Origin: Rhodocaloribacter litoris
GTDB lineage: Bacteria > Bacteroidota > Rhodothermia > Rhodothermales > ISCAR-4553
Direction: 5' to 3'
Assembly: GCF_011682235.2 (NCBI RefSeq)
Contig: NZ_CP076718.1
Coordinates: forward strand, 275,826 to 339,825
DNA length: 64,000 nucleotides
Shown in pieces: positions 1 through 64,000 of this stretch (position 1 is the first letter of the stretch; every line of letters begins with the position of its first letter). Both the position numbers and the translations under genes were made by a program. The notes below the pieces were generated by a model that saw only the letters and a program-made list of their open reading frames with translations, was not told the origin of the DNA and searched no databases.

Positions 1-565
1 CCTGCACGGGCACCGGCGCCGGCACCTGGTTCTCCACGTAGGTCAGCCGGCGGGCCACCACCCGCTCGTCCCGGGGCGATGCCGTCTCGGGCACCCGGAA
101 CGGATGCTCGGTCACAGGGAAGTCGCACGCTTCGAGCATGTAGTTGATCATTCCCTGCAGGCCCATCGCCAGCCCGTCCTCGGACGAGAAGATGCGGGTG
201 ATGCCGTAGGCGTGCAGCTCCTCGATCTCCTCCGGCACGATCACCCCGCCCCCGCCGCCGAAGATCTTGATGTGCCCGGCCCCTTTCTCCTGGAGCAGGT
301 CGTACATGTATTTGAAGAACTCCATGTGCCCGCCCTGGTACGACGACACCGCGATGCCCTGCACGTCCTCCTCAATGGCCGTCTCCACGATCTCGTGCAC
401 GGAGCGGTTGTGCCCCAGGTGGATCACCTCGGCGCCGCTGGCCTGCAGGATGCGGCGCATGATGTTGATGGCGGCGTCGTGCCCGTCGAACAGGCTGGCG
501 GCGGTGACGAAACGGATCGGGTTCTTCGGTTTGTAGGCACGCGGCTGCATGGCATCGAGGTTCAT
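1..565 (-). CDS. icmF: IcmF-type fused acyl-CoA mutase (isobutyryl-CoA mutase), N-terminal part only
   Basis: Partial gene: the 5' end lies at 565 and the reading frame runs off the left edge, leaving about 188 residues. What is visible is an adenosylcobalamin-binding (Rossmann-like) domain with the IcmF-style signature [13 protein letters not shown] near residue 30, then SSYQGGH and a glycine-rich IFGGGGGVI loop. In IcmF this B12 domain comes first, followed by a MeaB-like GTPase domain and the mutase barrel; in ordinary methylmalonyl-CoA mutase it comes last. An N-terminal B12 domain therefore favours IcmF, which interconverts isobutyryl-CoA and n-butyryl-CoA (or related acyl-CoAs) in the cytoplasm. 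The ATG at 565 is chosen; an in-frame ATG at 550 is the alternative. A divergent GntR-family regulator lies 224 bp away and may control it. The fusion itself is inferred because the rest is outside the window. Confidence 0.85.
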
Positions 566-643
566 CCGGTGGAGAAGGGCCTTCGGCGGTCCGAGGGCCG
601 GGTTATCGCACGGATGGTACGCCCACCCGTAGCGGAGGTTTTC

Positions 644-689
644 CGGCACGTGCCGTTTTTTGGAAGCGCTTTTCCGGCGGCACGCGCCG
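644..689. promoter_or_regulatory. Paired 12-bp palindromes in the icmF/gntR divergent promoter region
   Basis: CGGCACGTGCCG at 644-655 is a perfect 12-bp palindrome. CGGCACGCGCCG at 678-689 is the same site with one mismatch. Their centres are 34 bp apart, and each is preceded by a short T-rich run. They sit between the start of icmF (565) and the start of the GntR-type regulator (790). GntR-family proteins bind palindromic operators as dimers, so the pair is a plausible operator set for autoregulation and for control of icmF. Function is inferred; only the symmetry and duplication are seen. Confidence 0.45.
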
Positions 690-789
690 TCCCGGCCCCA
701 CCCCGGCACCAGCCGGCCCGAAAGGCGTACTGCCTTCCGATCCGTTCCGGCCATGCCGGACCCGAACGCGACACGAAACCGCACCGCCG

Positions 790-1710
790 ATGATCACCCT
801 CGACCGCGCCGCCTCCACGCCGGTTCACGAACAGCTCGTGGAGCAGCTCCGCTACCTGATCGCCACCGGCCGGTACAAGCCGGGCGAGACGTTACCCTCG
901 ACCCGGGCCATGGGAGAACAGCTGAACCTCTCCTTTCACACGGTTCGGAAGGCCTATCAGGAGCTGGAACGCGAGGGCCTCGTCGAAGCCCGCCCGGGCA
1001 GCGGGTATACGGTCATCGAGCGGGTGCCGCTGAGCAAGAGCGAGCGCATGGAACGCGGCGCGGCCGTGATGCAGGAAACCCTCCAGCGGCTGATCGGGCT
1101 GGGCCTCGACGAAGCGGAGATGGAATACCTCTTCGAGGAACAGCTGGCCCTGCTCGAAGGCGAGGGGGAACGCCTCAAGCTCGTCTTCGCCGCGCCCTAC
1201 CGCGAGCTGGCCGAACTGGCGGGCTCCCAGGTCGCCTCCGTCGTGCAACAACCGGTGGAGGCCGCGACGCTGGACGCCCTGGCCCACCACCAGGACGCGG
1301 ACTTCGTCTTCGCCCGCATGCAGGACGTGCGGCACGTCCGGGAGCAGATCCCCCGGGCGGACGTGATCGGCGTCGTCGTCATGCCGGGCCTCGACGCCCT
1401 GGCCCGGATCGCCCGGATGCTCGATCACGAGACGCTGGGGCTGGTGACCCGCTACCCGGACGCCATCGGCCCGCTCTCGGCCGAACTGCGGGCCCAGAGC
1501 GGCTTTGCCGGGCAGATCGTGGCGGCTTCCGTCGAGCACGGGACCCGCCACCTCGCCCAGCTCGTTCCGCAGACCGACCTGCTGCTCTACACCCCGGCCA
1601 GCCGCCGCCGGCTGCTGGCCGTCCTCACCGACCGCTATCCCCACGCCGAACTCACCTTTCACGTCAGCCGCGAGGCGCTGGAGGCGATACGGCAGGCCCT
1701 GCCCGGCTGA
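790..1710 (+). CDS. GntR-family transcriptional regulator with atypical C-terminal domain
   Basis: A 306-residue protein. Residues 1-77 form a GntR winged helix-turn-helix: an N-terminal [14 protein letters not shown] helix, the [15 protein letters not shown] recognition region and a [13 protein letters not shown] wing. This head resembles the YtrA type. The remaining ~230 residues are not a FadR all-helical, UTRA or MocR aminotransferase domain. They contain an amphipathic helical linker (about 85-135) and an alpha/beta section with repeated hydrophobic strands such as [11 protein letters not shown], which could be a ligand-sensing Rossmann-like or periplasmic-binding-like fold. It is divergent from icmF, with two palindromes between them, suggesting it regulates the mutase and itself. 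It ends 4 bp before the convergent HD phosphohydrolase. DNA binding is secure by family; the ligand is unknown. Confidence 0.88.
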
Positions 1711-1713
1711 GCG

Positions 1714-4200
1714 TCACCCGCCCGTACGCGAGCCGGAGACGCGCACCTCGTCCCCGGAAGGCGCCTCTTCCCCGTCCGGGGAGGCCGTCCCGGCCTGCTC
1801 CTGCCGGCCCGTCTCCACCACGTTGACGTCCCGGCCGGCCGCCTCGGCCTCCTCGTGCAGATCTTCCGCCAGCTCCCTGTCCTGGTCCGGATACTTGACG
1901 CGCACGTGATAGATGGCCATCAGCATGGACAGAAACGTCTGTTTGATGGTGTTCAGCTCCCGGAACGTCAGGTCTGAATCATCGAGCTGCCCGTCGTCGA
2001 GACGGGCCCGGAAGATCATGTCGATGAGGGCTTCCAGCCGCTTGTGCGTCGGGTTGGCCAGGGTCCGGCTGGCCGCCTCGACCGAGTCGGCGAGCATCAG
2101 GATGCTGGTTTCCTTCGTGTTCGGCTTCGGGCCGGGATAGCGGAACTCGGACTCGAGCACCGGGGGGTCCCCTTCGCCGGCCTGTTCGAGGGCTTTACGG
2201 TAGAAATACTCGATGCGGGTGGTGCCGTGGTGCATGGGGATGAAGTCCAGCACCACCTGGGGCAGCCGGTGCTGGCGCCCGATCTCCAGCCCTTCTTTGA
2301 CGTGGCTGGCGATGATGAGGGCGCTCATGCGCGGCTTGAGCTGGTCGTGCGGGTTCTCCCCCGGCCGCTGGTTCTCGACGAAATACTCCGGCTTGACCAT
2401 CTTGCCGATGTCGTGGTAGAGGGCGCCGACCCGCGTGAGCAGGGCGTTGGCGCCGATGGCGTCGGCAGCCGCTTCGGCCAGGTTGGCCACCTGCAGCACG
2501 TGGTTGAACGTGCCGGGGGCACGGAGGCTGAGTTCTTTCAGCAGAGGGCGGTTCGTGTCCGAGAGTTCGAGCAGCGTCAGGTCGGTGGTGATGCCGAAGG
2601 CCCGTTCGAAGACCCAGAGCAGCGGCATCGCCAGCAGCACCAGGAAAGCGTTGATCCCGACCATCAGCACGTCCCAGAGCAGCCGTTGCGTGGCGGTGCC
2701 GGCCACCAGCCAGCCGGCCACAAGCACGAGCAGGTAGCCCAGGAAAACCAGTCCCGCGCTCAAGAAGAACTGTCCCCGGTTCTTGATGTCGCGCACGCTG
2801 AAGATGCCGAGGGCGCCGGCGATGACCGTCGCAAAGGTGAACTCGAAGTCGAACCGGAGCATGTGGCTGCCCAGAAACGCCAGCGTCAGGGTGGCAAAGA
2901 GGCTCACGCGCGAGTCGAACAGGATCGTCAGCACCAGCGAGACGATGACCACCGGCACGGCATACAGGGCCAGCACCGGCAACCGCAGCGCCAGCGCATA
3001 GAGGCCGATGATCATGGCGAAGAGCAGCGCCACGAGCAGGACGTGGCGGTTGTCCTCGAAGATCGGCCGGCGCAACAGGTACAGGTACAGGAAAAAGAAG
3101 CCGAAGGTGGCCAGCACCAGCAGAAACTGGCCGAGCAGCTCTTTCCACGGCATCCGGTCCCCGCTGCGCTTGCTCAGCGCGCGCTCCAGCGAACGCAGCT
3201 TGCGCAGCGTCTCGGCGTCGACGATGGCGCCCTGCTCGACGATGACCTCACCCTGGCGCACGATGCCCCGGGTGGGCGAGAGGGCGGCCTCCTTCCGCTG
3301 CCATGCCTGCAACGTCTCGGCCCGCAGGTAGCGCAGGGACGGCTGAAAGATGACCCGAAAGAGGGCATAGGCGATGCTCGCCAGCTCGGGGTCGTTCTCG
3401 TAAAGGGTCTGGAAGCGTTCCTGCGCGGAGGCATGGGCCTCGTCCAGCCCGAAGACGTTCTGCTTTTCGATCAGCCGGGCGGTGTGTTCGCGCGGGTCAC
3501 GCACCTCGATCGTCTCGGTCAGCACGCTGTCGATGGCGACGTCGAGCACGCCCAGGTTGAGCATCTGCCGCCCGTAGGACCAGGCTTCTTCGAGCAGCCG
3601 CTCGTCCAGGCGCGGGCCGGCCGGTACGGCCCGCGAGGAACGCACCAGCCCGGGGATCCGCTCGGCGTAGTCGTCGAGCAGGCGCTGCCACTGCCCGGGA
3701 GTCAGCTTGAGGCGGGCATTGCGGCGCAGGGTCATGTAGCGGGTCGAATCGGCTTCGGCCGCCTCCGGCCGGCCCCGCGACCGGTTTTCGAGGAAGGCTG
3801 CGTAGGCGGAGAAGATGCGCTCGAGCTGGGCCGCGACGGTGTCCCGGTTCGCCTCCATCTTGGCGGTCGCCTGATGATCCACCTCGAAGATGGGAGGGGT
3901 GGTCAGGCGAACCTGCCGGCGCTCTTCCGCCAGCGTGGCCTCGTCCTTCAGGACGGCAAAGTCGAACGGGGCGATCAGGCGTTCGTCCTGCCACACGTCT
4001 CCCTCCTGCACCCCGTAGCGATAGTGCTCGCCGCGCGGAAACGCCAGCAGCGTGAGCGCGATCAGCCCCGCGAAGATGCCGGTCTTGGCGGCAAGGTTCT
4101 TCCGCCGCGCCCGCCCCCGGTCGTCGCGCCCCTTCTCCAGGCTGTTGCCCACCGGACGCGCCCGGCGGGACGCCAGGCCGATTTTTTGAAGCAGTCCCAT
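1714..4200 (-). CDS. pgpH: 7TM HD-domain phosphohydrolase, PgpH-like (probable cyclic-di-AMP phosphodiesterase)
   Basis: An 828-residue membrane protein with PgpH/YqfF architecture. There is one N-terminal membrane segment (about residues 39-55), a large extracytoplasmic domain (about 60-350), a block of seven membrane helices (about 355-545), and a cytoplasmic HD domain. The metal-binding pair in YHDIGKM is at H596-D597, followed by NPHDQLKPRMSA and the MHHGTTRIEYFY segment typical of the family. Characterised relatives hydrolyse the second messenger c-di-AMP to pApA and influence osmotic and cell-wall homeostasis. The start MGLLQ at 4200 fits the predicted N-terminus. The next gene on this strand, a symporter, ends 66 bp upstream, so the two may be co-transcribed. 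Substrate assignment follows the family and is not visible in the sequence. Confidence 0.9.
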   Translation of the reverse strand: MGLLQKIGLASRRARPVGNSLEKGRDDRGRARRKNLAAKTGIFAGLIALTLLAFPRGEHYRYGVQEGDVWQDERLIAPFDFAVLKDEATLAEERRQVRLTTPPIFEVDHQATAKMEANRDTVAAQLERIFSAYAAFLENRSRGRPEAAEADSTRYMTLRRNARLKLTPGQWQRLLDDYAERIPGLVRSSRAVPAGPRLDERLLEEAWSYGRQMLNLGVLDVAIDSVLTETIEVRDPREHTARLIEKQNVFGLDEAHASAQERFQTLYENDPELASIAYALFRVIFQPSLRYLRAETLQAWQRKEAALSPTRGIVRQGEVIVEQGAIVDAETLRKLRSLERALSKRSGDRMPWKELLGQFLLVLATFGFFFLYLYLLRRPIFEDNRHVLLVALLFAMIIGLYALALRLPVLALYAVPVVIVSLVLTILFDSRVSLFATLTLAFLGSHMLRFDFEFTFATVIAGALGIFSVRDIKNRGQFFLSAGLVFLGYLLVLVAGWLVAGTATQRLLWDVLMVGINAFLVLLAMPLLWVFERAFGITTDLTLLELSDTNRPLLKELSLRAPGTFNHVLQVANLAEAAADAIGANALLTRVGALYHDIGKMVKPEYFVENQRPGENPHDQLKPRMSALIIASHVKEGLEIGRQHRLPQVVLDFIPMHHGTTRIEYFYRKALEQAGEGDPPVLESEFRYPGPKPNTKETSILMLADSVEAASRTLANPTHKRLEALIDMIFRARLDDGQLDDSDLTFRELNTIKQTFLSMLMAIYHVRVKYPDQDRELAEDLHEEAEAAGRDVNVVETGRQEQAGTASPDGEEAPSGDEVRVSGSRTGG

Positions 4201-4266
4201 GATCTGCCTGCAGGCACGTTGAAACCGTTGACGGGTTGCCGCGGAAGCGGCTGTGCGCCGGCCCCG

Positions 4267-5826
4267 CTACCGCTCGCCGGCCGCCACACCTAACCCCTGG
4301 GTATGCCGGAGGGCCGTCAAGGATCCGACGAGCAACGTCAGCGCCGCGCCGATGCACGTATACCACGGCCACCCGATGGCGCGCAACCCGGCTTCGGCGA
4401 TCCGGGCCTCATCCGGGTTGAAGATGAAGACCCAGCCTTCGACGGGATGGTACCACACCCCGAAGATGACGAAGATCATCGTGATGATGGTCAGGGTGAA
4501 GGCGATGAGGGCATCCGCCTGCCGGGTACGCCGGTTCACCAGCCCCAGGAGGAAGACCCCGAGCAACCCGCCATAGGTGAAGGAGGCGATCGCCAGGCCG
4601 AGTTCGACCACGGGGTTCTGCTGGTCTTCGAACAGGTTGGCGAAGCCGATGAAAACCAGGCCCCAGAAGAGGGTCGTCCAGCGGGCCAGCCGGAGGGCTC
4701 GCCCGGCGGGGAGGGGACGCCCGCTGAAGCGCTCGTAGAGGTCCATCATGGTCGAGGAGGCCAGGGCGTTCAGCGAGGAGGAGAGCGTGCTCATGGCGGC
4801 GGCCAGGATCCCGGCCAGCATCAGCCCGGAGACGCCCGGCGGCATGCCCTCGATGATGAACTTCGGAAACACCTCGTCGCCCCGCGTCAGGCCGAGCGCC
4901 TCGAGCGAGGCCCCGCCGTAGTAGGCCCAGAGCAGCAGCCCCACCAGCAGGAAAAGGCCGAACTGGAACATCACGACGAACGCGCTGCCGAGGAGGGCCT
5001 TGCGGCTGTCGGCCAGGTTGCGGCAGGCCAGGAGGCGCTGCACGATGAGCTGGTCCGTGCCGTGGGAGGCCATCGACAGGATCGCCCCGCCGACGATGGC
5101 CGTGACGGCGGCATAGGGCGAGGTGAGCACGTGGGCCAGTCCCTGGTCGAAGCCCCATTCGAAGAGCGTCGTCTTGCCGGCGGCCGTTGCCGTCGCCCAC
5201 CAGGTCTGCGGCACGTCCTGCCACAGTACGAACACCGCCCCGACGGCCCCGCCTACGTAGATGAGCATCTGCACCACATCCATCCACACCACCGCCTTGA
5301 TCCCGCCGATGTAGGTGTAGACGATCGTGACCAGGCCGATGAGGAGGATGATCTCGAAGTAGCTCAGGGAAACCCCGGCCATGGCCGCGATGACCCGGAT
5401 CGGGATCGCCGTGGCGAAGAGACGAACGCCGTCGGCCAGCAGCCGGGTGACAAGGAACGTGACGGAGGCGGCGGCCCGCATGCCGTCCCCGTAGCGCTGC
5501 CCCAGGAAGGCGTAGGCGGTGCTCAGCTTGCCCTCGTAATAACGCGGGAGGAAGTAGAGGCTGACGAGCAACCGCCCCAGCAGGTAGCCGAAGGTGAGCT
5601 GGAAGAAGGTGAGCGTCCCGCCGTAGGCCACGGCCGGGATGCCGATGACGGTGAGGGTGCTCGTCTCGGTGGCGACCACCGAGAAGCACACCGCCCACCA
5701 GGGCAGGTTGCGGCTGCCGAGGAAGTAGTCGGTCGTCGACTGTTGCCGCCCCCCGGCCTTGATCCCCAGTGCGGCCACGCCGAGAAGGTAGATTGCAATA
5801 ACGGCATAATCGAGTCCGGTCAGCAT
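4267..5826 (-). CDS. Sodium:solute symporter (SSS family)
   Basis: A 519-residue polytopic inner-membrane protein with about 13 hydrophobic helices. The N-terminus (LDYAVIAIYLLGV, then STTDYFLGSRNLPWWA) and the ETSTLTVIGIPAVAYGG segment are characteristic of the sodium:solute symporter family, which couples Na+ influx to uptake of a sugar, amino acid, vitamin or carboxylate. The substrate cannot be read from the sequence. The ATG at 5826 is chosen; an in-frame TTG two codons earlier is less likely. The gene lies between ligA and the PgpH-like gene on the same strand, with short gaps of 45 and 66 bp, so a common transcript is possible. Membership of the family is secure; specificity is unknown. 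Confidence 0.92.
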   Translation of the reverse strand: MLTGLDYAVIAIYLLGVAALGIKAGGRQQSTTDYFLGSRNLPWWAVCFSVVATETSTLTVIGIPAVAYGGTLTFFQLTFGYLLGRLLVSLYFLPRYYEGKLSTAYAFLGQRYGDGMRAAASVTFLVTRLLADGVRLFATAIPIRVIAAMAGVSLSYFEIILLIGLVTIVYTYIGGIKAVVWMDVVQMLIYVGGAVGAVFVLWQDVPQTWWATATAAGKTTLFEWGFDQGLAHVLTSPYAAVTAIVGGAILSMASHGTDQLIVQRLLACRNLADSRKALLGSAFVVMFQFGLFLLVGLLLWAYYGGASLEALGLTRGDEVFPKFIIEGMPPGVSGLMLAGILAAAMSTLSSSLNALASSTMMDLYERFSGRPLPAGRALRLARWTTLFWGLVFIGFANLFEDQQNPVVELGLAIASFTYGGLLGVFLLGLVNRRTRQADALIAFTLTIITMIFVIFGVWYHPVEGWVFIFNPDEARIAEAGLRAIGWPWYTCIGAALTLLVGSLTALRHTQGLGVAAGER

Positions 5827-5871
5827 GGGCAAACATTCGATGGGCTATCTTGCAAAAAAAGCGCGGCCCCG

Positions 5872-8043
<2,172 letters not shown>

Positions 8044-9027
8044 TCAGCGCGGAAGGGTTTCGAGAAAGGCCCGTGCCGTTTCCCGGGTGATGACGACCAT
8101 CGTATCCGACGGGCTCACGGGATAGGTGTGTCCCTCCAGGGTGATACGCGCGCGCGGCAGCGAGTACCGGCTCTGAATGCTGATGCGGTTGACGGGACGA
8201 AAGAGGATGGAGTCCCCCTGTTCCACCCAGTAGGGCCGGCGCAGGTCGTCATCCACCCGGACCCGGATGCGGAGCAGCGGTCCCCGTTCGGCCACCAGGT
8301 AGACGGTCATGGTATCCGGCAACACGGGCGGGGGCGGCGGAGGCGGGGGTGCCTCGGCGGCCACGGTGTCTTCCGGCACCGGTGCGGGCGCTTCCTCGGC
8401 CGGAGGCGGCTCGGAGCGCAGCAGGAAAAAGTAGGCCACCAGGACCAGGACGACGACCAGCGCCCCGCCCAGGACGATGCGAAGCCAGAGGCCCTCCTCG
8501 GCCTGCCGCCGGCGATGCGGGCCGGCCCCGGCAAGCCGCCCCGCACGGACCGCCCGCGCCCGCTCCGGCACCACCGTTTGCTCCGGCTCCCGGGTCGTCT
8601 CCGCCGCCGGCTCTTCGGCAGGGGGCGCCGGCACGGGCTCCTCCTCCCCGGACACCGGCCCGGACGGCATCCCGGCATCCTCCCCCGCAGCAACCTCCGG
8701 CGGTACCTCCTCCCGTTTGATGCCAAGGTACTTCTCGGCAAGCCGGTCCAGGTAACGCCCCTCGAAAACCTCTTCCAGCGCCGCCAGGGCCTCCTCCACC
8801 GGAAGGCCGACGACCTGGGCGTAGCTGCGCACGAACGAACGAAGGTAGACCCGGTTGAACATCTCGTGGTCGAGCAGAGCCGTCCGCTCGAAATGCTCCA
8901 GCAAACCGCGCGGCACCTTCAGCTCGTCGAGCACGTTGTCCAGGGAAAGCCCTCGCTTCTCGCGAATCTGTTTCAGATCCGACGCAAACCGGACACCACA
9001 GACCCGTTGTGCCTCTTCGGGATCCAT
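8044..9027 (-). CDS. RodZ-like membrane protein with N-terminal helix-turn-helix
   Basis: A 327-residue protein. Residues ~10-80 form an HTH_25 domain (FASDLKQIREKRGLSLDNV, then a YLRSFVRSYAQVVGL segment typical of RodZ-type proteins). A Pro/Glu/Ala-rich linker follows. One membrane helix (about residues 165-188, VVVLVLVAYFFLL core) precedes a second Pro-rich stretch and a C-terminal beta-rich domain comparable in position to DUF4115. RodZ links the MreB cytoskeleton to the wall-synthesis machinery in rod-shaped cells. Whether this copy does so is inferred from architecture. The ATG at 9027 is chosen because the HTH follows directly; a GTG at 9084 would add a short arginine-rich, unconserved extension. 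It lies immediately upstream of ligA on the same strand and divergent from the next gene. Confidence 0.82.
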   Translation of the reverse strand: MDPEEAQRVCGVRFASDLKQIREKRGLSLDNVLDELKVPRGLLEHFERTALLDHEMFNRVYLRSFVRSYAQVVGLPVEEALAALEEVFEGRYLDRLAEKYLGIKREEVPPEVAAGEDAGMPSGPVSGEEEPVPAPPAEEPAAETTREPEQTVVPERARAVRAGRLAGAGPHRRRQAEEGLWLRIVLGGALVVVLVLVAYFFLLRSEPPPAEEAPAPVPEDTVAAEAPPPPPPPPVLPDTMTVYLVAERGPLLRIRVRVDDDLRRPYWVEQGDSILFRPVNRISIQSRYSLPRARITLEGHTYPVSPSDTMVVITRETARAFLETLPR

Positions 9028-9200
9028 ACGATGATGCCGTCCTGGTGGGGTTCTATGACGGAAACCTTCCGTTCGAAGGCCCACGGGAAGTTAAAGCGCA
9101 AGGACACGATGAACAAAATCTTTTCCAACAAGCTTCCTTAAAGCGTGTCATTCCTTACCTTCTGGCGTCGACTCCGGGACCGACCAGCCGCCCCAGCGCC

Positions 9201-10151
9201 ATGTGCCTCGACACCCGTTCCTGCCGTCTCCTTCGCGTCCTTCTGCTCGTCCCCCTGCTCCTGCCGGCGGGCTCCACGCAGGCGCTCGCCCAGGAAAGCG
9301 TCCGGCTTCGCCTGGCCCACCAGGGCACGTTCCTCCCTCCGAACACCGAGGTGCTCATCCTCACCCGCCCGGTGACGGAAACGGGGGCGGAAGCCGCCCA
9401 GCCGGTCTTTCTCTCCTTCGCGGATTATCCCCGGGACCGGGCGCACCTGTTCCGCCGCGACACCCTGGCCTCGGACGGGCGTTCCCGCCATGCCGTCCCG
9501 CGCACCGCCGACGCCGGGCAGCGCTACTTCCTTTACGCCCGAACGCCGGACGGCACCCTCTACTGGAGCTACAGCGCCCTTCGCAATGCGCTCAAATACG
9601 ACGTGGTGGAGACGGGGGTGATGTCGGTGGCACCGGTCATGGACCCACAGGCCCGTGAGGTCATCGCCACCCTGTTCGAACCGGCCCCGGCGGTTCCACC
9701 GGTCCCGGCCGACACGAGCCGTGCCCCGGCCGGACCGCCGGAGTCGAGGCCGGCGACCGACACCCTCTCCGCCGCCGGCACGCTTCCGGCCGCGGGCGAG
9801 CCCGGCCTTCCCGGCGACGCCGCACCGCTCCCCGAGGCGACGCCCGAAGGGGAGGCAGCACCTCCTCCGGCCCCCCGCCCGGAGACCACCCGCTCCGGCC
9901 TGCTGCTCCCCTGGTGGTTGCTGCCGCTCTCGGTGCTCCTCCTCCTGATCCCTCTGGTGCTCGTGACCCGTCGCTACCGGCAGGCCCGGCGCACCATCGA
10001 GGCCCTGCGTGAGGAACTGTTCGTCCTCCGGACGACCCCGGCGGCCCGCTCCACGAAAGACGAACCGCCGGTCCCTCCCGGCCCACCGCCCTCCGGCAAG
10101 CACCCGCCGGACCCCGGCAACCCGATCGACCCGGCACACTGGAACCCCTGA
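9201..10151 (+). CDS. Secreted membrane-anchored protein of unknown function
   Basis: A 316-residue protein that I do not recognise. It starts MCLDTRSCRLLRV, followed by a hydrophobic LLLVPLLLPAG stretch and an AxAQE cleavage-like site, so it is probably exported. A ~130-residue beta-rich extracytoplasmic domain follows (strands around LRLAHQGTF, RYFLYARTPDGTLYW). Then comes a long Pro/Ala/Thr/Glu linker (about 155-230), one transmembrane helix (LLLPWWLLPLSVLLLLIPLVL region) and a short basic cytoplasmic tail with a possible coiled coil (RTIEALREELFVL). Its stop lies 9 bp from the convergent M14 peptidase. It is divergent from the RodZ-like gene, with a 173-bp shared upstream region. Existence as a gene is well supported by the signal peptide and coding bias; function is not. 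Confidence 0.7.
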   Translation: MCLDTRSCRLLRVLLLVPLLLPAGSTQALAQESVRLRLAHQGTFLPPNTEVLILTRPVTETGAEAAQPVFLSFADYPRDRAHLFRRDTLASDGRSRHAVPRTADAGQRYFLYARTPDGTLYWSYSALRNALKYDVVETGVMSVAPVMDPQAREVIATLFEPAPAVPPVPADTSRAPAGPPESRPATDTLSAAGTLPAAGEPGLPGDAAPLPEATPEGEAAPPPAPRPETTRSGLLLPWWLLPLSVLLLLIPLVLVTRRYRQARRTIEALREELFVLRTTPAARSTKDEPPVPPGPPPSGKHPPDPGNPIDPAHWNP

Positions 10152-10160
10152 CGGACGCCG

Positions 10161-12749
10161 TCAGAAGGCCCCGCCGAAAAAGAGTGCGTTCAGGAAAAGC
10201 CGGTTGCTGCCCCACCAGAAGGCGCGGAAGTTCGGGTTGTCCATGATGAGCACGACGCGCCCCCGCCCGTAGCGCCGGGCGACGACGGCGGCGCTGCCGG
10301 AAGCCTGGGCCAGCCGTTCCCGGGAGATGTAGCCGCTGAGCACCGGCGCCTCGGCGTAGACCCCCACATTGGTGCCCGGCTCTTCGGCGGGGCGGTAGAA
10401 GGTGCTGTGGTCCCGAAAGACCGGGAGGGTCGGCCCCAGCCCGAAGGCCAGCGGGTGGGTGGTGTCGAGGACGACCTCGAAGATCGTCCCGCCGATGACC
10501 TGGGCGCCCCGGGCCTCGTCGAGCCGGTCGTAGGGCAGGCCGCGCAGGAGCGAATCCAGGTTGAAGGGTTTCTCCTCCAGCCGGGCGAGTTCCTGCCGGA
10601 GCACCCAGCCGGCGGCGGAGCCCAGGGCGATGAGGCGCCCGCCCCCCCGCACCCAGGCCTTGACCGTCTCGCCCGGCAGGGCGTCGTAGGAGCCGCCGGC
10701 AAGGATCAGGGTATTGTAGCGGCTCAGGTCGGCCCGCGCCACCCGGTCGGCGTCGAGCAGGGTAACGGGGATGCGGAACCGTTCGGTGAGCAGGTGCCAC
10801 ACCTCCCCGGCGTCGTAGGCTGACGTGCCGTCGCCGGTGATCAGGGCCAGGCGCGGCTGCTCAAGCACCGTGGTGCCCGGCCCGCCGAGATCCGGCCCGG
10901 CGGGGGTCAGCCCGGCCTCGACCGCATAGATCTCGACGTGGTCTTCTTCGACCAGGCGGGCGACGAGGTCGTGCACCCCGCCCACGGGCCCGTCGCGTCC
11001 CACGACGGGGATGATGACGGCCCCACGCTCGAAAGCGACCTCCTGCCCCCCCGTACGGACCGTGAAGGGGTCGGGCATGAGGCGGGGCCGCACCCCGGCC
11101 GCCTGCAGTTTGTAGAGGGCCCGTGGCGCGAAGTAACGGTTCCAGCGCATCACATAGGCCACCTCGGAGCGGCCGCCGACGAGCCGCCCGCCGTCCCGGG
11201 TCACGCGGGTGAGGGCCGGGCCCAGCAAGCCGTCGGGGGCCTGCCGGAGGGCGGCATGAGGAACGTCGAAGGCCAGCGGCAGCGTCCAGGTGGAGACGTC
11301 GTAGAAGAGCGAGTCTTCGAAGGTGTGCACCCGCTCCATCATGGCCTGGACCAGGCGCACCTGCGGCTGGTCGAGCGGTACGACGTAGGCCTGCCCGGCC
11401 CGGAAGGTTTTCCCTTCGGCCTGCACGTCGCGCGCCAGCTCGTGCACCCGGATGCGGTGGCGCAACAGCAGCTCGGCCAGCGCCTGTGCCCGGGTACGCC
11501 CCGGTTCCAGCCCGATGACATAGGCCTTCACGGGAAGGCGCCGGGCCACGTCGGCCGCCCCGGCGTAGAAGTCGCGCTGGTAGCGCAGCAGGCGTTCCCG
11601 CAGGTGCACCGCCGCCTCCAGCGTCGAGAGCGAGGTGGCGAACTGGTTACGCACGGTAAAGGCATAGTCCAGCGTGCCGTCGACCACCTCGCGCTTGAGC
11701 GCCCGTGACGAAGCCTGCTCGAAGAGGATACCGACGGCGCCGTTCACGTCGGGGTAGGTGGACCCCTTGCCGTAGTAGAAGTCGTCGAAGGATTCCTCGG
11801 TATAGTAGAGTGAACCGATACGATCGAGCGCACGGCCGTGGTAGGTGGCGATCTCGGCCGTCAGCTCCTGGTTGAGCGGGGGGGTGAGGGGATGGGTTCG
11901 GCTGGGCACGCCGGGCTGGAAGAAATAGGTGGCGTTTCCTCCCATCTCATGGTGATCGGTGAGGACCTGCGGCCGCCAGTGATGGAAGAGGGCCAGGCGT
12001 CCCCGGGATTCGGGATGCTGGGCCGGAAGCCAGTCCCGGTTCAGGTCGAACCAGTAGTGGTTGGTGCGCCCGCCGGGCCAGGGCTCGTTGTGCTCGCGGT
12101 CCTGGGGGTCGGCGGTGGCCACGGCGCCACGGTTCCGGTTGACCCACGTTGTGAAACGGTTGCGGCCGTCCGGGTTGAAGAGGGGATCGAGCAGGACGAC
12201 GGCGCTCTCGAGGGCATCCTCGACGGCGGGTCCCTGCCCGGCGGCGAGGTGGTAGAGGTAGAGCACGGCCGCCTCCGTCCCGCTGGCCTCGTTGCCGTGG
12301 ATGCTGTAGCCCTGGTAGAGCACGACCGGCATCGTGGCCAGCTCGTCGTCGCCGACCTCCCCCGGGGCTTCGGAAAGCCGCAGGTTGGCCGCCCGGATGG
12401 CTTCCAGCCGTTCGTGGTTGGCGGGCGAGGTGATCACGGCATGGATGAGGGGGCGTCCCTCGTAGGTGCGCCCGTGCTCGCGCAGCACCACCCGGTCGCT
12501 CGCCGCCGCCACCGCCTCGAAATACGCCACCACCTGATGCGGCTCGGTATGCTTCGTCCCGATCTGATGCCCGATGACTTCCTCGGGCTTCGGGATCGAG
12601 GAATCGTATCCCGTCACGCCCGGCAACGGCACCTCCATCGGAAACGGCAGCGACTGCGCCCACACGTGAGGCAGGCTACCCGGCAGCAGTCCGATCAGGA
12701 AACCGGCGAGAAGGCATGGGAAAAACCGAAAGCAGGTGGTACAACGCAT
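10161..12749 (-). CDS. Secreted M14-family zinc carboxypeptidase
   Basis: An 862-residue exported metallopeptidase. The N-terminus MRCTTCFRFFPCLLAG with a hydrophobic core and VWAQS cleavage site is a signal peptide. The M14 domain spans about residues 50-370. The first zinc-ligand pair is in SIHGNEASG (HxxE), the substrate-binding arginine/asparagine region is in FNPDGRNRF, and a further His lies in LTDHHEMGG. M14 enzymes remove C-terminal residues or cleave peptidoglycan peptides. The C-terminal half (about 560-860) resembles the glutamine-amidotransferase-like fold often attached to large bacterial M14 proteins (LILAGGSYDALPGETVKAW), which may be structural. ATG at 12749 is chosen because the signal peptide starts there. 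Neighbouring genes on this strand encode metabolic enzymes and show no obvious link. Confidence 0.88.
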   Translation of the reverse strand: MRCTTCFRFFPCLLAGFLIGLLPGSLPHVWAQSLPFPMEVPLPGVTGYDSSIPKPEEVIGHQIGTKHTEPHQVVAYFEAVAAASDRVVLREHGRTYEGRPLIHAVITSPANHERLEAIRAANLRLSEAPGEVGDDELATMPVVLYQGYSIHGNEASGTEAAVLYLYHLAAGQGPAVEDALESAVVLLDPLFNPDGRNRFTTWVNRNRGAVATADPQDREHNEPWPGGRTNHYWFDLNRDWLPAQHPESRGRLALFHHWRPQVLTDHHEMGGNATYFFQPGVPSRTHPLTPPLNQELTAEIATYHGRALDRIGSLYYTEESFDDFYYGKGSTYPDVNGAVGILFEQASSRALKREVVDGTLDYAFTVRNQFATSLSTLEAAVHLRERLLRYQRDFYAGAADVARRLPVKAYVIGLEPGRTRAQALAELLLRHRIRVHELARDVQAEGKTFRAGQAYVVPLDQPQVRLVQAMMERVHTFEDSLFYDVSTWTLPLAFDVPHAALRQAPDGLLGPALTRVTRDGGRLVGGRSEVAYVMRWNRYFAPRALYKLQAAGVRPRLMPDPFTVRTGGQEVAFERGAVIIPVVGRDGPVGGVHDLVARLVEEDHVEIYAVEAGLTPAGPDLGGPGTTVLEQPRLALITGDGTSAYDAGEVWHLLTERFRIPVTLLDADRVARADLSRYNTLILAGGSYDALPGETVKAWVRGGGRLIALGSAAGWVLRQELARLEEKPFNLDSLLRGLPYDRLDEARGAQVIGGTIFEVVLDTTHPLAFGLGPTLPVFRDHSTFYRPAEEPGTNVGVYAEAPVLSGYISRERLAQASGSAAVVARRYGRGRVVLIMDNPNFRAFWWGSNRLFLNALFFGGAF

Positions 12750-12824
12750 GTTTTCCTGGTCTGGGTGTTTGAACGGGGTTCTGAAGCCGGAACCCGACCG
12801 CGTCACGGGCCCGGCCGGTCGTCC

Positions 12825-14153
12825 TCAGCCGGCGAGGGCAATCTGGACGTCCATCACGTTGGTATGGGTGGGTCCGGTTTTGAGCAGGGTTCCCAGCGCC
12901 TCAAAGAAAGGGTAGGCATCGTGCCTTTCGAGGGCGGTTTCGGGGTCGAGGCCGCCGCGCCGGGCTTCGGGGACCGTTTCGGGTGTGACCCAGGCGCCGG
13001 CGGCGTCCGTGGGACCGTCCCGGCCGTCGGTGCCCCCGCTGACCACCACGACCGGCTGCCCGGCGCCTTCGATCTGGAGTGCCGCCGCCAGCGCCAGTTC
13101 CTGGTTACGCCCGCCCCGCCCGCCGTTCTCCACGGTGACGGTCGTCTCGCCGCCCCAGAGCAGGCACGTCGCCGGGCCGCCGGCCGCCTGAAGCGCCCGC
13201 CGCGCCACTTCGACGCCGGCCTGGCGGGCCTCGCCGGTCAGCCGGTCGGTGACGAGCAGGGGACGATAGCCGCGTCGCCGGGCCTCGTGCGCGGCCGCCT
13301 GCAGGGCGTGCCGGTTGCTGCCGACGAGCAGCGTCAGGGTCCGCCGGAAGGCCGGATGCCCGGGCTTGGGCGTCTCCAGCTCCGGCGTGTCCCGGCCGCC
13401 GCGCAGGTGCGACCGTACGGGCGCCGGCACCCGCTCCCACAGGTCGAACTGTTGCAGCACCTGGATGGCCTCCCGGAAGGTCGAGCGGTCCGGCACGGTG
13501 GGCCCGCTGGCGATGACCGAGAGGTCGTCGCCGACGACGTCGGAGATGGCGAACGCCACCACGGTTGCCGGAAACGCCGTGGCCGCCAGCCGCCCCCCGC
13601 CGATGCGAGAGAGGTGCTTGCGGACGACGTTGATCTGATGAATGTCGGCGCCGCTGTGCAAGAGCAACTGGAACGTGGTCTGGGCCGCCTCCAGTGTGAT
13701 GCCGTCCACGAAGGCGGGCCAGAGGGCCGAGCCGCCGCCCGAGAGCAGCACGAGCAGCAGGTCGCCGGCCCGGCAGGCCCGTGCCAGCGCCAGCGTGCGT
13801 TCCGCCGCCGCCATGCCGGCCTCGTCCGGCAGCGGGTGCCCGGCCTCGACCACCTCGATGCGCCCGGGCGGCGGTATGGTGGCGGGCAACGTGGCCCGGT
13901 AACCGTGCGGTACCACCACCAGCCCCCCCTCGATGCGCGATCCAAAGCGGGCCTCCACCGCACCCGCCATGGCCATCGCCGCCTTCCCGGCACCCACTAC
14001 CACCACCCGGCTGAAGGTGTCCAGCCCGCCCAGCAGCTTGTCCCACTCGATGCGTTCCATCAGCCGGTCCGGGCGCACCCCGGAGACGGCCGCCCGGTAG
14101 ATCGCCTCCGCATCCGCCACCCGCCTGCGCATCTTTCTGTCCAGTACGATCAT
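12825..14153 (-). CDS. Glycerate 2-kinase (type 2 family, MOFRL domain)
   Basis: A 442-residue cytoplasmic enzyme of the GckA/TtuD glycerate kinase family. It phosphorylates D-glycerate to 2-phosphoglycerate and so feeds glyoxylate, serine or tartrate carbon into glycolysis. The N-terminal DUF4147 domain contains the nucleotide-site motif RVVVVGAGKAAMAMA and the LLVLLSGGGSALWPAF loop. The C-terminal MOFRL domain carries LLWGGETTVTV, GRGGRNQELALAAAL and VSGGTDGRDGPTDAAGA. Length matches the family (~420-450). The ATG at 14153 (MIVLDRKM) is chosen over an upstream extension that is arginine-rich and unlike the family. The next gene on the strand ends 145 bp upstream, and the M14 gene starts 76 bp downstream, so transcriptional units are unclear. 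Confidence 0.93.
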   Translation of the reverse strand: MIVLDRKMRRRVADAEAIYRAAVSGVRPDRLMERIEWDKLLGGLDTFSRVVVVGAGKAAMAMAGAVEARFGSRIEGGLVVVPHGYRATLPATIPPPGRIEVVEAGHPLPDEAGMAAAERTLALARACRAGDLLLVLLSGGGSALWPAFVDGITLEAAQTTFQLLLHSGADIHQINVVRKHLSRIGGGRLAATAFPATVVAFAISDVVGDDLSVIASGPTVPDRSTFREAIQVLQQFDLWERVPAPVRSHLRGGRDTPELETPKPGHPAFRRTLTLLVGSNRHALQAAAHEARRRGYRPLLVTDRLTGEARQAGVEVARRALQAAGGPATCLLWGGETTVTVENGGRGGRNQELALAAALQIEGAGQPVVVVSGGTDGRDGPTDAAGAWVTPETVPEARRGGLDPETALERHDAYPFFEALGTLLKTGPTHTNVMDVQIALAG

Positions 14154-14297
14154 AAGACGTCTGCATCTCGGCCGCGTCACGCGGCCAGCATTCCGGCGGA
14201 AAATAAGACGACCCGGGCCGCAAAGGGAAGCCGGCAGCAACCGGCACCGGCCGCATGGCCGTTTTTCCGGCACGGCAGGAGCGGGTTCCGAAAAGCG

Positions 14298-15389
14298 TCA
14301 GCCGGGCTCACCCCGGTATAGATAGGCCAGCTCCACCTCGCGCGTGCCGTTCGCATCGGCCACGGCGAACGTGTTGCCGCCGCCCCAGATCTCCGCCCCG
14401 CCGACCTCGCCGGCCTTGTTGAGCGCGTAGAACTTGACGTTGAAGGCCGGGCGGCCCTGGTCGTCCTGGAGCCGGGCCAGCCGGGTGTGATCGACGATGC
14501 GCTCGCAGGCGTAGAGGCAGGCCTGCTGCGGGCTGTCGCCCATGCGCATCCGCTCGACGATGAGAAAGGCGCAGAGGTTTTCCAGGTTGGCCTCGCCCCG
14601 GCCGGTCGAGCCGGCGGCGCCGACCTCGTTGTCCACGTACAGCCCGGCGCCGATGATCGGGGAGTCGCCCACCCGTCCGGGAATCTTGAACGCCAGCCCG
14701 CTCGTGGTGGTGACACCGCTGATGTTGCCCGCCAGGTCGATGGCCGAGCAGTGGATCGTGCCCCAGTGCCGTTTGATTTCCTCCAGGTACATCCCGATGT
14801 CGCGATCTTCCGGGCTGTGCGGGGGCAGGTAATCGTCCTGGTTCGAGAGCGTCTCCTTCCAGCGGACCCATACCTCGCGGGCCCTGTCCGTGAGGAGGTT
14901 CTCCACGGGAAAGCCGTGCATCCGGGCAAAGTCCTGCGCCCCCTTGCCGACGAGGAGCACGTGGTCGGTGCGCTCCATGACGAGACGCGCCACCTTCGAG
15001 GGATACTTGATACCCTCGAGCGCGGCGACGGCCCCGGCCCGTCCCGTGGGCCCGTGCATGACGGAGGCGTCGAGCTGCACGACCCCGTCCTCGTTGGGCA
15101 GGCCGCCGTAGCCGACGCTCATGTCATCCGGATCCTCCTCCACCAGGTTGACCCCGGCGATGACGGCGTCGAGGGCGTCACCGCCCTGCTGGATGACCTC
15201 CATGGCCCGCGCCACGGCCCGCATGCCGTTCCGGCTCGAGATGGCCACCGGGCCGGCCGGGCGCATCGACGGCCGCACCGGCGACCGCTCCCCGACAACC
15301 CGGGCCGCCGGCCACAGGGAGGCCGCCACCCCGGCCAGCGCGCCCCGTTTCAGAAAGTCGCGACGTGTCGTATCGTGTTCGTTCTGCAT
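14298..15389 (-). CDS. Tat-exported N4-(beta-N-acetylglucosaminyl)-L-asparaginase (Ntn hydrolase)
   Basis: A 363-residue exported enzyme. The N-terminus TTRRDFLKRGALAG is a twin-arginine signal. The body is an aspartylglucosaminidase/type 2 asparaginase. It is made as a precursor that autocleaves before a nucleophilic threonine, here T211 in GTIHCSAID. The conserved beta-subunit motifs TTTSGLAFKIPGRVGDSP and GLYVDNEVGAAGSTGRGE follow. Bacterial relatives (for example the Elizabethkingia enzyme) split the bond between asparagine and N-acetylglucosamine in glycopeptides; related enzymes act on isoaspartyl peptides. The ATG at 15389 gives a complete Tat signal; longer forms would overlap the divergent M24 gene. 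Export and autoproteolysis are inferred from motifs. Confidence 0.93.
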   Translation of the reverse strand: MQNEHDTTRRDFLKRGALAGVAASLWPAARVVGERSPVRPSMRPAGPVAISSRNGMRAVARAMEVIQQGGDALDAVIAGVNLVEEDPDDMSVGYGGLPNEDGVVQLDASVMHGPTGRAGAVAALEGIKYPSKVARLVMERTDHVLLVGKGAQDFARMHGFPVENLLTDRAREVWVRWKETLSNQDDYLPPHSPEDRDIGMYLEEIKRHWGTIHCSAIDLAGNISGVTTTSGLAFKIPGRVGDSPIIGAGLYVDNEVGAAGSTGRGEANLENLCAFLIVERMRMGDSPQQACLYACERIVDHTRLARLQDDQGRPAFNVKFYALNKAGEVGGAEIWGGGNTFAVADANGTREVELAYLYRGEPG

Positions 15390-15578
15390 GACGTGCTCCG
15401 TTTTGGGTTTCGAGCGGAAGGGGGCGGGACGATACGAGGCGGGGGAATGTACGCTCCGAACCTTCAGTTTTTCAACGCAAATTTTCACGTTTTCCCGTTC
15501 GATACGTGGACGGCGTTCGACATGGCGGCAACGCTGTGCTATCTTCTCCGCCGACCCGATCACCCGCCCATCCGACCC

Positions 15579-16700
15579 ATGACGAAACCGGACTATGCGG
15601 CCCGTCACACCCGCCTGGCGGAAGCCCTCGCCAGCGTCGGCCTCGACGCGCTGGCCCTGAATCCCGGCCCGAGCCTGGTCTACTTCACCGGGCTGCACTT
15701 CCATCTGAGCGAACGTCCCGTCGTGGCCGTCTTCTCCGCCGCCGGCGACGTCCCCGTGCTGGTGCTGCCTGAACTGGAGGCCCAGAAGCTGAAAGAAGCG
15801 GCCTTCGAACTGCAAGCCTTCACCTACACGGAAGACCTGGCGAGCTGGCCCCGGGCGTTCGCCGCGGCGATGCAGGCCGCCCGCATCGACGGCCGGCGGG
15901 TGGGGGTGGAGCCCCGCAGCCTGCGGGTGCTGGAGCTGCGCCTGCTCGAACAGGCGGCCCCCGACGCCGCTTTCGTCTCGGGCGAGCAGGCCGTGGCCGC
16001 GCTGCGGATGCGCAAGGACGCCGCCGAGCTGGCCCTGATGCGCGAGGCGACGGCCATCGCCCAGCGCGCCCTGCAGGCGACCCTTCCTACGGTCCGCCCC
16101 GGCGTCACCGAGCGCGAGGCGGCCGCCACGCTCATCCAGCACCTCCTGCGCGAGGGTAGCGACGGCGAGCTGCCCTTCCAGCCCATCGTCGCCTTCGGAC
16201 CCAACAGCGCCAACCCCCACGCCGTCCCGACGGACTACACCCTCCGCGAGGGCGACCTGGTGCTGTTCGACTGGGGCGCCAACCACCACGGCTACTTCTC
16301 CGACCTGACGCGCTGCTTCGTCGCCGGCGAGCCGGAGGCGGAACTGGCCCGCATCGCCGAGGTGGTGCGGCAGGCCAACGCCGCCGGCCGCGCCGCCGCC
16401 GGCCCCGGCGTCCCCGCCGGCGAGGTGGACCGCACCGCCCGCCGCGTCGTCGAGGAAGCCGGCTACGGGGCGTACTTCATCCACCGCACGGGCCACGGCC
16501 TCGGCCTCGAGGTCCACGAAGACCCCTATATCCGGGGCGACAACGAACAGCGCCTCGCCGAGGGCATGACCTTCACCATCGAGCCGGGCATCTACCTGCC
16601 CGGGCGCGGCGGTGTACGCATCGAAGACGACGTGGTCATCACCGCCGGCGGCGCCGAAAGCCTGAGCGACCTGCCCCGTGAGCTCATCCGGCTGGGTTGA
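15579..16700 (+). CDS. M24-family aminopeptidase (Xaa-Pro peptidase-like)
   Basis: A 373-residue cytoplasmic metallopeptidase. An N-terminal creatinase-like domain (about 1-140) leads into the pita-bread catalytic domain. The five-residue dinuclear metal site is intact: D231 in FDWGANHHGY, D242 in FSDLTR, H306 in HRTGHGLGL, E335 in FTIEPG and E349 in RIEDDV. The family removes N-terminal residues preceding proline; exact specificity is not shown. ATG at 15579 matches the family length (~350-370). Upstream is a 189-bp region shared with the divergent asparaginase gene. The gene ends just before a 7-bp-periodic repeat tract, with no strong terminator seen. Confidence 0.94.
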   Translation: MTKPDYAARHTRLAEALASVGLDALALNPGPSLVYFTGLHFHLSERPVVAVFSAAGDVPVLVLPELEAQKLKEAAFELQAFTYTEDLASWPRAFAAAMQAARIDGRRVGVEPRSLRVLELRLLEQAAPDAAFVSGEQAVAALRMRKDAAELALMREATAIAQRALQATLPTVRPGVTEREAAATLIQHLLREGSDGELPFQPIVAFGPNSANPHAVPTDYTLREGDLVLFDWGANHHGYFSDLTRCFVAGEPEAELARIAEVVRQANAAGRAAAGPGVPAGEVDRTARRVVEEAGYGAYFIHRTGHGLGLEVHEDPYIRGDNEQRLAEGMTFTIEPGIYLPGRGGVRIEDDVVITAGGAESLSDLPRELIRLG

Positions 16701-16711
16701 GATGGGATGTG

Positions 16712-16848
16712 TAGTGCGTGGTGCGTAGTGCGGGGTGCGTGATGCGTAGTGCGGGGTGCGTGATGCGTAGTGCGGGGTGCGTGATGCGTAGTGCGGGGTG
16801 CGTAAAGATCGAGTTTTACGAAATACGCACTACGAAATACGAACGAGG
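16712..16848. repeat. Heptanucleotide tandem tract with inverted arm
   Basis: Bases 16712-16802 are 13 consecutive 7-mers with common ending TGCG. From 16726 they form a 21-bp higher-order unit (TAGTGCG, GGGTGCG, TGATGCG) repeated about 3.7 times. After a short spacer the right arm (about 16814-16848) also has 7-bp spacing (AAATACG, CACTACG, AAATACG, AACGAGG). It contains CGCACTACG, the exact reverse complement of the left-arm CGTAGTGCG, so a hairpin can form. The TAG stop of the following minus-strand gene (16830-16832) lies inside the right arm. It is not CRISPR-like because there are no unique spacers. Confidence 0.85.
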
Positions 16849-17624
16849 AACGCCAGCATCCGCTCCTGCACGTCCCGGTGCCCGTACTCGGCCTCGACGT
16901 TGACGTACGGGATGCCCCGGCGGCCGCAATAGACCGAGAGGGAGCCGTCGTCCGTGGCGCGGGCGTTGTCCTGGAGCACCACGTTGAAGCCTGCCGCGCG
17001 GACCACCTCGAAGAGACCGCGCTCGGTGACGAAGAAGAAGTCGTCCGGGTCGCTTCCGTCGGCGATGAACACTTCCACCGCGTTGCCGTCCTCCGAGCCG
17101 CCGGGCAGGTAGCTGGCCGCCGAATAGTTTTCGTCCGTGTTGTTGTGCACGGCGACTACGAGCGAGAGGGTGTCGAGGCCGGCCCGGACGAGCACCGCCT
17201 CCGCCAGGCGCCGGACTTCGGCGGCCGCCGCCGGGCTGAAGGCCCCGAAACGGCGGAGCGTGGCCTCGATGCCCGCCGGCGTGAACATGCGGTTGGGATC
17301 GAAGGTGTAGGTGGTGTCGCCCAGGGTGAACGTGATGTTGCGCTCGCCCGTGTGCCGCAGCTCGACGAGCCGGCCGCCGTGCCGGCGAATCACGGCCCGC
17401 GCGGCCTCCACGGCGGTGTTCTCGTCATCGTGCAGGCTGAGGAACGTGCGCCCCGGCCGGCCACTCTCGGTCACCACCACCTCCACCGCCCCCGCACCGA
17501 CCGGCACGGTCGTCACGTCTTCGACCACCCCTCTCCCTCCGCACCCGGTCCCCCAGAGCGCCAGGCAGAGTCCTACCAGGGCAGCGGCTCTTTCCGGCAT
17601 GTACAGGTTGCGAAACAAAGGCAT
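16830..17624 (-). CDS. Conserved secreted protein of unknown function (HDDE / VHNN motifs)
   Basis: A 264-residue protein that I cannot name. The N-terminus is a signal sequence (ERAAALVGLCLALWGTGCGG) ending in a cysteine, suggesting a lipoprotein although the lipobox is imperfect. An ATG at 17600 would give a tidier signal than the one at 17624. The body contains polar motifs of the kind seen in metal-dependent hydrolases: LSLHDDENTAVEAA, ELRHTGERNITF, a VAVHNNTDENYS segment and a C-terminal YCGRRGIPYVNVEAEYGH. I infer an enzyme, perhaps an amidohydrolase or peptidase-like fold, but nothing proves it. The stop codon lies inside a heptanucleotide repeat tract, so the last few residues come from repeat DNA. 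It is divergent from the DUF819 gene. Confidence 0.75.
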   Translation of the reverse strand: MPLFRNLYMPERAAALVGLCLALWGTGCGGRGVVEDVTTVPVGAGAVEVVVTESGRPGRTFLSLHDDENTAVEAARAVIRRHGGRLVELRHTGERNITFTLGDTTYTFDPNRMFTPAGIEATLRRFGAFSPAAAAEVRRLAEAVLVRAGLDTLSLVVAVHNNTDENYSAASYLPGGSEDGNAVEVFIADGSDPDDFFFVTERGLFEVVRAAGFNVVLQDNARATDDGSLSVYCGRRGIPYVNVEAEYGHRDVQERMLAFLVRIS

Positions 17625-17784
17625 CTCCGTCTGGATCGTCGGCTCCGGAATATCCGCAAAGAACCTTAATTGTCAAACCCCGGGGGGACAGCCGTCCGTG
17701 CGGCGTCCGCTTCGATTTGCGTGATTCACCGGCAGGTCGCATTTTCCCGGCTCCACCCGAAGCCGTCCCATCGTTGCGCCGTCC

Positions 17785-19002
17785 ATGGAAACGCTTTTTC
17801 CGATCACCGAGCCGACCCACCTGTTCGCCTTTCTGGCCGCCGTTCTCGGGCTGGTCTTCTGGCTGAGCACGTTGCCGCCCCTGAAGAAGCTGTTCGAATT
17901 CCTGCCGCCGGTGATCTGGGCCTATTTCGTCCCGATGATCGCCACGACGCTGGGCATCACCCCGGACAGCAGCCCCGTCTATTCGTGGATGTCGCGCTAC
18001 CTGCTGCCCTTCTCGCTCTTCCTGCTGATGATCACGGTGGATCTGCCGGCGGTGCTGCGGCTGGGCAAGACGGCGCTGTTGATGATGCTGGCCGGCACGC
18101 TCGGGATCGTCGTCGGCGGGCCGGTGGCCTACCTGATCTTCAAGGGGTTTCTGCCCGAGGACGCCTGGCAGGGGCTGGCGGCGCTCTCGGGGAGCTGGAT
18201 CGGCGGCACGGCCAACATGGTCGCCATCCAGCAGCACATCGAGTCGACGGCGGTGGTTCCCACGACGGTCGACCTCGGGCCGATCATCGTGGTGGACACG
18301 GTCGTCGGCTACGGGTGGATGGGGGTGCTCATCTTCCTGAGCGCCTTCCAGCACCGCTTCAACCGCCGGGTGCAGGCCGACACCCGCTTCGTCGACGAAC
18401 TGAACCGCAAGCTGCTGGAGCTGGACACCGCACGCCGGCCCGTGCAGATCGCCGACCTGGCGATGATCGTGGGGGTGGGCCTGGCAGCCACGGTGCTGGC
18501 CCGGCTGCTGGGCGAGGCCATCCCGCCGGTGCGCCTCGACCCCGGGGCCCCCTCGCTCATCAGCGGGACCACCTGGGCCATCCTCATCGTGGTGACGGCC
18601 GGGCTGCTGCTCTCGTTCACCCCGATGCGCACGCTGGAGCGACCCGGCGCCTCGCGCCTGGGCTACCTGGCGCTCTACCTGCTGCTGACCTCCATCGGCG
18701 CCCGCGCCGACCTGAAGGCCGTCCTCGACGCGCCCCTGTTCCTGCTCACCGGCGTCGTGTGGATCAGCATCCACGTCGCCCTCCTGTTCCTGGCGGCCCG
18801 GCTCCTGCGCGCGCCCATGTTCTTCGTGGCCACCGGCAGCATGGCCAACGTGGGCGGGGCAGCCAGCGCCCCCATCGTGGCCGAGGTGTACCTGCCGGGC
18901 ATGGCGCCGGTGGGCCTGCTCATGGCCGTGGCCGGCTACATCCTGGGCATCTACGCCGCCCTCGCCTGCGCCGAGATCCTCCGCTTCCTGAGCATGCTCT
19001 GA
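17785..19002 (+). CDS. DUF819-family membrane protein
   Basis: A 405-residue integral membrane protein with about 11-12 hydrophobic helices. Family-defining glycine-rich segments include LSGSWIGGTANMVAIQQ, VDLGPIIVVDTVVGYGW and a later FFVATGSMANVGGAASAPIVA. The two related GG-containing halves suggest an inverted-repeat transporter fold. DUF819 (YjcL-like) members have no established substrate; gluconate or keto-acid transport has been guessed only from context in other genomes. ATG at 17785 follows a 160-bp non-coding gap shared with the divergent secreted unknown. Downstream lie 375 bp without a gene, so it appears monocistronic. Confidence 0.9.
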   Translation: METLFPITEPTHLFAFLAAVLGLVFWLSTLPPLKKLFEFLPPVIWAYFVPMIATTLGITPDSSPVYSWMSRYLLPFSLFLLMITVDLPAVLRLGKTALLMMLAGTLGIVVGGPVAYLIFKGFLPEDAWQGLAALSGSWIGGTANMVAIQQHIESTAVVPTTVDLGPIIVVDTVVGYGWMGVLIFLSAFQHRFNRRVQADTRFVDELNRKLLELDTARRPVQIADLAMIVGVGLAATVLARLLGEAIPPVRLDPGAPSLISGTTWAILIVVTAGLLLSFTPMRTLERPGASRLGYLALYLLLTSIGARADLKAVLDAPLFLLTGVVWISIHVALLFLAARLLRAPMFFVATGSMANVGGAASAPIVAEVYLPGMAPVGLLMAVAGYILGIYAALACAEILRFLSML

Positions 19003-19377
19003 CCCCTTCCCCGGCGTGCCCCTTTCCCCATGGTTTCGACAAAATAACCTGTCACATTTTACACACTTCGGCAACACCCTTCTTGCCGCAAAGGCCGTTA
19101 TTACGAACGGCTTTGAGAACACAGATCACCCCCCGTCTCCGCGCCGGGCGAAACCGCACCTACCCGCCCGTGACAGGGCGGGCAAGCGATCCGGTGTTCC
19201 CCCGGCCATCCAGGCCAACGCCTGTGGCTAAACGCGTGGAATAAAATCACAACCACCCGATGGGGGGTGCTTTCCACCGTCTGCTTCTTCGAAGCCCCGT
19301 GCGCACACGCCACCGCGAAGAAGCAGACGATGCCGAGAAAGGAGAATCGAAAATAGCACATACATGGAGGCAGAAAA
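19003..19377. other. Structured gene-free region upstream of the cupredoxin/fasciclin pair
   Basis: No credible gene. It contains several inverted repeats. The first, at 19090-19114 (GCCGTT, 6-nt loop, AACGGC, then TTT), is a possible weak terminator for the DUF819 gene. The second, at 19163-19182, is CCCGCCC, a 6-nt loop and GGGCGGG. The third, at 19278-19291 and 19316-19329, is a perfect 14-bp inverted repeat (CGTCTGCTTCTTCG and its complement) with a 24-bp loop, ending 48 bp before the next start codon. A good GGAGG ribosome-binding site lies just before 19378. The A+T-richer stretch near 19230 could hold the promoter. I recognise no known riboswitch. Confidence 0.6.
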
Positions 19378-19833
19378 ATGAGAACCAAAATCTTCCCATA
19401 CACGCGCCTGCTTTCTCTCCTTCTGATACCGGCGCTCCTGCTGCTCGCTGCCTGCACCGACCGCACACCGGACGAAACGCAAAACGCGCCTTCGGGGATC
19501 GAAGTCCCTCCGCCTGCGGCGCCTCCGGTCATCCAGGCAGCCGACACGATCCAGGTGATTCTGTCGGACTATCAGATCGACATGCCCACCTCGCTGTCGC
19601 CGGGACCGGTCGTCTTCGCGGTCTACAACGAGGGCACGGTGCCCCACGCCTTTGAGGTTGAAGGCGGGGAGATGGAAGAGCGCCTGGACCCCATCGAACC
19701 GGGCGACATGCAGCACCTGTCCGTCGAGCTGGCCGCCGGACGGTACACGGTTTATTGCCCCGTCGACAACCATCGCGAGCGTGGGATGACGACCGGCCTG
19801 CTCGTAAGCGATGAGGCCCCGGGTACCCTGTAA
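19378..19833 (+). CDS. Cupredoxin-like lipoprotein
   Basis: A 151-residue exported protein. Residues 1-26 form a lipoprotein signal (LLLIPALLLLAAC, lipidated Cys26), followed by a Pro-rich spacer. The remaining ~95 residues are a cupredoxin-like beta domain with a plausible type 1 copper site: H90 in VPHAFEV and C127, H132, M137 in YCPVDNHRERGM. The protein may carry electrons or bind copper in the periplasm; that role is inferred from the ligand set. It has a strong GGAGG ribosome-binding site, unusual in this window. The fasciclin gene starts 36 bp downstream in the same direction and the pair ends at a strong terminator, so they form a two-gene operon. Confidence 0.85.
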   Translation: MRTKIFPYTRLLSLLLIPALLLLAACTDRTPDETQNAPSGIEVPPPAAPPVIQAADTIQVILSDYQIDMPTSLSPGPVVFAVYNEGTVPHAFEVEGGEMEERLDPIEPGDMQHLSVELAAGRYTVYCPVDNHRERGMTTGLLVSDEAPGTL

Positions 19834-19868
19834 TCCACAACCTTTCAACCAGATAAAAGGCACCAGTC

Positions 19869-20411
19869 ATGAAAACCCACATCATCCACCATGCCCTGCG
19901 CCCTGCCGTCCTTATCCTGATGCTGGCGCTCGTGACCCCGCTGTACCTCATGGCCCAGGAAAGGGAGCGGACCGAAGACCCCTCGCCCGCCGAACAGGCC
20001 ACCCTCATCACCACCCTGGAGGCTGAAGGCTCCTATACCCAGTTCCTCGCCCTGCTGCGCCGCGCGGGCCTGAGCAACGCCCTGAACGCCGAAGGGCCCT
20101 ACACCCTTTTCGCCCCCACGGATGAGGCCCTTGCCGAAGAGGACACGGACCGGTTTGAAACCATGGAGCCGGAGGCCCTGGCCGACTTCCTGCGCAACTA
20201 CATGGTGATGGAGGCCGTCAGCCTCGAGAAGGCCAAACAACTCGGCGCCCTGCAAACGCTCAACGGCAACACGTTGCCCGTCGAAACCGCAGAGGACGGC
20301 ACCGTGACGGTTGCCGGCGCGCCGGTGATCGCCGCGGACGTCAAGGCCGCCAACGGCATCATCCACGGCATCGGCGCCCTGATCACCCCCTCGGAGAAGC
20401 AGGAACGATAA
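19869..20411 (+). CDS. Fasciclin (FAS1)-domain exported protein
   Basis: A 180-residue protein. An N-terminal hydrophobic segment (AVLILMLALVTPLYLMAQ) looks like a cleavable signal peptide. Residues ~43-175 form a single FAS1 domain with the typical H1/H2 signatures: GPYTLFAPTDEALAEE near the start and AANGIIHGIGALITP at the end. FAS1 domains mediate adhesion or protein-protein contacts; in bacteria single-domain versions are often secreted and of unknown role. It is preceded by AAAGG and follows the cupredoxin lipoprotein gene by 36 bp, ending 27 bp before a strong hairpin terminator. A shared envelope function for the pair is inferred only from the operon. Confidence 0.92.
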   Translation: MKTHIIHHALRPAVLILMLALVTPLYLMAQERERTEDPSPAEQATLITTLEAEGSYTQFLALLRRAGLSNALNAEGPYTLFAPTDEALAEEDTDRFETMEPEALADFLRNYMVMEAVSLEKAKQLGALQTLNGNTLPVETAEDGTVTVAGAPVIAADVKAANGIIHGIGALITPSEKQER

Positions 20412-20437
20412 GCGCCCCGGCGCTTATCCGGACGAGG

Positions 20438-20474
20438 CACCCCCCGGACCGCACGGCCGGGGGGTGTTTTTTTG
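20438..20474 (+). terminator. Rho-independent terminator of the cupredoxin-fasciclin operon
   Basis: A perfect 10-bp stem, CACCCCCCGG (20438-20447) with CCGGGGGGTG (20457-20466), has a 9-nt loop and is followed by seven Ts. It lies 27 bp after the fasciclin stop. Confidence 0.9.
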
Positions 20475-20533
20475 CGATATAGCGGAGGTCATTTTTATTA
20501 AGGGCATGACCACCCTTCGCGAACGGTCCACGT

Positions 20534-20727
20534 GTAGTCGCGGATCTGGACGCGTTGCGCGTCCCGTTAGCCCGGGCGCGCCGGCGGAGAGGGGAGCGCA
20601 CCCGTGAAGGGTGCGGCTACATTGCTCCTCGAACGTACCGGGTAGCCGCGGATCTGGACGCGTTGCGCGTCCCGTTAGCCCGGGCGCGCCGGCGGAGAGA
20701 GGGCGCACCCGTGAAGGGTGCGGCTAC
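20534..20727. repeat. Two tandem copies of a hairpin-rich REP-like element
   Basis: Copy 1 is at 20534-20620 and copy 2 at 20642-20727; they are almost identical over ~86 bp. In copy 2 the ends are inverted, GTAGCCGC and GCGGCTAC. Each copy holds two internal hairpins: GGACGCG-TT-GCGCGTCC and CGCACCC-GTGAA-GGGTGCG. Apparent reading frames across it are repeat-derived and not credible genes. The layout resembles REP/BIME palindromic elements mobilised by RAYT-type transposases, though none is seen here. Confidence 0.8.
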
Positions 20728-20749
20728 ATCGCGCTGCACAACGACGCCT

Positions 20750-20929
20750 TCAATAGCATGGACCGACGCTATACTTCCCGAGTTCTTCCACATATATCCA
20801 GTGCCGGATACGCCCATCGGATTGGACTTCCCTGGCTATCGGTTCTCGTACGGCCCTCTCACACCAGGCCAGTTTGATGTAGGGACGCCCCCGGAGAACG
20901 CGTCGTTGAAAATAGGATGTTTGCTTCAT
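20750..20929 (-). pseudogene. Truncated small conserved protein (59 codons left), short reading frame
   Basis: A 59-residue reading frame starting at the ATG at 20929. Key segments are RRVLRGRPYIKLAWCE, PIAREVQSDGRIRHW and IYVEELGKY. From memory this matches a small protein family, found in many bacteria, whose members continue after the LGKY position with a second half containing TLEDG and HNAFPDR-like motifs; it is often encoded next to a DUF2283 gene. Here it stops eight residues after LGK with unrelated residues (SVGPCY). The family's second half is not found, and the duplicated REP-like element begins 22 bp beyond the stop. I therefore call it truncated, possibly a pseudogene. The local base composition is less GC-rich than its neighbours, hinting at acquisition. 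No partner gene is present. Family identification is from recall and unverified. Confidence 0.6.
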
Positions 20930-20962
20930 AGGATCGGCTGATCCGTCCTGATCTTCCTCTGG

Positions 20963-22756
20963 TCATTCCGCCCCATTCGTCGAGGCGGCGGCCAGCGCTT
21001 CGGCCTGCTCGATGAGCGCCTCGATGGCCGACAGGCCCCGGTGCCAGAAACCCGGGTCGGTCAGGTCCACCCCCAGGCGGCCGACGAGCCGGTGCGGCCA
21101 GTCCGAGCCGCCGGCCTCCAGCAGCCCGATGTACTTGTCGGCGAAGGCCGGCCCTTCCTCCCGGTAGCGGGCGTAGAGGGCCAGCACCAGCAACTCGCCG
21201 AAGGCATAGGCATAGACGTACCCCGGCGTGTGGAGGAAGTGGGGGATGTAGCTCCACCAGAAGCGGTAGTGGTCGCCCAGCGTGACGCTCCCCTGGAACA
21301 TGGCGCGCTGCGTGTCCATCCAGGCCTCGCAGAACCATTCGGGGGGCAGTTCGCCCTCGGTGCGGCGGGCGGTGTGCATCCGGTCCTCGAACCGGTTCAT
21401 GGCCACCTGCCGGAAAACCGTGGCGATGGTGTCGTCGATCTTGCCCACGAGCATCGCCAGGCGGTTGCGCGGGTCCTGTTCCTGCTGCATCAGCCGCTGG
21501 AAGACGAGCATCTCGCCGAAGACCGAGGCCGTCTCGGCGGTGGTCAGCGGGGTGTCCGCCTGGAGGACGCCCTGCTTCCGGGAGAGGTACTGGTGCACCC
21601 CGTGCCCGAGTTCGTGGGCCAGCGTCTGCACGTCCCGGATCTTGCCGGTGTAGTTCATCAAGATGTAAGGGTGGGCGCTGGGGACGGCTCCGTGGCTGAA
21701 GGCGCCGCCCCGCTTGTTCGGCGCCAGCGCCGCGTCGATCCACCGCTTCTCGAAGAACTGTTCGACGATCTCGCCCAGACGCGGGTGGAAGTCGGCATAG
21801 GCGGCCTGCACCAGCTCGCGGGCCGCGTCCCAGTCGTACCGGGTGTCGGCCTCGCCGACCGGGGCATAGCGGTCGTAGTCGAACAGCTCGTCGAGGCCGA
21901 GGAGGCGGCGCTTGAGGCGGTAGAAGCGGGCGACGAGATCGTACCGGCCGGTGACGGCTTCGATGAGGGCTTGCACCATCTCGTCTTCGACCTCGTTTTC
22001 GAGGTTGCGGGCGGCGAGCCAGTGCGGATAGCCCCGGAGGCGGTCGTCCGAGGCCTTGTCGGCCAGGATCGTGTTGAAGATGAAGGTGAGCGGGCGGAGG
22101 TTTGCCTCCAGCCCCCCGGTGAAGGCCAGCGCCGCCGTGCGCCGGACCTCGCGGTCCGGCTCGTAGAGCTTTGCCAGCACCTCCTGCTGCGTCATCTGCC
22201 GCCCGTCGAGCGTGAAGCGCATGGCCCCGAGTGTCTCGTCGAAGAACCGGTTCCACGCCCCCCGCCCGGTGACGGCCTTCTCGGAGAGGATCTTCTCCTC
22301 GGGTTCGGAGAGCAGGTGCCGGCGGTGCAGGCGCTCGAGTTCCAGGTAGTGGCGGTAGGTCGCCAGGAGCGGATCGGCCAGCAACGCCTCGGCACGGTCG
22401 TCGTCCACGGCCGCCCATTCGAGGCGGAAGAAGATGAGGCGCTGCGCGATCTGCGTGTAGGCCTCACGCACCTTCTGCAGGAGCGCCCCGCGGGCGGGGT
22501 CGCCGGTGTCGGTGGACCAGTACAGGTAGGCGTAGGTGTAGGCACGGCCCAGCCGGTCGTGCAACCGCTCGTAGGCGACCAGCGCCCCGGCCAGGCCCCC
22601 GGCGTCCAGCCCGGCGACCCGGCCGCGATAGCGATCTTCGAAGGCTCCGGCCTCCTCGGCGGCGGTTTCCAGATCCCGATCCAGCGCCGCCTGGTCGGTA
22701 TAAAGGTCGGTCAGGTCCCAGTGAACCGATTCGGCTCCGGTGACAGTCGTCTCCAT
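20963..22756 (-). CDS. pepF: M3-family oligoendopeptidase F
   Basis: A 597-residue cytoplasmic zinc peptidase of the M3B (PepF) family, which degrades oligopeptides of roughly 7-17 residues. The zinc site HELGHGVHQ begins at H381, with the downstream glutamate ligand expected in TAETASVFGE. The C-terminal HTPGYVYAYAFGELL segment, which contacts substrate, is conserved. Length fits the family (~600). The start METTVTGAES at 22756 is chosen; ATG at 22786 would add ten residues. Upstream is a 194-bp gap shared with the divergent ytxJ gene. Downstream is the truncated small gene on the same strand, only 33 bp away. Confidence 0.94.
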   Translation of the reverse strand: METTVTGAESVHWDLTDLYTDQAALDRDLETAAEEAGAFEDRYRGRVAGLDAGGLAGALVAYERLHDRLGRAYTYAYLYWSTDTGDPARGALLQKVREAYTQIAQRLIFFRLEWAAVDDDRAEALLADPLLATYRHYLELERLHRRHLLSEPEEKILSEKAVTGRGAWNRFFDETLGAMRFTLDGRQMTQQEVLAKLYEPDREVRRTAALAFTGGLEANLRPLTFIFNTILADKASDDRLRGYPHWLAARNLENEVEDEMVQALIEAVTGRYDLVARFYRLKRRLLGLDELFDYDRYAPVGEADTRYDWDAARELVQAAYADFHPRLGEIVEQFFEKRWIDAALAPNKRGGAFSHGAVPSAHPYILMNYTGKIRDVQTLAHELGHGVHQYLSRKQGVLQADTPLTTAETASVFGEMLVFQRLMQQEQDPRNRLAMLVGKIDDTIATVFRQVAMNRFEDRMHTARRTEGELPPEWFCEAWMDTQRAMFQGSVTLGDHYRFWWSYIPHFLHTPGYVYAYAFGELLVLALYARYREEGPAFADKYIGLLEAGGSDWPHRLVGRLGVDLTDPGFWHRGLSAIEALIEQAEALAAASTNGAE

Positions 22757-22950
22757 CGTGTCGATTTGCTCCCGTTTTGTTTGCATGTGTGCGGCGTTGG
22801 CCGCCCGGGATACCCGCACCTGAAACGCAGGCGCGCGTGGTGAAACCAACGTGCACGTCATTTGTTGTCGCCCGCCGGGCCGGGAACCCGTTCCTCTGCC
22901 TGCCGTGAACCTTTCCGCCGTCGTCCTGTACCACGGACGCACACGAGCCG

Positions 22951-23352
22951 ATGATGCTGAAAAAGCTACGCGCCACGTTGCAACAAGCCTTTTCACAGCC
23001 GGACCGGCTACACCCGCTGGAAGACGAAGCGGGGCTCGACGCCGCGCTGGACCGGTCCCGAACCCGGCCGGTCGTGCTGTTCAAGCACAGCACCTGGTGC
23101 GGCACGAGCCTGGTGGCACGGCGGGAGATGCAGCGGCTCACCGAAACACATGACGTCCCGGTCTACGAGATCGTGGTCCAGGTGGCCCGCCCGCTTTCGA
23201 ACCTCGTCGCCGCACGCTTCGGCATCCGGCACGAATCCCCGCAGGCCATCGTGCTCGTCGACGCGCAGCCGGTGTACCACGCCTCGCACGGCGACGTCCG
23301 GGCGGACACGCTGCGCCGGATCCTCGAACCCTATTCCCCAACCTCGCGCTGA
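22951..23352 (+). CDS. ytxJ: Bacillithiol-associated redox protein YtxJ (monothiol bacilliredoxin-like)
   Basis: A 133-residue thioredoxin-fold protein. The active-site segment VVLFKHSTWCGTS carries a single cysteine (C50) at the position used by YtxJ/BrxC, and QAIVLVDAQPVYHASHG is the typical cis-Pro and C-terminal strand region. Family members reduce bacillithiol-mixed disulfides, so its presence suggests that this organism makes bacillithiol. The start is ATG at 22951 or the adjacent ATG at 22954. The TlpA-like thioredoxin gene begins 7 bp after its stop in the same direction, forming a thiol-redox operon that ends at a hairpin terminator. Confidence 0.9.
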   Translation: MMLKKLRATLQQAFSQPDRLHPLEDEAGLDAALDRSRTRPVVLFKHSTWCGTSLVARREMQRLTETHDVPVYEIVVQVARPLSNLVAARFGIRHESPQAIVLVDAQPVYHASHGDVRADTLRRILEPYSPTSR

Positions 23353-23359
23353 ACCCCGC

Positions 23360-23941
<582 letters not shown>

Positions 23942-23967
23942 CGCCCGGGAAAAGACGACCATAGAAA

Positions 23968-24005
23968 AGCGCGGGGCTGCTTCACCGGCGGCCCCGTGCT
24001 TTTTT
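23968..24005 (+). terminator. Terminator of the ytxJ-tlpA operon
   Basis: A 10-bp stem AGCGCGGGGC (23968-23977) pairs with GCCCCGTGCT (23991-24000) with one G-T pair and a 13-nt loop, followed by a T run to 24005. It lies 27 bp after the stop of the TlpA-like gene. Confidence 0.85.
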
Positions 24006-24210
24006 ACGTCTGTCCACCGGACTCAGGAGCGGTCATGACCCCCATCCCCCCTGCGGGGTACTTCCCCCTGTACGGCCTGCGGCCAGGGGGAAGGGTCTGG
24101 CTTCACACGATGCAGCCAACAAGTTCCTCCCCATGCGAAGGGGAGGTGGCCCGCAGGGCCGGAGGGGTAGCCCTGTCGCGGCACAGGTCTCAACGGCGTA
24201 ACATCAGACC

Positions 24211-24250
24211 AAAACAAAGCGCGGGGCCGCCGGTGAAGCCGCCCTGCGCT
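24211..24250 (-). terminator. Terminator of the thiolase gene
   Basis: Read on the minus strand, AGCGCAGGGC pairs with GCCCCGCGCT (one mismatch), with a GC-rich loop and a following TTTGTTTT. It lies 23-62 bp after the thiolase stop. Its sequence is an inverted near-copy of the terminator at 23968-24005. Confidence 0.75.
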
Positions 24251-24272
24251 TCCTTCTTGTCAGCCTTCCAGC

Positions 24273-25463
24273 TCAGACCCGTTCGAGGGCGATGGCGGTG
24301 CCGCCGCCGGTGCCGTGGCAGATGGCGGCCAGCCCGGCGCCTTTGTCGTGCGTGTGGAGGGCGTGGACGAGCGTGGTGGTGATGCGGGCCCCTGTGCAGC
24401 CGATGGGGTGGCCCAAGGCGATGGCGCCCCCGTGCACGTTCAGCTTCTCGTAGGGCACACCGAGCATCCGGTGGAACAGGATGCTGTTGAGGGCAAACGC
24501 CTCATTGTTCTCGAAGAGGTCGAAATCGTCCACCGTGCGGCCGAGGCGGTCGAGCAGCTTGCGGACGGCCGGGACCGGAGCTTCGGGGAAGCGCCAGGGT
24601 TCGCCCGCGGCCCAGGCGCCGCCCAGGATGCGGGCCAGCGGCTTGAGCCCGAGCCGTTCGACGGCGGAGGCCGAGGCTACCACCAGCGCCGCAGCGCCAT
24701 CGCTGATCTGGCTGCTGTTCCCCGCCGTCAGCACCCCGTCTTGCCTGAAGGCCGGGCGCAGCGCCGCCAGCGATTCCAGGGTCGTATCCGGCCGGATGCC
24801 CTCGTCGGCCTCGAGCATCTTTTCCTCCCGCCGGTCCCGGTAGGCAATGGGAACGATCTCGCGGGCAAAATGGCAGGCCGCGGTCGCTTCGGCGGCCCGC
24901 CGGTGCGACATCAGGGCGATCTCGTCGAGCGCCTCCCGCGTGACGCCGTGCTCGGCCGCCAGCCGTTCGGTCTGGTCGCCCATGGCCTCGCCGCTCATCG
25001 GGTCGCTCAGCCCGTCGCGAAAGAGGAGGTCGATGAGCCCCTCGGCCGGCCCCATCGCATACTTGTACCCCCAGCGCGCCTTCGAAGAGAGGTAGTATCC
25101 GGCCCCGGACATCGACTCGGTGCCGCCGGCCAGGATGAGATCGGCCTCACCCGCCTTGATCAGCGCCGCCGCGTTCATCACGCTCATCATGCCCGAGGAG
25201 CACACCATGTCCAGCGCGACGCCGTCCACCTCCTTCGGGATACCGGCCTTGAAGGCCGCCTGCCGCGGGATGAGTTGCCCGTGCCCGGCCCGGAGGATGT
25301 TGCCGAAAACGTACAGGTCGAGGGCCTTCCCCTCGATGCCGGCCCGTTCGAGGGCCGCCCGCATGACGTGGGCCGCCAGGTCGACCGGCGAGTGGTCCCT
25401 GAGCGCACCGCCGAACCGGCCGATGGGCGTGCGCACGGCGGAGATGATATAAACGTCCTGCAT
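24273..25463 (-). CDS. Acetyl-CoA acetyltransferase (thiolase)
   Basis: A 396-residue cytoplasmic thiolase that condenses two acetyl-CoA to acetoacetyl-CoA, or runs the reverse cleavage in fatty acid breakdown. The acyl-accepting cysteine is C88 in MVCSSGMMS. The other catalytic motifs are NEAFA, the histidine in [16 protein letters not shown], and the base C382 in [10 protein letters not shown]. The N-terminus [16 protein letters not shown] is canonical, fixing the ATG at 25463. Degradative and biosynthetic members cannot be separated by sight. It is divergent from the membrane hydrolase gene and ends at its own terminator, so it seems monocistronic. Together with IcmF at the left end it could serve short-chain acyl-CoA metabolism, though the genes are 24 kb apart. 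Confidence 0.95.
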
Positions 25464-25653
25464 GGTGCTCTTGCCTGGGTTGGTGGCATGACGGATTTCG
25501 AAACCGGAAGCGCTTCTGGAAAGCGTCCCCGGCCGTGCTTTGAAGATAACGCCGGGGGCGGAAACGGGTTTGAGGCCGGGCGGGTCTTCACATCGCCTTG
25601 ACGAACCGGCTTCCGGTTTGCCGGTACGGCGGGATAAAACGAACCCGCACGCG

Positions 25654-26730
25654 ATGGACTCTTTCACCCAGTTTGCCCTTGGCGCAACCGTCGGCGAGCT
25701 TGCCGTGGGCCGCAAGCTCGGCAACCGGGCGCTCCTCTGGGGCGGCGCCCTCGGCACCCTGCCGGACCTGGACGTGCTCGTCAACCCGTTCGTCTCGGAA
25801 GTGCAGGAACTGGCCTTTCACCGTGGCCTTTCCCACTCGCTCTTCTTCTGCATCGCGGCAGCGCCCCTGCTCGGCTCCCTCCTGGCCCACCTGCATCGCA
25901 GCGACGGCGTGACCCGGCGCGAAGGCGTCCTCACCGTCTTTCTCGCCCTGAGCACCCACGTCGCGCTCGACCTCTGCACCACCTATCCCACCCAGCTCCT
26001 GCAACCCTTCAGCGATGCCACCTTCGCCCTCAGCGCGATCTTCATCATCGATCCGCTCTACACACTGCCCCTCGTGGCCGGGCTCGTGGCCGCGCTACGC
26101 CGGGAACGCACCGACCGGCGCCGGAGACGGGCCGTCCTCCGGGGCCTCGGGGTGTGCACGCTCTACCTGCTCCTGACCCTGGTCAACAAGCAGCACGTCT
26201 CCGGCGTGTTCGCGCGGGCCCTGGCCGCGCAGGGCCATACATACGAACGCCTGCACACGGCCCCCACACCGTTCAACAACCTGCTCTGGGTCGGCCTGGC
26301 CGACGACGGCGAAGGCTACCGGGTCGGCCTCTATTCCCTCCTCGACGAGGCGCCCCCCCGGGCGTTCCTTCGCCTGGAAAAGAACCAGGCCCTGCTCGCC
26401 CCCTTCCTCGACGACCCGCCGGTCCGGCGGCTGATCTGGTTCTCCGACGGCTACTATGCCGTCAGCCGGCGGGGGGACAGCCTGTTCTTCAGCGACCTGC
26501 GCTTTGCCCGCGACGACCTGTGGCTCACCGGCGAAGGGGCTTCCGTCTTCCGTTTCCTCCTCGAACGCGCGCCGGAGGATTCGACCCGCATCGCCGGTTT
26601 CCGGCGGCACCCGCCGGCGCTCCGCCCGGATGCCGCCCTGCTTCGATGCTTCGGGCGCCGGCTCCTCGGCGCGGTCATCCCTCCGGGCGGATGCGCCGCT
26701 GCCCGATCAGATGCAGCCGGATCAGGTTGA
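25654..26730 (+). CDS. Membrane-bound metal-dependent hydrolase (YdjM-like family)
   Basis: A 358-residue protein of the membrane-associated hydrolase family (PF04307, YdjM type). The N-terminal half has several hydrophobic helices and conserved polar residues typical of the family: MDSFTQFALGATVGE, LGTLPDLDV and FHRGLSHSLFF, then THVALDLCTTYPTQLL. The C-terminal half is soluble (about 200-358), with no motif I recognise. Some relatives are called LexA-regulated or phospholipase-like; the reaction is unknown. ATG at 25654 is fixed by the conserved MDS start. Its last 56 bp overlap the convergent end of cinA, and the C-terminal tail (CAAARSDAAGSG) is therefore low-complexity and unlikely to be functional. 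Confidence 0.85.
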   Translation: MDSFTQFALGATVGELAVGRKLGNRALLWGGALGTLPDLDVLVNPFVSEVQELAFHRGLSHSLFFCIAAAPLLGSLLAHLHRSDGVTRREGVLTVFLALSTHVALDLCTTYPTQLLQPFSDATFALSAIFIIDPLYTLPLVAGLVAALRRERTDRRRRRAVLRGLGVCTLYLLLTLVNKQHVSGVFARALAAQGHTYERLHTAPTPFNNLLWVGLADDGEGYRVGLYSLLDEAPPRAFLRLEKNQALLAPFLDDPPVRRLIWFSDGYYAVSRRGDSLFFSDLRFARDDLWLTGEGASVFRFLLERAPEDSTRIAGFRRHPPALRPDAALLRCFGRRLLGAVIPPGGCAAARSDAAGSG

Positions 26731-27949
26731 GCGCCGCCGTGCTCGCCAGCGCCTTGTTCGTGCGCCGGTCGTGGGCAAAGCGGTGCAGCGTGGCGTCCGT
26801 GCCGTGGGCACCGGCATACCCGACCCAGACGGTGCCGACCGGCTTCTCGGGCGTCCCGCCGGTGGGCCCCATGATGCCGGTGGTGGCCACGCCGACGTCG
26901 GTGCCCAGGCGCGTGCGAACGCCGGCGGCCATCTGCCGGGCCACGACCTCGCTGACTGCCCCGTGCTCGTCCAGCACCGCCGGATCGACCCCTAGGACCT
27001 CGATCTTGACCCGGTTGCTGTAGGCCACGATGCCGCCGGTGACGTAGCCCGAAGCCCCGCTGACGTTGGTGAGCCGGTGGCAGACGTACCCGCCCGTGCA
27101 GCTCTCCGCCACGGCCAGCGTCAGGCCTCGCTCCCGCAGCAGGGCCCCGACGACGCCTTCCAGCGTGTCGCCGTCCTCGCCGAAGAGGTAGGGGGCGATG
27201 CGTGCCCGCAGCACCGCTTCGAGTTGCTCGAGGCGGGCGCGGGCCGCCGGCTCGTCGGCGGCACGGGCCGTCAGGCGAAGCCGCACCCCGCTCGTGCCCG
27301 GCAGGTAGGCCAGGCGCAGGTCCGGGCCGAGCAGCGACACGGCGTCGCCGAGCTTTTCCTGGAGATGCGACTCCCCGATGCCGGTCGTCAGGAGGGTCTT
27401 GTGCAGGATGACACGCCGCCCGTCGAGGGCCCGGAGACGGGGCAGCACCTCGTGCTCCATGAGCACACGCATCTCGAAGGGCACCCCCGGCAACACCGCC
27501 AGCAGGCGCCGCCGCCCGCCGGCTTCCTCCGCATACCAGAGGCCGGGCGCCGTGCCGACCGGGTTGGGCAGCACCGTGAAGCCCTCCGGGATCAGCGCCT
27601 GCGCGCGGTTGCTCTCGGGCACCGTGCGCCCCCGCTGCACGAAGCGGTCGCAGATCTGCGCATAGACGGCCTCGTCGAAGACGAGGGGCACCCCGAAACA
27701 GGCGGCGACGGCCTGGCGGGTGACGTCGTCGTGGGTGGGCCCGAGCCCGCCGGTGACGATCACCAGCGTCGCGTGGCGGAACGCCTCGTCGAGGGCGGCA
27801 CGGATGGCGTCCTCGTCGTCGCCCAGCGTGGTCATGCGCACCACCTCGATACCGGCCTGGTGGAGCTGCTCGCCGATCCAGGCTGCATTCGTGTTCACGA
27901 CCTGCCCGATCAGCAACTCGTCGCCGACGGTGAGCACCTCCGCGTTCAT
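26675..27949 (-). CDS. cinA: CinA family protein (nicotinamide-nucleotide amidohydrolase / ADP-ribose pyrophosphatase-like)
   Basis: A 424-residue two-domain protein. Residues 1-~170 are a MoCF/COG1058 domain (EVLTVGDELLIGQVVNTN, VIVTGGLGPTHDDVT, LPGVPFEM). Residues ~265-420 are the CinA deamidase domain (LAVAESCTGGYVCHRLTN, ending ALNLIRL). The C-terminal domain converts nicotinamide mononucleotide to nicotinate mononucleotide in pyridine nucleotide recycling; the N-terminal domain hydrolyses ADP-ribose in some relatives. The gene overlaps the end of pyrE by four bases (ATGA), indicating translational coupling. Its own end overlaps the convergent hydrolase gene by 56 bp. ATG at 27949 is supported by both the overlap and the family N-terminus. 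Confidence 0.95.
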   Translation of the reverse strand: MNAEVLTVGDELLIGQVVNTNAAWIGEQLHQAGIEVVRMTTLGDDEDAIRAALDEAFRHATLVIVTGGLGPTHDDVTRQAVAACFGVPLVFDEAVYAQICDRFVQRGRTVPESNRAQALIPEGFTVLPNPVGTAPGLWYAEEAGGRRRLLAVLPGVPFEMRVLMEHEVLPRLRALDGRRVILHKTLLTTGIGESHLQEKLGDAVSLLGPDLRLAYLPGTSGVRLRLTARAADEPAARARLEQLEAVLRARIAPYLFGEDGDTLEGVVGALLRERGLTLAVAESCTGGYVCHRLTNVSGASGYVTGGIVAYSNRVKIEVLGVDPAVLDEHGAVSEVVARQMAAGVRTRLGTDVGVATTGIMGPTGGTPEKPVGTVWVGYAGAHGTDATLHRFAHDRRTNKALASTAALNLIRLHLIGQRRIRPEG

Positions 27950-28608
27950 CGGGCTGCACTCCACCGGTTCGACCACCGCTCGGGGTCCTGTCGCCAGGCT
28001 TCCAGCACCGCGACCGCCTCCGGGGCCAGCGCTCCCCGCGCCCGCGCCGTCGCCAGGAGCGTGTCGAAGTCGGTCAGCGTGAAGAGCGGCACCCCGGCCG
28101 CGGCGAAGGCGGCCTCGGCGGCCGGAAGACGATAGGAAAAGATGGCCAGCACGGCCAGCACGTCGGCCCCCACGGCCTGCAGGGCCTCGACCACCGCCAC
28201 GGACGACCCGCCCGTCGAGACGAGGTCTTCGACGACCACGACGCGCTGCCCTGCCTCGATGCGTCCCTCCACCTGGTTGCCCCGCCCGTGTGCCTTGGGT
28301 TTGGCGCGGGCATAGGCCATCGGCAGATCGAGCCGCTCGGCGAGCCAGGCGGCGTGCGGGATGCCCGCCGTGGCCGTGCCGACGACGGCTTCCGGCGCCA
28401 GCCCCTGCGCCTGCAGCAACGTGTGGAACCCCTCGGCGATCCGCCGGCGCACCGGCGGGTAGGCCAGTGTCAGGCGGTTGTCGCAGTAGACGGGAGCCCG
28501 CAGCCCCGAGGCCCAGGTGAACGGGCGCTCCGGTGCCAGCACCACCGCCCCGATCTCGAGCAAGTCGCCCGCAATGCGGCGGGCCCATTCCGTCAGGGTA
28601 TTCGTCAT
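27946..28608 (-). CDS. pyrE: Orotate phosphoribosyltransferase
   Basis: A 220-residue enzyme of pyrimidine synthesis that joins orotate to PRPP to make orotidine 5'-monophosphate. The N-terminal FTWASGLRAPVYCDNR binds orotate. A lysine-bearing YARAKPKAHGRGN loop follows, and the PRPP-binding signature is VVVVEDLVSTGGSS (about residues 122-135). Length is normal (~210-220). It is followed by cinA with an ATGA overlap and preceded by pgsA on the same strand, whose stop is 46 bp upstream. A pgsA-pyrE-cinA transcript is plausible. Confidence 0.95.
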   Translation of the reverse strand: MTNTLTEWARRIAGDLLEIGAVVLAPERPFTWASGLRAPVYCDNRLTLAYPPVRRRIAEGFHTLLQAQGLAPEAVVGTATAGIPHAAWLAERLDLPMAYARAKPKAHGRGNQVEGRIEAGQRVVVVEDLVSTGGSSVAVVEALQAVGADVLAVLAIFSYRLPAAEAAFAAAGVPLFTLTDFDTLLATARARGALAPEAVAVLEAWRQDPERWSNRWSAAR

Positions 28609-28654
28609 GAAAAACCGGGTTTGAAATCGAGCGGAACGCCTGCCCGGCCGGCGT

Positions 28655-29242
28655 TCACCCCGGGCCGGCCGGCGGCGCGGTCGTCATCTGGCGCAGATAG
28701 GGCAGGCCGGTCAGCACCGTGACCAGCACCACCAGCAGAAAAAGCCAGAAGGGCACGGGGGTCTGCAGGATGTCCCGTCCCAGGGCCCCGGGGCTCCCCC
28801 CCACCTTGGCCAGGACCAGCACGGAAAGCATGGCGATGATGAAGACGAGCTGAGCCGTCGTCTTCGCCTTGGCCACACGCAGCGTGCGCAGGGAACGCCC
28901 GTGGGCTTCGGCCCACGACCGCAGGCCGGTGACGAACAGGTCGCGGGCGGCGATGAGGGCCACCCCCCACCAGGGTACGACCTTCGGCACCAGCAGGGCC
29001 AGCCCAGCGAACGTGCCAAGCACGAGCACCTTGTCGGCCACCGGGTCGAGGAACTGCCCGAAACGCGAGCGCACCGCATACCGCCGGGCCAGCTTGCCGT
29101 CCAGGTAGTCCGAGACGGAAGCCAGAACGAAAAGGACGAGGGCCCACACCTGCCCCCACAGGGTGTTCGTCATCAACAGCACCAGCAGGACGGGCGTGAT
29201 GAGAATCCGAATGATCGTGAGCGTGTTCGGAACGTACTTCAT
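28655..29242 (-). CDS. pgsA: CDP-diacylglycerol-glycerol-3-phosphate 3-phosphatidyltransferase
   Basis: A 195-residue inner-membrane enzyme that makes phosphatidylglycerophosphate, the committed step to phosphatidylglycerol. The CDP-alcohol phosphotransferase signature D-x2-D-G-x2-A-R-x8-G-x3-D-x3-D is complete in [12 protein letters not shown] and [11 protein letters not shown] (about residues 45-70). The N-terminus [14 protein letters not shown] is typical of the family and fixes the ATG at 29242. Four or five further hydrophobic helices are visible. A perfect 8-bp inverted repeat lies 19-43 bp upstream of the start codon. dnaK is divergent across a 323-bp gap. Confidence 0.95.
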
Positions 29243-29565
29243 CGCAGGCAAGGGCTCTCCCGGAGCAAATATATGAATTGCTCCGATGCCGGTGTTCGAA
29301 GATCCGCTGCGTTTCGACGGGGTGCCGGCCCGGCAGCCTGCAATCTTTGCAGAGCCGTGCCGCCGCCTGCGTCGTTCTGACGGAAAGGCGGTCGCCGGTG
29401 CGGTCCCCGGCCGGGATGCGCTGTCATTGTGACCGGCCGCCCGGAACCGGCACTGTTCTTGAGCAAACACCGGAGCGTCACGCGGGCGACCCTTCCTTCA
29501 GGAGGTTTCGACCCGGCATGTGCGCGCGAGTTGACCACGAACGCAACGACCAACGACACAGACAT
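29243..29565. promoter_or_regulatory. Divergent pgsA/dnaK intergenic region with an operator-like inverted repeat
   Basis: No gene is seen. The clearest signal is CGGAGCAA (29261-29268), a 9-nt A+T-rich spacer, and TTGCTCCG (29278-29285), a perfect 8-bp inverted repeat close to pgsA. It has the 9-nt spacing of a CIRCE element but not its sequence. Nearer dnaK, an AGGAGG run near 29500 has no close start codon, and the actual dnaK start (29566) has no good Shine-Dalgarno. Confidence 0.45.
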
Positions 29566-31480
<1,915 letters not shown>

Positions 31481-31485
<5 letters not shown>

Positions 31486-31558
31486 GCCGGGCGCGGCTTA
31501 ACCTTTCCACATAGATTTGACCCCGACCGCCCTGCCGCGGTCGGGGTTTCTTTTTTTC
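31481..31558 (+). terminator. Tandem hairpins terminating dnaK
   Basis: The first hairpin, GTTAAGCC (31481-31488) and GGCTTAAC (31495-31502), spans the stop codon and has a 6-nt loop. The second, CCCCGACCG (31521-31529) and CGGTCGGGG (31538-31546), is followed by a T-rich run to 31558 and is a classic Rho-independent terminator. Confidence 0.88.
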
Positions 31559-31700
31559 CGGCCTTCCGCCCCGTGTAGGATCCATGAAATGAACCGGGTG
31601 GACCGTCCCGATCCGGCCCGGGGTGGAACCCCCGCCCGCCTTGCTGCTTCAAAACGCCGGTCACCTGCCTTCACCCTTTTCGCCGATCCCCCTGCTTGCC

Positions 31701-34130
31701 ATGGCCGGTACGATAGGTCACCTGTTGATCCTGACGGCGCTCGTTGCCTGTGCCCTTGCCGGGCTCGCCTTCCTGCAGGCCAACCGCTCCGCCGGCAGCC
31801 CGACCGAATGGCAACGCATCGGGCGGGGCGCCTGGATGGTGATGCTCCTCGCGGTGACGGCCGCGTTCGGGCTGCTGATCTACCTGAACGTCACCCACCA
31901 GTTCCAGTACGCCTACGTGCACCAGCACACCTCGCGGGGGCTGCCGTTGAAATACCTGGTCTCGGCTTCGTGGGCCGGCCAGGAAGGGTCTTTCCTGCTC
32001 TGGATCGTCCTGAACGCCCTGGTCGGAGCCGCCCTGATCCGGTGGGCGGACCGGGACTACGAAGCCCCGGTGATGACGGTCGTTGCGTTCTGCCAGGTCT
32101 TCCTGATCTCGATGATCGCCGGGCTCAGGATCGGCGCCGTCTCGATCGGCTCCTCTCCCTTCCTCACGCTGGCCGAAAAGTTCCCCGATGCGCCGATGCT
32201 CCAGGCGGGCCTCGTCCCCAGCGACGGGCAGGGGCTGAACGACCTCCTGCAAAACTACTGGATGGCGATCCATCCCCCGACGCTCTTCGTCGGCTTCGCC
32301 TCGATGATCGTCCCGTTTGCCTTCGCGGTGGCCGCGCTGTGGAAGCGGCGCTACACCGAGTGGGTCCGCCCGGCCCTGCCCTGGACCCTTTTCGCCGTGA
32401 TGGCGCTCGGGGTCGGCATCGCGATGGGGGGCTACTGGGCCTATGAGACGCTCTCCTTCGGCGGCTACTGGGCCTGGGATCCGGTCGAGAACTCGTCGCT
32501 GGTACCGTGGCTCATCGGCGTGGCCGCCGTGCACACGATGATCATCCAGAAGAAAAGCGGGATCAGCCAGAAGGCATCGCTCTTCCTGAGCATCCTCGCC
32601 TACATGCTCGTCATCTACTCGACCTTCCTGACGCGGAGCGGCATCCTGGGCGACATCTCGGTCCATTCGTTCGTCGACCTGGGGCTCTACAACCAGCTCC
32701 TGCTCTGGATTCTGGCGATGGGGGTGGTCGGCTTCGGCCTGCTCGCCTACCGCTACCGGGAGCTGCCCCGCCCCCGGCAGGAGCCGGCCCTGCTCTCGCG
32801 CGAGTTCATGATCTTCTGCGGGGCGATGCTGCTCTGTGCGGTGGGTGCCGTCGTGCTCCTGGGCACGAGCACCCCCATCATCGGCCGCCTCTTCCGGGAC
32901 AACCCGTCGACCGTGCCGCTGGCGTTCTACAACAAATGGACGCTGCCGCTCTCGATCCTGTTCGTGTTCCTGGCCGGGCTCGGGCAGCTTTTCTGGTGGC
33001 ACAAGATGAGCGTGGAAAACGTCAACCGGGTGCTGCTGAAGCCGGTCGTGCTGTCGGTGGTGAGCACCGTCGCCGTGCTCGTGTTCACGCCGTTCGTGGA
33101 GCGGACGGCCGTCGAGGCCCCGGCGCCGGGAGGCGCCATGACCCAGGCCGGCCTCACGGGTTCGCTCGGCACGTTCTGGGCCAGCTACGGCACGGGGCTG
33201 TTGCTGTTGCTCCTTGTCTTTGTGGCCTTCTTTGCCCTCTACGGCAACGGGCTGGTGCTCTGGCGCATCGCGCGGGGCAACCCGCGCCTGGCCGGCGGCG
33301 CCTTCGCCCACGTCGGCCTGGCCGTCATGGTGCTTGGCATCGTGGCCTCCAGCGGGTTCAGCCGGGGCCTGGGCGTCGACCCGAACGGCATGGGACGCAA
33401 GAACTTCGTCGTCGAGCACGGGCAGACTGTGGCCGTCGACGGCTACCGCTTCACCTACCGGGGCACCGAGACGAACGCCGAGGGCCGCCCGGCCTACGTG
33501 CTCGACGTGGTGGACCCGCAGGGCCGGCGCTTCACCGTCCGGCCGGTGGTCTACAAGAGCAACAAGGAACAGTGGATCCAGCATCCGGACGTCCGCCTGG
33601 GAGCGTGGCAGGACCTGTTCGTGGCCGTCTCGCCGAGCCTCATGTTCGAGACGCAGCAGGCCCCGAACACGCTGACCCTCTCCCGCGGCGAAACGGCCCG
33701 CCTGGATGACGGCCGCCTCACCCTCCGCTTCGTCGACTTCGACCTGAACGCCGGACGGGCCTACCTGAACGATACGACGGCCATCGCCGTAGGGGCCACG
33801 CTCGAGATCACCGAGGCGGACGGCCGGATCCACACCCTCACGCCCGTCTACCTGGTTGCCCGGGACGGCGCCGTACGCCTGGTGCCCGCCCGCCTCGACG
33901 ACGGGCGGCTGGAGGTCGCCTTCACCGGGATGGACGTGAGCACCGAGGCGATCACCCTCGCCGTCGAGGGAGCCACCGTCGCCCCCGAAGACTGGCTGGT
34001 GGTACAGGCCTACGAGAAGCCGTTCATCAACCTGGTATGGATGGGTATCCTCCTGCTCACCTTCGGCTTCGGCCTGTCTGCATACCGGCGGGCACAGGAC
34101 CATCGCGCCCGCCGCCGGGAAACCGCCTAG
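31701..34130 (+). CDS. ccmF: Cytochrome c maturation protein CcmF (haem lyase component)
   Basis: An 809-residue integral membrane protein of system I cytochrome c biogenesis, which attaches haem to apocytochromes on the outer face of the inner membrane. About 14-15 hydrophobic helices are present. The tryptophan-rich WWD motif is GGYWAWDPVENSSLVPWL (about residues 254-271), preceded by WAGQEGSFLLWIV, with a later FLTRSGILGDISVHSF. The large C-terminal periplasmic domain (about 560-780) is beta-rich. The conserved MAGTIGHLLIL start is chosen at 31701; a GTG at 31623 would add 26 unconserved residues. No other ccm gene is seen next to it. It lies 216 bp downstream of dnaK, beyond the terminator. 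Confidence 0.94.
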   Translation: MAGTIGHLLILTALVACALAGLAFLQANRSAGSPTEWQRIGRGAWMVMLLAVTAAFGLLIYLNVTHQFQYAYVHQHTSRGLPLKYLVSASWAGQEGSFLLWIVLNALVGAALIRWADRDYEAPVMTVVAFCQVFLISMIAGLRIGAVSIGSSPFLTLAEKFPDAPMLQAGLVPSDGQGLNDLLQNYWMAIHPPTLFVGFASMIVPFAFAVAALWKRRYTEWVRPALPWTLFAVMALGVGIAMGGYWAYETLSFGGYWAWDPVENSSLVPWLIGVAAVHTMIIQKKSGISQKASLFLSILAYMLVIYSTFLTRSGILGDISVHSFVDLGLYNQLLLWILAMGVVGFGLLAYRYRELPRPRQEPALLSREFMIFCGAMLLCAVGAVVLLGTSTPIIGRLFRDNPSTVPLAFYNKWTLPLSILFVFLAGLGQLFWWHKMSVENVNRVLLKPVVLSVVSTVAVLVFTPFVERTAVEAPAPGGAMTQAGLTGSLGTFWASYGTGLLLLLLVFVAFFALYGNGLVLWRIARGNPRLAGGAFAHVGLAVMVLGIVASSGFSRGLGVDPNGMGRKNFVVEHGQTVAVDGYRFTYRGTETNAEGRPAYVLDVVDPQGRRFTVRPVVYKSNKEQWIQHPDVRLGAWQDLFVAVSPSLMFETQQAPNTLTLSRGETARLDDGRLTLRFVDFDLNAGRAYLNDTTAIAVGATLEITEADGRIHTLTPVYLVARDGAVRLVPARLDDGRLEVAFTGMDVSTEAITLAVEGATVAPEDWLVVQAYEKPFINLVWMGILLLTFGFGLSAYRRAQDHRARRRETA

Positions 34131-34360
34131 CGCACCTCCTACGGCGGCTTTTTCTTCCGGCTGCGGGTATTTTCTGCCCCGCAGCGAAGCCCGGCAACCG
34201 GCACCCCGCCCCGAAACGGGACGCGCTCCGTGTCCGGAATCGGTTTTTTCAGGCGTTCGGGGGCCGCCCGATGCACCATTGGCCCGCCGCTTGCTTCACC
34301 GAGCCTGATTCGACCCGAACACCCCTGTGACTGGGCCGTCTCCGGCCAACGTGTTCACCC

Positions 34361-38378
<4,018 letters not shown>

Positions 38379-38404
<26 letters not shown>

Positions 38405-38852
38405 GCGCGACGTCTTCCTCCGGAACGGTATCCCCGTCCGGTGCGTCCCCTGCGGATGCCGGAGGCGCCCCCTCGCCGGCCTGCCGCCGGCGCCGGATCT
38501 CTTCCCGCCAGGCCCGGTCAAGGTAGGCATAGTCCCGCGCCCGCAACGCTTCGTCGCCGAACGGCACACAGTGAAAGCCGAAGCGTACGGGGGAGAGGTT
38601 GGCCCGGGGCGCACTGCTCAGATCGAGCAGGCCGGCCCGGACGAGCCCCCGGCGAAACTCGCCGTGCAACTGCCCGAGCACACAGCACGACCCGTCGGCC
38701 AGGGCCAGCGTGTCCGGTTCCAGGCGACGGTACCAGCCGGGATCGACGGCGTCCAGGTAGGCGGCTCCCCGGGCAGCCCGCTCCCGCGCCGCCGCCGGCG
38801 TCACCCGCCGCACCAGCCGCCGCTCCCGCCAGTTTCGAAGACGATCGATCAT
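38379..38852 (-). CDS. Small conserved protein of unknown function
   Basis: A 157-residue protein. It carries motifs I associate, from memory, with a family of uncharacterised bacterial and phage proteins: RGAAYLDAVDPGWYRRL, then CCVLGQLHGEFRRGL, a VRFGFHCV strand and YAYLDRAWREEI. The last ~35 residues are Pro/Asp/Glu-rich and probably disordered. No enzymatic motif is visible. Its ATG (38850-38852) directly abuts the ATG of the divergent ABC substrate-binding gene (38853), so any promoter must lie inside that gene. Its stop overlaps the end of the histidine kinase gene. Coding status is supported by the family match; function is unknown. Confidence 0.65.
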
Positions 38853-40160
38853 ATGCCTGTTCCCTCGACCAGCCCGACCGGCCATCCGCCGGACCAAGAC
38901 CTCCCTGCCTACAACGAGCCACCGCGCCCGAAGTTGCCCTTTTCCGCCGGCTGCTCCCGGATCCCGTTCGTCCTGCTGGTCGTCTTCCTGGCCGGGTGCG
39001 GGCGTGCCCCCGCCCCCGAGCCCGACCTGGCCCGTGCGTCGTGGGAGGAGATCGAGCGCCTGGCCCGCGGGCAAACGGTCGACCTGCTCATGTGGACGGG
39101 CGACCCGTACATCAACGCCTACATGCGCACCTACGTGATCCCCACGCTCCGGGAGCGCCATGGCATCACGCTCAACATCGTCCCGGGGCAGGGCAACCAG
39201 ATCGTCTCGATGCTCATGACGGAGCGCGAGGCGGGCAAAACCGAGAGTGCGTTCGACATGATGTGGATCAACGGCGAGACGTTCTACCAGCTCCGCCAGA
39301 TCGACGCGCTCTACGGCCCCTTCACCGAGCGGCTCCCGAACGCCCGCTACATCGACTTCGACGATCCATTCATCGGCATCGACTTCCAGCAACCGGTCGA
39401 CGGCTACGAGATGCCGTGGGGCAACGTGCAGTGGATCCTCATCTACGACAGCGCCCGCGTGAGCGACCCGCCCCGCACGCCGGAGGCGCTGGCCGCCTGG
39501 GTGAAGGCCCACCCCGGCCGCTTCACCTTCGATACCTCCTTCACCGGCATGACCTTCCTGAAAACCCTCCTCATCCACTTCGCCGGCGGCCCCGGCCGCC
39601 TCTCCGGCCCCTTCGACCCCGAAACGTACGCCCGCCACGCACCCCGCCTCTGGCGCTTTCTCAACGAGATCAAACCTTATCTCTGGAAACGCGGTGAAAC
39701 GTTCCCCGCCAGCGTCACCCAGCTCCACCAGCTCTTCGCCGCCGGGGAGATCGACTTCACGATGAGTAACAACGACGGCGAAGTGGATAACAAAGTGCTC
39801 CAGGGGCTTTTCCCGGAGACGGCACGTGCCTACGTGCTCGACGGCGGCACCATCCGGAACACGCACTACCTGGGCATCGTGAAGACGGCTCCGCACAAGG
39901 CCGGCGCCCTCGTGGTGTGCAACTTCCTGATCTCGCCCGAGGCCCAGCTCAAAAAGCTCGACCCGCAGGTCTGGGGCGACGGCACGGTCCTCGACCTCGA
40001 CCGGCTGCCTCCCGCCTGGCAGGAGCGCTTCCGCAACGTCTCCGGACGCCGCTTCGCCCCCGACCGGGCCGCGATCCGGGACCGGGCCCTCCAGGAACCG
40101 GATGCCACCTACATGATCCGCCTCTATGACGACTTCCGCCGCGAGGTCATCGGGCGCTGA
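38853..40160 (+). CDS. ABC transporter substrate-binding lipoprotein (YnjB-like)
   Basis: A 435-residue periplasmic binding protein of the YnjB type, the first gene of a YnjBCD-like importer. The mature body has LMWTGDPYINAYMRTYVIP near its N-terminus, FDMMWINGETFYQL, MPWGNVQWILIYDS and FTMSNNDGEVDNK, consistent with a type 2 binding-protein fold. A lipoprotein signal (FVLLVVFLAGC) is visible, but from ATG 38853 it is preceded by ~38 hydrophilic residues. A TTG at 38934 would give a normal-length signal and may be the true start. The E. coli YnjBCD substrate is uncertain. Two permease genes and an ATPase gene follow on the same strand. Confidence 0.85.
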   Translation: MPVPSTSPTGHPPDQDLPAYNEPPRPKLPFSAGCSRIPFVLLVVFLAGCGRAPAPEPDLARASWEEIERLARGQTVDLLMWTGDPYINAYMRTYVIPTLRERHGITLNIVPGQGNQIVSMLMTEREAGKTESAFDMMWINGETFYQLRQIDALYGPFTERLPNARYIDFDDPFIGIDFQQPVDGYEMPWGNVQWILIYDSARVSDPPRTPEALAAWVKAHPGRFTFDTSFTGMTFLKTLLIHFAGGPGRLSGPFDPETYARHAPRLWRFLNEIKPYLWKRGETFPASVTQLHQLFAAGEIDFTMSNNDGEVDNKVLQGLFPETARAYVLDGGTIRNTHYLGIVKTAPHKAGALVVCNFLISPEAQLKKLDPQVWGDGTVLDLDRLPPAWQERFRNVSGRRFAPDRAAIRDRALQEPDATYMIRLYDDFRREVIGR

Positions 40161-40213
40161 ACGCCTCGCAGGCCGGAAACGGTTTTCGAAACGCAACCCG
40201 CTCCAAACAACCC

Positions 40214-41092
40214 TTGTTTCGCACGGGCCACAACGACCGTCCGGGCGCGCTGGGACTGGCGCTCTTCATCCTGATCGCGCTGCTGCCGATCGGGTTCAGC
40301 CTGGGGTATGCCTTCGCCTACAGCGTGGGGCTGACGGGGCTGCTGAGCGAGGGACCGACGGGCCGTCACTGGGCGCAACTGCTCCGGGAGGGCGAGATCT
40401 GGGCGTCGTTCGGGCTGAGCCTGTACGTGGCCGCCGCCACCGTCGTGCTGGGTGTCAGCGGAGCGCTCCTGCTGGTGCTGTACCTGCGTCGCCCGCTGCG
40501 CCGGGGGGTGCTGGCCTACCTGATCTACCTGCCGCTGGCCCTCCCCGCCACGGTGACGGCCTTCCTCACCTACCAAGTCCTTTCCAGCACCGGCTACCTG
40601 GCCCGCTGGCTCCTCGCCCTCGGCCTGCTCGAGGAGGCGTCGCAGCTGCCGGGGCTGGTCAACGATGCCGGCGGGGTGGGCATCATCGCGGCGCACGTGG
40701 GCATGGCCGTGCCGTTCTTCACCCTGCTTTTCCTCCACCTGTACGACAGCGAAAAGCTGGACGCCCTGACGGACCTGGCCCGGACCCTCGGCGCGGGCCG
40801 GCGTGCCTGCCTTTACCGGGTCACGGTGCCGATCCTGCTCGCACGCGCCCGCCCGAACATCGTCCTGCTCTTCATCTTCGTCCTCGGCTCCTACGAGATC
40901 CCGCTCCTGCTGGGCCGCCAGGCACCGCAGATGGTGTCCGTGCTGGCGATGCGCAAGTATGCCCTGTTCGACCTCACGGAAAAGCCCGAGGCGTTCATCA
41001 TCGCGCTGCTCTATACGGCACTCGTGCTGTTGCTCCTCATCGCGGGTATGCGTGACGGCACCGTGTTCCGGCGCGGGAGGGAGACCCCATGA
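40214..41092 (+). CDS. ABC transporter permease (YnjC-like, first half)
   Basis: A 292-residue inner-membrane permease with about six helices. The cytoplasmic EAA-type loop that contacts the ATPase is LARTLGAGRRACLYRVTVPILLA (about residues 190-212). No suitable ATG precedes the first helix, so the start is taken as TTG at 40214. It follows the binding-protein gene by 53 bp, and its stop overlaps the next permease gene (ATGA), indicating coupling. E. coli YnjC is a single fused permease; here the two halves are separate genes. Confidence 0.88.
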   Translation: MFRTGHNDRPGALGLALFILIALLPIGFSLGYAFAYSVGLTGLLSEGPTGRHWAQLLREGEIWASFGLSLYVAAATVVLGVSGALLLVLYLRRPLRRGVLAYLIYLPLALPATVTAFLTYQVLSSTGYLARWLLALGLLEEASQLPGLVNDAGGVGIIAAHVGMAVPFFTLLFLHLYDSEKLDALTDLARTLGAGRRACLYRVTVPILLARARPNIVLLFIFVLGSYEIPLLLGRQAPQMVSVLAMRKYALFDLTEKPEAFIIALLYTALVLLLLIAGMRDGTVFRRGRETP

Positions 41093-41898
41093 GCACCGCC
41101 ACGCTGGAGCCCCGGACGAAGACGGCCCCGCTGCGCCGGCTGGCCGCGCTCGCGGTGGGGGCCGCGTGCCTCTTCCCCTTCGCCTACCTCCTGCTGCTCT
41201 CGCTGGCACGGCGCTGGCCCTTCCCCGCCCTGTGGCCCGACGGGTTCCAACCCGACCGCTGGCACGACGTCCTCTCCGGCACCGGCAACCTGGCCGCCGG
41301 CTTTGCCCTCTCCGGCCTGATCTCCCTGACCGTCGCCGCCCTCTCGACGGCCGCCGGCTACGTCACCGGCAAATACATCGCCTATCATCCCCGCCGGCAA
41401 ACGCTGCTTTTTCTGGCCTACATCCCCTTCATCATGTCGCCGGTGATTCTGGGAACGTGCCTGATGTATCTTTACCTGAAAGCCGGCCTGGCCGGCAGCA
41501 CGACGGGCGTCATCCTGGCCCAGTCGATGTTTGCCTACGGCTTCGGCATCGTCTTCTTCAGTGCCTTCTGGAACCCGGAAGTCAAAGCGCTCGAAGACCT
41601 GGTCTTCACCCTCGGCGGCAGCCGCCTCGATGCCTACCGGCGGGTGCTGCTGCCCGTCTCCAGGGGCCCGCTCCTGGTCTGCTTCTTCCAGACCTTCCTG
41701 ATCTCCTGGTTCCAGTACGGCCTGACGTTGCTCATCGGGACGGGTAAGGTGCAGACGCTGCCCCTCCTGGTCTACGCTTACCTCAACGAGGCAAACGTGC
41801 ACTATGCGGCCATGGCGGCCTGCCTGCTGATCCTCCCCCCCGCCCTCCTGCTGTGGATCAACAAACGCTTCGTCTTCAACGAGATGCGGGAGTTTTAA
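41089..41898 (+). CDS. ABC transporter permease (YnjC-like, second half)
   Basis: A 269-residue inner-membrane permease with six predicted helices and an EAA-type loop in LVFTLGGSRLDAYRRVLLPV (about residues 174-193). Its ATG overlaps the stop of the preceding permease by four bases, so the two are translated together and probably form a heterodimeric channel. The ATPase gene follows after a 199-bp gap containing a 7-bp-periodic repeat tract. Confidence 0.88.
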   Translation: MSTATLEPRTKTAPLRRLAALAVGAACLFPFAYLLLLSLARRWPFPALWPDGFQPDRWHDVLSGTGNLAAGFALSGLISLTVAALSTAAGYVTGKYIAYHPRRQTLLFLAYIPFIMSPVILGTCLMYLYLKAGLAGSTTGVILAQSMFAYGFGIVFFSAFWNPEVKALEDLVFTLGGSRLDAYRRVLLPVSRGPLLVCFFQTFLISWFQYGLTLLIGTGKVQTLPLLVYAYLNEANVHYAAMAACLLILPPALLLWINKRFVFNEMREF

Positions 41899-42031
41899 CG
41901 CCGCGTCAACCGTCCCCGGCAAACCTTCCCACCTTGACCCGAAAGCCTGGCGCCCTTTTCACCCTCGAAAGCTGCCCACCGGGTCATGCGTCCAACCCGA
42001 TCGCCACGGCCCAGAAATTTTCCCCGGCCCT

Positions 42032-42066
42032 TTGCAACCTGCAACCCGAAATCCCCTAATTTCCCC
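42032..42066. repeat. Heptanucleotide-periodic tract upstream of the ABC ATPase gene
   Basis: Successive 7-mers TTGCAAC, CTGCAAC, CCGAAAT, CCCCTAA and TTTCCCC show 7-bp spacing. On the minus strand it reads GTTGCAG, GTTGCAA, resembling the tract at 59811-59838. It lies between the second permease gene and the ATPase gene of the same transporter. Confidence 0.6.
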
Positions 42067-42097
42067 CTGTGACCAGCCATCCCACACCGGCCACCGC

Positions 42098-42859
42098 ATG
42101 TTCCTCGAGGTACAGCATCTGGTGAAGACGTTCGGCCCGGAGCGGGTCCTGCGGGAGGTCAGCTTCGGCGTGGCGGCGCACGAGACGCTGAGCATCCTCG
42201 GACCGTCGGGCTGCGGCAAGACCACGCTGCTGAAGATCATTGCCGGGCTGGAGACGCCGGATGCCGGCACGATCCGGCTGGCCGGTGAAGACCTCGGCGG
42301 CGTACCGCCCCAGCGGCGCGGCATCGTCTACCTCTACCAGGAGCCCCTGCTCTTCCCCCACCTCGACGTCTTCGAGAACATCGCCTTCGGCCTGCGGCTG
42401 CGCCGGGTCGATGCGGCCATGCTCCGGCGGCGCACCGACGAGATGCTCGCCAGCCTCGAACTCTCCGCCCATGCCCGCAAAAAGCCGCACCAGCTTTCGG
42501 GCGGGCAACGGCAGCGTGTCGCCTTCGGACGGGCCATCATCGTCAACCCCCGGCTGCTCCTGCTCGATGAACCGTTCGCCAGCCTCGACGTCGACATCCG
42601 GGCCAGCATGCAGCGCCTCTTCCGCCACCTCGCGCGCCGCTACCGCATCACCTCGCTGTTCGTGACGCACGACCTGAAGGAAGCCCTGCTCGTGGGCGAC
42701 CGCATGGCAAGCCTGCGGCGAGGATGCCTGAAGACCTACCCCTCGAAAGAAGCGTTCATCGACGACCCCGAGACCGGGGTGCAGCGCGAGATCGATTTCT
42801 GGGAGACGCTCCGCAACCCGATCCCACAGCCGGGAGACGACGATGCCCGGAGCGCATAG
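42098..42859 (+). CDS. ABC transporter ATP-binding protein (YnjD-like)
   Basis: A 253-residue cytoplasmic ATPase that powers the YnjBCD-like importer. The Walker A motif is GPSGCGKTTLLKII, the Q-loop lies in YLYQEPLLFPHL, the ABC signature is QLSGGQRQRVAFGRA, the Walker B motif is LLLLDEPFASLD and the switch histidine is in FVTHDLKEAL. ATG at 42098 matches the family N-terminus. The TAG stop (42857-42859) falls inside a heptanucleotide repeat. It is separated from the permeases by 199 bp, so a separate promoter or processed transcript is possible. Confidence 0.94.
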   Translation: MFLEVQHLVKTFGPERVLREVSFGVAAHETLSILGPSGCGKTTLLKIIAGLETPDAGTIRLAGEDLGGVPPQRRGIVYLYQEPLLFPHLDVFENIAFGLRLRRVDAAMLRRRTDEMLASLELSAHARKKPHQLSGGQRQRVAFGRAIIVNPRLLLLDEPFASLDVDIRASMQRLFRHLARRYRITSLFVTHDLKEALLVGDRMASLRRGCLKTYPSKEAFIDDPETGVQREIDFWETLRNPIPQPGDDDARSA

Positions 42860-42879
42860 CGCGTGGTGCGTAGTTTCGA
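42852..42879. repeat. Short heptanucleotide tract spanning the end of the ABC ATPase gene
   Basis: Four 7-mers (GCGCATA, GCGCGTG, GTGCGTA, GTTTCGA) in register. The ATPase stop codon is inside it. The GTGCGTA unit resembles those in the large tract at 16712. Confidence 0.55.
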
Positions 42880-42910
42880 GGTCCCAGCCTGACGTATCCC
42901 CTGTGTTCGT

Positions 42911-43720
42911 ATGTCCGCCGATCTTTCCGTTGCCGTCATCCTCGGGAGTGCCTTCGGGGCCGGGCGTCTCGGCGACCTGTCCCTCCGGCCGGTCGATGTC
43001 GGGACGCCGTGGGGCCGGCAGACGCTCCACCGCGTGGACCACGTCGAACGACCGGCCTATGTGCTCTTCCGCCACGGAACGCCGCATCGCCTGCTGCCGA
43101 ACCAGATCAACTACCGCGCCCAGGCCGCCGCGCTGCGGGCCGTAGACTGCGGCGCCCTCGTCGTGACCAGCTCCGTCGGCGTGCTCGACCCCACCCTGCC
43201 CCTGTTCCGCCTGCTCCTCGTCGGCGACCTGCTCATGCCGGAGAACCGCCTGCCGGACGGCAGCACCTGCACCATGTTCCCCACCCCCTCGCCGGAGCAC
43301 GGCCATCTGGTGCTCAGCGAAGGGCTCTTCTCCTCCGCCCTCGGCAGCCAGCTCCGCCGCCTGGCCGAAGACACGGGCGAGGCGATCCACCCGGACGCGG
43401 TCGTCTTCGCCTATGCCGGCGGGCCGCGCACGAAGACGCCCGCCGAGAACCGCCTGTGGGCCCGCCTCGGAGCCCAGGTCAACTCGATGACGCTTGGACC
43501 GGAGGTGGTGCTCGCCAACGAGCTGGGCATCCCCTGTGCCGGCCTCGTGGCCGGGCACAAATACTCGGTGCCGGACGTGCCAAACCTCGAAGACGCCGGC
43601 TCGGTCGAGGCCTCGCTCGCGGCGGCCCGGCAGGCGATGGAACGGGTCGTCACCACCTTCCTCCGGCATGGAAAGCCCGTTCCCTTCGGCAACCACCTCT
43701 ACCGCTTCGGCGCTCCCTGA
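42911..43720 (+). CDS. Nucleoside phosphorylase, methylthioadenosine phosphorylase-like
   Basis: A 269-residue protein of the purine nucleoside/MTA phosphorylase superfamily, which splits a (deoxy)nucleoside with phosphate to free base and ribose-1-phosphate. Matching segments include VAVILGSAFG, a FRHGTPHRLLPNQINYRAQAA region that parallels the phosphate-binding RHG...NYRAN motif of MTAP, VVTSSVGVLD, and a substrate-pocket segment around NSMTLGPEVVLANELGIPCA. The catalytic residues appear near normal, but the sequence is divergent, so the exact base is unclear. ATG at 42911 begins just after the ABC ATPase gene (51 bp), in the same direction. Uptake plus salvage of a nucleoside-like compound is one possible reading of this cluster. 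Confidence 0.85.
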   Translation: MSADLSVAVILGSAFGAGRLGDLSLRPVDVGTPWGRQTLHRVDHVERPAYVLFRHGTPHRLLPNQINYRAQAAALRAVDCGALVVTSSVGVLDPTLPLFRLLLVGDLLMPENRLPDGSTCTMFPTPSPEHGHLVLSEGLFSSALGSQLRRLAEDTGEAIHPDAVVFAYAGGPRTKTPAENRLWARLGAQVNSMTLGPEVVLANELGIPCAGLVAGHKYSVPDVPNLEDAGSVEASLAAARQAMERVVTTFLRHGKPVPFGNHLYRFGAP

Positions 43721-43765
43721 CCCGCCGCACCCTGCCGTGGTGCGTATGGAGCACCGCTGCCCGGA

Positions 43766-44833
43766 CTATTTCCAGGTGGCGCGGAGCACCCGGAGCCAGT
43801 TCTCGTACGCCAGTTTGCGGAGGGCCGCCGCGTCGTACCCGGCCGCCCGGAGTGCCTCGAGGAGGCGGGGCAGCCCGGCGGCATCGCCCAGAGCGCGGGG
43901 GATGACCGTGCCGTCGAAATCCGAGCCGAAGGCCACGTGGTCGATGCCGATGCGGTCCCGGATGTAGTCGATATGACGCACGAGGACCTCGAGCGGCGTT
44001 TCCTCCACCCGGCGCCCGTCCGCCCGCAGGTCGTACACGGAAAAGTTGAGCCCGACGACCCCGCCGGAGGCGCCGATGGCGTCGAGTTGCCGGTCGGTGA
44101 GGTTGCGGCTGGAGGGACTCAGCGCGTGCACGGCGGCATGGGTGACGACGAGCGGCGCCTCCGAGAGAGCGGCCACGTCCCAGAAGCCGCGCTCGTTGAG
44201 GTGGGCCAGGTCGATGAGAATGCCCAGCCGGTTGCAGGCCCGCACGAGCGCCCGGCCGGCTTCCGTCAACCCCGGCCCGATGTCCGGCGCGTGCGGGAAG
44301 CGAAAGGGCACCCCGTAGCCGAAGGCGTTGGGGCGGCTCCACACGATCCCGAGCGACCGCAGCCCGGCCCGGTAGAACACCTCCAGGGCATGGAGGTCCG
44401 GGTCGATGGCCTCCGCCCCTTCGAAGTGCAGGATCATGGCGAACACGCCCCGTGCCAGGCAGCCGGCGAGTTCGTCGGCCGAGCGCACCACCCGCACCTG
44501 TCCCTCCGAAGCGGCCTCGATCCGAAAGAGCCGGGCCGTCAGGGCCATCGCCGTCCGCAGGGCATAGCCGGGGTCGATGGCCGGGGCATAGGGCACGGCG
44601 TACCCGTCCTGCGTCGCCGCGGCCTGGCGCGAGCCGGTCGCACCGGGCTCCGGGGGCGGCACGAAGACGGCAAAAAAACCACCGCCGAGGCCACCGGCCC
44701 GTGCCCGGGGCAGATCCAGATGCCCCTCCCGGCCCGGCTGAAAGAAGGCCCGTTCGGGCAGGCCGTTCACATGCAGGCGCAACAGGGTGTCGTTGTGACC
44801 GTCGAGAACGGGCAGATCAGCGCGGGGTGCCAT
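43766..44833 (-). CDS. M19-family membrane dipeptidase-like zinc hydrolase
   Basis: A 355-residue amidohydrolase-fold enzyme of the renal dipeptidase family, which cleaves dipeptides, including some with D-residues. Metal ligands are visible in order: DGHNDTLLRLH (His, Asp), LHFEGAEAI (bridging Glu), DLAHLNERGF (His), VVTHAAVHAL followed by SRNLTD (His), and VAFGSDFDGT (Asp). ATG at 44833 is chosen; an in-frame TTG at 44848 would add five residues. No signal peptide is evident, so it is probably cytoplasmic. It is convergent with the phosphorylase gene (45 bp apart), and the GWxTD gene ends 45 bp upstream on the same strand. Confidence 0.92.
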   Translation of the reverse strand: MAPRADLPVLDGHNDTLLRLHVNGLPERAFFQPGREGHLDLPRARAGGLGGGFFAVFVPPPEPGATGSRQAAATQDGYAVPYAPAIDPGYALRTAMALTARLFRIEAASEGQVRVVRSADELAGCLARGVFAMILHFEGAEAIDPDLHALEVFYRAGLRSLGIVWSRPNAFGYGVPFRFPHAPDIGPGLTEAGRALVRACNRLGILIDLAHLNERGFWDVAALSEAPLVVTHAAVHALSPSSRNLTDRQLDAIGASGGVVGLNFSVYDLRADGRRVEETPLEVLVRHIDYIRDRIGIDHVAFGSDFDGTVIPRALGDAAGLPRLLEALRAAGYDAAALRKLAYENWLRVLRATWK

Positions 44834-44878
44834 CGGAGCGTCGTGCAAACAGGGTTGTGGAGAAAAGGGGAGCCCTCC

Positions 44879-46783
44879 CTACCGGGCGGGGAAGGTGACG
44901 GCCCGGGTCAACACCCGGCGCGCGCCGGTTGCCGCCTCGGTGACCCGCACGGTGAGAAGGTGCGGGCCGGGGTCGGGGCGACCGGGATCGAGGCGCAGGG
45001 CCAGCGCATCGTCCGGGCCGGGGGCGGTCTGGACGAAACGCAGGGCGACCGTCGCCCGTGCCGCCTTGCCGGGCACCTCGTCGAACGGCTTCCGGATCCC
45101 GCCCCGGTCGCGGCCGCTACCGGCCGGGTCGCGGGGCAGCAGTACCGCCTCGACCGTGTAGGACCGTGTGCCGCCGGGAGCCGGCGAGAGGCCATACACT
45201 TCGAAGTACAGGTAGAGCGGCTGCCCGGGTGCGAGGGTGTCCCACGGCACGGGGCGGATGTACAGGTCTCCCCGGCGGATCCATCCCGGACGTTCCTCGC
45301 CGTCGTCTTCGGGAGTGGCCGTTGCCACCGTGTCGGCCAGGAGCAGGTCGCCGGTGGCCAGGCCGGGCCCGGACAGGTCCGGCACCGTGAGGTCCACGCG
45401 CTCGACGCCGTACGCCACGCCGGGCCCGGCCGCGAGCTCAACCGCCAGCGTATAGTGCCCCGGCGGGACCGCCAGGCAGTACGCCGCCCGCCCTGGCTCC
45501 CGAAGGCGCATGGCTTCCCGTACGGGCTGCATGCGCGTCCGGCGCGCCGAGGCCCGGACGCCGGACGCGTCGAGCAGGAAAGCCCCGGTTTCGATGGGGG
45601 GCGGCAGGGCCTCCCCCGCCGGGTGGGCAAAGGCGGTGCACACCTCGGTTCGTCCCTCCTCCCCCTTGAAAACGGCGGCGACGTGCGGCAGGCGGACGCG
45701 GCGGCCGGGCCCCTCGTAGACGTATCGCTCCGGTGTCCTTCGGAGGACGGCCCGCGCTTCGAGTTCGGGATCGGCCCCCCCCGCGGTGGCCGGCGGCGTA
45801 TAGAAGCGTAAATCCCCGTTTCGAAAAGGATCTTCGAGGTAGAACGTGACGACGTCCCCGCGCGTAGGTGCCGGGTAGATCCACACCTTGCCGGCTCCCG
45901 CTGCTTCCCCGAGGACGGCGCCGTAGGGGGAGGTGGCGAGCATGGGGTCCCGGGGCAACCCGTATCGCACCACGAGATCGCCGGGGACGGTTTGCCACCC
46001 GGGTCGCCCGCGGTCCGGATCGCCGAAGAGCAGGTCGGCCAGGACCCGCCGGGCATAGTGTGCGTTGCGGCGTTCGTTGGCCGGGGTGAGCAGCAGGGGA
46101 TCGCGGGTGGTCCAGAACGCGGCAGTATCCCGCGGCGGTGCCCCGTCCGGCAGGAAGTACCCGAGATCGTCGAAGGCATCCCGCATGCCGGGTCGCATAC
46201 GGGCCAGGGCCCCTTCAAAACGGGTGGCGGCCTCTCCGGCGCGGCCCTGTGCATGGGCCACCAGGCCGAGGTACAGCCAGGTCGCCGGATCGTCGGGGCG
46301 ATGGCGGCGCATCACCTCGAGGAACGGTTCGGCCTCGTCGAGCCGCCCGGTATAGGCGAAGAACCGCATCGCCACGGCATAGGTCTCGGCGGCTGCCGGC
46401 GCGGCGTGCAGGAGCCGCTCGAGGTACTGCCGGGCGGCTGCGGCGGCCTCCTCTGCCCGGCGGGCGAAGTAGCGGGTGTGATGGCGGCGGGTGCGGTAGA
46501 CGTTCCACTGGAGTTCGTCCAGTGCGAGGCGGGCCCTCTCCGCCAGGGCCAGCGGATGGCCGGGGTCGAGCGCCAGGAGCCTTTCGGCAAGGAGCCGGTG
46601 CGTGGCCAGGCGTTCATGGCGTGGGGCATGCCCCGGATCGGCGCGGTAACGTGCCAGCTCGGCGGCGAGCAGCCGCACCTCTTCCGGCTGCCCCGGCTGC
46701 GCCCCGGCCGCACCGGCCAGCAGCAGCCCGGCCAGCAACACCAGGCGCCACCGGTTCGGCGGCCTGTCAGCGGTTGGTTCCAT
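44879..46783 (-). CDS. Secreted GWxTD-domain protein with TPR-like N-terminal region
   Basis: A 634-residue exported protein. A signal peptide (RWRLVLLAGLLLAGAAGAQ) is followed by a helical repeat region of TPR character (about 40-240; for example PATWLYLGLVAHAQGRAGEA). Next is a GWxTD-type domain in which FWTTRDPLLLTPANERRNAHYARRV and DLVVRYGLP match the family pattern, and a C-terminal beta-rich region (about 430-630). GWxTD proteins are common in Bacteroidota-like lineages and have no established function. ATG at 46783 gives the signal peptide directly. It follows nuoG on the same strand after 31 bp, so it may be the last gene of the nuo transcript. Confidence 0.82.
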   Translation of the reverse strand: MEPTADRPPNRWRLVLLAGLLLAGAAGAQPGQPEEVRLLAAELARYRADPGHAPRHERLATHRLLAERLLALDPGHPLALAERARLALDELQWNVYRTRRHHTRYFARRAEEAAAAARQYLERLLHAAPAAAETYAVAMRFFAYTGRLDEAEPFLEVMRRHRPDDPATWLYLGLVAHAQGRAGEAATRFEGALARMRPGMRDAFDDLGYFLPDGAPPRDTAAFWTTRDPLLLTPANERRNAHYARRVLADLLFGDPDRGRPGWQTVPGDLVVRYGLPRDPMLATSPYGAVLGEAAGAGKVWIYPAPTRGDVVTFYLEDPFRNGDLRFYTPPATAGGADPELEARAVLRRTPERYVYEGPGRRVRLPHVAAVFKGEEGRTEVCTAFAHPAGEALPPPIETGAFLLDASGVRASARRTRMQPVREAMRLREPGRAAYCLAVPPGHYTLAVELAAGPGVAYGVERVDLTVPDLSGPGLATGDLLLADTVATATPEDDGEERPGWIRRGDLYIRPVPWDTLAPGQPLYLYFEVYGLSPAPGGTRSYTVEAVLLPRDPAGSGRDRGGIRKPFDEVPGKAARATVALRFVQTAPGPDDALALRLDPGRPDPGPHLLTVRVTEAATGARRVLTRAVTFPAR

Positions 46784-46814
46784 CGGGAAAGACCCGCCGC
46801 CGGCCGGCCCGGCT

Positions 46815-48533
46815 TCAGACCGCCTCGCCGACGGCTTCGAGACGAACGCCCAGCAGGCCCATGGCCTCATAGGTGGCGCCGGCAAAGGCCGGGTTCGTCG
46901 CGGCCACCTCCGCCATGATCTGCTTCGGCCCGCGGTACTTCATCTCGACGCCCAGGCGGGCGGCCACCTCGGGCAGGCTCACCCACCCGGGCTGGCAGTC
47001 GACCTGGTTACCCTCGTTGTACCACCGGTCGAACGGCGTGCCGTGGCGGTCCGGACGGCCCAGCTTCAGTTCCTTCATCAGCCACCGGTGCACGCTGCGG
47101 ATGGCCTTGGCGGGGCGCACACGCTGCGCATGCCCGTCGCAGTTGACGTACGTGCCCACCGTCTCGACGACCATCGCCGCCGGCAGCGCCACATCGGCCA
47201 CGGGCAGGGTCTGGTTCGTGGTGTGATAATGGTGCAGGATGACCGGGATGCCAGCCAGCTCGGCGGCGGAGAACAGCCCGGCGGCCACGGGGTCGTCCTC
47301 GAGCACATAGACGGCCCGGATCTCGCCGGCCTCCATCTTCGCACGGACGGCCGCCTCATCGACGGGCCGGATGCCCAGGCGCTCGCAGCCCTGGGCGTTC
47401 GGCGTGCGGTCGTCCGTCCGCAGCCAGCCGTCGCCGTGGCCGGGTTCGATGTGGGGGATGTAGACCGGCGCATCCGCGCCACGGGCTTCGGCCAGCTTCG
47501 AGAGCAGGTAGTTGTCCTCCACGGTGGCATAGGCCGAGCCGAGGAACAGGATGCCCCGGCCGTCGATGCCGCGCAGCAGCTCGGCGGCGCGGTCGTAGGC
47601 GGCTTCCCAGGAGGCCGGCGCCCCGTCGACGGCCGGCCCCTCGGGGCGGTTCTCATTGAACTTGCGGTAGTCGAGCCGGTCCTCGTCGGGCAGCCAGTAT
47701 TCGTTGACGGCCATGTTCTCCCGCGCGGTGACGCGGAGGACCAGGTTGTCCCGCACCCAGTAGTAGCAGTTCGACCCCTTGGCGTTCGTCGTCGTGATCG
47801 AGGGGGCGCTGCTCATCTCCCAGATCCGTGCCTTGAACCGGAAGTCGATGGAGGTGAGGGCGCCGACCGGGCACAGGTCGATCACGTTCATCGAGTACGG
47901 CTCGTCGAAGACCACCCCGGGCGGGGTCATGGGGTAGTTGCGCACGCCGCGCTCGATGATGGTGAGCTGGTGGCTCTTCGAGATCTCGTCCGTGAAGCGG
48001 GTGCACCGTGTGCAGTTGATGCACCGTTCGGCGTCGAGCATGACGCGGGGGCCCAGCGGCACGTGCTTCGGCTTGTGCACCTTGCGGAACTCGAAGCGCG
48101 AGCCTTCGGGGCCGTACTTGTAGGCCTGAATCTGGAGCGGGCAGTGCCCGGCCTGGTCGCAGATGGGACAGTCCAGCGGGTGGTTGATGAGCAGGAACTC
48201 GAGCGTGTCCTCCTGTGCCCGGGCCACCTTCTCGCTGGTGCGGTGCGTGCGGATGACCATGCCGTCGGTGATGTCCTGCGAGCAGCTCGTCATCAGCTTG
48301 GGCATGAACTGGATCACCGGATGGCCGTCCTTGTCCAGCTTCGGCTGCCCGGTCTCCCGGTCGATCACCGGCGTGCCGACCTCGACCAGGCACTGCCGGC
48401 AGTTGGCCGGGATGGACATGGCCGGGTGGTAGCAGAAGTGCGGCAGTTCGATGCCGTGATCCAGACAGAACTGGAGCACCTTCGGGCGCCCTTCGAACTC
48501 GAAAACCTGGTCGTCTATCGTGACTTTCGGCAT
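46815..48533 (-). CDS. nuoG: NADH-quinone oxidoreductase subunit G, short form
   Basis: A 572-residue iron-sulfur subunit of complex I that passes electrons from NuoE/F towards quinone. The N-terminal [2Fe-2S] ferredoxin domain has CYHPAMSIPANCRQC. It is followed by the His-Cys3 cluster region CPICDQAGHCPLQ and the [4Fe-4S] pair CINCTRC and DLCPVGAL (up to about residue 225). The molybdopterin-like domain (about 235-560) is shorter than usual: family members run ~780-900 residues. ATG at 48533 is canonical (MPKVTIDDQ). It is last of the nuo genes here; nuoH-N are not in the window. The DUF4920 gene lies between it and nuoF. Confidence 0.94.
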   Translation of the reverse strand: MPKVTIDDQVFEFEGRPKVLQFCLDHGIELPHFCYHPAMSIPANCRQCLVEVGTPVIDRETGQPKLDKDGHPVIQFMPKLMTSCSQDITDGMVIRTHRTSEKVARAQEDTLEFLLINHPLDCPICDQAGHCPLQIQAYKYGPEGSRFEFRKVHKPKHVPLGPRVMLDAERCINCTRCTRFTDEISKSHQLTIIERGVRNYPMTPPGVVFDEPYSMNVIDLCPVGALTSIDFRFKARIWEMSSAPSITTTNAKGSNCYYWVRDNLVLRVTARENMAVNEYWLPDEDRLDYRKFNENRPEGPAVDGAPASWEAAYDRAAELLRGIDGRGILFLGSAYATVEDNYLLSKLAEARGADAPVYIPHIEPGHGDGWLRTDDRTPNAQGCERLGIRPVDEAAVRAKMEAGEIRAVYVLEDDPVAAGLFSAAELAGIPVILHHYHTTNQTLPVADVALPAAMVVETVGTYVNCDGHAQRVRPAKAIRSVHRWLMKELKLGRPDRHGTPFDRWYNEGNQVDCQPGWVSLPEVAARLGVEMKYRGPKQIMAEVAATNPAFAGATYEAMGLLGVRLEAVGEAV

Positions 48534-48571
48534 GGCATGTCTACTTGGTCGTGAGGGAGCGAGACGTCGTC

Positions 48572-49090
48572 TCAGGCGTCGCTCGCCGCCGCTTCCTTTT
48601 CCACCAGCACCCCGCGGGCGATCATCTGCAGCTCCGTGTGCGGCGCTGCGCCGGCGTCGTGCTCCTCGCCTTCTTGCGGGGCGTGACCGGCATCCTCCTC
48701 GTAATGGTCGTGCATCGCCTTCGTGACCTCGTGCGCGGCCAGTTCGCCGTAGACGACGACCCGCTTCCCGCTCAGGTCGGTCGGGACGGTGAAGACGTAC
48801 GCCCCGGCTTCGTCCCGCGGCACGTGGATGCGGATGTTCTCGCCCTCGGCCTGGAGCGTCAGCCAGCAGCCGGCGGCCCGGCAGACCTCGGCCACGCGGC
48901 CCTCCACCTTGACCGCCCGACCGGCATAGTGGGCCCGCTCGGCCAGCACGGCCTCGACGGGCACGGCATCCTCGGGCTGAAAAGCCTCACCATAGACCGC
49001 ATAACCCGCCAGGGGGTCTACCCCGGCCGGCTTCTCGGCGCCGCAGGCGGCAAGGCACACGAGCAGTAAGATCGGCAGGATCGTACGCAT
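48572..49090 (-). CDS. DUF4920-domain lipoprotein inside the nuo operon
   Basis: A 172-residue exported protein with a lipoprotein signal ending LLVCLAAC (Cys17). The central ~110 residues match DUF4920: AGYAVYGEAF, VEGRVAEVCRAAGCWLTLQ, and VYGELAAHEVTKAM. The paired cysteines CRAAGC suggest a metal or redox site. The C-terminal part is His/Glu/Ala-rich. It sits between nuoF and nuoG with short gaps (19 and 38 bp) on the same strand, so it is co-transcribed with complex I. A role in assembly is only an inference from that. ATG at 49090 fits the signal. Confidence 0.85.
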   Translation of the reverse strand: MRTILPILLLVCLAACGAEKPAGVDPLAGYAVYGEAFQPEDAVPVEAVLAERAHYAGRAVKVEGRVAEVCRAAGCWLTLQAEGENIRIHVPRDEAGAYVFTVPTDLSGKRVVVYGELAAHEVTKAMHDHYEEDAGHAPQEGEEHDAGAAPHTELQMIARGVLVEKEAAASDA

Positions 49091-49109
49091 GGCTTCCTCC
49101 GGTTTAACA

Positions 49110-50435
49110 TCAGGCCGGCACGCCGCCGGCGGGCACCAGGCTCGGGCGGCACTTGGCTTCGAACTCTTCACGGAAGCGGTTGACGGTGTAGCGCACGGGC
49201 CAGGCGGCGGCGTCGGCCAGGGCGCAGATGGTGCGCCCCTCCATCTGCGTGCACAGGTCCAGCAGCAGGTCCAGGTCGCGCAGGTTGCCCTCGCCCTCGT
49301 CGATGCGGGTGACGATGTTCTCCAGCCAGCCCGTCCCCTCGCGGCAGGGGGTGCACTGCCCGCAGCTCTCGTGGGCGTAGAAGTGCGTCACGCGGCGGAG
49401 CCAGGACACCATGTCCGTGTCCTCGTCCAGGACGAGCAGGCCGGCCGTGCCCATCATCGAGCCGGCCTCGCGGAGCGACTCGGCGTCCATCGTTACGCCG
49501 TCGATCATGTCGGCCCGCAGCGGTGGCGTGGAGCTGCCGCCGGGGATGACGGCCTTGAGCTTCTTGCCGCCGCGGATGCCGCCGGCCACCTCCTGGATCA
49601 GGTCGGTGATGAGCATCCCCGTCGGGTACTCGTAGACGCCCGGCCGGTTGACGTGGCCCGAGATGCCGTAGAGCACCGGCCCCGGGTGCTTCTCCGCGCC
49701 GATCTTCGCGTACCACGCACCGCCCCGGTTGAGGATGAGCGGCACGCACGCCAGCGTCTCGACGTTGTTGATGGTGGTCGGGTAGCCCCAGATGCCGCGC
49801 TGCGCCGGGAAGGGCGGCTTGATGCGCGGGTAGGCCCGCTTGCCCTCCAGGCTCTCCATCAGGCTCGACTCCTCGCCGCAGATGTACGCCCCGGCGCCCT
49901 TGTGGATGACGATGTCGCAGGAGAAGTCGGACCCCATGATGTTCTTGCCGACGTAGCCCTTCGCGTAGGCTTTCTCCAGCTCCCGTTCCATGTGGCTGAT
50001 CCAGTCGGCGTACTCGCCGCGGACGTAGAGGTAGGCGGCCCTGGCCGAGATGGCATAGCAGGCCAGGAGCATCCCCTCGAAGACGAGGTGGGGGTTGTAC
50101 TCCATGAGCTGCCGGTCCTTGAAGGTGCCGGGCTCGCTCTCGTCGCCGTTGCAGCAGAGGAAGCGCGGGACGTTGGGATCGACCGGTGGCATGAAGCTCC
50201 ACTTGAGGCCGGTGGGGAAACCCGCGCCTCCACGCCCGCGCAGGCCGCTTTCCTTGACCTCTTCGATGATCGTCTGCGGCGTCCACTTGTCCGTCGTGAG
50301 CGCCTCGCGCAGCGCCTTGTAGCCGTCGTGCTGTTCGTAGACCTCCAGGCGGTGGAGGTCTTTGATCGGCGGCAGGAGCACGCGCCGGTAGTTGCGCCAG
50401 TCGCCCGCTTTCGTTTTGCTGGAGTTTGCTTCCAT
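49110..50435 (-). CDS. nuoF: NADH-quinone oxidoreductase subunit F (NADH/FMN-binding)
   Basis: A 441-residue peripheral complex I subunit that oxidises NADH through FMN. NADH-binding GLRGRGGAGFPTGLKW and FMN-binding CNGDESEPGTFKDR lie in the first ~115 residues. AGAYICGEESSLMESLEG and the [4Fe-4S] cluster motif ESCGQCTPCREGTGW (about residues 350-365) follow. The ATG at 50435 (MEANSSKTK) is preferred to a TTG at 50456. In most nuo operons nuoE directly precedes nuoF; here a Uma2-type gene (50467-51075) and possibly a tiny reading frame separate them. Confidence 0.97.
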   Translation of the reverse strand: MEANSSKTKAGDWRNYRRVLLPPIKDLHRLEVYEQHDGYKALREALTTDKWTPQTIIEEVKESGLRGRGGAGFPTGLKWSFMPPVDPNVPRFLCCNGDESEPGTFKDRQLMEYNPHLVFEGMLLACYAISARAAYLYVRGEYADWISHMERELEKAYAKGYVGKNIMGSDFSCDIVIHKGAGAYICGEESSLMESLEGKRAYPRIKPPFPAQRGIWGYPTTINNVETLACVPLILNRGGAWYAKIGAEKHPGPVLYGISGHVNRPGVYEYPTGMLITDLIQEVAGGIRGGKKLKAVIPGGSSTPPLRADMIDGVTMDAESLREAGSMMGTAGLLVLDEDTDMVSWLRRVTHFYAHESCGQCTPCREGTGWLENIVTRIDEGEGNLRDLDLLLDLCTQMEGRTICALADAAAWPVRYTVNRFREEFEAKCRPSLVPAGGVPA

Positions 50436-50466
50436 GAGGCTGTATACGGCTAACAATCGTTCACGA

Positions 50467-51075
50467 TCAGGGCAGCAGGTCGGCCACGGGCAAGGCGGCC
50501 TCGGGTCGGAACGCGGGCGCCACGGCCTCGCCGGGCCCCAGCGTGCTCTTGGTGCGGTACGTATCGCCCGAAGGCTCGCGGTAGACTTCGAGCGTCCCCT
50601 CGCTCAGGTTGACGATCCAGTACTCGGGGATGCCGGCGCGGGCATACACCGCCAGCTTGCGCCCCCGGTCGAGCTCGAGCGACGTGTCGGCCACTTCCAC
50701 CACGAGCAGGGCGCGCTCGGGGTGGGCCTCCACGTAGTCGCGCGGCCCACCCGGCACCACGGCGACGTCCGGCTCGGGCTCGCTGAACGCGTCGAGCGCC
50801 AGCGGCAACTGCGAGCGCACGTCGTATCCTTCCGTAAAAACGGAACGCAGGGCATTCTCAACCAGGCGAATCGCCGTAGCGTGACGGCTTCCCTGTGGAC
50901 TCATCTCGATGATGTCTCCATCGATCAACTGGACGCGGTCCTCCGGCCGGAACACCCCCGCTTCGATCATGCGGTCGTAGGCCGCCCGGGTCCACCGGTG
51001 GGGGCGGACGGACGGACCATCGCCGCCCGCCGCTCGCTTCGCCCTCGATGGTATGTTTCCGCCGGCAACGCCCAT
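50467..51075 (-). CDS. Uma2-family (DUF820) putative endonuclease inserted between nuoE and nuoF
   Basis: A 202-residue protein of the PD-(D/E)XK-like Uma2 family. Matching segments are RWTRAAYDRMIEAGVFRPEDR, VQLIDGDIIEMSPQGSRH, SEPEPDVAVVPGG (catalytic Asp), LLVVEVADTSLELDR (catalytic Glu with following Lys in GRKLAVYARAGIPEYWIV). Members are nuclease-fold proteins, abundant in cyanobacteria and thermophiles, and mostly of unknown role. The ~30-residue N-terminal stretch before RWTRAAY is low-complexity, so a later start is possible. It lies inside an otherwise standard complex I operon in the same direction, which suggests insertion by transfer without breaking transcription. Confidence 0.85.
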   Translation of the reverse strand: MGVAGGNIPSRAKRAAGGDGPSVRPHRWTRAAYDRMIEAGVFRPEDRVQLIDGDIIEMSPQGSRHATAIRLVENALRSVFTEGYDVRSQLPLALDAFSEPEPDVAVVPGGPRDYVEAHPERALLVVEVADTSLELDRGRKLAVYARAGIPEYWIVNLSEGTLEVYREPSGDTYRTKSTLGPGEAVAPAFRPEAALPVADLLP

Positions 51076-51098
51076 GGATGTTCTCTGCACAGGTGGGT

Positions 51099-51248
51099 TC
51101 ACACGCGATGCCCCCCTTCGCCCGGCTCCTCGCCCGGGCCCGCCAGCACCGCCGGTGCGACAGGCCCCTCGGCCGGGGCGGCCTGCCCGGCCCGTGCGAT
51201 GGCCTCGCGCGCACGGCGTTCGGCGGTATGGTGGAGCGCACGCACCAT
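51099..51248 (-). CDS. Possible 49-residue reading frame after nuoE
   Basis: An ATG at 51248, six bases after the nuoE stop, opens a 50-codon frame (MVRALHHTAERRAREAIARA at the start, then a Gly/Pro/Glu-rich end). The first ~20 residues could form an amphipathic helix. No family is recognised. It may be a translationally coupled small protein or just open sequence between nuoE and the Uma2 gene. Confidence 0.3.
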   Translation of the reverse strand: MVRALHHTAERRAREAIARAGQAAPAEGPVAPAVLAGPGEEPGEGGHRV

Positions 51249-51254
51249 GCGGGC

Positions 51255-51929
51255 TTATTCGAGCGTCTTCGAGACGGGCGGGGTCACGTACGTGGCCGTC
51301 TGCGGCGCGTCGGTGCGGCGGTTGCCGCCCATCTCGTCCTCGTCCTGCGGGAGCGTCACCGACGTGAAGGCCGGCATCTTCCCCGCCCGCAGGTCCTCGA
51401 GGAGCCGGTCGATCTTCTCCTCGGTCAGGTTGAAGACGTACGGCCCGTTCGTCACCTGGAGCACCGGCGCCGAACCGCAGGCGCCCAGGCACTCGACCTC
51501 CTGGATCGTGAAGAGCCCGTCCTCGGTCGTCTCCCCCTTCTTGATGCCCAGCTTTTCTTCCAGGTAGTGCAGCACGTCGTAGCCGCCACAGACCTGGCAG
51601 GAGAAGCACGTGCACACGTCGAGCACGTACTTGCCCATCTTTTTCTTGTAGTACTGCGTGTAGAAGGTCGCCACGCCGTAGACCTGCGCATAGGGCAGGC
51701 CGAGCGTATCCGCCACGAGACGGATGACCTCCGGCGGCAGGAAGCCGAACTTCTCCTGGGCCAGCCACAGCGTGCGCATCACCGCGCCGTCGGCCGTGGG
51801 ATAGCGCGCCACGTAGGCTTCGATCTGGCGCTTCTCCTCGTCGGTGAAGACCAGCTCCTCCGTCGAGAACACCGGCTCTGGATCGCGTTCCGGCAGGGGC
51901 ACCACCGGGTGTTTGATGAAATCAGCCAT
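51255..51929 (-). CDS. nuoE: NADH-quinone oxidoreductase subunit E
   Basis: A 224-residue [2Fe-2S] subunit (24-kDa type) of complex I. The cluster cysteines are C106 and C111 in CTCFSC, and C147 and C151 in ECLGACG. Two further cysteines (C108, C114) near the first pair are unusual: the common pattern is CTNxxC with a non-cysteine residue there. The C-terminal ~40 residues (after AGKMPAFTS) are hydrophilic and not conserved. The ATG at 51929 (MADFIKHPV) is chosen over an arginine-rich upstream extension. nuoD follows upstream with a 78-bp gap. Confidence 0.95.
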   Translation of the reverse strand: MADFIKHPVVPLPERDPEPVFSTEELVFTDEEKRQIEAYVARYPTADGAVMRTLWLAQEKFGFLPPEVIRLVADTLGLPYAQVYGVATFYTQYYKKKMGKYVLDVCTCFSCQVCGGYDVLHYLEEKLGIKKGETTEDGLFTIQEVECLGACGSAPVLQVTNGPYVFNLTEEKIDRLLEDLRAGKMPAFTSVTLPQDEDEMGGNRRTDAPQTATYVTPPVSKTLE

Positions 51930-52007
51930 GTCTCCGTGTCGACGTGTGGGTGGAAGGAAACCCGGCCGTCTGCGCGCCGAGCTTCCCCACGTGCACACCG
52001 TTATGCA

Positions 52008-53330
52008 TTATTTGTCCGCTTCGCCCATGACGGGGTCGATCGTGCCGATGAGGATGACCATGTCGCCCATCATGGCGCCTTCCATCATGTACTCGAGGCC
52101 CTGCAGGTTGGTGAAGCTCGGCGCATTGATCCGCACGCGCCAGGGGTTGCCGGTGCCGTCGGATTCCAGGTAGAAGCCCAGCTCGCCCTTGGGCGCCTCG
52201 ATGGCGTGGTAGCACCAGACCCCCTTCGGCGGGCAGACGCCCGTGTCCGTATAGAGGAAGTCGTGGATCATCCCCTCCATCGAGTAATAGACCTCGTTCT
52301 TCGACGGGTAGGCCTTCTTGGCATCGTCGTTGCGGATGGGGCCGTAGACACGGGGGATGCGGTCGAGGCACTGCCGGATGATGCGGGCGCTCTCTTTCAT
52401 CTCGTCCATGCGCACGAAGTACCGGGCCAGCGAGTCGCCCTCGGTGCGGATGGGGATGTTGAAATCCACCTCCTCGTACTTGAGGTAGGGCTCGAAGCGC
52501 CGGATGTCGTAGGCGACGCCGGAGCCGCGCAGGTTCGGGCCGGTCATGCCCAGTTCGACGACCTCCTCGGCCGTGAGCACGCCGATGCCCTCGTTCCGGT
52601 CGATCCAGATCCGGTTGCGGTTGAGCAGTTTCTCCCAGCCGGCGATCGAGTTTTCGAACTTGTCCAGGAAGGCCGCGATCATGGCCAGGTGCTCGTCCGT
52701 GACGTCGGAGGCCAGTCCCCCGATGCGGCTGTGCGAGACGGTCAGGCGGGCGCCGGTGACGTGGTCGAAGATGTTGTAGATGTCTTCGCGGTGCTCGAAG
52801 CACCAGAGGAAGACCGAGACGGCGCCGGCATCCATCAGGCCCACCCCCAGCCAGAGCAGATGGGCCGAGATGCGGGCCAGCTCGCACATCATCATGCGGA
52901 TCCACTGGGCCCGCTCCGGCACCTCGATGCCCGCCAGCTTCTCGACGGCCAGGCACCAGGCGACGTTGTTCGAGTAGGGCGAGAGGTAGTCCATGCGGTC
53001 CGTGTAGGGCATGAACTCCTGGTACGTCTTGGCCTCGGCCAGCTTCTCGATGCCGCGGTGCAGGTAGCCGATGTCGAGGACGCACTTCTCGATGGTCTCG
53101 CCGTCGAGCTTGACGGCGCAGCGGAGCACGCCGTGCGTGGCGGGGTGCTGCGGCCCGATGTTGAGCACCATCTCGTTTTCGAGCGGGTCCGGGGCCAGGT
53201 CTTCCGGCGTGCGGTGCCGCTCTTCCAGCCAGGCGTGTTTGCTTTCGAGGCGGCGATAGAGGGCCTCGTTGTGGCGCGGCCAGAAGCGGAACTGTTCCTT
53301 GAAATCGAACGGGGAAACGATGCTGCTCAT
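52008..53330 (-). CDS. nuoD: NADH-quinone oxidoreductase subunit D
   Basis: A 440-residue 49-kDa-type subunit of complex I that forms the quinone pocket with NuoB. The N-terminal LNIGPQHPATHGVLR and IGYLHRGIEKLAE segments are canonical, with the quinone-binding His and Tyr expected in PATHG and MDYLSPYSNN. The C-terminus ends IGTIDPVMGEADK, close to the usual DPVxGExDR. ATG at 53330. It lies 39 bp after nuoC and is a separate gene (not a CD fusion). Confidence 0.97.
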   Translation of the reverse strand: MSSIVSPFDFKEQFRFWPRHNEALYRRLESKHAWLEERHRTPEDLAPDPLENEMVLNIGPQHPATHGVLRCAVKLDGETIEKCVLDIGYLHRGIEKLAEAKTYQEFMPYTDRMDYLSPYSNNVAWCLAVEKLAGIEVPERAQWIRMMMCELARISAHLLWLGVGLMDAGAVSVFLWCFEHREDIYNIFDHVTGARLTVSHSRIGGLASDVTDEHLAMIAAFLDKFENSIAGWEKLLNRNRIWIDRNEGIGVLTAEEVVELGMTGPNLRGSGVAYDIRRFEPYLKYEEVDFNIPIRTEGDSLARYFVRMDEMKESARIIRQCLDRIPRVYGPIRNDDAKKAYPSKNEVYYSMEGMIHDFLYTDTGVCPPKGVWCYHAIEAPKGELGFYLESDGTGNPWRVRINAPSFTNLQGLEYMMEGAMMGDMVILIGTIDPVMGEADK

Positions 53331-53369
53331 GATCCTGCAGGTCGGCGGCGAAAATCGACCGGTGCCCCC

Positions 53370-54062
53370 TCACTCTTCGGTGAACTCGGAAGGAGGCTCC
53401 TCGTAGCTCTTCGGCGGCTTCGCACCGTGGGCCGCCGGGAACGGATCGCGCGTGAGCTCGCCCTCGGGCGTCTGGGGCGGCAGCGGCAGCGAGCCCGGGA
53501 TGCCCAGCAGCGGGAATTCCTTGCGGAGCGGGTGGTACTCGAAGTCCTCCGGCATGTACATCCGCCGCAGGTCCGGGTGCCCCTCGAAGCGGATGCCGAA
53601 CATGTCGTAGCACTCGCGCTCGTTCCAGTTGGCGGCCCGCCAGACGCCCGTGAGCGAGGGCACGGTCATGTCGTCCTCATCGACGCGCACCTTCAGGCGG
53701 ATCCGCTTGCCGGCGTCGATGTTGACCAGGTTGTAGAAGACCTCGTAGCGGTCCTCGTCGGTGAAGCGGTCGATGCCGCCGCAGTCGACGAAATAGGTGA
53801 AGCCCTGCTCCTCGCGGAGAAAGCGGGCGATCTCGACGAGCCGCGCCTTGTCCACGCGCACGGTGTGCTCGTTGGCGTAGAGCGTCACCTCCTCGACGGC
53901 GTCGCCGAAGCGTTCCCGGAGTGCCTCGACCACCTCCGGCACGTAGGTCGTTTTCTTCGCGTGGGGGTTGCTCAGGTCGGCTCCCGGCCTGGGCGGGTCC
54001 ACCGGCGTGAAGTGAAACTTCAGGGTTTCGTGTTGCGGGGGACGGCTCGTCGAGTCGGGCAT
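53370..54062 (-). CDS. nuoC: NADH-quinone oxidoreductase subunit C
   Basis: A 230-residue 30-kDa-type subunit of complex I. The signature region NERECYDMFGIRFEGHPDLRR (about residues 148-168), followed by the MYMPEDFEYHPLRKEFP segment, is diagnostic. The first ~45 and last ~35 residues are proline-rich extensions. ATG at 54062 is chosen; a GTG at 54080 lies inside a heptanucleotide repeat and would add six repeat-derived residues. The nuoB stop is 83 bp upstream. Confidence 0.96.
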   Translation of the reverse strand: MPDSTSRPPQHETLKFHFTPVDPPRPGADLSNPHAKKTTYVPEVVEALRERFGDAVEEVTLYANEHTVRVDKARLVEIARFLREEQGFTYFVDCGGIDRFTDEDRYEVFYNLVNIDAGKRIRLKVRVDEDDMTVPSLTGVWRAANWNERECYDMFGIRFEGHPDLRRMYMPEDFEYHPLRKEFPLLGIPGSLPLPPQTPEGELTRDPFPAAHGAKPPKSYEEPPSEFTEE

Positions 54063-54074
54063 GGCGGGTCCGTG

Positions 54075-54148
54075 CTTCACGTTTCACGTTCCACGTTTCA
54101 CGTTGCCGGGGCGGGCACCGGAGACGCGGAACCGGCAACCGAAAACTA
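54075..54148. repeat. Heptanucleotide tract(s) between nuoB and nuoC
   Basis: CTTCACG, TTTCACG, TTCCACG, TTTCACG and TTGCCGG run in exact 7-bp register at 54075-54109. A second short set (GGAACCG, GCAACCG, AAAACTA) covers 54128-54148. The nuoB stop codon (54146-54148) is the end of the second set. The tract lies within the nuo operon transcript. Confidence 0.75.
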
Positions 54149-54733
54149 TTCCGGATGATAGAGGAGGCCGGGCGAGACCTCCTCCTCGCCCACCGGGGCC
54201 ATGAGGCGGGGGCGGGCCGGCGGCGGAGCGGGACGCTTGTCGCCGTGGATCAGGTCGTCCGCCACGGAATACTCGTTGCGGATCTTCTCCTGGATGTCCA
54301 TCAGCGCGTGGATGACGGCTTCGGGGCGCGGCGGGCAGCCGGAGATGTAGACGTCGACCGGGAGGAAGTTGTCGCAGCCCTGGACCACGCCGTAGCAGCG
54401 GTGCATGCCGCCGGTAGACGCACAGGCTCCCATGGCGATGCACCACTTCGGGTCGGCCATCTGGTCCCAGACGCGGCGGATGGCATGTGCCATCTTGTAG
54501 CTGACCCAGCCGGCCACGATCATCAGGTCGGCCTGGCGCGGCGAGAAACGCATGGCCTCGCTGCCGAAGCGGGCCACGTCGTACTTCGGCGCGGCGAACG
54601 CCATCATCTCGATGGCACAGCAGGCCAGGCCCATCGGCATCGGCATGAGCGAGTTCGACCGCGCCCAGTTGAGCACCGCATCGACGCGCGTCGTGAGAAA
54701 GCCCTCTTTTACCAGGACGGATTCGAGTCCCAT
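54146..54733 (-). CDS. nuoB: NADH-quinone oxidoreductase subunit B
   Basis: A 195-residue PSST-type subunit carrying cluster N2, the last iron-sulfur centre before quinone. Cysteine ligands are in [11 protein letters not shown] (adjacent pair), MGACASTGG, and ISGCPPRPE. The C-terminal ~30 residues are proline-rich. ATG at 54733 is canonical. Its TAG stop sits in repeat DNA. nuoA ends 125 bp upstream, a wider gap than usual. Confidence 0.97.
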
Positions 54734-54858
54734 GGTCCTATCGGCGAAGGTTCGTGTCGGTGGGGTGGGCCGGACGCTTGTATGTACCAGGGACGGGCGG
54801 GTTTCGGTGACTTTCAGTTAAAACTGAAAACCGGAACGCCCTCGCCTGCGCCCCGGCC

Positions 54859-55230
54859 TCAGTCGAACTCGAGCCCTCCTTTCTTGATGTCGTAGAGCAG
54901 CCCGATGGCCAGGATGAGGATGAAGAGCACCACCACGCCGAGCACACCGGCCCCGGCCCCCGCGTCGAGGAAGTCGTGGTAGCTGACGGCCCAGGGATAG
55001 AGGAAGACGACCTCGACGTCGAAGACGATGAAGATCATCGCCACGAGGTAGAACTTGACCGTGTAGCGTTCCCGGGCCGTGCCGACGGGGTCCATCCCGC
55101 TTTCGTAGGCGCGCTGCTTGATGTAGTTGGGCCGGCGCGGGCCCAGGAGTTCGGCCGCCTTGAGCAGCGTGAAGGCCAGCCCCCCGGCCAGCACCATCGT
55201 CAACAGCAGCGGTATGAAGTCGGTCAGCAT
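54859..55230 (-). CDS. nuoA: NADH-quinone oxidoreductase subunit A
   Basis: A 123-residue membrane subunit of complex I with three helices. The family motifs YESGMDPVG and the acidic FIVFDVEVVFLYPWA helix (Asp/Glu inside the membrane) are present. ATG at 55230 (MLTDFIPLL) is chosen over a longer frame with a charged extension. It is the first gene of the nuoABCDEFG run on the minus strand; the promoter should lie in the ~150 bp between it and the hairpin at 55383. Confidence 0.95.
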   Translation of the reverse strand: MLTDFIPLLLTMVLAGGLAFTLLKAAELLGPRRPNYIKQRAYESGMDPVGTARERYTVKFYLVAMIFIVFDVEVVFLYPWAVSYHDFLDAGAGAGVLGVVVLFILILAIGLLYDIKKGGLEFD

Positions 55231-55382
55231 AAGCCCCTGGCGACGTCCACGGCACGTCCCGGCGTGAAAAGGCACCACCTGCTGCGCGAAAAGACGGCAG
55301 CAGGGCGAGAAGAACCGGGGTTGAAGCTACCGAATCGCTTTCTGGGAGTCAACGCGAAAAGGCTTGAAGAATGGACAAATAC

Positions 55383-55421
55383 AACGGCCCCCCGGGATGC
55401 CGCCGGTTCCGGGGGGCCGTT
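55383..55421 (-). terminator. Terminator of the TonB-dependent receptor gene
   Basis: A perfect 13-bp stem, AACGGCCCCCCGG (55383-55395) and its complement (55409-55421), has a 13-nt loop. On the minus strand it follows the receptor stop by 20 bp and leads into a T-containing stretch (GTATTTGTCC). It separates the receptor from the nuo operon. Confidence 0.8.
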
Positions 55422-55441
55422 GCGCCGCTGCGTTACCAGCG

Positions 55442-58270
55442 TCAGAACGTATAGGTCAGGCGGGCAATGCCCATACGGCCGAGCTTCGGGGCCCCGATGA
55501 ACTCGCGGTGCTCGTTGTCGAGGACATTGTTGATGCCCACGTCGAAGCGCAGGCCCTGCAACTCGCCCCGGAAGGCATAGCCCAGGTTCAGATCCAGGAG
55601 GAAGTAGCTATCCACCATGCCCTGATAGGGGCCGGAGCGTACGGGAAAGCCGTCGCTGTACCGCGCGGCCAGGCCGGCCGAAAAGCCGGAGGCCCCGTCG
55701 TAGTTCGCACCGGCCTTGAACTTGAACTTCGGCGCGTTCAGGGCCACCGAGAGGTCGGTGTTCGCCTCGTCGAGCTCCTCGTTGTCGAAGAAGTCGTCGC
55801 TGACGAAGGAGACGTTGCCGAAGAAGCCGAGTTCACGGGTGGCCATCACCTGCACGGCCGCATCGAAGCCCCAGTAGGTAATCTTACCGAAGTTGCGGTA
55901 GGAGAGCATCAGTTCCGGCGTGTTGCCGGGTCCGGGGTTGTTCTCCCGCGCCTGCACGATGGCGACGGGGGTATTCGCCCCGGGCAGCTGGCTGCCGGCC
56001 AGCCCGACGATGAGGGCGGCCGCCGCCTGGGGGGAGATGCCCATCTGTGCCAGCGCCCCGGCCAGCTGGACATTGTTCTGGATGCCGCCGGCCAGGGCCA
56101 CCGTCAGATCACCCGCCAGCGTGGGAACGAAGACGAAAGGCGTCTCCATCGCCAGGGGACCGACGAAGTCTTCCTTCTGCGCCCAGTAGCCATCGACGGC
56201 AAAAAGGACACGCTCGCCGAGGATCCCTTTGTAACCGACCTCGACGGTCTGGGTGATGGTCTGATCGAGCGGTTTGATGTCGGTGAGATCGCTGACGGGG
56301 TCGAAGCCGAGCGTGCTCAGGTTGAGCTTGCCCAGGCGACCGCGCGTGAAGCCCTGCACCTGCGTGAGCTGGGGATTGAGCAGGGCCACGAGGGCCGCCG
56401 CCGTCTGGGCATCGATCGGGATCCCCTGAGCCTGCAGCATGGCCGCGAGCTGGGCCGGCGGAATGGCGGCAAGCCCCTGGTAGAGGGCGGCGTAGGTGGC
56501 CTCGAGGGACAGGCCGACGGGCTGGGGCAGGCCCAGGGCCGCCGGGTTCAGGCTGGAAGCCACCAGATCGCTGCCGAGCGGGCTGCCGTCCGGCGTGGGC
56601 AACCCGGCGAAGGCGGGGTTGCGCTCCCAGGTGAAGCCGCTGGCCGCCCCCCGCCCCCGGATGATGATGTTCGTTCCCGGGAGCTGCCCGGCGACGATGT
56701 CCAGGAAAAGCGAGTTCGTGCCGGGTGAAGAAAAAGCCCGGTTGTAGGTGGCCCGCACGGTATGCGAGGGGGTGGGTTTGAAAACCAGCCCCGCCCGGGG
56801 CGAGACCTGGAAGGTCTCGACGACGTTGTTGTAGTCGCCGCGGGCCGCCAGCACCAGGTCGAGCTTCGGTGAGATCGCCGTCGTCGACTGGGCGTAGACG
56901 CCGTACTCGTCGATGTTGTCGTTTTCGTCGTTGCGGCCGAGGATGGTGCCGTCGGTGTCCGGGCGCGTCAGCTCCAGGTCGACGCCGACGATGAGCTGCT
57001 CGCGCCCGTCGGCGAACTCGAAGTCGTACTGGGCCTGTGCATTAAAGAGGAGGCCTTTGTCGACGACGCGCGTGCCGATGTTGTCGGGTGCCGAGGCATC
57101 GTAGACGAACGAGTCGCCGGCGTCATTCTTGTTGACGTAGACCTGAACGAAGAAGCGGTCTACCTGAAGCCGGAGCTGGCCATAGCTGTACCCGAAGCCG
57201 TCGGCCTGCACCGTGCCGATGCCCGAGAGGACCGTCGCCTTGAGCGACGAGAAGCCGCCGTTGGCCGTGATCGAGACCCGGTCGTTGGGGCGAAACTCCA
57301 GCGTGCCGTTGAGGTTCAGCTTCTCGTAGTCGTTGTTGCGGACGCCGTCGGTCTCGATCTGTACCCGGTCGATGGGGTCGTTCGGGTCGAGTTCCCAGTC
57401 CTCGGCCTGGCTGTAGGCCCCGGTGACCTTGTAGCCGAGCCGGCCGGCGGCGAGCACCCCGGCGTGCCGCCCCTGGATGCCGAAGAAGGAGCGCTCCCCG
57501 CCGCTGACGGAGATCGTCGTGCCCGGATGGGTGAACGGATCCTTGGTGATGAAGTGCACCACCCCGGCATCGACGCCGGGACCGTAGAGGGCCGAACCGG
57601 GCCCGCGCACCACCTCGACGCGGTCCAGGTCGATGTTCAGGTTGGGCATGATGCTGTAGACGTTCACGCCCAGGGACGGCACGGCCGCCTGGCGATAGTC
57701 CGTCAGCACATACGTTGCACCGGAGAAGGCGTTGTTGAAGCCCCGCAGCACCATCTCCCGGCGGTCGACGCCGGTCTGGGCCATGTCCACCCCCGTGGTG
57801 TTGCGCAGGGCCTCGACGGCGTTGGTGCCGACGCTCTGCTCCACCTCGCGAGCGGTCAGCACCGAGATCGATGCCGGTGCATCGAGCACCTTCTCCGCCC
57901 GGCGCGAAGCCGTCACGATGACGGTGTTCAACTCGAAGCCGGCCTGCGTCAGGCCGACGTCGACCGTGGCGTTCTCGCCCGCCGCAAGCGTCACCGGCAC
58001 CTCGGCCTCCTGATAGCCCACGAAGCGGACCCGCAACGTATAGCTTCCGGAAGCCACCCCGGCGATCCGGTAGCGGCCGTCGACGTCCGTGGCCGTCCCC
58101 GTGACCATCCCGCCGCCCTGCAGCAGCAGCACGTTGGCGCCGGCCAGCGGCCCCCCGTCAACGGCGTCGGTCACCCGGCCGGAAATCGAGGCGGTCTGCG
58201 CCCGGGTCGCCGGTGTCCCCAGCATCCCAAGCACCGCGAGAAGCACACAGATGCGTAGCGTCTGGCACAT
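55442..58270 (-). CDS. TonB-dependent outer-membrane receptor with N-terminal carboxypeptidase-like domain
   Basis: A 942-residue outer-membrane transporter. A signal peptide (CVLLAVLGMLGTPATRAQ) precedes a carboxypeptidase-regulatory-like domain (about 27-110, SISGRVTDAVDGGPLAGAN), a plug domain (about 118-235, TASRRAEKVLDAPASISVL and VEVVRGPGSALYGPG) and a 22-strand barrel ending in the aromatic RLTYTF C-terminus. Such receptors import siderophores, cobalamin or glycans using TonB energy. The substrate is not readable and no SusD partner is adjacent, so it is not a SusC-type pair. Two alanine-rich, hydrophobic segments (about residues 604-640 and 731-762) resemble each other and probably lie in loops. 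ATG at 58270 has GGAGA upstream. No gene on the same strand is nearby. Confidence 0.94.
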   Translation of the reverse strand: MCQTLRICVLLAVLGMLGTPATRAQTASISGRVTDAVDGGPLAGANVLLLQGGGMVTGTATDVDGRYRIAGVASGSYTLRVRFVGYQEAEVPVTLAAGENATVDVGLTQAGFELNTVIVTASRRAEKVLDAPASISVLTAREVEQSVGTNAVEALRNTTGVDMAQTGVDRREMVLRGFNNAFSGATYVLTDYRQAAVPSLGVNVYSIMPNLNIDLDRVEVVRGPGSALYGPGVDAGVVHFITKDPFTHPGTTISVSGGERSFFGIQGRHAGVLAAGRLGYKVTGAYSQAEDWELDPNDPIDRVQIETDGVRNNDYEKLNLNGTLEFRPNDRVSITANGGFSSLKATVLSGIGTVQADGFGYSYGQLRLQVDRFFVQVYVNKNDAGDSFVYDASAPDNIGTRVVDKGLLFNAQAQYDFEFADGREQLIVGVDLELTRPDTDGTILGRNDENDNIDEYGVYAQSTTAISPKLDLVLAARGDYNNVVETFQVSPRAGLVFKPTPSHTVRATYNRAFSSPGTNSLFLDIVAGQLPGTNIIIRGRGAASGFTWERNPAFAGLPTPDGSPLGSDLVASSLNPAALGLPQPVGLSLEATYAALYQGLAAIPPAQLAAMLQAQGIPIDAQTAAALVALLNPQLTQVQGFTRGRLGKLNLSTLGFDPVSDLTDIKPLDQTITQTVEVGYKGILGERVLFAVDGYWAQKEDFVGPLAMETPFVFVPTLAGDLTVALAGGIQNNVQLAGALAQMGISPQAAAALIVGLAGSQLPGANTPVAIVQARENNPGPGNTPELMLSYRNFGKITYWGFDAAVQVMATRELGFFGNVSFVSDDFFDNEELDEANTDLSVALNAPKFKFKAGANYDGASGFSAGLAARYSDGFPVRSGPYQGMVDSYFLLDLNLGYAFRGELQGLRFDVGINNVLDNEHREFIGAPKLGRMGIARLTYTF

Positions 58271-58509
58271 ATTTCTCTCCGAATGATGAGATGAGCAAAA
58301 GGGGTTTTCCCCCTCACCTGCGCGCCAAAAATAGGACGGCCCCGCCTAAAAGTCATGTGCCGGCCCGGATTTTCGTAACCGCTTCCGGGTCGCCCGGCCT
58401 CAGGGTATCCGCAGCGGAGACGGAGAGAAGCCTGCCGGGTTGAAGGTCCCGGCACCATGGCGGGCCAAAGCAGGGACCGGCCCGTCACCGTTGCACGTTC
58501 AAGCCCCCC

Positions 58510-59802
58510 TCAAAGGCCGACCCGTTCAAAAATGTGGTCGACGTGGCGGAGGTGGTAGGCCGGATCGAACGCCTCGTCGATCTCCTCCCGGCTCAGATGC
58601 GCCCGGATCTCGGGATCGTTCGCGACGATCTCCTTGAACGACCGTTCCTCCTCCCAGGCCCGCATGGCCCGGGGCTGGACGAGGTCGTAGGCCGCCTCGC
58701 GGCTGAGTCCTTTGTCGATGAGCTTGAGCAGGAGACGCTGGCTGTTGTAGAGGCCGAACGTCCGCTCCATGTTGCGCCGCATGTGCTCCGGATAGACCAC
58801 CAGTTCCTCGACGATGCCGGCGAAGCGGTGCAGTGCGTAGTGCAGGAGGGTGGTGGCGTCGGGCAGGACGACCCGCTCGACGGACGAGTGGGAGATGTCC
58901 CGTTCGTGCCAGAGCGCCACGTTCTCATAGGCCGAAACCATGTAGCCGCGCAGCAGCCGGGCACAGCCGGTGATGTTCTCCGACCCGACGGGGTTGCGCT
59001 TGTGGGGCATCGCCGAGGACCCCTTCTGCCCCTTGCCGAAGGCCTCTTCCACCTCGCGGACCTCGCTCTTCTGCAGGCCGCGCACCTCGACGGCCATCTT
59101 TTCGAGCGAGGCCCCGATGAGCGCCAGCACAGCCAGGTAGTGCGCGTGCAGGTCGCGCTGGAGCACCTGCGTCGAGATGGGAGCGGGCTTGAGGCCCAGC
59201 CGCTCGCACGTGAGCCGCTCGACCTCGGGCGGCAGGTGGGCAAACGTCCCGACGGCCCCCGAAATCTTGCCCACGCGCAGGCCCTCGGCGGCGGCCTCGA
59301 ACCGCGCCCGGTTGCGGTTCATCTCGTCGTAGTAGAGGGCCATCTTCAGCCCGAAGGTGGTCGGCTCGGCATGGACGCCATGCGTGCGCCCCATCATGAG
59401 CGTGTACCGGTGTGCCCGCGCCTTCTCGGCCAGCGCCGCCCGCAACCGGTCGATGGCTTCCAGGATCAGGGCGTTGGCCCGCTTGAGCCGGTACGAGAGG
59501 GCCGTATCGACCACGTCGGACGAAGTCAGGCCGTAGTGCACCCACTTCTTCTCCGGCCCGAGCGTCTCGCTGACGGCCCGGGTGAAGGCCACCACGTCGT
59601 GCCGGGTCGTCTTTTCGAGCTCATGGATGCGCCGCACATCGAAACGCGCGTTCGCGTACAGCTTCTCGACGTCCTCTTTCGGGATCACGCCCAGCTCGGC
59701 CCAGGCGGCACAGGCGGCCAGCTCCACCTCCAGCCAGGACTGGTACTGCTGCTCCTCACTCCAGAGCTCCCCCATCTCGGGGCGGGTATACCGGTCGATC
59801 AT
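58510..59802 (-). CDS. purB: Adenylosuccinate lyase
   Basis: A 430-residue cytoplasmic enzyme of purine synthesis that removes fumarate from SAICAR and from adenylosuccinate. The fumarase/aspartase superfamily signature [17 protein letters not shown] lies near residues 262-278. Other conserved regions are [30 protein letters not shown] and [12 protein letters not shown]. The N-terminus [17 protein letters not shown] is canonical and fixes ATG at 59802. A heptanucleotide tract lies directly upstream, between it and the sigma-factor gene on the same strand (106 bp away). Confidence 0.97.
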
Positions 59803-59810
59803 GTTTCGGG

Positions 59811-59838
59811 ATTGCGGGTTGAAGATTGTGGATTGCAG
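59811..59838. repeat. Heptanucleotide tract upstream of purB
   Basis: Four 7-mers in register: ATTGCGG, GTTGAAG, ATTGTGG, ATTGCAG. It starts 9 bp upstream of the purB start codon, between purB and the sigma-factor gene. Confidence 0.65.
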
Positions 59839-59908
59839 AGAGGCCGGGGTTCACCGCGACGGCGTCGACGGGGAACCCGGACCATGCCCCCCGGCCCCAT
59901 CGAGCCCC

Positions 59909-60514
59909 TCAGAGGGACTGCCGCTTGTCGCGGAGGTACTTGTAGAGCAGGGCACGGGCGCGGAAGATGTGGGCCTTGACGGTGCCCAGCGGCAGATCCA
60001 GCTCGCGGGCGATCTCTTCGTAGGATTTCTCCTGCTGGTGCCGCATCACGATGACGCGGTGGTACTTCGGCGGCAGGGCGTCGATGGCTTCCTGGATCAA
60101 CTCCCGCCGCTGGTCCTCGACGATGTGACGGTCCGGGCGATACGTGGTGTCCGGCACCTCGTATTCCAGCTCGCCGTCGCGGGTCTGGATGGGCCGGTCG
60201 ATGGAGAAGGTGGGCAGCTTCCGCTTGCGCAGGTAGTCGATCGTGTGGTTCGTGGCGATCTTGTAGAGCCAGGTGGAGAAAGCATACTCGGACGAATAGG
60301 AGTCCAGGGCCGAGAACGCCTTGATGAAGCACTCCTGCACGAGGTCGTCCACCTCCCCCCGGTCCCGAACCATGCGCTGGATGTGCCGGTAGAGCGCGTT
60401 CTGATACTTCGCCATCAGCTCATTGTAGGCGGCCTCGCGCCCGGCGAGGGCCTGCTCGACGAGCCTTCGGTCCTGCTCACTGGAGGCCGAGGGCGTGCTG
60501 GCGGTGTTTCCCAT
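59909..60514 (-). CDS. ECF-type RNA polymerase sigma factor
   Basis: A 201-residue sigma-70 family factor with only regions 2 and 4. Region 2 (about 25-95) has the core-binding DDLVQECFIKAFSALDSY and promoter-melting FSTWLYKIATNHTIDYLRKRK segments. Region 4 (about 140-195) has LPPKYHRVIVMRHQQEKSYEEIA and the recognition helix GTVKAHIFRARALLYKYL. The linker is longer than in typical ECF factors (~45 residues). No anti-sigma gene is adjacent, so its control is unclear. ATG at 60514 is preferred to a TTG further upstream. The next gene is divergent across 219 bp. Confidence 0.92.
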   Translation of the reverse strand: MGNTASTPSASSEQDRRLVEQALAGREAAYNELMAKYQNALYRHIQRMVRDRGEVDDLVQECFIKAFSALDSYSSEYAFSTWLYKIATNHTIDYLRKRKLPTFSIDRPIQTRDGELEYEVPDTTYRPDRHIVEDQRRELIQEAIDALPPKYHRVIVMRHQQEKSYEEIARELDLPLGTVKAHIFRARALLYKYLRDKRQSL

Positions 60515-60733
60515 GCGTGCGGTGTCACTACGTAGCAAGGTGCCCTGCTCCGGGCATCAGGTGAAGATAGAGAAAAAGCTCCCTTCCGATCCAACCGAAA
60601 ATTTCCGGTGCAACGAAATCGGTGCCTCCGGGATCCGTTGCGTTCCCTCCGGGCCGGCCGCTTAAGCCGTGCCGGCAAGCGCCGATTCCTGCGGCAACCG
60701 TCCTTCCCTGCCTGCCTGAACGTTTGTCCCGCA

Positions 60734-61279
60734 ATGGGTGTCCGGGAAAACCCCTTTCTGCTGAGCGATCCGCTGCACGACCGGGTCGTACGGATCCTGC
60801 TGGCCGAAGGTGTCGTCACGCGCGAGCAGGTCGAGCATGCCTGGCTGCGCTGGCTCCGCAGGCTGCGCGACGGCGAGGAGTACCCGCTCTGGCGGGAGTT
60901 GCTCAACACCCCCGACGTGGATCAGGAGAGCATCTTCGAGGTCGTGGCGCTGACCTATGCCTTCCGGCGCATCGCCATCAGTGTGATGGGCACGGCCGTC
61001 CTGATCGACAAACTCCACGCTCACATCGAAGACGAGCAGTGGAACCGGCTCATCGAGCACCTGGTGCTCCCGGTGGTGGAACAGGGCGAACGGCCGGATA
61101 CGCTCCAGCGCATCTACGTGGCCACCTACGACCCCACCAGCCGGACAGTGCGCGAGCTCGTGGCCGGCCTGAAATTGCCCCGGGTGGAGCTGCGCTACGC
61201 GCCGGCCGCCGAGCTGATCGCCCTGATCACCGAGCTCTTCCCGCACAAGAAGTTCCTGCTCGGCACCGCCGTCCTCTGA
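60734..61279 (+). CDS. Small protein with GspE/MshE N-terminal-like region, function unknown
   Basis: A 181-residue cytoplasmic protein. Its helical first half (LLAEGVVTREQVEHAWLRWL) and its second half (LQRIYVATYDPTSRTVRELVAGLKLPRVELRYA followed by AELIALITELFP) recall the T2SSE N-terminal (MshEN) domain of type II secretion and pilus ATPases, which can bind cyclic-di-GMP. No ATPase domain follows, so this would be a stand-alone version. The resemblance is by pattern only, and the key c-di-GMP residues cannot be confirmed. ATG at 60734 is chosen. Its stop codon lies in the first copy of a 24-bp tandem duplication. It is divergent from the ECF sigma gene and convergent with glnN. Confidence 0.7.
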   Translation: MGVRENPFLLSDPLHDRVVRILLAEGVVTREQVEHAWLRWLRRLRDGEEYPLWRELLNTPDVDQESIFEVVALTYAFRRIAISVMGTAVLIDKLHAHIEDEQWNRLIEHLVLPVVEQGERPDTLQRIYVATYDPTSRTVRELVAGLKLPRVELRYAPAAELIALITELFPHKKFLLGTAVL

Positions 61280-61315
61280 CGAAAAGCAAGCGCCGTCCTC
61301 TGGCGAAAAACAAGG
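61268..61315. repeat. In-frame 24-bp tandem duplication spanning a stop codon
   Basis: Copies at 61268-61291 and 61292-61315 differ at only a few bases. The first holds the TGA stop of the preceding gene; the second has TGG in its place, in the same reading frame. Confidence 0.75.
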
Positions 61316-61345
61316 CCCGCCCGAACGCACCGTCCGGGCGGGCCT
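61313..61345. terminator. Bidirectional terminator between the MshEN-like gene and glnN
   Basis: A perfect 11-bp stem AGGCCCGCCCG (61313-61323) and CGGGCGGGCCT (61335-61345) with an 11-nt loop lies between two convergent genes. T runs are weak on both sides. Confidence 0.7.
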
Positions 61346-61379
61346 CCGTATGACGTGCACCCCGTCGCCCCGGCGACGC

Positions 61380-63563
61380 CTACTTCACGAAGAGGATCTC
61401 GCGGTAGGTCGGCAACGGCCAGCGCTCGTGATCGACGATGCGTTCGAGGTCGTCGCCGGCCTGGCGCACGGCCGCCATCGCCGGGATGACGTGGTCGCGC
61501 ATGTGCTCGGCCTTCTCGTGGACCGTATCGCCGCCGAGGGCCCGGTTCTGGCGGTTGAGCTCGTCGAGGGCCCGGCGGAGGGCGTCGATGCCCCGGCTGA
61601 CCTCCTCGGCCGTCTCGCGCACCCCGTCGCAGGTGAGCCCCACCTGGGCGCCGCCGGCCAGGATTTCGGTCAGCTCGCGGAGGTACCCGACGGCGGCCGG
61701 CAGGATCATCGTCCGGGCGATGGCCTCGGTCGTCTCCGCCTCGATGTTCACCCGCTTGAAATACTGCTCGACCCAGATCTCATGCCGGCTCCGCAGCTCT
61801 TTTTCGTTCAGGATGCCGTATTTCTCGAAGAGCCGGACGTTTTTCTCGTCCGTGAGCCGGTCCAGGGCATCGACGGCGGTACGCAGGTTGAGCAGCCCGC
61901 GCCGTTCGGCCTCGCGGTGCCATTCCTCCGAGTAGTTGTCGCCGCCGAAGATGATCGGCTTGGCCTCGTGCAGCACTTCGCTGATGACCTCGGCCACGGC
62001 GCTTTCCAGATCCTTGCCGCCGGAGAGCCGTTCCTCCAGCATCGTCGCCATGACGTCGAGCGACTCGGCCACGATGGCGTTGAGCACGACGTTCGGGAAG
62101 GAGATGCTCTGCGAGCTGCCGACGGCGCGGAACTCGAACTTGTTGCCGGTGAAGGCGAAGGGGGAAGTCCGGTTGCGGTCGCCGGCGTGGCGGGGCAGGT
62201 GCGGGAGCACGGGCACGCCGAGGCCCAGGAGTCCCCCCTGCTTGCTCGAACGGGCCGGCCCCTTTTCGAGCTGGGCGAAGATGTCTTCGAGCTGCTCGCC
62301 GAGGAAGACGCTCATGATGGCGGGCGGGGCCTCATTGGCCCCGAGGCGATGGTCGTTGCCGGCCGAGGCGACCGAAGCCCGCAGCAGGTCCTGGTGCTTG
62401 TAGACGGCGCGGACGACGGCCGTGCAGAAGAAGAGGAACTGCATGTTGTCGTGCGGGTTGTCGCCCGGGTCCAGCAGGTTCATGCCGGTGTCGGTGGACA
62501 TGGACCAGTTGTTGTGCTTGCCGGAGCCGTTGATGCCGGCAAAGGGCTTCTCGTGCAGCAGGCACACGAGGCCGTACTTGCGGGCCACCCGCTGCAACGT
62601 GAGCATGATGAGCTGCTGGTGATCGGCCGCGATGTTGGCGTTCTCGAACAGCGGGGCGATCTCGTACTGGCTCGGGGCCACCTCGTTGTGCCGGGTCTTG
62701 ACGGGCACCCCGATGCGGTAGAGCTCTTTTTCGACGTCGAGCATGCAGGAGAGCACCCGGTCCGGGATGGAGCCGAAGTAGTGGTCCTCCAGTTCCTGGC
62801 CCTTGGGCGGCTTGGCCCCGAAGAGCGTCCGCCCGGTGCTGATCAGGTCGGGACGGCGGAAGAAGAACTCCTCATCGATCAGGAAATACTCCTGCTCGCT
62901 GCCGACGGTCGAGTAGACCTTGTGGACGTCTTTGACGTCGAAGAGGGCCAGGACGCGGCGGGCCTGCACGTCGAGCGCCTGCATCGAGCGCAGCAGCGGC
63001 GTCTTGTGGTCGAGCGCCTCGCCGGTCCAGGAGGCGAAGGCCGTGGGGATGGCCAGGTAGGCGCCGTTGTCGTTTTCGACGATGAAAGCGGGCGAGGTGG
63101 GATCCCAGGCCGTGTAGCCGCGGGCCTCGAAGGTGGCCCGGAGGCCGCCGCTGGGGAAGCTGGAGGCGTCCGGCTCGCCCTGGATCAGGTCCTTGCCCGA
63201 GAACTGGGCGATGGCACCGCCCCCCTTGTTCGGCGTGATGAAGCTGTCGTGCTTCTCGGCGGTCAGGCCGGTCAGCGGCTGGAACCAGTGGGTGAAGTGC
63301 GTCGCGCCACGCTCGACGGCCCACTCCTTCATGGCCAGCGCCACCGTGTCGGCGATGCCGGGATCGAGCGGCTCGCCCTTCTCGATGGTGGCCAGGATGC
63401 TGTTGAAGACCGACTTCGGCAGGCGGCTCTTCATCTCTTCAAGCCCGAAGGCGTTCTCCCCGAAGATCTTCTCGATGTCCATCGGGAGGTACGTACGCCC
63501 GTTGCCGTTGTAGCGGTACTTGGTGGCGGCGACGACGTTGTAGTCCTGGGTTTTCTTGCTCAT
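61380..63563 (-). CDS. glnN: Glutamine synthetase type III
   Basis: A 727-residue cytoplasmic enzyme that makes glutamine from glutamate, ammonia and ATP. Type III enzymes are ~720-730 residues and dodecameric, found in Bacteroidota, cyanobacteria and others. Diagnostic segments are [21 protein letters not shown] (about residues 97-117), a [20 protein letters not shown] region, [21 protein letters not shown] (ammonium/glutamate site) and [23 protein letters not shown] at 63563 is canonical (MSKKTQDYN). An Lrp/AsnC-type gene lies 100 bp upstream on the same strand and may regulate it. Confidence 0.97.
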
Positions 63564-63663
63564 GGTTCTGTGTGATGGGCTTACGGAAGGCGGGTAGGGC
63601 GGGCGACGGAACCGGTCCGGCGTCGCGAGCCGCCGCTGGGGGTCCGGCGGAGGCCACGCCGGT

Positions 63664-64000
63664 CTATACGGTTTCGGCCTCGGGGTAAAAGAGCTCGGTG
63701 GGCTGGACGGCCAGCGCCCTCGTTTCCTTGAACGTGCTCAGCACGATGCTGGTGGAGGTGCCGTGCACGCCGGGCCACGACTGGATCGTCGAGAGCAGGC
63801 GCTCGAGCGTGGTGGTGTTCGGTGTGCGCACCTTGAGGATGTGCGACCCCTCCCCGGTGATCGAATGCACCTCCTGCACTTCGTCGAGCTCTCTGGCGCG
63901 CTCCACGAAGCCGGGGAAGTAGGACGACCCGTCGACGATCACCCGGATGAAGGCGGTGATGTCCACGTGCAGCCGCTTGGGGTCGACGACGGCGTGGTAG
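63664..64000 (-). CDS. Lrp/AsnC-family regulator, C-terminal part
   Basis: Partial gene: the frame enters from the right edge at 64000 and ends at 63664, leaving about 112 residues. The visible part is the Lrp/AsnC ligand-binding (RAM) domain: [65 protein letters not shown]. The DNA-binding helix-turn-helix should lie beyond the window. Such proteins sense amino acids and control amino-acid and nitrogen metabolism. Its position directly upstream of glnN suggests it responds to glutamine or a related amino acid; this is inferred. Confidence 0.9.

What the first reader, a model, noticed from the sequence alone, without database searches (positions are those of the whole stretch)
20750..20929. 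Truncated small conserved gene next to a duplicated REP-like element
A 59-codon frame carries the first half of what I recall as a widespread small protein family often paired with DUF2283, possibly a toxin-antitoxin-like unit. It ends abruptly where the repeat array begins 22 bp away, in a less GC-rich patch. The repeat may have caused the truncation.
Basis: partly seen in the sequence, partly recalled or inferred. Interest (0 to 1): 0.5.

Follow-up and report, generated by a model that had tools for sequence, protein, structure and literature searches.

The report
Toxin-like gene cut by mobile repeat
A small toxin-like gene here has lost its second half and its usual partner gene exactly where a short mobile DNA repeat, present in dozens of copies in this genome, begins; the pieces are new examples of known kinds, and the event looks like ordinary gene decay.

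Summary
The 59-codon frame (20750-20929, minus) carries codons 1-52 of a real family: 32 loci elsewhere, 30 with a DUF2283 gene directly downstream. Intact members run some 20-30 residues further; 29 of 32 matches stop at residue 53. The last codons (YSVGPCY, stop) are the right end of a dispersed element at 20478-20773 with imperfect terminal inverted repeats, found at 40 or more places in this genome. In 22 of 26 delimited copies the flanking dinucleotides are equal (20 TA/TA, one TC/TC, one TT/TT). It therefore looks like a MITE with a 2-bp target duplication, here at the TA of the conserved Tyr53 codon. It is not a REP in the RAYT sense: no Y1 transposase was found. The missing half and the DUF2283 partner were not found beyond the element or elsewhere in the genome; the only DUF2283 gene has its own DUF4258 partner. 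So a deletion or recombination must have followed the insertion. The intact family is predicted to have a BrnT/RelE-like fold, at middling scores.

The parts
20774..20929 (-). Native 5' part (codons 1-52) of a small toxin-like gene of the family that precedes DUF2283 genes
   Evidence: Homology; GC 54.5% against 68.1% for the window
20750..20773 (-). Codons 53-59 and the stop codon of the frame, read out of the right end of the mobile element (the TA at 20772-20773 may be native target DNA)
   Evidence: Translation across the junction; right ends of other copies
20478..20773 (+). MITE-like dispersed element, flanking TA dinucleotides included
   Evidence: Boundaries shared with other copies; end motif 54 hits against 1 for the reversed control
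20480..20503 (+). Left terminal inverted repeat (imperfect)
   Evidence: Alignment of the two ends
20747..20771 (-). Right terminal inverted repeat (imperfect)
   Evidence: Alignment of the two ends
20531..20625 (+). First internal palindrome-rich module
   Evidence: Repeats D1 and D2; module positions
20639..20732 (+). Second internal module, 95-97% like the first in its two repeated stretches
   Evidence: Repeats D1 and D2; module positions
19869..20411 (+). Fasciclin-domain gene (PF02469). It and a terminator-like hairpin with a T run (about 20439-20473, seen by eye) fill the DNA just left of the element, so no remnant of the cut gene was seen there
   Evidence: sequence
20963..22996 (-). 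M3-family oligopeptidase gene (frame as listed; the true start is probably inside), 33 bp upstream of the cut gene and on the same strand

Best explanation
A toxin-antitoxin-like pair (BrnT/RelE-fold protein plus DUF2283), probably acquired horizontally, once lay downstream of the M3 oligopeptidase gene. A non-autonomous TIR element (MITE) with 2-bp, mostly TA, target choice inserted at the TA of the Tyr53 codon. Shown: the coincidence of gene breakpoint and element end, the element-coded tail, and the failure of searches to find the rest in the genome. Inferred: a following deletion, either next to the element or by recombination with a second copy beside the fasciclin gene, removed the last two beta strands of the toxin-like protein and the DUF2283 gene in one step. 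That would leave neither a working toxin nor a need for an antitoxin. The 59-residue product is probably non-functional. The element was probably moved by a transposase of the IS630/Tc1-mariner kind (inferred).
For: Intact homologues go on for some 20-30 residues and 30 of 32 loci have DUF2283 next to the gene. 29 of 32 matches end at residue 53 = 20771-20773, and the element ends at 20773. Tyr53 is nearly invariant in intact members, so the target would be the TA of its codon. The element's right end is shared by dispersed copies. Equal flanking dinucleotides in 22 of 26 delimited copies. Own genome: one match to the frame, one DUF2283 gene with its own DUF4258 partner, no credible match for the lost part. 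Twelve PF13358 (IS630-type) matches in the genome, one family with ends TATAGCG. In the predicted fold of the intact relative, strands 52-58 and 64-71 lie almost wholly in the lost part.
Against: No empty site or intact copy at this very locus was found. The G001 contig with the oligopeptidase breaks off inside that gene, and none of the 29 relative loci compared shows the pair near that gene. The match of L004 runs to residue 56 rather than 53. The element's ends do not tell insertion plus deletion from recombination: the left end has 8 differences from consensus and the right end 1, but other copies range as widely. The TIR shares only TATAGCG with the IS630-type element found, so the transposase link is weak. 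Four of 26 copies have unequal flanks, and TA at most ends could belong to the TIR; only two copies with other dinucleotides argue for duplication.
Confidence: 0.85

Rival explanations
1. The junction arose by homologous recombination between two element copies, one in the gene and one beside the fasciclin terminator, deleting all between them (a specific form of the main explanation).
For: Forty or more copies offer substrates; a single element remains with unrelated flanks; the left end diverges more than the right (8 and 1 differences).
Against: The two-module form is shared with the copy at 4091615 (93% over the whole length), so it may have arrived whole; left ends vary in general.
Confidence: 0.4
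2. The gene fragment arrived already broken, on a larger piece of DNA, and no intact pair ever stood here.
For: Low GC of the fragment; none of the 29 relative loci compared has the pair near the oligopeptidase gene (two of them have no usable downstream flank).
Against: Ten of ten columns invariant in intact members are kept in the native part and no stop or frameshift is seen, which suggests a young break here; the fragment occurs once in the genome.
Confidence: 0.15
3. The 59-residue protein is a working short variant, for example a regulator or decoy, rather than debris.
For: Open frame with conserved N-terminal residues; same strand and 33 bp behind the oligopeptidase gene.
Against: Lacks the last two of four beta strands and the conserved LRVVT and NAFPDR segments; no intact homologue of 59 residues was seen among the loci read; the tail is element DNA.
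Confidence: 0.05

Closest known systems
DUF4258 (PF14076) with DUF2283 (PF10049) or zinc-finger (MqsA/YgiT-like) partners
   Same: Small protein, same order with a DUF2283 gene downstream, similar profile over 49 columns (hhalign probability 86.8); own-genome example at C1:933692-934071
   Different: 0 of 24 intact members reach the Pfam model, and the PF14076 search lists none of the three homologues
BrnT (PDB 3u97) and other BECR-fold toxins
   Same: Predicted fold of two helices then four strands; best matches 7vd7 Z 7.9 and 3u97 Z 7.0; all 11 rows with Z of 5 or more come from entries on toxin-antitoxin, contact-dependent inhibition, colicin or sequence-specific ribonuclease
   Different: Sequence identity 7-18% in those rows; Foldseek has no match at E 0.001 or better and its list is mixed with unrelated beta proteins; partner is DUF2283; activity untested
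Correia/NEMIS and RUP, TA-flanked bacterial MITEs; RUP linked to IS630-Spn1 (passages of PMC2229807)
   Same: Short, no transposase gene, terminal inverted repeats, 5'-TA at the ends, target duplication
   Different: The window copy is 65% GC, not A+T rich; copies are 95-526 bp with 0-5 internal modules; no sequence comparison with them was run
BrickBuilt MITE of Porphyromonas gingivalis (abstract and section list of PMC4596501)
   Same: MITE with tandem internal units between fixed ends
   Different: BrickBuilt units are 23 nt and the element is always intergenic; here units are spaced 80-108 nt in most multi-module copies (156 in one), and one copy ends a gene

Membership tests
MITE (non-autonomous TIR element) | Terminal inverted repeats | tested here: met
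   Imperfect TIRs TATAGCG(GA/TT)GGTC... (alignment); motif 54 hits against 1 in the reversed control
MITE (non-autonomous TIR element) | Target-site duplication | tested here: met
   22 of 26 delimited copies have equal flanking dinucleotides, 20 of them TA; 4 are unequal. TA alone could be part of the TIR; the TC/TC and TT/TT copies argue against that
MITE (non-autonomous TIR element) | Many copies, no transposase gene inside | tested here: met
   40 places by my merging of the 49 matches (40 of 76 candidates scored); lengths 95-526 bp in 26 copies, too short for a transposase gene
MITE (non-autonomous TIR element) | Shares TIRs with an autonomous parent | tested here: inconclusive
   The 1046-bp IS630-type element shares only TATAGCG at its ends
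REP / BIME with RAYT | REP-associated Y1 tyrosine transposase in the genome | tested here: not met
   PF01797: 0 matches at E 0.01 in the own genome; rings in 6 of 14 control genomes
REP / BIME with RAYT | Short palindromic units, often in tandem | tested here: met
   Internal modules with palindromes, 0-5 per element; whole element folds at z -3.6
DUF4258 (PF14076) | Pfam model above its cut-off | tested here: not met
   0 of 24 intact members match; window frame no match
DUF4258 (PF14076) | Profile similarity | tested here: inconclusive
   hhalign probability 86.8 over 49 columns against ten DUF4258 sequences
BECR-fold type II toxin | BECR fold | tested here: inconclusive
   Z up to 7.9, under the value of 8 below which the tool advises caution
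BECR-fold type II toxin | Adjacent partner gene | tested here: met
   DUF2283 downstream in 30 of 32 loci; missing in the window itself
BECR-fold type II toxin | Growth inhibition relieved by the partner | not testable with these tools
   Needs an experiment

The most novel reading that the evidence does not exclude
The intact family is an undescribed BECR-fold toxin family with DUF2283 as its antitoxin, and a modular TA-targeting MITE removes such modules safely by taking the toxin's second half and the antitoxin in one deletion.
Probability: 0.35. Interest if true: 0.5.

Novelty: new member of a known kind. Interest (0 to 1): 0.3.

Why it matters
It gives a base-exact case of a MITE ending a toxin-like gene, and points to a widespread protein pair whose first partner matches no Pfam or NCBIfam model convincingly. 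No paper in the held library of open-licence papers names DUF2283. A growth test would settle whether the pair is a toxin-antitoxin module. In itself the locus looks like ordinary gene decay.

Tried and rejected
Families: the window frame in Pfam and NCBIfam, nothing; 24 intact members in NCBIfam, Pfam and PADLOC, only single-member matches at E 0.042, 0.051 and 0.13, taken as chance. PHROGs was not searched. PDB by sequence profile: 0 matches at E 1. Foldseek against the PDB: none at E 0.001 or better. Rfam at 19300-21100: none. tRNA genes in the window: none.

Lost half elsewhere in the own genome: only a 13-residue match at E 1.76. Ancestral locus by the oligopeptidase gene in 40 genomes, own included: 36 matched. 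Loci from 29 of the 35 matching relatives were compared with a family protein and a DUF2283 protein; none matched. Two of the 29 (L128 from G001 and L145) have no usable downstream flank, and six matching relatives were not fetched. Chimerism of the element by comparing its ends: undecided. Empty form of an outer TTGACANGGGTAGG repeat: none in the loci held.

Rows dropped: the 26 delimited copies come from 32 pairings. Five overlapping duplicates were merged, one weak pairing (973767, also TA-flanked) was dropped, and the ends of four copies were set by hand to the adjoining motif. The 40 places are my merging of the 49 matches, where 40 of 76 candidates were scored, so the number is a lower bound. 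Alignment A1 leaves out L023, L025, L026, L030, L033 and L036; A2 also leaves out the window, L014, L016, L020, L024 and L028.

Literature: searches. Passages of PMC2229807 and PMC11980606 were read, and the abstract and section list of PMC4596501. The link of a TA target to IS630/Tc1-mariner and the meaning of RAYT are partly recalled.

Full report
The frame. ORF 20750-20929 on the minus strand has 59 codons plus stop. No Pfam or NCBIfam model matches it. A scan of genome contigs found 32 loci encoding relatives, and 4 of 40 genomes, own included, have a match. Of the 32 matches 29 end at residue 53, L004 at 56, L030 at 47 and L033 at 32. The unbroken genes run to 73-83 residues counted from the start of the match. 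Exceptions read: L026 has a stop at codon 6, L030 is broken at a similar place and followed by a different small gene, L033 is a short weak match. L036, from a near genome, looks frameshifted.

Conservation. In 24 intact members 19 columns are invariant; ten lie in residues 1-52 and the window keeps all ten, nine lie in the part the window has lost.

The partner. A DUF2283 protein from L003 scores PF10049 at 4.5e-18. By tblastn with it, 30 of 32 loci have a DUF2283-like gene 218-257 nt after the start of the match to the family gene; L030 and L033 do not. The three loci from near genomes have one too. The own genome gave a single DUF2283 match, at C1:933692-933835, preceded by a DUF4258 gene (PF14076, E 4.4e-14). 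The window's gene therefore has no partner left that I could find.

The break. Codon 53 lies at 20771-20773. The dispersed element ends at 20773 with its flanking TA. Read on the minus strand, the frame crosses into the element and ends with YSVGPCY and a stop.

The element. A search of the own genome with 20500-20960 gave 49 matches, which I merge into 40 places; 40 of 76 candidates were scored. The motif TATAGCGNNGGTC occurs 54 times against 1 for the reversed control. Of 26 delimited copies, 20 are flanked by TA on both sides, one by TC/TC and one by TT/TT; four are unequal (TA/GA, GA/TA, TC/TA, TG/TA). With their flanking dinucleotides the copies are 95-526 bp and hold 0 to 5 palindromic modules; the window copy has two. 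As RNA the window copy folds at z -3.6. Among 39 relatives one, G008, gave one match; at most 18 candidates a genome were scored. No Y1 transposase was found in the genome, while the search rings in 6 of 14 controls, so it is not a REP/RAYT system. Twelve DDE_3 matches exist. One family, five copies of 1046 bp, has ends TATAGCGCTAC, and one of its copies sits at the end of a MITE copy, but the shared end is only TATAGCG.

What was lost. Left of the element is the end of the fasciclin gene and a terminator-like hairpin seen by eye, not the rest of the cut gene. A search with the C-terminal part of the G001 homologue gave only a 13-residue match at E 1.76. So insertion was followed by loss of DNA. 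Adjacent deletion and recombination between copies cannot be told apart.

The intact protein. AlphaFold2 on a 24-row alignment gives pLDDT 96.7 with two helices and four strands. Foldseek finds nothing at E 0.001 or better, and its list mixes toxin entries with unrelated beta proteins. The structural aligner's best are 7vd7 (Z 7.9) and BrnT 3u97 (Z 7.0). All 11 rows with Z of 5 or more come from entries on toxin-antitoxin, contact-dependent inhibition, colicin or sequence-specific ribonuclease; which chain is the toxin was not checked row by row. The tool warns that Z under 8 may mean only a common arrangement. Against ten DUF4258 sequences the profile comparison gives probability 86.8 over 49 columns. 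DUF4258 is listed among BECR-fold toxin families, activity unknown, in PMC11980606 (passages). Of 11 DUF4258 loci read, by my eye six are followed by a DUF2283-like frame and three by a frame with CxxC motifs. The toxin reading is therefore inferred, not shown.

Surroundings. The fragment is 54.5% GC in a 68.1% GC window, which suits an acquired gene. The oligopeptidase gene matched in 36 of 40 genomes, own included. In four relatives (L136, L137, L151, L152), by sequence likeness seen by eye, a gene like the window's DUF819 gene (17785-19002) converges on it. None of the 29 relative loci compared holds the pair; two of them lack a downstream flank. No intact state of this locus was found.

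Verdict. The finding is a truncated toxin-like gene whose end is a MITE: known kinds, new members.

Noticed in passing
G000:C1 944787-945242, 3834542-3834978, 4305049-4305270, 2328964, 4091916, 2443400: Some copies of the element sit inside or beside a second repeat with ends TTGACA(A/G)GGGTAGGT; 9 motif hits, 0 in the reversed control. The hit at 2443400 has no element copy beside it in the stretch printed.
   Followed up: partly
L162 (G000:C1 near 1710659-1711724): A 1046-bp IS630-type element is inserted at the TA of a MITE end, a nested insertion.
   Followed up: partly
L030 (2854-3012): A cyanobacterial copy of the family gene is also broken at a similar place and is followed by a BrnT-looking gene instead of DUF2283 (the name BrnT is from my reading, no family search).
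   Followed up: no
L025 and L030, start of the gene: Both cyanobacterial copies carry an in-frame insert of about 15 residues (RGGCVVLRRKSNHVV) near the N-terminus.
   Followed up: no
L067 (G000:C1 around 932200-935300): Near the own DUF4258-DUF2283 pair a translated stretch (SASVMERYGVVDDRRWRRPATGRPARHRIA) appears twice, a local duplication.
   Followed up: no
G000:C1:903546-903758: A second DUF4258 gene in the own genome is followed by a frame with CxxC motifs, like an MqsA/YgiT-type partner by eye.
   Followed up: no
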